Shown piece after piece: positions 1 through 64,000 of a DNA stretch of 64,000 nt (position 1 is its first letter; every line of letters begins with the position of its first letter). The notes under the pieces were generated by a model. That model was not told the origin of the DNA. It was given only the letters and a program-made list of their open reading frames with translations, and did no database searches. The translations under genes were made by a program, and so were the position numbers. Source of the stretch: Muricea muricata (lineage: Eukaryota > Cnidaria > Anthozoa > Malacalcyonacea > Plexauridae); assembly GCA_963855995.1 (NCBI GenBank), contig OY979730.1, positions 9,525,300 through 9,589,299 of the forward strand, in the 5' to 3' direction.

Positions 1-274
1 GTTGATGAACAATTTTGAAAGAACAAATTACGTTACTCAGCTTTAATCTTAAGCTTATTTTGATTTTTGAACAAAAATGCATGTTAGCAGTGCATGAATT
101 AGGAGTGCATGTTATAATGTAAGCGGTACAAATGGTACCTAGGTTAAGTTTCAGGTACGCGAGTGTTGGACACAGAAGGATTGGTGGACGTCTTTTTTGG
201 TAACGTATATGGGCCCGGGTGGGGGCCCCAACCCTTAAGTCCCAATTCGGTCGGGTACTAACATTGTCTTTCAG

Positions 275-348
275 GTTTCGACAACGACAGTTCATCGTCA
301 GGTGATCAGAATCGAAAAATACTAAGAGATCAGTTAGGATTTTTATAG
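275..348 (+). CDS. possible terminal coding exon of a gene lying to the left
   Basis: A good 3' splice site ends at 274: a TACTAAC branch-like motif (257-263), a short pyrimidine stretch and CAG. Of the three frames after it, one stays open for 23 codons to TAG at 346-348, while the other two stop sooner. The peptide is hydrophilic, Asp/Ser-rich, ending in LRDQLGFL. I do not recognise the protein, and no upstream exon can be assigned with confidence. This could equally be a chance acceptor next to a short open stretch. Confidence 0.22.
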
Positions 349-550
349 CTATAAAATACATGACTTAAAAAACTATGTATGGTCGGTTTCTATTTAGTCG
401 AAACTTTCGTGTTTACGGCGACCGTTAGAACTAAATCGAAACCAGGCTACATTGCACACACCACCAAGATTAGTGAGCTCCATATATATCTGGAGTAGGA
501 ATTCTAGTCAGTCGGCCTTAAGAAAGGTAAAGTCAAAGATGGCGGAAATT

Positions 551-656
551 AAAGGAGCTATAGGGCGCCAATCTCAGTCCTCTGCGCGGTTAACATAGCA
601 ACATATCTCTATTTTGATCGCGCAGAGGATTAAGATTGACGTCTTATAGCTCCTTT
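551..656. repeat. small inverted-repeat (foldback) element
   Basis: The left arm begins AAAGGAGCTATA and contains AATCTCAGTCCTCTGCGCG. The right arm is its approximate complement, containing CGCGCAGAGGATTAAGATT and ending TATAGCTCCTTT. Arms of about 40 nt surround a short AT-rich loop. This looks like a MITE or foldback relic; no coding capacity and no clear target duplication. Confidence 0.6.
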
Positions 657-3600
657 CTACCATCTTCGGCTTTTGCACTGGCTTGAGTTCTTATTCATGG
701 TATATATGGAGCTTATGCTAACAAGTATATATGGTCAGCACTTGTTTCCATCTACCAAAGTCCAAACTGACCGTGTCGTCTATTTGGTAGATAGATAGCG
801 TAAATAATTTTAATATGTAGACTATTTTAGTATAATTCGATAATTTTTGCTTATTAATACGTAATTAGACAAATTAGATATTGCCGGAACACCCTTCGGG
901 GACTATTATAATAATAAATGTAATATGTAGTGTGTATCTCTACAAGTGCTGACCATAGTATTATAGAACACGGATCAGATATACAGACCATCAGGCTATA
1001 TGGAATTCTGGGATTAAACAAATATAGAGTAAAAACAAAATGGCGAATCCGGAAAAAGAACAATAAAATAGAATGTGCGTGTTCGTTTAAGACCAGTTTT
1101 CTGAGCCTGAATGTTTCTATGTTGAGTTAAATGTTAGCTCAACATAGTATTATTGAAAGTTATATGTAAAAAATATAAAAAAGAAATAGAAAAAAAGAAA
1201 TCCGTGATTCTTCACATATACTTTCAGAATTCGGCAAACATTAATCTTCGACTCAATCCAAGTAAGGAGCACTTCTTGCGTCATTCTTAGGCTGTTGAGA
1301 AAAACAAAATTATTATTTATCCGGCGTATAAGCTACACCATACAGGCATACTGTCTTTGAAAAAAAAATGGACGGAAAAAAAAATGACACAAATTTACTG
1401 ACATCAACAACAAATAGCAACAGAAGAGAAGCCATATGACCCAACCCTGATCATCTAACAAACCGATGCAAGACCTCCTCATACCAGGTACCCTGTAAAT
1501 GGTCTATACGTATGTACTATTTCTGTATGTAATGTGTTGTTTTTTCATTGGCAAATTTATATAAATAAATAAATAGATAAATAATTGCATGTATCGAGGG
1601 TTTTTACCGTAATTAAGGCCTGACAATTTAAACAATACACAATGAGGCAAGTCGTTTAGCTAGTATATTGTTTGAATTGCATTCCGCATGACTGAAATGT
1701 ACGTACAGTATATATAAATCAGGCCTTAGTTTAGGTTTCCCGCGTTAAAAAAAAAGGGTGGCCATGTTTGGGACCATGCATTTTAGTTCACAAATTATAC
1801 GAATTCTCATTGGACAGGCCTAAGTACAAAAACTTTGCATCAGTGATGAATGGTGATCAATGGTTCCAATTTCACCATCCACATCTACACATCAGGCTTA
1901 ATTTATTGTTTAGCCTGCGTATCAAGCCATAATGATTATCATTTCTGTAAAAGTTCTTATGCTTGTGCAGTTGTGCAGCCATGAGCGTGTGACCAAATAG
2001 GTTTTAATGGTTACCTGGTTAGATTCCTGGTCCACCCGAAGACAAGAATATTATATTGACGTGGAGGTGATGGAGCATAAAATGTGTAATTATCACTTAT
2101 CATTTATCAATGATATATGATGTTATATAACAAGAAAATATCAATACATATAGTGCTGCTAACATTTCCTAAGTTTAATTTAATAACTTTTTTTATAAAT
2201 AGTTCAGCAACGTTTGTTCGATGATGATTTGACGGGTTTAGCCATTCTATGAATGATAAAGAAACTTCAGTCAAAATCTGAAAACGTCAGCTTCAATTTA
2301 TGTAGCATAATTTTGCATGGTTCTTATAAAAGAAATATATGAAACTATTTTGTTTAAGTATTTTCTATCTAATAAGTCATTTGTCTTTATGCAGATAATC
2401 CTTATTGACATTTACCCGTGGGTTTTTTGAAGTCAAATTTAGCTTTGGCGGAAATCATATATACTGGTCAAAGAAGATGCGGGCGTTTGCGGGCTGACTT
2501 TGATTTGAGGGTGAAATTTATAGCACAGTCACAGTAGCACATTGCATGCATTGATACAGTATTTTTTTTATTTGTGATTTTACAAGATTGCATTGTATTT
2601 TGTAAGGCGATATCATAGAATGTGTGATTTCCGTGTATTATCTATTCAAAGCCATGTTGCACATGGATATGTTGGAAATAAATCTGCAACATTTCCTCTG
2701 CAGGTAAAATATATTATATATACCGGTAAAAAACATTAAATGCTACAGAATTTATTTTTATACATGTAGAGTATAAAGCATCAGTGGGTCGTAGATATTA
2801 GTAATGTAGTATTTGAAATGTCATACATGAAATATCCACTCTACATATATGTATCTCCAAGGTTTAAAATCTGTATCTTCAATGATTAGCATATACTAAA
2901 TAAATCAATTGATCCCTATTCAACAACAGGGTGTAGTAGGCTGGATCTGCTATAAGTGTAGTTAGACAGGCTGTCGTGTTAGGCAGAGTTAAAACCTTTG
3001 GCTATCTCTGTGGTCGATGCTGTCTCACTAATATCTTCAGCATAATTCTAATCTTCAAATTTTCCACATTAATGCATGCTCAAGGTGCTAGAATAAAATG
3101 AACATTATTTTAGCAAATGATTAGTGGCCAAAATTGATCTTGGGTGGTATATGACATTGGTATACAATTTTCATTTTTATAATTAATTTTATAAACTAGG
3201 TCCATGGTTTTGAAGTAGATGCAATAAATTCAGTCCAGTTCTCAAATCATACAGGTACATAAATATGGAAACTATAAAATTCAAATATTTATGCATCACG
3301 GGCCGGTTGTATAAAAAAGTAGTTAAAGTTAACTGCAGTTAGCGTTAACTACCCTAGTTAAATCCTTAACCGTAGTTAGTTAACTGCACGACTTAACTGC
3401 GTTGCACAAAACGCAGTTAGTCGGATAGTTAACTAATCACGTAGTTAACTTGCGTTGGGCTCGCGTGGTGCAGTTAACATAAATTAAAATGAATTAAGCC
3501 TTGTTTATTTAACAGTGGCTAACAAATTCGATTCAAATAATTGCAGAAGAATGCGCCTGATCTGTGATAAAAGCAATCGTACTTTTTTTCGTACAAATAC

Positions 3601-4641
3601 AAACATTCACCATTATTGAAGAAAGTACTAATTTGTTGGTTTGTAAATTTCAAATGATTTGTCTGGATCACTGGACGTCACATGTGCTAAATTGTGTAAT
3701 TTGTTTGTCTGACTCGCTGACTGTATCGGGAGTGCCAAGCAGATTTGTGTAAAGATGTTAAAATGTTTATTTTGCAAACATATGCTAATGAAGAAAAGTG
3801 AAGTCAAGACATGTACTGGAAATGGATTACTGGATATTTTGGGACTGGTCATACTGGTCATTGTTTATGGTGGGGGTTACACTGTCACCTATTTAATAAT
3901 TAAAACAAGCAGTTATCAAACTCATGTCATACTCAGTCATAGAAGTGGTGAAATACACGTGTGACAACTTAATGGTATCTTTTTGTAAAGTTTTTGGCTA
4001 TAGGTGGCAGTTTGTTACAGAAACTACTTCAATATTTTAATGGTTTAATCAGCAAGGTTTTAACAAGAGACATTTCTCTTTGGTGCAAACCTCCACCATG
4101 AATAATGACTGGCCCTTACAGAATCACAGGATGAAAAATTAGATTTGCAATACATGTTCAACCCAGTGCCAAAATGCAAATGCTGTGAAAGCAAAACATT
4201 TGCTACAGTGCAAATTTGATTATTTGAAACCCATAAATAAAATGAAAAACCAGATTCACATTAAATTTGCACCTGGGTGCCAAAATGCAAATGCATCAAA
4301 TGTGCACAAATCATTCAAATGTGTGGCAAATTGTCGAAGCAATATCTGTCTAAAAGAAGAATATACGAGTTTATATAAATATATGAAAAATATATGAATT
4401 TCAAATGATCAAATTTGCACTATATAATTGCAAAGTTGTTGCCTTCAATTCTGCAGTATGGATAAATTTATAAATAAACTCAAGTCATTTTCATCATGAA
4501 ACCTAATCTGGGTTAGCCTAGATTAAAACCAACTTGGCTAATGTTGTTAAAGTTTAAATATTTCAATCTGTATGAGTTCATTCACTATTAGTAGAATCAT
4601 ACTAGTATACTATTGCAAATGCTGCAATTTGATTGGTTACT

Positions 4642-4879
4642 CTACTCGCTATCTATTCCTCGATAGATAGCGAGTAGCGAAACAATCATCTTCCTATAGA
4701 GATTTCTTTAAAAAAATTGCCTGAAAATCAAATTTTTTGTTGAATATTCCATGTTTGACCTCTGATTCTACTAAAACAATTAGATTACGAGCTCGAGATT
4801 TGTATGCGGTGATAGTTGATTCGGGCTTTGCCCTCATCAACTATCACCGCATAGAAATCTCGAGCTCGTAATCTAATTG
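4642..4879. repeat. two hairpins nested inside the Harbinger element
   Basis: At 4642-4677 a perfect 15-bp stem (CTACTCGCTATCTAT and its complement) closes a 6-nt loop. At 4777-4879 a longer hairpin has arms of about 45 bp, starting CAATTAGATTACGAGCTCG and containing GCGGTGATAGTTGA, around a small GGGC/GCCC-capped loop. Both look like insertions or foldback ends; neither has coding capacity. Confidence 0.65.
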
Positions 4880-5103
4880 TTAATTAGAAGGTACACTATA
4901 TGTTTCAATATTGTGTTATACACAATAATCAATATTTGTTTGATGGGTTGTCAGATGTAACAAAAATCAATATACAACTCATGTCATATATACTGTATGT
5001 ATTTGTATCATGTCTGAGGTCATATTTTCCCATGTAACCACAGTTGCCAAGCTTACAGGTATTTTTCAAGTTGAATTACTAATTACATGTACACAAATTC
5101 AAA

Positions 5104-5444
5104 ATGTCTGCCCATAAAGCAACTAATCCAAAACAAGGGAAGAAAACCAAAACAAAATTTTAATTCAGTAGAATGCAACCTACTGGTTAATATAGTTGAA
5201 CAAAATTTAGACACATTATGGGGCCAATTTTCGAGCACAATAACAAATGCCTAAAAGCAAAAGTTGTGTGAAACTATTTACTTCCCAGATTAACAGCTAT
5301 GAAAAACGTACACCAATAGAAATACGGGAAAATTGCAAAACATGGCCCAAATTGACAAAAAAAAACAAATTCTGGGGTAATGCAGTCTCAATGGAAAACT
5401 GGTGGACGTCCTGCAGCAAGACCACCAACCACTACCACTGCTAA
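5104..5444 (+). pseudogene. Myb/SANT-like accessory protein of the Harbinger element (broken)
   Basis: An ATG at 5104 opens a Lys-rich start (MSAHKATNPKQGKK) that hits a stop at 5161. A second frame, from about 5156, reads NFNSVECNLLVNIVEQ, then LWGQFSSTITN, and continues across further stops and frame changes to a basic stretch containing KTGGRPAARPP. The F-x-x-x-E-x-x-x-L-V start, the W and the basic tail match the trihelix/Myb-like DNA-binding protein of PIF/Harbinger elements, which helps the transposase bind the ends. At least one frameshift and several stops make it non-functional. Its place inside the element next to the transposase remnant supports the call. Confidence 0.6.
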
Positions 5445-5456
5445 AATTATAAGTCT

Positions 5457-5675
5457 TTAGTGATGAGCCTGGTTTCGCTTTGTTAGTGGTCTCACTTCGC
5501 CGTCGATGAGTCGCGCTATAAAAAGCAAAGATTCTCCGCCAAATCTATAGCGTTTTAGGAGTTCTTTATCTGAGAAATCTTCCCAGGGAAGTTGACGATT
5601 AAAAACTCTAAGTAAGAGTTGCCTTTCAGTATTATCTCGCTCATAAAAGTTGTTCACTCTTAATACAGCCGCCAT
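5457..5675 (-). pseudogene. Harbinger transposase N-terminal remnant
   Basis: A 72-residue open frame beginning MAAVLRVNNFYERDN contains DKELLKRYRFGGESLLFIA, followed by RPLTKRNQAHH and a stop. The pattern of an acidic residue, then ELL-x-RYRF-x-x-E-S and later R-x-LT-x-R is typical of the N-terminal helical region of PIF/Harbinger (HARBI1-like) transposases. The DDE catalytic domain that should follow is absent, because the next sequence in that direction is the Myb-like remnant. It is therefore an internally deleted pseudogene. Confidence 0.7.
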
Positions 5676-5706
5676 ATTTAACTAGGTTTTGAGAAGTTAA
5701 CTATGC

Positions 5707-5933
5707 CACAGAATAGAAATAAACAGAAGGGCCACTCGAGTCGGAACCTTTGAAGTTTGTGTCTCCACGCATTACGCATGCTCATTATGCAGGTTCTGGC
5801 CAGTCAATTGCCTTTTCTGGCCAATAGGAACGCTGAACAGGCCGTTCCGCCATTATTCTGGCCAGTCAATTGCATAAAAATAGGGAGACATGTTGCACTG
5901 CTGAGTGGCCCTTCTGTTTATGTCTATTCTGTG
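5707..5933. repeat. inverted-repeat element nested in the Harbinger copy
   Basis: The left arm starts CACAGAATAGAAATAAACAG and runs to GGGCCACTCG. The right arm is GAGTGGCCC..CTATTCTGTG. The ~30-nt arms enclose about 165 bp holding two copies of TTCTGGCCAGTCAATTGC-like sequence. A small non-autonomous insertion is the simplest reading. Confidence 0.6.
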
Positions 5934-6122
5934 ACTATGCCATTGAGGATAGTTAACTTTAACTACTTTTTAACTACAGTTAACGCTAACTGCCTTTTTG
6001 TACAACCGGCCTAACTACGTAATTAAAGTTAACCACTATTTAACTACTTTTTGGGTAGTTAAAAAGCAGTTAAGAGCTTTATACAACCGGCCCCTGGTAG
6101 CCACTATTGCCATTGTTATCAT

Positions 6123-6395
6123 TTGCTTTTCTTGTTTTCAAATATCTGCCTGTATGTAGGGGAAACAGGTAGATCTCTGAAAACAAGAAAGGCTGAACAC
6201 ATCAGAAACGTTAAGAAACATAATAATGGTTCAAACATCGCGAAACATGCATGGGACAATGATCATGTAATTGATTTCGACAGCACGAAAATCATTGACA
6301 CAGGGAATTTCCGTAGTCGCCTAGCACTAGAATCATGACATACAGCCAAAGGGAGGAATGCCGATAACAACTCAAAACCGCTTCCTCGACAATGT
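6123..6395 (+). pseudogene. Penelope-like element GIY-YIG endonuclease remnant
   Basis: The frame reads CLYVGETGRSLKTRKAEHIR, then SNIAKHAWDNDHVIDF, IIDTGN, RSRLALES, a stop at 6336-6338, and a continuation HTAKGRNADNNSKPLP. The YVGETGRSLKTR-x-x-EH block and the later H-x-x-x-x-H-x-IDF and R-x-x-LES blocks match the GIY-YIG endonuclease at the C-terminus of Penelope-like retroelements, the domain that nicks target DNA. The stop falls where the family normally has Trp (LESW), so this copy is dead. It starts about 30 bp after the Harbinger right end. No reverse transcriptase part is visible. Confidence 0.75.
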
Positions 6396-6958
6396 ACAAT
6401 CTTAATAAAGAAAACATAGTATCACCTTATCGTATTTCACAGTGCACATGTATACACGTCATATCTAGCTTCATTTGACGCTTTCACAGTTTATAAATCA
6501 TAAATGAACCCGTTGAAAGCAACAGACTGGTGGCCAAAAGCTCGTAAACAAATAAATATATTTTAGTCAGAGAACGTCTCACCTTTTTCATTTATGTCTA
6601 ATCCTGGCTACACATCTACGATTTTTAGTGGTTTATATTCTTCAACTATTTTTTAAAGCTAATTCTGTTGAAAACGGGTAAATAATTTAAACCACATAGG
6701 GCGAGTGTAATAGCCAACGCGGTCTGGTGATCAAGCAAAGTGGTGTAAATAAACAACGCAGCTGAACGATAATTCCCTTGTTCGGAATTATTTTTATGTT
6801 TTAGAATCAATTATAGGCTAGAGTAAACCCCGCTTAAACAATTTAAGTGGCAAGGGCGTGATAGCGATCATGTAGTCTAGTTGCCAATGCAAAATGTCTC
6901 AAGTCAACGAGTTTTTGGTCAAATCTTGCCCTTGTCACAAACCCCATAGGCTTTTGTC
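6396..6958. other. non-coding sequence after the Penelope remnant
   Basis: AT-rich sequence that may include the untranslated tail of the Penelope fragment. No conserved frame, RNA gene or inverted repeat was recognised. Confidence 0.4.
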
Positions 6959-7159
6959 TGGGGTAAGAATTATTATAAATATACACGCTAGATTAATTCA
7001 AAGTTATTTGAACCCATTCGCGAGCTTTTGTTCGCATTTCATCGAATAATATTTAATCATACTCTGTCGAGGAAGATCTTGAAGTTGCTTTGAGTGTAAT
7101 TACATTTTTAAATGTATCTACAAATTTATTCCTAAATAAATCCAATTGAGTCTTTTGCA
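6959..7159 (+). repeat. left copy of a 201-bp direct repeat (LTR-like)
   Basis: This copy runs from TGGGGTAAGAATTATT to TTGAGTCTTTTGCA and matches 8633-8834 with only scattered differences. Both copies begin TG and end CA, as LTRs do. No 5-bp target duplication or primer-binding site was seen, so an LTR pair is possible but unproven. Confidence 0.6.
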
Positions 7160-8632
7160 ATATCACAAATAATAAAAATCGATAAGATCACAACTTGAGC
7201 ATACGGTAGGTTTCTGGTGCTACGAATTTTAAAAGCCCATATGTTTGTAAGTAGAACATTTGAAAAATAAATGTGTGTTGAAATCAGCCTTAATTCCCTT
7301 ATACTCGGAGAAGACCTCGAAATTCTGATCAAACATACATTTCCAAATTTAATGACCCAGCTTTAGGCGTTCAATATATATCATTGAACTAAACAGGTCA
7401 CTATTCAAATCTAATGTCGAAGAACAACATTATTGCTGAGGCACTACAGAGACGATAAGTATTAAATAAATGGAAATGTCGTTCACTGATTGCATAAATG
7501 ATCACGCAAATTATATTTTGATGTTTATGATAAAACTTATACACTAATACATGGATGCATGTGCGCATGGCAATAGTGCCTACCCGGTCGTAATTCAACC
7601 ACAATCACTGCAACAGCAGAGCATGAGGTATATATATACAAATCGGTGATACTGTATCTTGATGGTCTGATTCGAAGAAATAGGGTTTTAGCACTTACGG
7701 CCTGGGGGCCGCTTCTACCCTCCCCTATATTTCGAACCGGAGGTGGTGGAGTTATGATACAGACGGTTGAGGGAGTCGATTCGGTGCCGTTGTCGGTTAG
7801 ACACCCGCATTGGGTCACTCGTCGAAGCCAATTGTGCGAAGCCATCCGTGTGGGAAACTTTTATCACAATACCTGGTCCTTTTTACCATCGTTATACCAT
7901 TCCAAGGCTAATCCTTCGAAGGTAGCAGAATTCCTGACACCTTTTGGAACTTTTTAATTTAAATTGATTACGCTGGCGTACAATCTCTTATGACGCTTTT
8001 CAATAGCCCTAATGTAAGTGGTAGAGCGTAATTCTTTTCAATTATTTATTTGGGGTTTTTTCGCCAAAAAAGATGGTTCCCACCGTTAAGAAAAACTCTA
8101 GCATTTTGAGCACGGTTTTTTGTTCAATTTTTTTCGATGATTTTTTAGAACTTTTATTTTCTCCATTTACCAAAAATTTTGCCAGTGCGGTTAACAAGGA
8201 AATAAAATTTTTCTTTATCAGACTGTATGATAAAAAGAAGTTGTCAAATTTTGACGAATTTTTTTCTAAAAAAATTAGCAAAATAGACGAGAAGATACTT
8301 TGGAAAGGGACCAAGGGTTATAATTCTTACACAAGACGAAAACTATTTAATGCATGGCAAGGGTAGGAATTTATCCTACCCACTTTTGTTGAGTAATTTG
8401 TATTTGACCACTGCATTACGTTGGTTATGAGGCTTCGGCAAGTTGGTTTGAGTTGTCTATACGTTCTTCTAGCCAATGCTTAATTCTTAAAACTGACCAA
8501 AGCCAGGACGATTTTTATCAAAGGCAGGTATTGTTCCCGGACTCAGTGATTGACTCTGAAGGGACACACATTGTCTTTACCACCAGACTATGTTAGTTAC
8601 CACTTTCTATGTTAGTTAATTACCACTTTCAC
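7160..8632. other. internal region between the two 201-bp direct repeats
   Basis: About 1.47 kb holding two plus-strand open frames: 7646-7957 (103 codons, less AT-rich than its surroundings) and 8073-8366 (97 codons, Phe/Lys-rich). Neither shows gag, protease, reverse transcriptase or any other domain I recognise. The second also has a long frame on the opposite strand, as expected of low-complexity AT-rich DNA. Coding status is undecided. Confidence 0.35.
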
Positions 8633-8834
8633 TGGGTTAAGAATTATTATACATATACACGCTAGATTAAATCAAAGTTATTCGAAGCCATTCGCGAGCT
8701 TTTGTTCGCATTTCATCGAATAATATTTAATCATACTCTGTCGAGGAAGATCTTGAAGTTGCTTTTGAGTGTAATTACATTTTTAAATGTATGTACAAAT
8801 TTATTTCTAAGTAAATCCAATTGAGTCTTTTGCA
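8633..8834 (+). repeat. right copy of the 201-bp direct repeat
   Basis: Runs from TGGGTTAAGAATTATT to TTGAGTCTTTTGCA in the same orientation as 6959-7159, with starts 1,674 bp apart. The shared core includes TCGCGAGCTTTTGTTCGC and GTCGAGGAAGATCTTGAAG. Confidence 0.6.
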
Positions 8835-9000
8835 ATTTAAAGGGTAATCTGCATGAGTAATGTTAAGCAACACGCTGTATGTTCCGTCTTACCAGCAAAA
8901 CATCTTTTCAGTTTCCGCAGAAGTAGAGAATGTCAACTTAGGGCCCCAGGTAAGTATCTACGCCACTGAGGAAGGGAGTTTGAATAAGAACCAATAACGT

Positions 9001-9845
9001 ACATAACACCAATAACACCATAACGTCTATTACACCAATAACGCCATAACGTCTATAACACCAATAGCTCCATAACGTCTATAACACCAATAACGCCATA
9101 ACGTCTGTAACGCCATTACGTCTATAACACCAATAACGTCCATAACACCAATAACGTCCATAACACCAATAACGTCTATAACACCAATAACGCCATAACG
9201 TCTGTAACACCAATAACGTCAATAACGCCATAACGTCTGTAACACCAATAACGTCCATAACACCAATAACGCCGTAACGCTTATAACACCGATAACGGCC
9301 ATAACACCAATAACGCCATAACGTCTGTAACGCCATAACGCCTATAACACCAATAACGTCTATAACACCAATAACGTCTATAACACCAGTAACGTCTATA
9401 ACACCAATAACGCCATAACGTCTGTAACGCCATAACGCCTATAACACCAATAACCTATATAACACCAATAACGCCATAACGTCTGTAACGCCATAACGTC
9501 TATAACACCAATTACGCCATAACGTCTGTAACACCAATAACGTCTATAACACCAATAACGTCCATAACACCAATAACGCCATAACGTCTGTAACACCAAT
9601 AACGTCCATAACACCAATAACGTCCATAACACCAATAACGTCCATAGCACCAATAACGCCATAACGCCTATAACACCAATAACGTCTATAACACCAATAA
9701 CGTCCATAACACCAATAACGTCTTTAACACCAATAACGCCATAACACCAATAACGCCCATAACACCAATAACACCCATAACACCATTAACGCCCATAACA
9801 CCAATAACGCCACAACGTCTATAACACCAATACGTCTATAACACA
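9001..9845. repeat. minisatellite of 9/18-bp AACACCAAT-AACGTCTAT modules
   Basis: About 845 bp built from 9-bp modules AACACCAAT alternating with AACGTCTAT, AACGTCCAT or CGCCATAACGTCTGT variants, giving mainly 18-bp and longer higher-order units. Because most units are multiples of 3 and lack stops on the minus strand, long repetitive Tyr/Trp/Cys/Val/Leu frames appear there (9079-9336 and 9396-9707). They follow from the repeat and are not genes. Confidence 0.9.
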
Positions 9846-10715
9846 TATGGCATATATGCTGTATAAATGACGTCATTGATCTATATTATAAATGACGTAA
9901 TATACATTTCGTGCGCGTAACATAACGATATAACCATAATTTTTCACTAGTTAAAAAATATCGATCAAAGGAATTTTGCACCCCAATATTTCTAAGTTTC
10001 ATAGAATTCTGTTGAAAACTATTGTACAAATTTTGTCAAGTTGATTATCATAAACAGGGGTGTACTGACACCTTTTAGTAGTATGACCAGACCATAATTT
10101 GCTTGGGGGGGGCAGGGGTGTTTAAGGGACTATTTGATATATCCATCATATAGATTTGACTCTACAGTGGGGTAGTTCTTCCCAGGAACCCAAGAATAAC
10201 CCAGGGGAGGGGCACACCTGTTCAGAATTAGATTGCTAATTTTCTCGAGGGGGGGGGGGGGGGGGGGAGAATCAGCAATCATGCCAGGGGACAGGAGCCC
10301 TGTCCCTTCCCATCTGGCTACACCTCAGCAATTCTGTTAATAAATTTACCGACAATTTCTAATCAATTTCCATACAGGTCCTCTTTCCAACAGTGGAAGG
10401 GAATCACATGCCCACTTTGTGCACACCTGACTGCATTCCCCTCAAAGCATCTGGCACTTTGAGGGTAATTTATCATAACGCATTTTTCATTCTTGCTAAA
10501 TTTACTAATAGGATAAAACATAATATATAATAATTACAGCAAACATGTTTTTAAGTGATATTGATGGCAGTTCCCACATATAAAGCATCTGATCGTAAGG
10601 CATAATTTTAACAGTAATTGTACATGTCTGTGCAAGCCAGCCATGACCCTGTTTGTAATAACAGAATGTGTTCCTTGATGATGAAAGCAACTCTCTCACA
10701 ATTCATATCTTCATC
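9846..10715. other. intergenic sequence downstream of MAPRE, with a G-tract
   Basis: No gene seen. It lies 3' of the minus-strand MAPRE gene and should include its 3' UTR. It contains a run of 19 G at 10249-10267 and other G-rich patches near 10106-10120. Confidence 0.5.
10249..10267 (+). repeat. poly-G tract (19 nt)
   Basis: Nineteen consecutive G after TTTCTCGA. Such tracts are length-variable and can form G-quadruplexes. A second run of 11 G (10855-10865) lies in the last MAPRE intron. Confidence 0.9.
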
Positions 10716-13700
10716 TCAATATTCTTCTTGCTCTTCTTCCGGCTCCGCCTCGTCGCCAGCTTCTGGTTGCACAAATCCATCCTGATAATGAACACACGAT
10801 TGTAGTTTGAAATTATGCTTTTTGGCAAGCTTAAAACAAGGGACTTAATCTGTTGGGGGGGGGGGTGTTGCAACTTAATACAGGTCAGATTGTTTATTTG
10901 AGACTTTACAGTAACTAACCTCTGTAGCATATAACACCTCTAAAATATTCTTTAAGACTGGGTTTTCTTCTCCGCCAGCATCTTGACATATCACTTCGAT
11001 ATCTCGTAACTTGCCAAAATAGAAATCCCTTTCTTTCTCTAGTCCGTCGACTGTTAGGGAAAGTTCAGCGACCTGATGAATATGAAATACATATTTTATC
11101 CACATTTATATATTCTGGATAGATTTTAACAGCTGCAGACCTTAACTTGAAATTTTGACATTGCAATCCTAAGTCAATCGATTACCATAGACACAGACCT
11201 GTTCGTTAAGTTCCTTTATTTCTTGAGATGCTGCAGCATTTGTTGTGCTAGTCTTTTGCACCGTCGTAGTTTTGACCGTTGTGTTTGCAACACGCGTTGT
11301 ATTAGCAACTACAACAAATGCAAAACAAACATAAACCAAGCTGAACTAAAGTGGAACAATTTTTAACACTTTGGTTTGTAACAAGTTGCAAATTTTTTCC
11401 AAGTATAAACATCTAAGATGGGCATAGGCAAAAAGAGAATAACAAATGTAAACTAATGATTCACAAAGATCATCATTAAGACAGTTCGTACCTGGTTTCC
11501 GGCTTGCAACACTTGTAACACCGGCTATAAAACAATTGAACCATGCAAATATTAACATTAAAAGTGACAGTTATATTCACAAACAGTGGGTGTAATTTGG
11601 TAGCTACAATCAGAGAGATTTTCATGTCATGCATGTGACATTGCTATTTAACGTATCACAAAAACCATGAAAACCAATGGAACTGCCATGTCCTGTGTAC
11701 GACGGGAAACTCACTGATCAGTGATCCATAGGCAATAGCAGGATTTTTAATTTAATACAGACAATTTGAAGATTGAGACTAATACAGATAATTTGAAGAT
11801 TGGTATCGCTTAAAAAAGGAATACCACTGAATGAGCTTTGTCTCAGTGTTGCAATCACCAGATTTTAAATAACTGATGATCTAAGGGCATGGTATGGAGT
11901 TGATGAAAATGTAAGCATTAGTGAGATTTAGGCATGCACTAGTTACCTGGTTTCCGAGTTGAAATCTTGGTTGGTTTAGCTCCGGGGTTAACAGCGACAC
12001 CTCCTCTAGCTGCCAGGGGGTCATATTCAATACCCAAGTCATAATTGGCATCAAAGAATTTCTTAAACCACTGTGCAAACTCAAAATTATCCTGGAACTT
12101 TCCTTTGACTAATTTGTCAATAGGAATCATCTAAAATCAATTGAATCAAGGTGAGTTACATAATAGACATGGTAGTAACCTTGCTCAAAATATGAAACTC
12201 AGAGAATGACATTCCACTTTCATACATAACTATCTAATCATACGTTAAAAAAGCCCATAACATCCACCAGCAAGATACAATTTGTTGTACAGGGTATACT
12301 ATTCGCACAACTACAATAAACGGAGCAATTATAGAATGCCCTGCCAAATAAAAGCTTGCTTCAGTCTTGCTTCAAAACAAGCTTTGTCCCCAGAGGGCTA
12401 TACTTTGATAGGGTTTCTTGAAAGAATGTGACAAACATATAAAATATATAACAAGACTATTTTGCCGCCAACGTTCGGCCAGGTCTCTTGTATTCTATAA
12501 TTATTGCAACAAATAAGCACTAGATCTCAAATTTTACCATAAGCAAATTGAAAAAAAAATAGACCATGGCATTTGTTTTTTATAGCAGAATGCAAATTGT
12601 ACAAGACAAATTGTACCATGTAGAGAAGCCTATATGAAAGTACCTTATCGACTGATGCTTTTTTAAAAGCTGTCTGAAGTAGTTTCCAATTCTGAATATA
12701 TTCATGTTCCAAGTTAGTGTTGAATTTTACTCTTTTCAAAGGCATACAATCTAAACAAAAATAAAAGCATCGGGAAAACTATTACTGCAACGACTCATTT
12801 CAGACGAGGCTACTTCAGGTGGACCCACACTTTGCACCTGTTTTGGGGCAAGGGACAATCAAGTTATGTGGCTAACCTACGATCACCCAACGAAAACCCA
12901 GAAATCTGTGTTTTTTAAATGTTTTTGTTTCGATTGTTGAAATTTTAGCCTACCAATGATGCATATTTATTTGTACATGTACTGCTCTGTAAATATGTTA
13001 TATCTACACTTATTCGACGGTGCAAAAATTTGAAATTGTTGTTAAGTGGGGGCATTTGCTCCCTTTTTTGCCACCATGTGTAATTTCTAGAAAGTGGCAA
13101 CATCTATAAAATATGTATGCATAAAAAATTTCAAATACATAATTCATAATCTTTGTTCTTTTGTTGCACTTGTACATTGTGTAATCCATTTCTATTATAT
13201 AAAGTACAGTGCTTTATAAGGATTCTGGGCACTGATAAAACTGATAATTTCACATGTGAGATTACTTATGATAATTTCACATGTGAAAATTATCGCTTTT
13301 CAAACAATCACCAATCATAGCTTCTGGACATTTTATATTGGTAAAACCTGTAGTTTATATAGTAAACAGAAAAATATATGGGTGCTTGGAAAATGGAAAT
13401 ACCAGATTTGTTTCTCGTGTTGAACATGGTATCATGTTCAACACTCGAAATAAATCTGGTATTTCCACGCACCCATGTATTATTCTCCATGTACCTCATC
13501 AATTCTAATACAGGTCAATGTTAGTCCTGTTATTCCTTCCAACATAATATGCTTTGAAGCACTTGGGATGGGAGTGCTTAAGATTTTTTAAAAATAATCA
13601 GTCATGAGTGAAATTTTAATATTGCCACAAATGAACATCGTCTACAAATGAAAATACCACAATATAGACTACGGTTTAATACTAATTGTGATACTGGTTT

Positions 13701-14290
13701 CAAGCTTTAACAATACAATACATTAATTACTTGAAAAGTTCCTTTATATTGAAGATAAAAAATGTGTTCAATCATGGAAAATTTATAGGGAGGACTGCAC
13801 TTTATCAAAGAGGCTGATTATCTGTCATGCCAATGGCTTAGATTTATTTCCAAACTCAGACAGACCAGGTATATTGATAACTGTTACAGACACTTGGCGA
13901 ATATCGTGTGGTTTTGTATAATAAATACACATTAACTTTTGTACTCAAAAATAAAACAAAATTCACACAATCTTCATTGCCTCAAAGTGTCAGATATTAC
14001 ACCCAAACGTACTCGCAAATAGCATGTCCATAAACTGACAATACGCCGCTCCTGTAAAAGAAATGCAAAGAAAATATATATTAAATTATTTAAACCCAAG
14101 GTTGACGTAGTTTTTCAAGGTGTAAAAATCTATGTGACAAATTTATTAAGCAGACGAATTAACACATACCTGAACATAGTTGCTCTATTTTCGTGTAGTT
14201 CACTTGAAGTTGTGTATTTACCCATCCGAGCATGTCATGACGGCTCAAATTATCAGACGTACACGAAGTTAAATGGACGTTAACAGCCAT
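10716..14290 (-). CDS. MAPRE: EB1/MAPRE microtubule plus-end tracking protein
   Basis: EB1 proteins bind growing microtubule plus ends and recruit partners that carry SxIP or CAP-Gly motifs. Coding exons on the minus strand: 14290-14170, 14051-14013, 12750-12644, 12130-11947, 11524-11492, 11308-11199, 11072-10920 and 10781-10716. All have GT..AG borders, and the joined frame is 270 residues, the usual EB1 length. The start MAVNV, then [11 protein letters not shown], begins the calponin-homology domain, which continues through LEHEYIQNW and [12 protein letters not shown] Ser/Thr-rich basic linker follows, then the coiled-coil EB homology domain ([23 protein letters not shown]) and the acidic tail ending EEQEEY. 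That final EEY is the motif recognised by CAP-Gly domains. Exon 5 is a 33-nt frame-preserving microexon in the linker. The gene faces away from GALE across 3.9 kb. Which vertebrate paralog it matches best was not tested. Confidence 0.96.
13377..13478. repeat. hairpin element in MAPRE intron 2
   Basis: Arms of about 45 nt (left containing ACCAGATTTGTTTCTCGTGT and TTGAACATG, right its complement CATGTTCAACACTCG..AAATCTGGT) meet almost without a loop. A small foldback insertion; no coding potential. Confidence 0.6.
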
Positions 14291-14486
14291 AATAAACTTC
14301 GAAAACTTTACTTCTGTTTCGCCAGCCAAAAAGGTCGGAGTTGGTCGGAGAAGATGCAATTAATTATTCAAATTTATGCTGATTATTAAAAAATTATGCT
14401 ATGGGATTTCCGGAAAGTTTACGCCTTTAGCTTTTTTGCATTAATTAGCCCGCACCTCCTGCAACTGGATTTATACAATCTGGAGA

Positions 14487-15003
14487 TAATATCATAGACA
14501 ATCTAAGGAATGGACTGGAAACGCAAGCTAAAGTTTACGCGACATCCGTGATACGCTTTACTTTGGAACCCTGTAACTTCCCTTTAAATACATTTCAGGA
14601 CTTCGTATTTACATATTTTAAACAAGAACAGAAATGTGAATGGAACTATCGACTTTTAAAACTTCCCAGAGAGATAAACGAGGCGGAAAATCACCATTTA
14701 ATGTTTCCGTAAACCTTTTTCAACAACAACAATGGCGACATTTCTGCAGTCAAAAAGAATGCAAACATTCAGCGTTGGGTTTTAGCTTTGTTATATCCAT
14801 AAAGAATTTTAAAAGTCGATAGTTCCATAGAGATTGCCGTTCTTGTTTAAAATATGTAAATAGAAAGTCCTGAAGTATATTTAAAGTGAAGTTACAGGGT
14901 TCCAAAGTATAGCATATCAGGCCGTATCACGGATGTCGCGTCAGCAACATTGATACTTTAGCTTGCGTTTCCAGTCCATTCTGTTGATTGTCTATGGTAA
15001 TAT
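14487..15003. mobile_element. non-autonomous element with long terminal inverted repeats, upstream of MAPRE
   Basis: The left arm includes AATGGACTGGAAACGCAAGC, GCGACATCCGTGATACG and AGGACTTCGTATTTACATA. The right arm repeats these inverted, with TTTCCAGTCCATTCTG near 14985. Arms exceed 150 bp and the inner pair CTATCGACTTTTAAAAC closes the palindrome. The 60-codon frame at 14640-14822 lies wholly inside and looks non-genic. It starts about 200 bp upstream of the MAPRE start codon, so it may sit in the promoter or 5' UTR. Confidence 0.7.
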
Positions 15004-15044
15004 ACAATGGACTGTATCATTGCCATAGTGTCAAAAAAGAGATG

Positions 15045-15345
15045 AAGTGGATTTTTTTGAAATTTATCACCTCAGTGTTTACCATTCTGCCACGCCCTGT
15101 TGGCGGGCGGAGTAATGAGCTGTGTATGGAGCATTGTTGCCGTTTGCGATTCTAGTCTGTGTTTCTACTTCTGACATATGTGAACAAGTAGATTCTTCAC
15201 CGAAACGCTTGTAACCATTGACATAAATACATCAATGTATTATGTATATATGTCAATTCTTGTAACTGGTTCACTCGTTCACCTCCATCAAATTGATCAA
15301 AGGCAGAACAACACAGTTGAAATTTTTAGGGGAAAAGAACACGAC
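15045..15345. repeat. interspersed repeat family R1, copy 1
   Basis: Shares CCACGCCC, GGCGGGCGGAGTAATGAG, GCATTGTTGCCGTTTGCGAT, CTACTTCTGACATATGTGAA and TCACCTCCATCAAA with 19205-19500 and, more diverged, 22430-22712, in the same orientation. This copy carries an extra segment near 15220-15260. No coding domain is recognisable. Confidence 0.7.
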
Positions 15346-15388
15346 GAATACGACTACAAAGTGGTAACCTTCTCATTTCTTAACCTTA

Positions 15389-15799
15389 GGGACCGTTCAT
15401 TATTTATTAGAAGGAGGGGGATGGGTGATTTTTAGATTGACACAACTTAAAATTTCAGGTCCCCACATTGGTTAGCAACATATTCCAACCCCCCTCCCCC
15501 TCGAAGATTAATTGATAATTTTTGTGAATAGAAAGTACCTTAAATAATAGAAAGTATTTAAAAAAGGCATTTCTCGACGAGGCAGCTACTCCGCTACTCC
15601 AAGCTGTTGTCACAGCTAGAGATGTGAACAAGCACGAAGGCAACAGTGAAGCATTTTGTGGTCAATATAGTCACAATGATTAAGGTCGCCTTCCATATTC
15701 ATGTTTGAACGGATTGACCCCCCCACTTCTTTCTGAAAATTTCAGATCCCCCCATTTTATCACCCATCCCCTCCCCTCCTATATATAATGAACGGTCCC
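15389..15799. mobile_element. MITE with GGGACCGTTCATTAT ends and TTA target duplication
   Basis: The left end is GGGACCGTTCATTATTTATT followed by a G-rich GGAGGGGGATGGGTGA block. The right end is the inverted equivalent (TCACCCATCCCC, AATGAACGGTCCC). TTA flanks both sides (15386-15388 and 15800-15802), consistent with a 3-bp TWA duplication of PIF/Harbinger type. It is 411 bp with no transposase. Confidence 0.75.
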
Positions 15800-15961
15800 T
15801 TATTTCAAGAAATAAACTCGTCCCACTGTCTTATATTCAACATTCATATAATATCACATAGACAAATATCCAGTTTTGAATCATATAAAATAGAGTGCTC
15901 AATACCGAAGTAGAGCGTGTAGAGAAGAAGAAAAGACAAACTTGAATTACTTCATAAATTT

Positions 15962-16021
15962 TATTCACTACAATATTGTTTCGTATGGCAAGCGAGTCTT
16001 GCCACATTCGTCAGGTGAATA
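15962..16021 (-). ncRNA. type I hammerhead ribozyme, Penelope-type
   Basis: Read on the minus strand from 16021 the elements occur in order: stem I 5' strand UAUUCAC, core CUGACGA (fits CUGANGA), stem II with a 9-bp helix (UGUGGCAAG against CUUGCCAUA, one G-U) around loop ACUCG, core GAAA, a self-complementary stem III ACAAUAUUGU, cleavage triplet GUA, then stem I 3' strand GUGAAUA. Stem I pairs perfectly over 7 bp. The only flaw seen is an A-C at the first stem II pair. The near-loopless palindromic stem III suggests the dimer-type hammerheads known from Penelope-like elements. No Penelope coding sequence adjoins it, so it is probably a short 3' relic. Confidence 0.8.
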
Positions 16022-16928
16022 TCGCGTTTGTTGTATAAATTATTGTAACACATATGTAATTATTCCTCCAGCATCTATTGAAGATCAGTTACTGGGGGAA
16101 ACTGAACCGAGTGTAAAAAGAGCGGGAAAATCGTTTCAAAATGGCCCCACTGAATGGCCCACTCAAAGTGGAATGTTTGTTCACTTTTTTGGTAACATTT
16201 TTCGAATTTTTTGTATTTCAATTATTCTGCCCGATATCAAAATGTTATTTTGTACGTATCTACATTACAGGTAATCGTTATATATGTAATTATTTGTTCT
16301 AGTTTACATTTTTACATAGGGCGTAAACTTTTGTATCTTGGATGAGTATTAGCATTCACAGCGAAAGAATACATATAAACGTAGATAAATAAGAAATTTA
16401 CGACCAAAAAATCTACCCACCGTGGACGGTAGCTTTGCAAAATGCGTGTAAAATTTGTCAAAAATGCAAAAATAAAAGTACGCTTTTTAACCGGATGTAA
16501 GTTGCCCAACCTCACTTCCGGTCGTTTCCCCCGTACCGACACGTCGACAGGCCTAGTTTTTCCTTGGTGATACAATCATGTGATTTTAATTGGAATCTTT
16601 GATGTTTTGCACTCAAATGTAAGTTTATTTCACTGCTATTAGTTTGTCGTTTTTAGTAAAGTTTATACTGTATTGTATTATACTGACTTCCTGAGTAGTC
16701 TTAAGCCTATATAGTAGTCTTAAGCCAGTACATCTATATATTAATATATAGATGTACTGAATTGATTGTTTTGATTCGAATGTACCGAACGAAAGACCAC
16801 AAAAGCGACTTTTAGTTTGATAATCAAGTCAACAATAGAACGTTGTGGGGTTTTTTTTAAACAAAGTGTAATTTTCATCCATGATTAGTCGTGGAGTAAC
16901 AATTAAATAATTATATATAAGAGAAGGT

Positions 16929-17299
16929 CAGGGTTGGCAAATGTTCTTATATTAGTTGTTCTTATATGTTCTTATATTATATAAGAAAAATTTTTGTGGA
17001 GGCAAAAATGTTCTTATATTTTCTTATATTATTTTCATTAATTATTTTACTTCAAGGTTGTAAATCTCTACTATTTGACAATCATCTTTAAATAAGATAT
17101 ACAAATAATAGTCATGTAAATACTGCAGTAATAACTATTTAACCATTATACCTAATGCAACCAGCTTGTAGAGTTTTTATTTTCGATGGCAAGATTTTTG
17201 AAAATGTTCTTATATTACAAAAAATGTTCCTATAGAAAATAGTTCCTATAAGAAATAAGAAAATTATATTTTTGAAAAATGTTCTTATATCCAACCCTG
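16929..17299. mobile_element. hAT-like MITE with 8-bp target duplication
   Basis: Ends are CAGGGTTGG and CCAACCCTG, flanked by identical 8-bp copies GAGAAGGT (16921-16928 and 17300-17307). The interior is rich in ATGTTCTTATAT motifs in both orientations. CAG-type termini with an 8-bp duplication are the signature of the hAT superfamily. At 371 bp with no transposase it is a non-autonomous copy. Confidence 0.85.
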
Positions 17300-18219
17300 G
17301 AGAAGGTTGAATGTAGTGGCTGACAGGCACTTCAGATGTGAGATCAATGTATCATTGTATTCTGTTGCAACTTCCTGTTTTACATTTTCTTATAACTATT
17401 TGACATATAATTCCTGTCTAATGTGAATTTAACTAGGAAAACCCCCATGAAAATGGTGATGAGAATTGCAAGTCATCACAAGTTGTGTTGACTTGTGCCT
17501 TCTTTGAAAAGCAACTTGCATTGATACTTATGTTAACCTTCAACCAATTTGAGCTGGGTTACACTTCATCACAACTTGCAACAACTTGCGATGTATGTTC
17601 AAACAACAGTCTAGTTCCTAGTCTTATGATTTGCAAGCAAACTTTGCAGTTAAAATCCAGGGAATGCCAAAGACCACATCAAGCTTCATTCTTCTCCAAA
17701 AGGCTGAATAGTTTCATCTTTATGAAATAGACAAAATAGTGTGATTGTGGTGTAACTATTATCAATGGTATTTTTTAGCACTCCTCTGTGTTTATATTCA
17801 GACCAGGCAACCATATTTTTTAGCTTGTAGTCAGACATTTTTCAGCTTGCCCAGTGTGGATATAAAATCACAGTAACACCACAAACATAATTTTCACCTG
17901 ACTACGTGTTGGACTCCAGGGGTCTACCCGGGGTCCCAACTCAGCTGAGGATTCCCCTTGTCTAAATATGAGCAAACCTTAACCCACCAAAACCCGTTTG
18001 TCCATGATCATGAGTCTTCTTGTTTCAATCTTATGCTGCATGTGATAGTGGTATTGTTATTGTCTCACCCCCCATTAAATTTATGACCATTTATCTGCCC
18101 TGCTACAGTCACGTAATTTCCCTTGTTTCCTTGTGATTACCTATAATCGATACAAATTTAGATGCAATACCCCTTGACGAGGTAATTTATTAACATGCGC
18201 TACATTTAGATAGTAGAAG

Positions 18220-27132
<8,913 letters not shown>

Positions 27133-29831
27133 AAAAACGACATCGCCACAGAAATTTTAATATTTTCTTCACTCAGTAAATGGCAAATCACCACATTTTG
27201 ACATAATTGTACCTGAGCACTATATGTTCACTATGATTAATTTATTATGGGATCGTGGGATAGGAATTCCAGACCTCTCTATATGTATTTCTATATCATT
27301 TGTATTGGTTACATGCGATGGCGAGTAAAATTTGGGATTGGTAGTGCCAACATCACGAGTACTATTGGTCTCAAATTGTAACAACCTTGCATGATTATTA
27401 TTATATTATTACCATGACAAAGTTACACACCTCAAGGTATGAAAAGCTTTGAAACGCTTTATCCAGCCCTTGAGGAATACATTTGCCAATCAGCCTCGTT
27501 GATGAGTTAGTTGTCATGCTAATAATAAACAGTGATTGCAAGCTACGTATTTTATATTGGAGATCTTAAAGTACCTGTGAATCCAAATTTTGTCTGCCTA
27601 TTTTTTGGTTGGTTTGCAAAGATCGCTTAAAAATGGCACTGTAACTTCCTTAATAGATTTTTTCTAACTCTGTTCCTTCTCGAGATACTGAACTTTATGC
27701 GATATGCAAACTACACAACTTATGACATCACTGTGCATATTGGGTATGTTTAAGATTGCTGATTTTGTAGCATATGACACTGAACAAGAGATGACTGAAA
27801 CTGTGCTGCCTATGCGTAAACTACAATTAATTGCTTGGTCTCTGCATTTTTGTGCCGCATATGTCGATTACGGTACAAGTTACTGATGATTTTTGAAAAG
27901 TTATTATTAATATGCACTGTAATGTCGTGAGTTGTGTAATATGCATATCGAATGAAGTTTGTATCTCGAGAAGGAAGAGAGTTAGAGATATTCTACCAAG
28001 ACTCGACTCGTCAAGCGATCTAGGCATTGAATTTAGGTCTTATTGCTGCGACTGTAAAATAGATTTAGACAAGTATGTTAACGATAATAAATTTATTAAA
28101 GAACGGCGTTTCGAAGTCATCTTGACCTCATTTTCAAGTTCAAATGATTGCAGACCGTTACTTGTCTAAATGTATATCAAAAAGTCTATTGACTGTAAAA
28201 TAGCCAGTAGTTTGAGCCTTGAGAAAATGGCACAAAAACACACGGATTTAACATATATAATATATATTTTTTTATAATATATTACAATCCAAAATTTCAA
28301 AATAGTATATGGTCATTGTCCTTATAAATATTAGCTATATACGATTGTTAACTCAATCAACGCACAAAATTTATATTGATTAATATTCCTCGATATTGTG
28401 TTAAAAATACAGACTTCAGAGTTCAGTGCATGCAAATTACAGCAATAGTGGTGAAACTTGTTGTTTTAACTATTTTTAACCAATGTGGTCAATACCAGTT
28501 TTTGGTTATGTTTTTAAATTTTGAAGTCTTTAGACTTTACTTTATTCTGTCGCTTAAGGGTATAATTCTAAATGCCAAGACCACACTTCTCGTAAAAACC
28601 CCAGCAATTATAGTTAAAGTTCTAGTCCAACATGGCGGACACGCAGATTGCAGAAGCACCAGTAGCAAACTGATCACGAAGAATATCTTTACGGAACGAA
28701 CTGTGTCCATAAATCGCATATACATAGCCCAAACGGAGCAATCTTTTTTTGAAAACAGAATTGAAAAATGTTTTGCTGTCGATATTGTTTAATATTGTCA
28801 ACAATATTGCGCGGCATTGTTACTCTTAATCCTGGTACTACTGGGCGTCTAAAAAGAACCTTGCTGTGTCTGATTGAACGGCACGCGAAAACTACAAAGA
28901 CTTTCAGGCCTAAATACGTTTTATTGTATTCAGAAATGGCTAACTTAGATTTTGAGGTATTACAATAAAATGTATATACAATATTACTGGTCTGTGGCAA
29001 ATGTTTAGAACTTTTGTGCTTCGCTGTGATTGGTCAATTTTACGAATTCTGAAATCGACAAAGAAACATGAACGACAAAGTGAACGTGTAACACTTGCGT
29101 CTATTTATAACAATATTTTTCGACTCTACCACAATTAGTACATGGTTAATTAAGCTTATCGGGGGAAAAGATCTTCAAAGCTACACCCATATCGATTTAA
29201 GCGAAATACATACGTTATTTAATGAATAAAATGCCGATATTGAAGCAGCAATTTGTAATTCTTTGTGGCGCCACTGACATCAGTTGCCAACATGAAGTTG
29301 TGTATTACACTACTTTTTTTCATCTTAGACGTCGTTTTTATGTCTGAATTTCTACCCTATTCGGTGGATACCTTTTTGAAGACTATTGGCTGTAAACTAT
29401 ATGAACTACAGTGGCTGGAGTTGAACAAAATAGGTACAAAACGAACAATGGGTGTATTAAACAGTTGCCACAGACCGGATATTAAGAGAGATATCGATAA
29501 TTCAAATCAAGCAAGCGTTTTGGATAAGGCTTAAACTGTGGTCTATAGACTGTGGTCTTCTAGTGGCCGAAATGTCGCTAATTAAATTCATTTCTGGTCA
29601 AAGAGCGACTCCTTTTGTTATTACAATGCTTTACCTGACCGCGCTTCATCCATTTTTAGAATTATTTTCATCATTATGCAAAGCTAGTATTACACATATA
29701 CAGTTCAGAAGATATTTTCCGAACAATGTCCTCAGAATTGAGAGTATGGCTGGGCACTTCGTAACTGAAGTACTAACGACACAGGTAGTTCTTTATCAGT
29801 TCTGCATCGTCATTATTGGGACCGGCTGAAC
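27133..29831. other. intergenic region between GALE and the LONRF-flanking element
   Basis: Holds the GALE 3' UTR at its left end. Several open frames of 60-138 codons occur (for example 28376-28792 on plus, and 28537-28725 on minus with a hydrophobic signal-like start), but none shows a recognisable domain. No RNA gene was seen. Confidence 0.45.
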
Positions 29832-31107
29832 GGAGAGTTATATGAAGTGGAGAGTTATCTCGGAGAGTTATGATTTTAGAGAGTTATGTCCGAACCACGC
29901 CCAATTTTTAAAACAGCCACACCAATTTCTTAACTCTCCTGATGTTTACCTGAATTTACACGAGAGAGTTATGTTTTTACGTAACTCTCTCTCATCAACA
30001 TTATGAAGATGTTGGAGAGTTATCATTTTTTATAACTCTCTGTGCTCACAATTGAGGAAATGAAGAGAGTTTTGAGTTCGGTGTTTATATTAGCTTGACA
30101 AAATTACTGATTGGTTGAATACAATTACTTCATTAATTGCACTGCATTTCACTGCAGTACAATTAATGATTTTTCCAAAACAACGAAATAGTGGGCAAGT
30201 CAAATCGGTGAGTTTAAACACGAATAAAATTGTTAAGGAAGCGGAATTCCTGTAGAAAATACAAACAAAGCACAAAATGTTCGCTAAAACTCTGGTAGGA
30301 CTGGAATGTAATAATTGTCTTCATATATTGAGAATTATCATCTACAAGAACAGGATACAGCGCTTTAATACTAATGGTGAGGTTGGCACATGCGATTTTG
30401 TCATGCTAATAAAAAACAAGTAATCATGCGATGTTGTTCGTGCATATAGGGATTAATAGTACTCGTGATGTTTGAAAATTTTGCCAAATTGGACTTGGCT
30501 CGGTGGCCGCAAATTATACAACACTTTACAAGTGATAGTTGATAGCAGAAAACTTTAGCTAGGAGTACGGGTAAATAAACTGGTATTCGGTAGTTTATTA
30601 TTGTTTTAACTTTCAACAAAACTATTGAACAAACAGGTCCCCAAAACAAACAATATCTAATGCGCCGGAAATACGGGTAAAGGCTAAATAAAACCTTTCA
30701 AATCCTTGAAAAACGTGTTCAAACTTACCCAGCATCAATCACGTCTACGTAATCATAAACTAAAAACAGTGATAATCAGCGATAATCATAAGCGAAGGAA
30801 GAAAAGCTTTGGCGTTGGGTAATATACAGAAAGTAATAATATAATGATTAGAATGAATGTATTGTCGTGTAACTCTCCTAAGTCATAACTCTCTTAGAGT
30901 TATGAAAAAAATTATAAATCTCTAACATCTTCATAATGTTGACAAGAGAGAGTTACGTAGAAACATAACTCTCTCATTTCAGCTTAAGCAAACATCGGGA
31001 GAGTTAACAAATTGGGGGTGGTCGTTTAAGAAGGTGGGCGTGGTTCGGACATAACTCTCCAAAATCATAACTCTCTGAGATAACTCTCCATTTCATAACT
31101 CTTCCAT
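29832..31107. mobile_element. 1.3-kb element with ~230-bp GGAGAGTTAT-rich terminal inverted repeats
   Basis: The left arm (29832-30060) repeats GAGAGTTAT motifs and includes AGAGTTATGTCCGAACCACG and CATTATGAAGATGTTGGAG. The right arm (about 30870-31107) is its inverted copy, including CGTGGTTCGGACATAACTCT. The ~800-bp middle has no recognisable gene. The right end lies only about 16-20 bp past the LONRF stop codon, so the LONRF 3' UTR must run into it. A minus-strand AATAAA lies inside at 30599-30594. Confidence 0.75.
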
Positions 31108-31122
31108 TAGTCATACCCGTCA

Positions 31123-38534
<7,412 letters not shown>

Positions 38535-39046
38535 AGCACAGCTTAAAAGCCAAAATATGATACCAGATATCTAAGTGCCGAATTTTATACAGGCGTAAAG
38601 AATACCGGCTAAATTTTAAGACATCAACACAAACGGAAATTTCTCTCCCTCATCGGTCAATGTCAACTGAGCATTAAGGAGTATACGATATATTATTATA
38701 GACATCAGGAATTCATCTGAATTCGTCACATGTATGACCATCGTGTTTATCGCCGTACACGTGAGTGGGGCACATGTTTAGAGCGCATCAGAGATGACAA
38801 ACCTGCAAATATTACCTGTGCCGTTGAGCTTCCGCTTTTTTGAAACAATTTCCTTGCGAGCGGAAACTGTTTTCGAAAGGAAATTACGTTGTCGAGAAGG
38901 AAAGCAACGAGGATTATGTAATATGTATTTAATGTCTGTAAAATGGGTCTTGTGTAATATGTAAAATCTAAATATTGGCAATGAACTGTAAAAAGTCGCG
39001 ATAAAAATTATTTACTGCGAAGTATTTGAGCCAGACGATTTGTTAA

Positions 39047-39290
39047 AGGTAGGTTACAGTCGCTAATGTAAACAAATGTTTTGTTTACATTTTGAGCTGC
39101 TATATTTGTAAAATTTGATTAAACTAACTCAATATCTGACACTTTTTGGGTTTGCTATGCTCCTAATGGAATATAAACGAGCGTTTCAATAAATTCAATT
39201 CAAAAAAATTTTTAAAAAGCAAAATTTGGACAATGTGGTCCACATTTGTTATGAGCAGATTGGATGCGCAGAAGCGACTGTAACCTATCT
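39047..39290. mobile_element. 244-bp MITE flanked by TTAA
   Basis: Terminal repeats AGGTAGGTTACAGTCGCT and AGCGACTGTAACCTATCT are flanked on both sides by TTAA (39043-39046 and 39291-39294). A TTAA duplication fits the piggyBac superfamily. No transposase. Confidence 0.75.
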
Positions 39291-39977
39291 TTAAAAAAAT
39301 CTAAATTGTGCGACAGCAATGTCACGAAAGGAGATTACGCAACTGCAGATAAAAGCCCATTCTTGGACACTGTTAGTAAAGGCCTATCTACACAATAGGA
39401 TTTGTCCCATACAATTCTTACTGTGGCTATGGAAACGGGCGCTGATGCCAGATTTTTACTAGTTCGCTGATGGGGAAATTTGAAATCTGACGTTTTTTAC
39501 GCGCGTTTACTCGATCACATACACCAGAGCAAGAATCGTATGCGACAAATCGTATCATGTAGATAAACCTTAAACTGTTTGGTTCAAAGCCTCGATGAAA
39601 ACGCAGTATAGCTCATTATCAATGTTGGGACAGGTTTATGCAAAAAATATGGGTCCTATCTCGTCGAGTGTGAATTTTATTTACTTCGAAACCAACCGTA
39701 ACGAAAAAGATGGCGGAGGTACATATTACCAGAATGCATTGCGGTCGGAAATCGTTTCAAAAAGCAAATTAAAGTCTGTTGAAGAACAAGCATAAGGGAG
39801 GAGGTTGTTTTCTTTGTTTTGTTGAGACGTTTTATGACCGTGCATGTTTTTTCTTGGCATCTTGCTCAGTCACTTTTGCTTGATGCCCGTAATGCATTCT
39901 GGTAAAATGTACATGCTGATTGCTGTCTTCTTTTTCCCTATGTTCAATTGTTCCCGCAATGCATGAAAATGATTTAA

Positions 39978-40336
39978 GCCCCATACAGACGAGCAAGTTT
40001 TCCTTGACAAGTTTTATTTGCTCGTGTGTACGCGAAAAAATTGACAATTTTTCCTTGACAAGGAGCCTGGTTTAAAAGCTAGTCCAGCTTTTCGACAAGG
40101 AAACTTGCTCGTGTGTACGTGCAACAAGGAACACTTGACAAGGGAATTTTTGTTTACGTACTTAATTCGTGCGGCCTCGTAAAAGTTGTCAGGAAAAAAA
40201 TACCAAATTTCGCGTACACAGGAACAAATAAATCCTGTCACTGACAACTTGTCCAGAAAAACGTTTTCGTCGTACAGACGCGTAAGTGAATTCGTTAAAA
40301 AACTTGTCAAGGAAAACTTGCTCGTCTGTACGGGGC
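39978..40336. mobile_element. MITE family G copy 2 (upstream of LONRF)
   Basis: Ends GCCCCATACAGACGAGCAAG and CTTGCTCGTCTGTACGGGGC, with TTTTCCTTGACAAG just inside, as in 34201-34509. Arms are long and internally repetitive. It lies about 1.4 kb upstream of the LONRF start codon. Confidence 0.8.
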
Positions 40337-40500
40337 TTTATTATTTAGGCAAAAATACAATAGGCACGTGGTGACATTGCATAAACCTGGACAATGACAA
40401 TGAAAAGTATTATTTCGTAAGTAAGCACCCAAACCATGTGTTACTGTATTTGCTACTAAGATTAAGTCGGAACTGGACATTCAAAAACTATATAGTAAAG

Positions 40501-40660
40501 CCCCTTTTACACGCACAAAATTTCTTTGACAAATCACATGTGTCAAAAATGTTTTTTCACCGTTTAATTTAGGAATTTTTGACAAATTTGTCGAAAATTC
40601 GTAATTAGCATGGCGCATGAAATTTGGCAAAGAAATTTTAATCGTGTGAAAGCAGCTTAA
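40501..40660. mobile_element. short MITE with GCCCCTTTTACACG / CGTGTGAAAGCAGC ends
   Basis: Left GCCCCTTTTACACGCACAAA then TTTCTTTGACAAAT. Right ATTTGGCAAAGAAATTTTAA then CGTGTGAAAGCAGC. Imperfect inverted ends of about 38 bp in a ~160-bp unit. Confidence 0.55.
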
Positions 40661-41757
40661 ATTCAAAACGGGGCTGCAGGCCAATATGTCGGCATGAACC
40701 TTTTGTGAACCTAAAATGTGACTGTTATGCCATATGCTCGGTCCTCACTAGCGACACAACTGACAAGGTAAAACAAAAGTGGGGGACATAAGCATCGACA
40801 TAAGCACAAGCATAAGACGATGAGCATAAGCTATGGTAGAGCAAAAGCAAATTGAAAAGAAAATTCTTTCTGCTTTGTTTTCGTAAACCTCCGAGGAAAA
40901 GTTATCCTTTGTTATGTTGCTTATGCTTATGCCTCCAATAAGGACCGTGCATTAATTATTACTCATTATGCAACGTGACCTCTGTAAATTACTGACAAAT
41001 GGTTGCTGACGTTTGTTACGTAATCTCTGTGATGAAGATTAAAGATCAATATTAATGCTGGATGATATTGTACCACAGTTTGAATAAATCATTAGGACAA
41101 CCGGAAATTGAGGCGCGCTTAATATTAATGCTCTAATACTTTTAATACTTTGATACTTTTAAGGCGATGGCTAAAGGAGATGGACGAGATGTAGGTTTTC
41201 AAGATGGCAGCTGTTTTTTAAAATTTTTAAAACGAGGACAAATCAACAACCAGACATTTATAGCATTTCTAAAATTTGGTTGTGTTCAGGGTAAGGATTA
41301 GAGTGGGCTTTAGGAATGATATAAATGTTTGGTTGTTGATTCGTTCTCGTTTGAAGAATCTTGAAAAACAGGCGCTATCTTGAAAGCCTACCTGTCGCCA
41401 TCCCCTGTAGCCATGACCATACTTTTAATGCTTTCTAATGCCTCAAGAGCTAGCAAATACAATGTATCGTACTTTCAATTTGAAAATATTTAAAACTGAA
41501 GAGGAAAAGATTATCACAAATATAAATTTACCAAAATTGTCCAATAGTATCTGTAGCAGGCAAAAGTTCTAAAGAATATGAAAGTAGTTACTGTTATGGT
41601 ATAAAACCTATTCAATTTTGCTTCTTTTAGCATAATAAAACCAGTAGTGCTAGGCATGATGACTTCAACAGGGACATTCTGGAGCACTAATAGTGCTAGG
41701 CCATTTTAAATTCTTACAATAGCCAGGTGATTCCAATAGCGTCCGCGTTTTGGATAA

Positions 41758-42136
41758 ACCATTCCCCAATTAGACAAACTTTTAAATTTGAAAACAATTT
41801 TAGCACAATTGGAAAGAGCTTCCTAAATTTAGAGAAATTGTGAAGTTTGGTTTTAAAATACTGAAAAATGTTGAAAATATAGTGAAGTAAAGTTTGCGAA
41901 TTTTGTATACTTCTGTATTACGCGGGAAAAAGCTTTACCACATTTCCACAGAGTGGTAACGCTTTTCCGTGCGTAATACAAAAGTATACAAAATTCGCAA
42001 ACTTTACAGGGCTATATTTTCCTCATTTTACAATATTTTACAACCAAACTTGACAATTGTATGAAATTTAGGATGCTCTTTCCAGCTGTGCTAATTGATT
42101 TCCCGAATTCAAAAGTTTATGTAATAGGGGAATGGT
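41758..42136. mobile_element. MITE family F copy 2
   Basis: Ends ACCATTCCCCAATTAGACAA and GTAATAGGGGAATGGT. Inside, AATTTTGTATACTTCTGTAT and its inverse form a long hairpin. It matches 23588-24284 without that copy's nested palindrome, so it approximates the uninterrupted element (379 bp). Confidence 0.75.
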
Positions 42137-42626
42137 CCATTGTGTGTTTCTCTCTCTCTCTTTGACTTTGTCGAATCCCTACTCTCCATAAGAACCACAA
42201 GCATAGAACTAAGTACAAGAGCATAACCTATGTTAGAACAAAAACACATTCAAAAGAAAGTGTACGTACTTTCTGCTTTGTCTTAACAAAGCTATCCTTT
42301 GTTAAGCCTGGTTTCCATTCCATTTCCATCCAAAGTCATTCTTGACGATATGATATAGTCTAGATCTGTCTTTTCTTTCGTGGTCTGTATTCAAATTAGT
42401 TAAATTAAGTGCAGATCAGCGTACATACTCTATGCACATCGGTCACTTTGATATATTCACCTCATCAGCCACAACTAAATGGAATCTAGGCTGAAATTAT
42501 GGCTTATCCTTACGTCGCCAGTGAGGGATAGGCTTAGTAACAATGATTGAATATTAAATCATATCTTGAATATTTTCAGCACCAGGTGATGACAATCACA
42601 CACAAAAGTTCAAGGAGTGCATGTTA

Positions 42627-42804
42627 TACAAAATAAAACAAATTCCGAAAATAGACATCTTGTATTCCTTATATTTAAGAAAGAACAAGAAAACGACGGA
42701 GTCTGTGATATTTCGTCTTTATTCCAAAGACATTGTCATACCTTGTTCTTTCTTGAATATCAGGAATGCAAGATGTCTATTTTCGGCATTTGTTTCATTT
42801 TGTA
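42627..42804. repeat. 178-bp inverted-repeat element
   Basis: The left arm starts TACAAAATAAAACAAATTCC and includes GAAAATAGACATCTTGTATT and AAGAAAGAACAAG. The right arm is the inverse, CTTGTTCTTTCTTG..CAAGATGTCTATTTTCGG. Arms of ~60 bp, ~55-bp loop. The two overlapping ~95-codon frames here follow from the palindrome. Confidence 0.7.
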
Positions 42805-42905
42805 TTTCCTTAAGTTGTCTGCTTGTCGTAGTTTCCAGTGTGTGTTATGTAACCCTACTCGATTACGTCATACAGACGTTACAGCATCATATACAATCTG
42901 ACCTG

Positions 42906-43050
42906 GGGCCGGTTGTATGAAAAAGTAATTAAAGTTAACTATGGTTAGCGGAAACGTCAATCAATCAGAACAACGTATTTTGTACTTAATCACTATTTAA
43001 CGACAAAACAGTGATTAAAACAGTGATTAAGAGTTTTATACTATCTGACC
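42906..43050. mobile_element. short PIF/Harbinger-type MITE
   Basis: Begins GGGCCGGTTGTATGAAAAAG then TAATTAAAGTTAACT, the same end as the element at 3300. The right end (AGTGATTAAGAGTTTTATAC) matches the inner part of that element's right end, but its last ~10 bp have diverged. Confidence 0.6.
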
Positions 43051-43123
43051 TGGTAAATAACCAGCCTAGACCTAGGCCTTCCTCTAAATTCTAATTAAAT
43101 TCTATTTGTTCAATGTATCTGTT

Positions 43124-44018
43124 CGATATGATTCGATAGTGTGGGTGTAGCAGAGGAGTGGCGAGTAAATAACGCATTCTTATGTAACCGTCAAAGATCC
43201 AGAAATTTCTGTTTTGAGAACTGCTATCAATGCAGATGCTATAACAATCCAATGTTCTCACGTGGTCGTTGCCAAGTTATTGCCATTGCATATAATGTTT
43301 TCAGATCAGGTCGATATGATTCGACAGTGTGGGCGTGACAGAGGAGTGGCGAGTAAATAACGACGTATTCTTATCAGTGTGACCAGATGTGGTAATTTCA
43401 TTACTACCGTGGTAATTTTCGTCATTTTTATGATAATTGTGGTAATTTAAAATTTGTGGTAATTACTACGGTAATTCTTTAAAAATTTTAAGTAAATTGT
43501 GGTAATTAATCTAAAAATAGTTAAAATCATAAAACTTCAAATCACTTGCTGTCTAGTTTTCCTTTTTTTGGCAAAAAATAATTTATTCAATTGGTCATGC
43601 GGATCGGAAGTCGTACTTACGAGTGTACTTACGGACTATTCCGAAGGCATTCGACCCGTCAGCAGTCAGCTTTATCGGCGCAGTTTTGCAATTTTGGCGC
43701 GAACATTGCATGCAAAAGAATGCAAAAGTACTCAAAACGACAAAAGCTAATTATTTACTAAAAGGGTGGAGATGATTAATTAACTGATCCGATGGTAAGA
43801 AACACCGTGGTAACTTTTTGCCCAATGTAGTAATTTTATGTGGCCGGATGTGGTAATTGCCTCTAAAAAAATCTGGTCACACTGATTCTTATGTAACCGT
43901 CAAAGATCCAGAAATTTCTGTTTCGCGAACTGCTACCATGCAGATGCTATAACAATCCAATGTTCTCAGGTGGTCGTTGCCAAATTATTACCAGTGCATA
44001 TAATGTTTTCAGGTCAGG
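43124..44018 (+). repeat. 188-bp tandem duplication, second copy split by an hAT-like insertion
   Basis: Copy 1 is 43124-43311. Copy 2 starts at 43312 and, with the 43375-43884 insertion and one target-site copy removed, resumes at 43893. Shared blocks include CAGAGGAGTGGCGAGTAAAT, CGTCAAAGATCCAGAAATTT and AATCCAATGTTCTCA. Confidence 0.85.
43375..43884. mobile_element. hAT-like non-autonomous transposon, 510 bp, with 8-bp target duplication
   Basis: Terminal repeats CAGTGTGACCAGAT and ATCTGGTCACACTG, flanked by ATTCTTAT on both sides (43367-43374 and 43885-43892). The interior repeats TGTGGTAATT motifs. The 83-codon frame at 43499-43750 has no recognisable domain. Confidence 0.9.
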
Positions 44019-46390
44019 CGTAGGTCGTATTTCGTTTGCTTCGCTGCTGTTTGCTTGATGATTGTACCCCGATACCCATACAATTCATATGATTGTAATC
44101 GTTGCATTTTGACGTACATTTTGATATGTATATATAAAACCGACCTGGGGATTTAGGTATAAGGCCTGTTAGACGTCACATTTCCGTAGAATTTTATATC
44201 ATATGTCTTATTGAATAAAAATTCCGAAGCAAAAACGGAGCCTTAAACTGCAATTCTGATTCAAAATATTATCTCGGATCCGCCCAGCTGTCAAATTCTA
44301 AAGTGGATATTTTTAATGAATGCGACGGATTAGATTCGACAAGTTGCAAAAGTCATTGGTTTGATGTGATTCCTAATTTCCTATTGTGTCTATAGGCATA
44401 TGTTTCAGCTTGCCCAGCGTGGAAACAGAGTTATACACAACAAACGTCTTTTAGCGGAAATAAAGTTCATTACATTGTCAACATTATTCAAGACAAATAG
44501 CTGTGTGCATAACTATATAATATTATAGGAAAGAAAACATGTTTATACGAAGCGTACGAAATTCAATTTGTTGGGAGCTCTAGTTAGCTCTAGTCTAAGG
44601 AGATAATGATAACATATCATAGACAAGGCCCTTCTTCACATTAACGCAGATAAGAATAGTTCATTATTGATTATTCCATCTCGTGCCTTGCTGACAAAGC
44701 CGGTTTGTAAGTATCTCTTTCAATTCGGAAACGAATTGGCAGATATCATACAAGGAACACCAGCATACGGTGCCAAGAGTGATTATGTAATGTGTAGCCA
44801 CTCAACTTTTGCATGTGACCATTTGTGTATTTAGTCAAATGAAAGTGGCGCTGGCATAACAGGTGGTGTTATGTAATATTTACTAGCAGGTTATGCCTGT
44901 CGACATGTTTTATAATTTCCGTGCTAAAAGTATCAACTTTTCCAGAACATCCTGTAATGTCATATTGCTGTAAATGTTGTTCGGTTTTAAATCCTTAGTC
45001 TGTCATGTAACTTTTGAGTACGCTTAGTTTCAGAAGTATTAACTTTGCTAGTGTTATTTGTGCAGGAATAAAGTCACAAAATGATTGGTATTTAACTTTA
45101 TTATATACTAGACGGTACAAGGTGCAGAAAATACATCCTCTCTAGTGAATATATCAATCACGTGATAATTTCCCGCCAATAATTTGTGTTTTCAAAATGG
45201 CGACGTTTGTAAGAGCAGCGAACCAATTTTCGTCTGACTTTGGTCTTTGTTTAGAGAACAAAGACTCCATTTTTTTGTCGAAAAATTGAAATATACAATA
45301 AAAGTACGCAGCATTCTCGATCGAAAATTAATATTACTGGATCTTAAAATACCACCATATAACAAAAAGAACATTACACGGCGATTTGAACTAAATATGA
45401 TCATTCATAAAATGTTTGTTTTCACCACTCGAAGATAAAATTCATAACCTCGCACCACCGCGTAATATGCTATATATATATATATAAACGATACTGCAAA
45501 ACTCAAAAATCGAAGCTTAGTAAAGATTTGTTGCAAAAGACTTCGTTGCTTTGAGCGAGCCAGCGGTTCTAAAATGCACAGAATTATGAATCTTTCAGGG
45601 TATTTATCTTTACTTTATTATCTTTTTTTGTTTTGATATTTTGTTTGCATCTTAGTTAATGCGGGTATTAAGGCTTAGCTTTCATCCTCTTATACATAAA
45701 TACTGTTGGTTTTTCTTTTGAGTGACAATCATAAGGCTTATTTATCCGTTGTACAGGATGCTAAAACAAGTGTCGTTAGAAATTATCTAATGTTCTTGAA
45801 CTGCATGCTCTTGAACGCGCGTGTTTTGTAACATTGAACTGTAATATAACTGGAACGCTAGCTCAATACAAAAGTTCGGTTAATGGATGAAGTTAGTTTT
45901 TCTGAGTTTTGAGACGCGAAATACTAATATTAAAAAATCTAACAAAATAAAAAATCAAGACTTTAGACAAAAAAGAAATGCCTAAAATAAAACAACTACA
46001 ATTTTGCAAAATACAGCAAATACAACTTTTAAAAGCTTTCATTTGATATACGATCCAATTTTTGAAGTTAAGTAACTCAAAAATTCAGAAAAAATGGATC
46101 AAATTGGCTTCAATCCCCCCCCCCCCTAACTTATCTTTCCTGTTTACGTATAGTTCAATGGCTTAGACACGTGGTGAGCCAACGATCTAAGAACGGCATA
46201 TTCCCTATATATCTTCATTATTGCACCCAATTATTTTTTGCCCACACAATCTCTGTGGAAATTATTACTCGCTGATAGCCACTGAAGACCAAACAAGCCT
46301 AATCCAAATGCCCAGGTCGGACCTATAAAACTGTGTGCTAATTAACAATAGCTCGACAACAGAGCGCCTTGTTACAGTAAAAAGGAGTTA

Positions 46391-46912
46391 TTTGTGTCAT
46401 AACCAACCACTTGTGTGACCACTCAAAAATCTTAACTAAATCTTTATTAAGTTTTTCAGTTGACGCAACACGATCATCTACGACCTCAAATAAAGTAGTG
46501 TCATCAGCATAAACAAAGGCGTTGATTCAAGACCATCTATAATATCGTTAATGCATATCAAAAACAAAAGCGGCCTAATACTAAACCCTGGGTTAATTAC
46601 ACTCACATAAAATTTTCCCATGAATTCCGATGACTGTCCCTCAAGAACGACTCTGCATTTTATCCTGTAAATAGCTTTCAAACCATTGTAGTGAAGAATC
46701 ACCAATACCTAGCGTTCCAGTTTTATTAGCAGTCCACGATGCCACACACGGTCAAACGCCCTACTGTTATCTAAATAGACAACTTTTACCTCTTTTCTTT
46801 GCTTAAAGGGGAGATAAATCTGATGAACTAAATACAATAATTGATTAACTGTAGAATCTACAGGTCTGAATCCATATTGAAAACGCGATAAAGAAAACAA
46901 CAGATTTTTTAA
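46391..46912 (-). pseudogene. non-LTR retrotransposon reverse transcriptase fragment (CR1/Jockey-like)
   Basis: Read on the minus strand in shifting frames: SRFQYGFRPVDSTVNQLL, then VVYLDNSRAFDRVWHRGLL (RT motif with the first Asp), LLFLICINDIIDGLES, and AFVYADDTTLFEVVDD with the YADD catalytic motif, followed by EWSHKWLV. These are consecutive RT motifs in the correct order, but at least two frameshifts separate them. A poly-C/G stretch near 46920 marks one side. Confidence 0.85.
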
Positions 46913-47720
46913 AATTTTATCCCCCCCACCCCCAATATAAATATGCCTCGCCACCTCCCAAATTTAGGGACATGACGCCGCTATTGATCACCGATCACTG
47001 TATTTATTTGTATTAAATTGTACTTTATTGTATTGTACTTTACTTTATCGATCATTCTGCTGTATAATAAAATAGAATCCAGACTGGAAAGCCATATCCG
47101 CAATTGTGTGGGATGGCATTAATCATTTAAATATAAAATTCCGCATAAATATATAAATATTGAACCGACAAACAGTAAAATCTCGCTTGTTTCCCGTGAC
47201 AGAAAGTTTCAAACATTTATGTCTATCGCTTCGTGGATATGACTTGCTTTGAAGGATCGCCTTCGCATACAAACCTAGCAGAGTTTATGTAATCAAAAAT
47301 TTTACGATCCACGTTCAAATTACAAAAATCAATTCGACTTATTTTGTGACACTCCGACCAATCACACGCGTGTTGTTCGCGGCGCAGCCAATCAGAAAGT
47401 AGCAAGCGTGCGAGAGAAAGCAGGTGTTTCGAAAACTCGTTAAAATATTGAAATATCAGCGTTAAAAATCAAGACATAATTGAAGCGGGGTTGGCTTGTT
47501 TGGAACACCGACCAATCGCAAATGTTCTACAGGCTGTTGATCTCGACTAGGGAAATAAATTATTCACGACGAGCAAAGATCAGTTTACCGTCTGCCTCAC
47601 GGTTGTCAACCGATTAAAGAGAGTTTTTCGCTTTAAAATAAGAAAATATATTCTTCAATTGGCCTTTCTGAACAAAAAGCAAGCGCATTACTAAGAGAGA
47701 ACGAAGAGAGCGATACGGAG

Positions 47721-48608
47721 ATGAAATTCAACAGGGGACTCGCTCGAGAATTCGTTTTCTTCCTGATCATTTACGGTTTCGACTTTGGGATGGATGTTGG
47801 AGTCTTCTTCGACGCGATTCAATCGCACGCTCGCTACGAAACCTTCTTCAATTCCGAAGATTACCTACTGAACCACACCAGGAGCATCCTTCACTGCTCC
47901 ACCGGCCCGTGGATCCGAAGGGATTTCGAAAAGAAACTGGATCATTTTGAAGGCATCATGTACACATATGCCTTCTTCATTTGCGTTGGCGGTTTACTAA
48001 TAACGGGCTTTCTCTGCGCTTACATATGGATGCTCTACCAGACGAGCATCGCTCCCGAGTTCATCATCGAAAAGCGCGAACTCTATGTCGATGTCAAGTT
48101 TTGGTTTGGTTTTCTATGCAGTATGATCTACGATATTCCCGCCTCGGTTCTGGGGGTCGAACTGTATTCCGAACGGAGTGGCGCAGCCGGCTTGATGTGC
48201 TTCGAGTGCTCGCAAGATCCCGCTTGTAACGACAAGGAGGTTTTGCAAGATCGCGTGGAGAAGTTGCTGCTGCTAGTCGTGTTCAATATGGTGTCGTTCG
48301 TTATTGTAAGCTTGTACAAAGGGGTGACGACGTTCTATCGTTGGTCTAAGGTGGACAATATGCCAAACTTGAGGTGCTCCGAGATCCGCGCCTGCGCGGC
48401 TCTCTTCGCCGGGAGTAACTACGCCATCATCATGATGACACCTGCCCTTGGCTTGCTCAAGTTTAAGTTCTTCTCCTTGTCGACTAACACAGGCAGTATC
48501 TTCGCGGGGGTCACAGAAAGCCTGTTCCTGATTGGCGGTCTCGGTTGGGCTGTGTTCTCTGTCATCGCATTCTGTTGTCCGTTGTTGAGGTATATTACCA
48601 TGAAGTAA
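47721..48608 (+). CDS. single-exon multi-pass membrane protein, family not recognised
   Basis: An uninterrupted 295-codon frame starting ATGAAATTC, with a purine at -3, clearly more G+C-rich than its flanks (about half G+C), which argues for a real gene. Predicted membrane segments lie at about residues 10-32, 79-105, 127-148, 181-201, 222-246 and 265-289. Between segments 1 and 2 is a hydrophilic loop with a possible N-glycosylation site (NHT, Asn51) and Cys59. Between segments 3 and 4 is a Cys-containing loop (CFECSQDPACND, Cys160/163/169). The pattern of six hydrophobic segments with Cys-bearing loops suggests a plasma-membrane or secretory-pathway protein. I know no family with this signature. 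The lack of introns, in a window where every other gene has them, raises the possibility of a retrocopy origin. Confidence 0.8.
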   Translation: MKFNRGLAREFVFFLIIYGFDFGMDVGVFFDAIQSHARYETFFNSEDYLLNHTRSILHCSTGPWIRRDFEKKLDHFEGIMYTYAFFICVGGLLITGFLCAYIWMLYQTSIAPEFIIEKRELYVDVKFWFGFLCSMIYDIPASVLGVELYSERSGAAGLMCFECSQDPACNDKEVLQDRVEKLLLLVVFNMVSFVIVSLYKGVTTFYRWSKVDNMPNLRCSEIRACAALFAGSNYAIIMMTPALGLLKFKFFSLSTNTGSIFAGVTESLFLIGGLGWAVFSVIAFCCPLLRYITMK

Positions 48609-50118
48609 TGGCAAAGGAGAAGTGTTGGGCATTCGTGAACTTCGCGGGATAGCAGGGAGCAATAAGTGATGGGGATGAGCGGACACCCGATGGGACGAAG
48701 GGTGATGGGTGGGCTCGAAAATGTGAAATCCTCACTCCATGCATCTATGGGAACGAAGAGACTTTTGATTAGGGAAGATTTCTAACACCTCTGATGTTGC
48801 TTGGTCAGCCTTGCGTGCAATTCTAAGAATATTTATGTACTTTCTGCGAATCAGCAACAAAATGCTTGTTACACATGTTTGTCTAAGCTCGTAAAGTATT
48901 TCAGAATTTATTGTATAGTTATGTACTTCTACAGCGTGTACCCAAAAATGTCGCTTCAGTTAAAGTTGAAAAATAATCATTTTCATAATTAAGGATGTAT
49001 AAGGGATCTGTCATCAATTCCATCCGTATGAGGGCCAGAAGGGAAAAGTGATAGGCCATGAAACTATCACTGAAAATTTTGCAGGGCTATGGAAAAATTT
49101 TAAAAATAATGCTGGGTCATGAATCTTTTCAGGTTTGCACCTTATGCATATTGGTACTTGACCATGCGTAGTGAATGCTATCCAACCCCCAACTCCCTTC
49201 AATGTTTTCCGATGAGATTCATCCCAGTATGCACAATGTTTTTTTATCAGACTGTACTTTCTACTTTTATAAAAGCCACATTAGCTTATATGAGAAGCCC
49301 TCTGCTTTTTGCAGTCGAAGTATATTTCGACTCAAAAACAACGGAAGGTACTGTTAGAGATGTTTTTGTGCTTATGGGTTATGAAACCAAATGTACATAT
49401 TTGGAAGGGTTTAGCTGCATGGTTTCATAGCGTAAGCTGCTGTTAGGTTATTAAATTTTTTTCTTAAATTTCACGTTTCCTTCCAGCCTCCTTCATGGGT
49501 GGAATTTGTGACAGCTTCCTAAATCAAATACTGTCATGGAAACTTTCTTGGAACCGAAGTAAATTATACTTAATGAGAAATTTGCTAGTTTGGCTCGAAA
49601 AATAGATCTCTATTTGACAACTAGTGCCAGCACTTTTCCGTGTTTTCAGATCATCTAGATGTGATATAGAAAATAAATCAATATAGCGCAATACTCCAGA
49701 TCCGTTGATCGATCGAACCCAGTCTTCCCTTCTTTTGAACTTTCTTTTTAACACTTGCTAGACCGACGTCTGTGATTTAATACCTTTCTACACAAATCAA
49801 TCTCTTAACATGAAAGTACCTAACTCATTTTCGGCCGAATTTGATTTTCTTGAAATCAGTTTTCACGCAACTATTGTTACTATATAATCGACATTTTGGT
49901 GGTTAACACTGTGTGTAAGGTTAATCCTGAACTTTAACTTAAAAATATGTTGCCCGAGTATACGACACAAAATCTTATCTAACATACATGCATGCAGGCG
50001 TCTCGTAGAATATTTGCCTATAGGTCATTTATTTACGCGTGCTGTTCTAAAAAATTGTTTCAAACATAATAAGTGCTACTCTGGTTTTGTTAAATGAATG
50101 AAATCACCGAACAAAGAT

Positions 50119-50175
50119 TACATTCACGACCCAACGTTTCGACACTCCGGTCTAGTGTCTTCATCAGGGGTGGTC
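50119..50175 (-). ncRNA. hammerhead-like core, Penelope-type, probably decayed
   Basis: On the minus strand CUGAUGA is followed by a stem II hairpin (GACAC, loop UAGACCGGA, GUGUC), then GAAAC, GUUGG and the cleavage triplet GUC. Core order and spacing fit a hammerhead, but stem I pairs poorly (CACCC before the core, GUGAAUG after the cut) and stem III is minimal. It may be a relic. Confidence 0.4.
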
Positions 50176-52879
50176 TGATGTTGAAACTCACGACCTTATA
50201 TGCTGTCAAGGTGACGTCATCTACCAACAAGATGTAAATACTCTTGTGGTAAAGGACTTCCGTCATCCCTATTTAAGGCACAAGGGCTCGCATTCATATG
50301 CCAGGCTTCCAAACAAAGCCTTTATTATTTCAAAATTAGTCTATTTACTTTTTGTGGGATTACTGCTCGGTCATTTTTCTTAAAACCATGGAAAATGAGT
50401 TATGAACAAGAGGTTGATAATAAGCACTTTGACAGTGGTTCAATAAATCACAGTTCATCATCGAATTAATGCATCTTAATAAAAAATAAATTTCGGCACC
50501 TGAGCGCTATCTTTGGTCAAGGGATGATCAATTTTACATGAGCTGTAAAACTGTGGGGAGTCGGCTATCGCCTCGCTGAATGGAACATTTCTGCTCTCTC
50601 CTCATAAAAATATTCCTACCATTGCACTCAAACATTATGGCTCATAAAGGCCGGGCCAGGGATTTTGGGTGTTCGGGTATCCTGGGTATTTTATTTGAGG
50701 CATGCCGTATCTCGATTTTACGGGTATTTGGGAACCTATTTTCACGGTATCTATTTTTGAGATGTTTGTGACTTCCCATCACATATTACCGAATATTTTA
50801 GGGTCTTTTACTATCTAAGTTCCCTCTAAATTAAGGCATACTGGTATCTAACGAATTGCGGTATCCTTGTACCCCCTGGCCCCAGCCAAACTTGTATAAT
50901 ATTTATATAATCTGAGCAGAGGGTTGCAGAGTTTGGGTCCGATCAACGACCCATGGTAATTGTGCGACACATAGTATTGATAGTAATGTACGGCGTACTC
51001 TAGTAAACATTGTTCAAGAAAATTACACGCGAATAACATCGTTGCAACTTTAAAACGTTTTTTGTCTTATAAATTAAATTTTTCAGCCTAATTTTTCATA
51101 TCGTCTAGCGACTGCTCATTTAATTAAGAAACATATTGTTTTAGACGTTTTGTTTAATTTGTCTAATCAAACAGCCCATTATTTGGTAAATTTTACATTT
51201 CATATGAATTTTCGTGGTGAATAGTCGTTGGGAATTTGAGGACACAAGAAGTTCCAAGATTTGCTGTTTTGAAATTCCTGTTTGGTGAATTTCTGGGGAG
51301 ACAGCAACAAATTTTTTTAGCACTATTCGAAAATGCAGGTATTGTCATGTTTTCAACTTGGAGTGCTTGAATTAAGAACGTTTTATTAATCAGTTTTGGT
51401 AGTCTTTTGTTCGTGTGCATTGAAAAATTTGAGGCACAGCGCCATATCATAAATATGAAGAAACGTAATGGAATTTAAACTACGTTCGATAACTTGGGAA
51501 CAGTTTGTAATGATCTCTCGATTCTTAAAACTAACTAGCACAAGTAAACTTTGGCATAAGTACAAATATTATAAGCTATTTTTGGCATGTATGCGCTTTT
51601 TTAAAATTTACACAATTAAGTCATAATCTTCATATTTTGACTGCTTCATGCCGTCTTGAACTGAGCAAAAAGCCTTAAAAAGTAAAAACGTCACTGAAAT
51701 GTTCATTTTGTTCAAGAACAGAAAGATGGGGGATAACGATAACTCCGAAAACAAGCTTGAAACGTTTTCAATTTTTTGCTTTCGACTATAGCCAGTCGAA
51801 AGCTAGAAGTTAAAAATTGTAGTGTCTAGCAGAAAGCTAGAAATTAAGAATGTTTATTTTCGAAGTTACCGTTGTTTTATACTTTATAAAAATACTCAGT
51901 GGTTCCCGAAATATTTGGGGGATAACGTAACGGCTAGTCTATTTGCTTATTTTCATCCGCTATGTCGTAGAACATTGCTAAATTTTAATCAACTACAGCT
52001 TTTCAAAATTGTAATTTGTCAGCATTGTCAGTGAATGGAAGGTAACTTTTCTAAAGTTTTGAAATAAATGGTCGTTGGAAAATACGCAATCAATAAATAG
52101 GGGTTAAATGTCAAACGGTAATAAGCAGTAATCCATGCATCCAACTTAAAGTCGGTTGGCCTGACGGATTTATTTACCTTAATTAGACAATTTGCTTTCA
52201 CTGAACTGTTTGGTTTCAGATATCCAAGTATAAGCTTATATAGCTACATCAAAGGAACTATATGACAATTTTTGCCCATCTCATTTGATAGGAGCCTGTA
52301 ATAAAAGGGCTAGTCAGTTGCACTTTTTACAGCTGCCGTTTTTGTTGTAGGTTGTAAAATTCGTTTTAGTTCTGTTTAATGCCGTTTCAGTTGTAAAATA
52401 ATGCATATGTAATTTCTCGTTAAATACTTTCGAAATGCATGATTACCTGAAAATAGTGGCTACGTCTAGTCATATCGCATATATATACGCAAGAAACACT
52501 CAATTTCGTTCACTACGTTTCAAGCTGAGATCAATTGCGCTTGGCTTTTTGCATAATTTGCAGACGCAAATTAGACAAACATGTCCTTTTACTGAAGATC
52601 GAGAGATCAGCTGCCCTTATTACTTGAGATGATAAGGCGTGCTCATCATGATTGATTCTTGCTGCTCACTAATTGCGCAGACAATTTATATCATGCTTGG
52701 CACGTTCAATGTAACATTTTTAACACAGTCCTATCGCAGCTATGTTGACCGCGCAGAGCACTTGAATTGATGTCCTATATATGACTCCCTAAGTTTGGCG
52801 CATTTAACCTGTAGCGGCAGTGGAGAGCTATCAAATATAAATTCAAAAAGTTAACAATAAATAAAAATTAATAATAAAT

Positions 52880-53345
52880 GGCTACTCTAGGAGCTCTACT
52901 GAGAACAGTTTAGAGCTGAGAGATTTATTTAGTACAAAGTTAGTTAAGAGACGATCCCGTTACTGCCAGGCCCTGGACCTGTAGGAAGAACAGTTTAGAG
53001 CTATCCCGTATAAATAAGCTGGATTAGTTTAGCTAGGTTTCTTCCTGTAGTAACACTATATCAGTTAAAGATGGTCCTTACTAGACCTAGCTCGCGTAGG
53101 AAGAATGATTCACAAGTGATAAAGCTAATATTATAGATTCTCTCTTGTAGTAACACTCGGTCAATAGGAATTGATTCTTACTGGACCTCTTGGAGGGTCA
53201 GTTTACAACTGATAGAGCTATCCAGGATAAACAAAATTAGGTTAACGTTGGTTCCTTCCTGTAAAACACTGGATCGATTAGAGACGATCGCGACCCTTAC
53301 TGGATCTCCAGAAAGAGCTGTTCAGAACTGATAAAACTGATTGCC
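52880..53345 (+). repeat. diverged ~120-bp tandem repeats upstream of the PAN/glycine-rich gene
   Basis: Recurrent blocks in the same order: ACTGGACCTC-like, GGAAGAACAGTTTAGAGCT, TATCC-x-GTATAAA, CTTCCTGTAGTAACACT and GATC-rich spacer. About four units are present, each clearly diverged. The array ends ~100 bp before the start codon of the next gene. Confidence 0.7.
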
Positions 53346-53440
53346 ACACTTGCTACAAGTTTTCAAATTGTACGCCAGTGTGCACAGCCATGTATTAATT
53401 GATCAACCTCTTTTAGAATGACGAACACTTGTTATCAAAG

Positions 53441-55846
53441 ATGCAGAAGGACCGTTTAAATGGCCTTGGATTCATCTTATTTATGGCGTTGTTATCACTA
53501 AGTGAGGGATCGTGCAAGTCTTCGCTTTTCAAAACATTCACCGACCGCTATCTTCCAGATCACGTGATGACGACCGTCGTGGTGACGTCACAATTTGAAT
53601 GCTCAATGTTGTGCGCTAGGGAAGATAATTGCGAATCGTGGAATCTCTACGAGACACACTCAGGATTGGTGTGTGAATTGAATAATGGTACCGAGTTGGT
53701 GGAAAATAGCTTACTGAAGAGGGATGGTGCAAAGTTCGGCCATCGTTTGGATATTCAGGTCAAAGAAAAGGTAACGGCGGCCCGTTGCACACAACCAAGA
53801 ACGTCAATTTTACCTTCTTTTGCAATTGTCAACATGTTGAAACAAACTTATCAATTTCATCAGGTTGCAACAAGTCAGTTAACACCAGGCTTGTTGTTGC
53901 AATTTGTAATTTCACTGCAGACTTGTTACAACTTGTTGAATCAAGTTGCAACAAGTCTGTTGACAACTTGCAACAGACGACTTGATAATGCATCCTGTTG
54001 TCATCGGCTTGTTGATCAAGTCTGTTGCAAGATGTCAACAGACGTTTTAAGACCAGAATTTTTTAGGTGCTAAATTTTAGATAGTTAGTAATTTTAGTTA
54101 GTCTTTTCAGTTTTAGCTTCCTCCTACTATACTGCCCACAAAACATCGGCCTAGATTAGAATTGTATTGTAAGTTGCAAGAAAAATTGCAGCGTGAAAAA
54201 TGTCATAAAATGCAAGTAAAACTTCAGTTCTTTTACACAAATAATGTGGGTGAAAGATTTCTTAAATGAAGGTAACTTTGTTTCATGATTTAAAACTGAT
54301 CTAATTTATCTAATTTGTGGTTTCAGACCGACCAGAAGCAGTCAAGTAAGACGACAAGTAAGTTTTATCAATCTTGTTCTTTAAGTAGAGTATTATCTAC
54401 TTAAGCTTATCCTACAAGATTACAGTAAACTGAATGAAGCCAATGAATTGTACTTTGAGAGCAATTAACCTTTTATCAATTAAAACTGGGCAGTGTTCAG
54501 CGAAGTACTCAAATTTTTTACTGAAGTAAAAGTAAAAAGTAACACCTCAATTTTACTCAAGTAGAAGTCAAAGTACTGACTGAAAATTTTACTAAAGTAA
54601 AACTGAAAATTAACGCATCAATTTGTACTTAAGTAGCAGTCAAAGTACTCACTAAAATTTTAAAAGCATTGCTTGAAAGTTTTACTTATGTCGTTCCACA
54701 CAATTTCTCGTTTCTCCAATTTGCACTCGTGTGGATATAACTGTATATATCAACACGGAAAATGTTTTGTATTTCTTAAATATAAAGAATGGCTAGAAAC
54801 CTAGACTACTAATCTGATACGGATTCTTAAAACCATGAGATCTAAAACCACCTAACTTAGCTTAAATATTGATTGTCCAAAGATGATTTGTCCATAAAAT
54901 CATGTTTCAGTGACCGCGTGTATGAAGACACCAGCGCACCACCAGAAGTATATCTTTGTATACGCTAATAAAGATTTCATTCTAAATATGTGCTTGATAT
55001 ATATTTTCAGCCTACACCTTCACGAATCTGGGAGCGGAAGGAGCTAATGGGCCGACGAGCACAGTCGATTACAGTGGGACGACACTAGAAGGCCAGGTTA
55101 CCTTGCAGAACGGGATCCAGGAATGGCGCGTTTCGCATACGGGCAATTACACGATCGAGTCACGTGGGGCGAGTGGCGCCAATGGTACTTGCGGTGTCAA
55201 TGATTCTGTATGGCAGCGTGGAGGCTTGGGAGCTAAACTGAGCGGAAAGTTTTTTCTTACCGAGGGTGTCCTATTGAAAATTCTTGTCGGCCAGCGGGGA
55301 GCTTGGAGTGCTAACTTCAACGATAGACCCGGCGGGGGAGGGGGAGGGTCCTTTGTCACATACGCAAATGATACACCTCTTGTCATTGCCGGAGGTGGGG
55401 GTGGCGGTGGTGGATGTAATGTGATTGCAGGAATGAGTGATGGTGACCCGGGACAATTGGGGACATTGGGGAGTAGATGCAACAGTGCAGAAGGAAATGG
55501 AGGAATGTTATGTTCCAACGTTCCTTATACGGTTGAGGCTGGAGGTGGGGCTGGATTGCTAAGCAACGGTGCCCGTGGTGCTATTCCAGGAGCGTCTGCT
55601 CAGAGTTTTGTGAGCGGGGGGACAGGTGGTATTATTCTTAGTAATTGCAATGGAGGTTTTGGAGGTGGCGGTTATGGTTTTATTAGCGCTGGGGGAGGGG
55701 GAGGCTACAGTGGTGGTGGTGTGTGGGCTAATTCAACCAATGGTATTGCGGGAGGTGGGGGATCTGTCAACAATGGTTTTGACAGACAATCTGGCTTGTG
55801 TGATGACTTAGGTCACGGGCTGGTTCAAATTGTTTTTCTCGGATGA
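53441..55846 (+). CDS. secreted protein with PAN/apple-like domain and ALK/LTK-type glycine-rich domain
   Basis: Three coding exons, 53441-53770, 54327-54357 and 55011-55846, with GT..AG borders and consistent phases, give 398 residues. The N-terminus (RLNGLGFILFMALLSLSEG) is a signal peptide. Residues ~25-105 hold a PAN/apple-like Cys pattern (FECSMLCAREDNCESWNLY, then a later Cys), a fold used for protein or carbohydrate binding. A 10-residue linker exon follows. From ~121 on, YTFTNLGAEGANGPTS, GIQEWRVSHTGNYTIES and ASGANGT lead into poly-Gly blocks (GGGGGGSFVTY, IAGGGGGGGG, GGGGYGFISAGGGGGYSGGG), as in the glycine-rich domain of ALK/LTK receptors and many cnidarian secreted proteins. No membrane anchor or kinase follows, and the frame ends at 55846. 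The start at 53441 is the first ATG of the frame. The ligand is unknown. Confidence 0.85.
53860..54045. repeat. CAAC/GTTG palindromic repeat in intron 1 of the PAN gene
   Basis: Repeats of GTTGCAACAAGTC, TTGTTACAACTTGTTG and GACAACTTGCAACAG words. It keeps exon 1's frame open past the splice donor to 54073, so intron retention would add about 100 residues of repeat-encoded sequence. Confidence 0.6.
54500..54665 (+). repeat. AAGTACTC..TTTTACT..AAGTAAAA tandem repeat in intron 2 of the PAN gene
   Basis: Two to three imperfect ~75-bp units with GAAGTACTCAAATTTTTTAC, AGTAAAAGTAAAAAGTAA and CAGTCAAAGTACT blocks. No gene. Confidence 0.6.
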
Positions 55847-57343
55847 AACTTTGATAAGAAACTCAGTTTTTCGGTGTAAATTTGTTGGTAATCTTTGATC
55901 AGATCTTGGTTGAATATTTTTGTGGCATGAAATCGTCGGACATCAACGCTAGAATATGTTTAACATTGGTGATGTAACTTTGTCTGTAAACTTTAATAGG
56001 TAGACTGTTTAGTTGATATAATATTATATAAAATATTATACAAAATTGGAACACATGGCAAATGTGTGTAATCATGATTGTTACAATATTTATCGCTTGA
56101 CCTATTTATAGGTATTGCTAAGGGCTAAGGGTAGTGTTAAGTAAATTGTTAAGTAGATCTCAAGGCGATATCTGAATGCGTTTCAGTGTTTGCATGGCTT
56201 GCGGAGCCTTTTTAAGAGGATGGCTTGAGAGGCATCAACGTGCCCCCTGCGAAATATCTATGCAATGCATGCGACCGAAAATGTATAAGCATTTTATGGA
56301 CCAATAATGTTTGTACCACATTTTGTGAACAAAGATCATTGGGTGGGTTTTTCCCCTCCCCCAGTAACATCATTGGGTAGATCAGAAATTAAGGGCGCAT
56401 GTAGGGAAATTGACTAGAAATTGCAGATAAAAGTGACTTGGCCTGTTAGTTAAGGGCAGTAGATGTTACTCCATCCAAACAAGCGCACAGAAATGACAGA
56501 ATAGTCTCCGTATCCCATGTTTTCCCAAGTCCTGTTCTGTTTACTTTCCTAATACGCGAAGTATGTGCAGGAATATGCGAAGGGGGTTGAACGTATTAAC
56601 TGTTGGCAGATATTCTCTGCCAGATATTTAAATGTGAAATTTCATGTTCTGTCCCGCGTCCGCAAAACTTACTCGGGGGATTTTTGACAAACACCCCCGC
56701 CCATCTGGTTCATCATGGTTTCTTTGTGAGTTGACATTGTTCATTGCTACAAAGGAACAATATAACGCATCTAAAGGACAGCGCTTTCGTTTGTGAAGGG
56801 TCGGTTTTGTTTCAAATATTTCACGAATTCTTTACGTTCAAGTTTACAAAATTTACCACTTCATTTACTTGAGTGATATCTTTAATTTTACTGTTTATTT
56901 GTTCTTCCAGATTAGCAAAAAGTTAGGATTCAAACCCTTCAATCTTTAATTTTCCCGGTCCCACCAAAACCCGCCCACTGCAAAAGCTACGAAACACTAA
57001 TTTACAGGCATTGCGTTGGATAAAAACGTGTCGCCACGATCAAAGAAATATAAATTTTCATACCCTTGTGTTCTTACAGTGAACTGTGGTGTCTAGACGG
57101 AAAAAAACACGATTTTTTTATGTACTTTTTGTACTCGGTTTCAAAAGTATTCAAGAAATTTTAGCGTGTGGACGTGGGAGACTGGGGCGGAAGAAATCCA
57201 ACCCACCCTCTTCGTTGTCGGTGACAAAGTCGAGAAATTTTATAGCGAGTTTTTGCTGTTTGACTATGGCTAAATAAACAGAAATTCCTGCTCGAAAACA
57301 TCCAGCTTTCTTCTCCTGGTGTTCCTAACAAACTCAGGCAGTC
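55847..57343. other. intergenic region between the PAN gene and SRC
   Basis: Contains the 3' UTR of the upstream gene and, on the right, the probable SRC promoter and 5' UTR. A 63-codon frame at 57086-57277 precedes the SRC start. It may be an upstream frame if transcribed but has no recognisable domain. No other feature seen. Confidence 0.45.
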
Positions 57344-63917
<6,574 letters not shown>

Positions 63918-64000
63918 ACGTATATTTTATAGCGCGATAGTGTGTGTACATATAAATATTATAAGTAGGCATGTGTAAAGTTTTCATGTTACTGATAATC

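Follow-up and report, generated by a model that had tools for sequence, protein, structure and literature searches.

Two decayed minimal type I hammerhead ribozyme motifs, probably left by a Penelope-like element, in the genome of Muricea muricata

The stretch of Muricea muricata DNA analyzed here, 64,000 nucleotides of contig OY979730.1 that we call the window, carries on its minus strand, at 15962..16021, a segment laid out like a type I hammerhead ribozyme, and the question that this segment raises is whether it is an intact, solitary ribozyme or a decayed leftover of a mobile element. According to passages of PMC7761336, thousands of minimal type I hammerheads occur in many metazoan genomes, either dispersed or within the pseudo-LTRs of Penelope elements, and in PMC7229834 one coral is credited with over 6000 type I motifs, of which 1508 are canonical. 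The evidence for the segment itself comes from reading of the sequence, a descriptor search, a homodimer fold, and homology to a second copy in the window.

Read directly on the minus strand from 16021 to 15962, this segment, copy A, is UAUUCAC CUGACGA AUGUGGCAAG ACUCG CUUGCCAUAC GAA ACAAUAUUGU A GUGAAUA, which follows the type I hammerhead order of stem I, CUGANGA, stem II, GAA, stem III to U16.1, A17, and stem I. Upon re-reading the minus strand, we found all of the letters and coordinates given for copy A in the original prediction to be correct. Stem I consists of seven Watson-Crick pairs between 16021-16015 (UAUUCAC) and 15968-15962 (GUGAAUA), the core CUGACGA lies at 16014-16008, and GAA lies at 15982-15980. 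The arms of stem II (16007-15998 and 15992-15983), joined by the loop ACUCG, begin with a mismatch that is followed by nine pairs, one of which is G-U. The 10 nt of stem III, ACAAUAUUGU at 15979-15970, form a perfect palindrome, and A17 of the GUA triplet follows it at 15969, after which cleavage is predicted to occur. Throughout, the hammerhead position numbers (10.1, 11.1, 17, etc.) are those that we take to apply to copy A. The mismatch, A10.1-C11.1, bears out the A-C pair that had been noted at the base of stem II; the accompanying description of copy A as apparently intact is too strong, since the pair that is lost is a conserved one. In passages of PMC3088659, only 15.1-16.1 is set above 10.1-11.1 in conservation, and U-U is named as the mismatch best tolerated there; compensatory changes at this pair are reported in PMC2837043. 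Given this high degree of conservation and the preference for U-U, the A-C mismatch probably weakens copy A.

Comparison of the window to itself reveals a second hammerhead, copy B, on the same strand as copy A at about 35971-35906 (80% identity over 102 nt, E 2e-17), which is identified by its homology to copy A, its folding, and its alignment. Copy A had been read as perhaps a solo motif or a 3' relic, and that reading overlooked the second copy (35970-35906, minus strand). Copy B has the core CUGAUGA at 35962-35956, a 10-bp stem II in which G10.1 and C11.1 are paired, and, after GAA, the 10-nt stem III palindrome ACAAAUUUGU at 35926-35917, followed by A17 at 35916. Its stem I is damaged: the 3' arm, CGGAAUU, leaves pairs 1.1 and 1.2, the two next to the core, mismatched. 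Both copies possess CUGANGA, GAA, and A15.1-U16.1 with H at position 17 in type I order, and each carries a different defect, copy A lacking the 10.1-11.1 pair and copy B lacking pairs 1.1 and 1.2 of stem I. The homology between them begins at stem I and ends approximately 37 nt past stem I (at about 15925 in copy A), so that it takes in a 3' tail at 15925..15961 in copy A and its homolog at 35867..35905 in copy B, both on the minus strand; the tail of copy B ends up in a brief run of TA.

A mosaic of direct and inverted half-copies lies immediately upstream of copy B at 35988-36058, adjacent to a TA repeat of 189 bp. On the minus strand, 35988..36025 holds pieces of the 5' half of the hammerhead, with a 25-nt exact match at 36025-36001 and a 13-nt match at 36000-35988. 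An inverted partial copy of the 3' half lies on the plus strand at 36028..36058, with exact matches at 36028-36036 and 36038-36050 and an extension to 36058 by eye; it spans the stem II 3' arm, the palindrome, the cut site, and the stem I 3' arm, and has an A in place of the first G of the GAA core. These partial copies would fit a rearranged Penelope pseudo-LTR, and the mosaic perhaps originated by template switching during insertion.

A covariance model built from copies A and B yielded seven matches in the window up to an E value of 10. Copies A and B are found by construction, and none of the seven is another convincing copy. One match, at 36011-36097, takes in the inverted piece, and its bias of 11.5 probably arises from the TA repeats; four others, with E values of 0.11, 0.54, 1.7, and 4.8, were treated as chance. 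At 4700-4770, a segment weakly resembles the hammerhead unit in its 3' tail alone (E 0.11). The pattern from stem II to stem III had no match in viral and prokaryotic contig collections, as would be expected of such collections.

The window also contains other repeats. Self-reverse-complement stretches of the MITE or hairpin type, with 74-92% identity, lie at 14486-15003, 41758-42136, 23952-24129, 42626-42805, and 4775-4881, and a dispersed repeat is present in three copies that are about 75-90% identical and spaced by 3.2-4.2 kb (15078-15345, 19279-19503, and 22510-22714). A tandem array of approximately 96 units of the 9-bp sequence CCAATAACG, with a higher period of 44, spans 8990-9844, and a 63-bp tandem repeat at 26427-26605 (2.8 copies, 98% matches) is probably recent.

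The differences between copies A and B bear on how their helices pair. In the alignment of the two copies, 2 of the 22 named pairs are changed on both sides and still paired. One is the outermost pair of stem I, and the other is the pair at the center of stem III, which is U-A in copy A and A-U in copy B, so that stem III is fully paired in both. The central pair of the palindrome could not form within a single hairpin, and its compensation therefore points to pairing between copies. Paired cells make up 93% of the alignment, and this value falls to 31-54% when the partners are slid by 1-3 columns. In the covariation shuffle control, 119 of 500 shuffles equaled or exceeded the observed value; with two sequences this control is weak, and the covariation is therefore supportive only.

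Computed folds are consistent with pairing between copies. The fold of the copy A monomer has a z score of -4.2, with none of 200 shuffles as stable; in its minimum-energy structure stems I and II form, part of the core pairs elsewhere, and there is no stem III. The copy A homodimer has a minimum of -42.8 kcal/mol, compared to 2 x -16.3 kcal/mol for the monomers. In its computed structure the two stems I are intermolecular, stem III runs over 10 bp, and each stem II is formed. In this minimum, two extra pairs per core tie up conserved bases, and the pure hammerhead fold, at -42.6, is 0.2 kcal/mol worse. In the copy B homodimer minimum, at -37.2, the hammerhead helices form, each stem I is 5 bp long, and the extra core pairs are absent. 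In the computed homodimers of both copies, the palindromic stem III is paired over 10 bp between the two molecules. Homodimers as stable were obtained from 0 of 300 shuffles for copy A and 6 of 300 for copy B, and the energy gained on dimerizing is not unusual, being matched by 65 of 300 and 46 of 300 shuffles, respectively. The original prediction had proposed a dimer-type stem III, with a dimer fold as a check on it, and this stem III is supported by the two-core arrangement of the homodimer and by the compensated central palindrome pair between the copies. By these calculations, a dimeric hammerhead fold is permitted and favorable, which is no proof of activity.

We looked for traces of the proteins that a Penelope-like element would carry. 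A GIY-YIG endonuclease-like ORF fragment lies at 32407..32799 on the minus strand, 3.1 kb downstream of copy B and on the same strand; its Pfam match (E 3.3e-4, 21.3 bits) is below the 22.6-bit cut-off, and its motif is one that we take to look like that of a Penelope-type endonuclease. A second, more decayed endonuclease fragment at 6153..6386 on the plus strand, 1.4 kb downstream of the tail-like segment at 4700-4770, was identified by tblastn to the first (34% over 79 aa, E 4e-11), and the ORF at 6066-6338 matches Pfam GIY_YIG_2 with an E value of 0.068, below the cut-off. Judged by their sequences, both fragments are probable relics of a Penelope-like element endonuclease. The endonuclease fragment had no relative in the viral contig collection, and among solved structures none was related, the four matches being weak ones to ephrin receptors. 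The relic closest to copy A is 9.6 kb away on the opposite strand, and the one on its own strand is 16.4 kb away. In keeping with the earlier observation that no Penelope protein adjoins copy A, a Pfam search of six read-through frames of 12000-17000 found neither a reverse transcriptase nor a GIY-YIG domain, although such a scan is weak for decayed domains. Read-through Pfam scans, equally weak in this respect, found no reverse transcriptase on the minus strand at 1-31000 and 32300-36300 or on the plus strand at 2500-7500 and 12000-17000, and none was found in nine single ORFs between copy B and the endonuclease relic, where two weak matches were unrelated. The read-through approach overlooked the two GIY-YIG relics as well as the 5' exons of an EB1-family gene, and so leaves room for a decayed reverse transcriptase.

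We consider that copies A and B are probably decayed minimal type I hammerheads of a Penelope-like element; each being worn in its own way, they look like an ordinary transposon leftover. Like the two copies, the minimal hammerheads of Penelope elements (Cervera and de la Pena 2014; Lunse, Weinberg and Breaker 2017, as presented in PMC7761336 and PMC10085705) are described as type I motifs with a plain, short stem I and almost no stem III loop that are expected to act as dimers, and several copies or pieces are described as lying close together, as they do at copy B; the endonuclease relics in the window are a further likeness. In contrast to these, copy A is mismatched (A-C) at 10.1-11.1 and adjoins no element, stem I of copy B is mismatched, and no reverse transcriptase was found. 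A figure legend in PMC3088659 depicts repeat-type hammerheads of Aedes aegypti in which stem III and loop III form a palindrome that makes 10 bp in the dimer, as is computed here. In Poseidon of Anolis carolinensis, as described in PMC11167929, the Penelope-like element encodes a GIY-YIG endonuclease and has a hammerhead at its pseudo-LTR; the Poseidon ribozyme overlaps the ORF start and cuts only when the element's protein is present, whereas we saw no such ORF start here. The same account finds the Anolis hammerhead to be dispensable for insertion in vitro.

If A and B descend from a functional ancestor in a Penelope-like element, transcripts bearing two copies, either in tandem or on two molecules, would have paired their palindromic stem III sequences into a 10-bp helix. 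This helix would have built two complete cores, each with its stem I between copies, and each core would have cut after A17 of the GUA triplet to leave 2',3'-cyclic phosphate and 5'-OH ends. From the features of the two copies, we infer both the past activity of this ancestor and its Penelope origin. Each copy alone would now be weak or inactive, copy A from loss of the 10.1-11.1 pair and copy B from loss of its stem I pairs.

The copies could instead be remnants of a metazoan non-LTR retrozyme, perhaps one mobilized by a Penelope-like element, rather than of a Penelope element itself, and we regard this as unlikely. An internal loop is expected in stem I of canonical retrozyme hammerheads. 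Retrozymes are short tandem units of approximately 170-400 nt that propagate through circular RNAs cut by their ribozymes. As described in PMC7229834, those of animals, cnidarians included, carry type I hammerheads in a non-coding repeat, as is seen here. The unit common to A and B is only approximately 100 bp, and copy A is isolated, without any protein domain seen in its neighborhood, both of which would suit a retrozyme. However, a search for another complete hammerhead found none within 200-400 bp of copy A, and a tandem unit of approximately 170-400 bp was rejected because none lies at that distance from either copy. Canonical retrozyme hammerheads are described as having contacts between loop 1 and loop 2, whereas stem I here is a plain helix with no obvious loop, and passages of PMC7761336 assign the minimal architecture with little stem III to the Penelope variant.

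Host use of copy A is far less probable than a retrozyme origin. Pieces of an EB1-family gene lie on the minus strand at 14290-14144, 14082-13978, 12739-12608, 12130-11981, and 11081-10908, the upstream exons having been recovered by tblastn, and its first coding exon appears to start at 14290. Copy A lies on the sense strand of this gene, approximately 1.7 kb upstream of the apparent start codon, and its stem I is perfect and its core letters are all present, as might be expected if it had been retained as a working ribozyme that cuts the gene's primary transcript. However, its most conserved stem II pair is A-C, and copy B, which lies between two LONRF-like exons (38570-37026 and 31746-31123, minus strand) on their strand, is decayed too. 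Moreover, both copies would be sense to a nearby gene by accident in one case in four. The window also contains a gene for a Src-type SH3-SH2-kinase on the plus strand.

We give still less credence to the idea that the broken copies A and B complement one another in trans, such that dispersed hammerheads are collectively active and cut EB1-like or LONRF-like host transcripts. A heterodimer of the ribozyme half of copy B, where G10.1-C11.1 is intact, and the substrate half of copy A, where the stem I 3' arm is undamaged, can form one core with all conserved features and a 6-bp stem I; as the favored A/B fold it was rejected, given that the hammerhead fold is at -32.7 kcal/mol and the best alternative is at -36.8 kcal/mol.

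There remains chance, in which AT-rich sequence merely happens to resemble a hammerhead descriptor. A descriptor scan of both strands of the window returned four matches, and copy A alone has no core mismatch; each of the other three deviates from the core at one position and has a stem II of 6 bp and a stem III of 1-3 bp. Copy B is absent from these matches because the descriptor requires stem I to start at the core with 4 or more pairs in an unbroken run, whereas in copy B the pairs nearest the core are lost. As a random control, we scanned both strands of 50 Mb generated by a first-order Markov model with the dinucleotide make-up of the window. A setting weaker than copy A (at least 7 bp in stem II, 6 bp in stem I, and 2 bp in stem III) gave one match in 50 Mb, or one per 781 windows, which argues against chance, and two looser settings gave 2 and 46 matches in the same random sequence, the latter showing that loose settings do match by chance. 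The Rfam results can also be read in favor of chance. At the gathering threshold, no Rfam family matched anywhere in the window, hammerhead included; at E values up to 10, the region around copy A (15800-16200) gave two matches, neither of them a hammerhead, and near copy B the hammerhead family was not listed. Formally, this sub-threshold outcome counts against the original prediction, which had proposed the Rfam covariance model as a check, and it is hard to weigh without a known Penelope hammerhead as a positive control. The Rfam threshold is an operational criterion and not the definition of the hammerhead motif, and the miss may be explained if A and B are minimal variants lacking helix III or loop-loop contacts, as the Penelope class is described in PMC7761336 and PMC6155905. 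Chance resemblance is nearly excluded, and a stronger argument against it than rarity in random sequence is the homologous copy B, in which the core, stem II, and stem III are all retained at a distance of 20 kb from copy A.

The locus is new, and the hammerhead, real and differently worn in its two copies, is of an ordinary kind that has already been published. With it, a class that has thousands of members reported in animal genomes, as presented in PMC7761336, gains two more minimal hammerheads of the dimer type. Its value is modest and lies in two diverged copies with a compensatory change at the center of the palindrome, one that is needed only by a stem III formed between copies. Furthermore, since Rfam misses both copies, annotation based on Rfam may undercount minimal dimer-type hammerheads.

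Follow-up and report, generated by a model that had tools for sequence, protein, structure and literature searches.

On the minus strand of a 64,000-nucleotide stretch of the genome of the cnidarian Muricea muricata (contig OY979730.1, here called the window) lies a short segment that reads like a self-cleaving RNA, which raises the question of whether it is a hammerhead ribozyme and what kind of element left it there. We read it as a type I hammerhead within a 175-bp copy of a Penelope-like element (PLE), likely the leader of the element reverse-transcribed from an internal start, and give this reading a probability of roughly 0.85. Penelope hammerheads that act as dimers are already known, and the motif in the window is of this known kind. 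Its family supplies many natural copies; their covariation speaks for a dimer, and their ends may be taken to mark where the transcript begins and where priming occurs.

Parts and predicted fold of the motif

Read along the minus strand from 16021 to 15962, the motif consists of stem I, CUGACGA, stem II, GAA, ACAAUAUUGU, A, and GUGAAUA (Table 1). The sequence-only reading had placed all the hammerhead parts in this order, and direct reading and a structural descriptor agree with it. Three helices surround CUGANGA and GAA, the cleavage site has the form NUH, and stem I is the open one, as in a type I hammerhead; cleavage is predicted 3′ of A15969 on the minus strand. Stem I of the window copy is paired at 7 of 7 positions, and the palindrome of stem III is self-complementary at 5 of 5.

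Table 1 Features of the two hammerhead sites in the window
Feature	Positions	Strand	Basis
Type I hammerhead ribozyme motif	15962..16021	minus	sequence, descriptor, model R1
Stem I, 5′ strand, UAUUCAC	16015..16021	minus	script
Catalytic core, CUGACGA	16008..16014	minus	direct reading, script
Stem II and loop, 25 nt: first pair A-C, then 9 pairs	15983..16007	minus	script
Stem III palindrome, ACAAUAUUGU	15970..15979	minus	folding, script, covariation
Stem I, 3′ strand, GUGAAUA	15962..15968	minus	script
Short PLE copy, 175 bp: 11-nt leader, ribozyme, tail	15858..16032	minus	DNA match
PLE "tail"	15858..15919	minus	missing from inverted partner ends of other copies
Second, diverged hammerhead copy	35909..35969	minus	script, R1
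Second PLE fragment	35867..35968	minus	80% identical to the first over 102 columns
Partial inverted hammerhead fragment beside (TA)n	36012..36057	plus	R1, 21.4 bits, E 0.0046

The sole departure from the type I form is the irregular A-C pair that opens stem II. Among 22 distinct copies from the same genome, 19 have G at this position, and A is found in the window copy and in the copies L082 and L086. The A-C pair probably weakens the window copy. The motif had been described as apparently intact; in view of the A-C pair, against the G of most copies, it is not quite so. The A at this position could also be taken as the opening of an ATG, in the manner of the anole PLE, whose frame begins at stem II. 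This start-codon reading was rejected because of the G in those 19 copies and because the first methionine of the long frame of copy L088 lies downstream.

The descriptor, which fixes the core and asks for at least 4, 3, and 3 pairs in stems I, II, and III, respectively, found 1 match on the two strands of the 64-kb window and none in 200 first-order Markov sequences of 64 kb each. A 74-nt stretch has a folding z-score of −2.98, and 0 of 200 shuffles were equally stable. For the monomer, the hammerhead fold is predicted at −15.6 kcal/mol, the optimum being −16.3. As a dimer, which the sequence-only reading had proposed to fold, the predicted double hammerhead with stems I and III formed between the molecules has −42.6 kcal/mol and comes within 0.2 kcal/mol of the optimum (−42.8). 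Stem III would be a hairpin of 3 bp in the monomer and a duplex of 10 bp in the dimer.

A short Penelope-like copy and its relatives in the genome

The own-genome search covered 453 Mb in 74 contigs; it scored 40 out of 641 first-look candidates and returned at least 52 matches at an E value of 10 or less. We compared 40 places (30 taken as loci and 10 added later), the other 12 matches adjoining them. This gives at least 40 genomic copies, including the window copy (L058), that are 91 to 100% alike where compared; they were selected for their resemblance to a query that extends to about q1634 (q being positions in copy L076), and very short copies are under-sampled among them.

The window copy corresponds to q1501 to q1674 and is 96.6% identical to L076. 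Compared with its sister L059, it carries A at the base of stem II, a single change where stem II ends, an inserted T, and two altered positions in the tail. In tblastn with L088 and eight homologues as queries, positions 15887 to 15858 matched residues 22 to 31 of the L088 PLE frame at 10 of 10 residues, with an E value of 0.079 when taken alone but inside the 175-bp DNA match. Thus ten codons of the start of the PLE frame adjoin the motif, where the sequence-only reading had seen no Penelope protein sequence; its proposal of a dispersed relic of Penelope origin is borne out by the 175-bp copy and its relatives across the genome. No clear target-site duplication and no inverted partner were found for the window copy. 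Pfam gave no PLE domain in 10 open frames of the window (nine near the first hammerhead copy and one near the second) and a single weak zinc-finger match (E 0.14); the negative is uninformative because the PLE frame itself likewise goes unrecognized by Pfam.

The window copy might have been retained as a working ribozyme with a role for the host, between the two genes that seem to flank it. The two flanking stretches were read by eye as candidate starts of divergent host genes; the one 66-residue piece scanned shows no Pfam domain. However, the base of stem II is broken and the window copy resembles the other dispersed copies, and we regard such a role as very improbable.

Longer copies in the family carry an open frame upstream of the ribozyme, which reaches 469 residues to the locus edge in L076 and in L082, 458 residues in L071, and 729 residues in L088. 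Copies of the motif next to a Penelope reverse transcriptase (RT), which the sequence-only reading had suggested looking for, were therefore found in these four loci. The frame ends 103 nt before the ribozyme in L076 and L088, and in the stop-to-stop frame of L088 the first methionine is residue 23, downstream of the ribozyme.

The L088 frame has at least 2287 homologues. One of them, P0001 from Solemya velum, is 51% identical to it and aligns through the C-terminus, with gaps of 10 and 7 residues. Pfam recognizes GIY-YIG in P0001 and RVT_1 in P0102 and, in a wider scan, each of the two domains in 1 of 21 homologues, while the L088 frame gave no Pfam domain at an E value of 10 or less. The motif YRDD is invariant in all 21 aligned sequences, that is, L088 and 20 homologues chosen from 120 of the at least 2287. 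Searches of PDB by sequence found nothing. The predicted model of L088 has a pLDDT of 71 and a pTM of 0.56, and its best Foldseek matches are reverse transcriptases, including bacterial DRT and retron enzymes and telomerase, with low TM-scores by query length (0.14 to 0.29 among the matches listed). The longer copies thus carry a telomerase-like RT with YRDD, of which the window copy retains only the ten codons, and, by homology to P0001, a C-terminal GIY-YIG endonuclease. Judged by its sequence and by the predicted structure of its protein, the family is a Penelope-like element.

This bears on a second possible source of such motifs, the non-LTR retrozymes of animals, which are self-contained circular-RNA elements with a canonical type I hammerhead outside any PLE. 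As described in PMC7229834, they occur in cnidarians and, like the copy in the window, they are small retrocopies with a type I hammerhead; the window copy is also small, AT-rich, and dispersed. Unlike them, however, it has no tandem repeats: no tandem array overlaps 15858 to 16032, where repeats of 150 to 450 bp would be expected. Retrozymes are also expected to have loop 1–loop 2 tertiary contacts; stem I here runs through 7 pairs without an internal loop. Moreover, stem III is a bare palindrome, and the joining of an RT/GIY-YIG-like PLE frame to the ribozyme in longer copies already contradicts a retrozyme, which makes this origin improbable.

Relatives of the motif were also sought by pattern in viral and prokaryote contigs, where one search gave 4 matches with at most 3 pairs in stem I and at most 1 pair in stem II; two further searches gave 1 and 52 raw pattern matches. 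A second hammerhead family, with a markedly different sequence, forms inverted pairs in two of the loci, L082 (1816 to 1872 and 2596 to 2652) and L089 (8209 to 8265 and 8989 to 9045). It has a stem III hairpin of 3 bp, matches the descriptor, and scores 41 bits with the covariance model R1 described below.

Rfam and a family covariance model

Against Rfam, the window copy gave no hammerhead at the gathering threshold, nor at an E value of 10 or less over 401 bases. The same search at an E value of 10 or less found no hammerhead in the diverged copy at 35909 to 35969, in which the base of stem II is G-C and stem I has two broken pairs, nor in L088, in which the G-C pair is present and the outer stem I has one T-T. 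The sequence-only reading had not noticed the diverged copy. The sister copy L059, with 7 of 7 counted pairs intact in stem I and 10 of 10 in stem II, matched Hammerhead_1 over its full length with 26.3 bits and an E value of 0.00016, the gathering score being 34. Rfam therefore sees the family as type I weakly and drops copies with one mismatch, since L059 is matched and L088 is not. A sub-threshold Rfam score had been put forward as grounds for abandoning the hammerhead; it says little here because a fully paired sister also stays below the cut-off. As regards the type I assignment, the Rfam search leaves the window copy unmatched and matches L059 below threshold. More broadly, this family is an example in which a negative or sub-threshold Rfam result cannot exclude hammerheads of this kind.

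We therefore also used a covariance model, R1, built from 20 copies of the same genome with both window copies, L058 among them, left out. R1 scores the motif at 83.2 bits (E 2.7e-19) and the diverged copy at 65.7 bits (E 1.1e-14); being specific to the family, it indicates membership and not catalysis. Together with the descriptor and the weak match of L059, it sustains the type I assignment of the sequence-only reading. A chance resemblance might be argued from the missing Rfam match of the window copy. It is already refuted by the absence of descriptor matches in the 200 random windows and by the 83 bits obtained with a model made from other copies, and the type I match of the sister copy and the covariation also speak against it; we consider its probability negligible.

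Covariation and the probable dimer

The covariation of the paired columns was examined in 22 distinct hammerheads, L081 being left out because the 5′ strand of its stem I is cut off. Relatives in the family keep the paired structure of the ribozyme, as seen in their aligned sequences: 92.8% of the cells pair. Changes on both sides occur in 9 of the 22 pairs, in 20 cells, and this count was reached by 0 of 500 shuffles. When the partners were slid by 1 to 3 columns, at most 3 pairs and at most 5 cells showed such changes. A weaker measure, the number of further pair types, gave 16 against 13.4, a value that 35 of 500 shuffles attained. In 12 of the 22 sequences, pair 2-61 of outer stem I is broken.

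Two stem III pairs bear directly on the mode of cleavage. Both partners have changed in 2 of the 22 sequences at columns 48-51 and in 6 at columns 49-50. These pairs cannot form within one short hairpin and are possible only in the dimer; pair 49-50 is broken in three sequences. The covariation is good but not conclusive support for the dimer, because relatedness can inflate such counts. It backs the dimer-type palindromic stem III of the sequence-only reading, and the ribozyme probably cuts as a dimer in which two molecules pair.

Copy ends and the origin of the short copies

The 5′ end in forward orientation is readable in 35 of the 40 loci, the remaining 5 running off the locus, and one of the 35, that of L098, abuts a run of N. 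Within the 18 nt from q1488 to q1505 lie 13 of these 35 ends, 10 of them between q1498 and q1505; in 20,000 uniform draws over the observed span, none reached 13 of 35. L067 and L076 have TATATAA at q1469 to q1475, 29 nt before q1498, and the ribozyme begins at q1512. From these positions we infer an mRNA start about 29 nt after the TATA-like box and about 14 nt before stem I. The window copy lacks the box because it begins at q1501.

A head-to-head inverted partner within 120 nt was found in at least 22 of the 40 loci. Two partners run off the locus; 18 of the other 20 end at q1604 to q1613, and the remaining ends are at q1515 (L063) and q1222 (L092). None of the 20 partners with a readable end has the tail, so that the family shows the PLE arrangement of two head-to-head arms of which just one is tailed, although, with a query extending to about q1634, the matched arms are tailed partly by selection. 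An end motif is readable in 32 of the 40 loci and missing in 8; in 30 of the 32 the tailed end abuts (TA)n, and the window copy belongs to the other two. The 14 partner ends examined meet (TA)n in 8 cases, (CT)n in 5, and neither in 1.

Because the 5′ ends cluster about 29 nt after the TATA-like box, the short copies probably came about by reverse transcription of the mRNA leader. Transcription of the PLE unit would start just before the ribozyme, and two transcripts, or two tandem units in one, would join by way of stem III and cleave one another. Copying by the enzyme would begin inside the first part of the frame and run to the 5′ end of the RNA, which would yield a copy with leader, ribozyme, and tail; priming on both strands of the target would give the head-to-head pairs. 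If this leader model is right, the templates are uncut RNA, because the copies span the cleavage site. Uncut templates would fit what is reported for the Anolis Poseidon element PAc (PMC11167929), in which ribozyme mutants did not affect insertion. In its full form, the model takes the solo copies as direct reverse transcripts of the uncut 5′-most PLE mRNA, from the transcription start to an internal RT start and often from both strands of one target break. We hold this full form tentatively, at slightly less than an even chance.

A different account of the same ends is that a favoured palindromic junction lying just 5′ of the ribozyme serves for priming or joining, and that the ends do not mark the start of an mRNA. 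Equal-armed inverted pairs do meet at short palindromes, as in L075, and self-priming was proposed for Penelope in Adineta, as described in PMC3846280. This account is possible, but we doubt it: L058, L080, and L095, which have no partner according to the script, also start at q1500 to q1501, and the site lies 29 nt after a TATA-like box. If the leader is indeed copied directly, the PLE would be turning the leader of its own mRNA into a ribozyme-only, SINE-like repeat. The ends of this repeat would then preserve both priming sites and the point where transcription starts, and RNA left uncut by the ribozyme would serve as template. Among the titles and openings of abstracts listed in a literature search, none uses PLE copy ends as a record of transcription start.

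Relation to known systems

Minimal PLE hammerheads cleave as dimers according to PMC7761336, which cites Lunse et al. 2017 and Cervera and de la Pena 2014. The motif studied here resembles those described in that review in being of type I with a minimal stem III, in lying in a PLE pseudo-LTR, in occurring as dispersed solo copies, and in the expectation of a dimer. It differs from them, as they are described there, in that stem III is a full 10-nt palindrome with covariation possible only in the dimer and in that the window copy has A-C at the base of stem II. The same review, of 2020, calls the reason why PLEs keep the ribozyme a mystery. Such motifs can be abundant in corals: PMC7229834 reports more than 6000 type I motifs in Acropora millepora, all but 1508 of which resemble the minimal PLE kind.

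The element PAc of Anolis, as reported in PMC11167929, has its ribozyme where the pLTR meets the reading frame, as here, and this ribozyme cut only with protein. The RT of the element also started internally, at two sites; its tail was optional, and both DNA strands were cut and extended. These features would account for the ends seen in the present family. In contrast to PAc, in which the first methionine is at stem II, that of L088 lies downstream of the ribozyme, and the host here is a cnidarian.

For Penelope of Adineta vaga, PMC3846280 describes a tail on one of two inverted pLTRs. The present family shares with it the head-to-head pLTRs, one of them tailed, and a pLTR and tail that reach the start of the frame. 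It differs from the description given there in having at least 40 copies, in ends that lie beside (TA)n or (CT)n, and in copies of about 175 bp that are common in our sample.

Other features of the window

Around the diverged hammerhead copy, positions 35949 to 36057 contain several partial repeats of the first half of the ribozyme together with one second half in inverted orientation; a (TA)n tract adjoins them at 36057 to 36245. Several further repeats were seen elsewhere. An element at 15375 to 15813 has inverted ends of 55 nt that are 82% complementary, with 329 nt between them; its arms contain GGGACCGTTCATTAT, and it is MITE-like. Positions 14486 to 15003 hold another palindromic element, whose arms measure 113, 49, and 19 nt, and the segments at 15080 to 15318 and 19250 to 19480 (minus strand) are similar by eye and may be a further dispersed repeat. 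A degenerate long tandem array with unit lengths of 9 and 44 bases spans 8990 to 9844. At 6153 to 6254, tblastn gives a weak match (39%, E 0.1) to the portion of the PLE frame that holds GIY-YIG, possibly an old relic.

An open frame at 37026 to 38570 encodes RING and TPR domains. Its nearest named relatives, at 41 to 49% identity, are proteins of the octocorals Paramuricea and Dendronephthya, which points to a cnidarian host, perhaps an octocoral; closer matches reach 92%.
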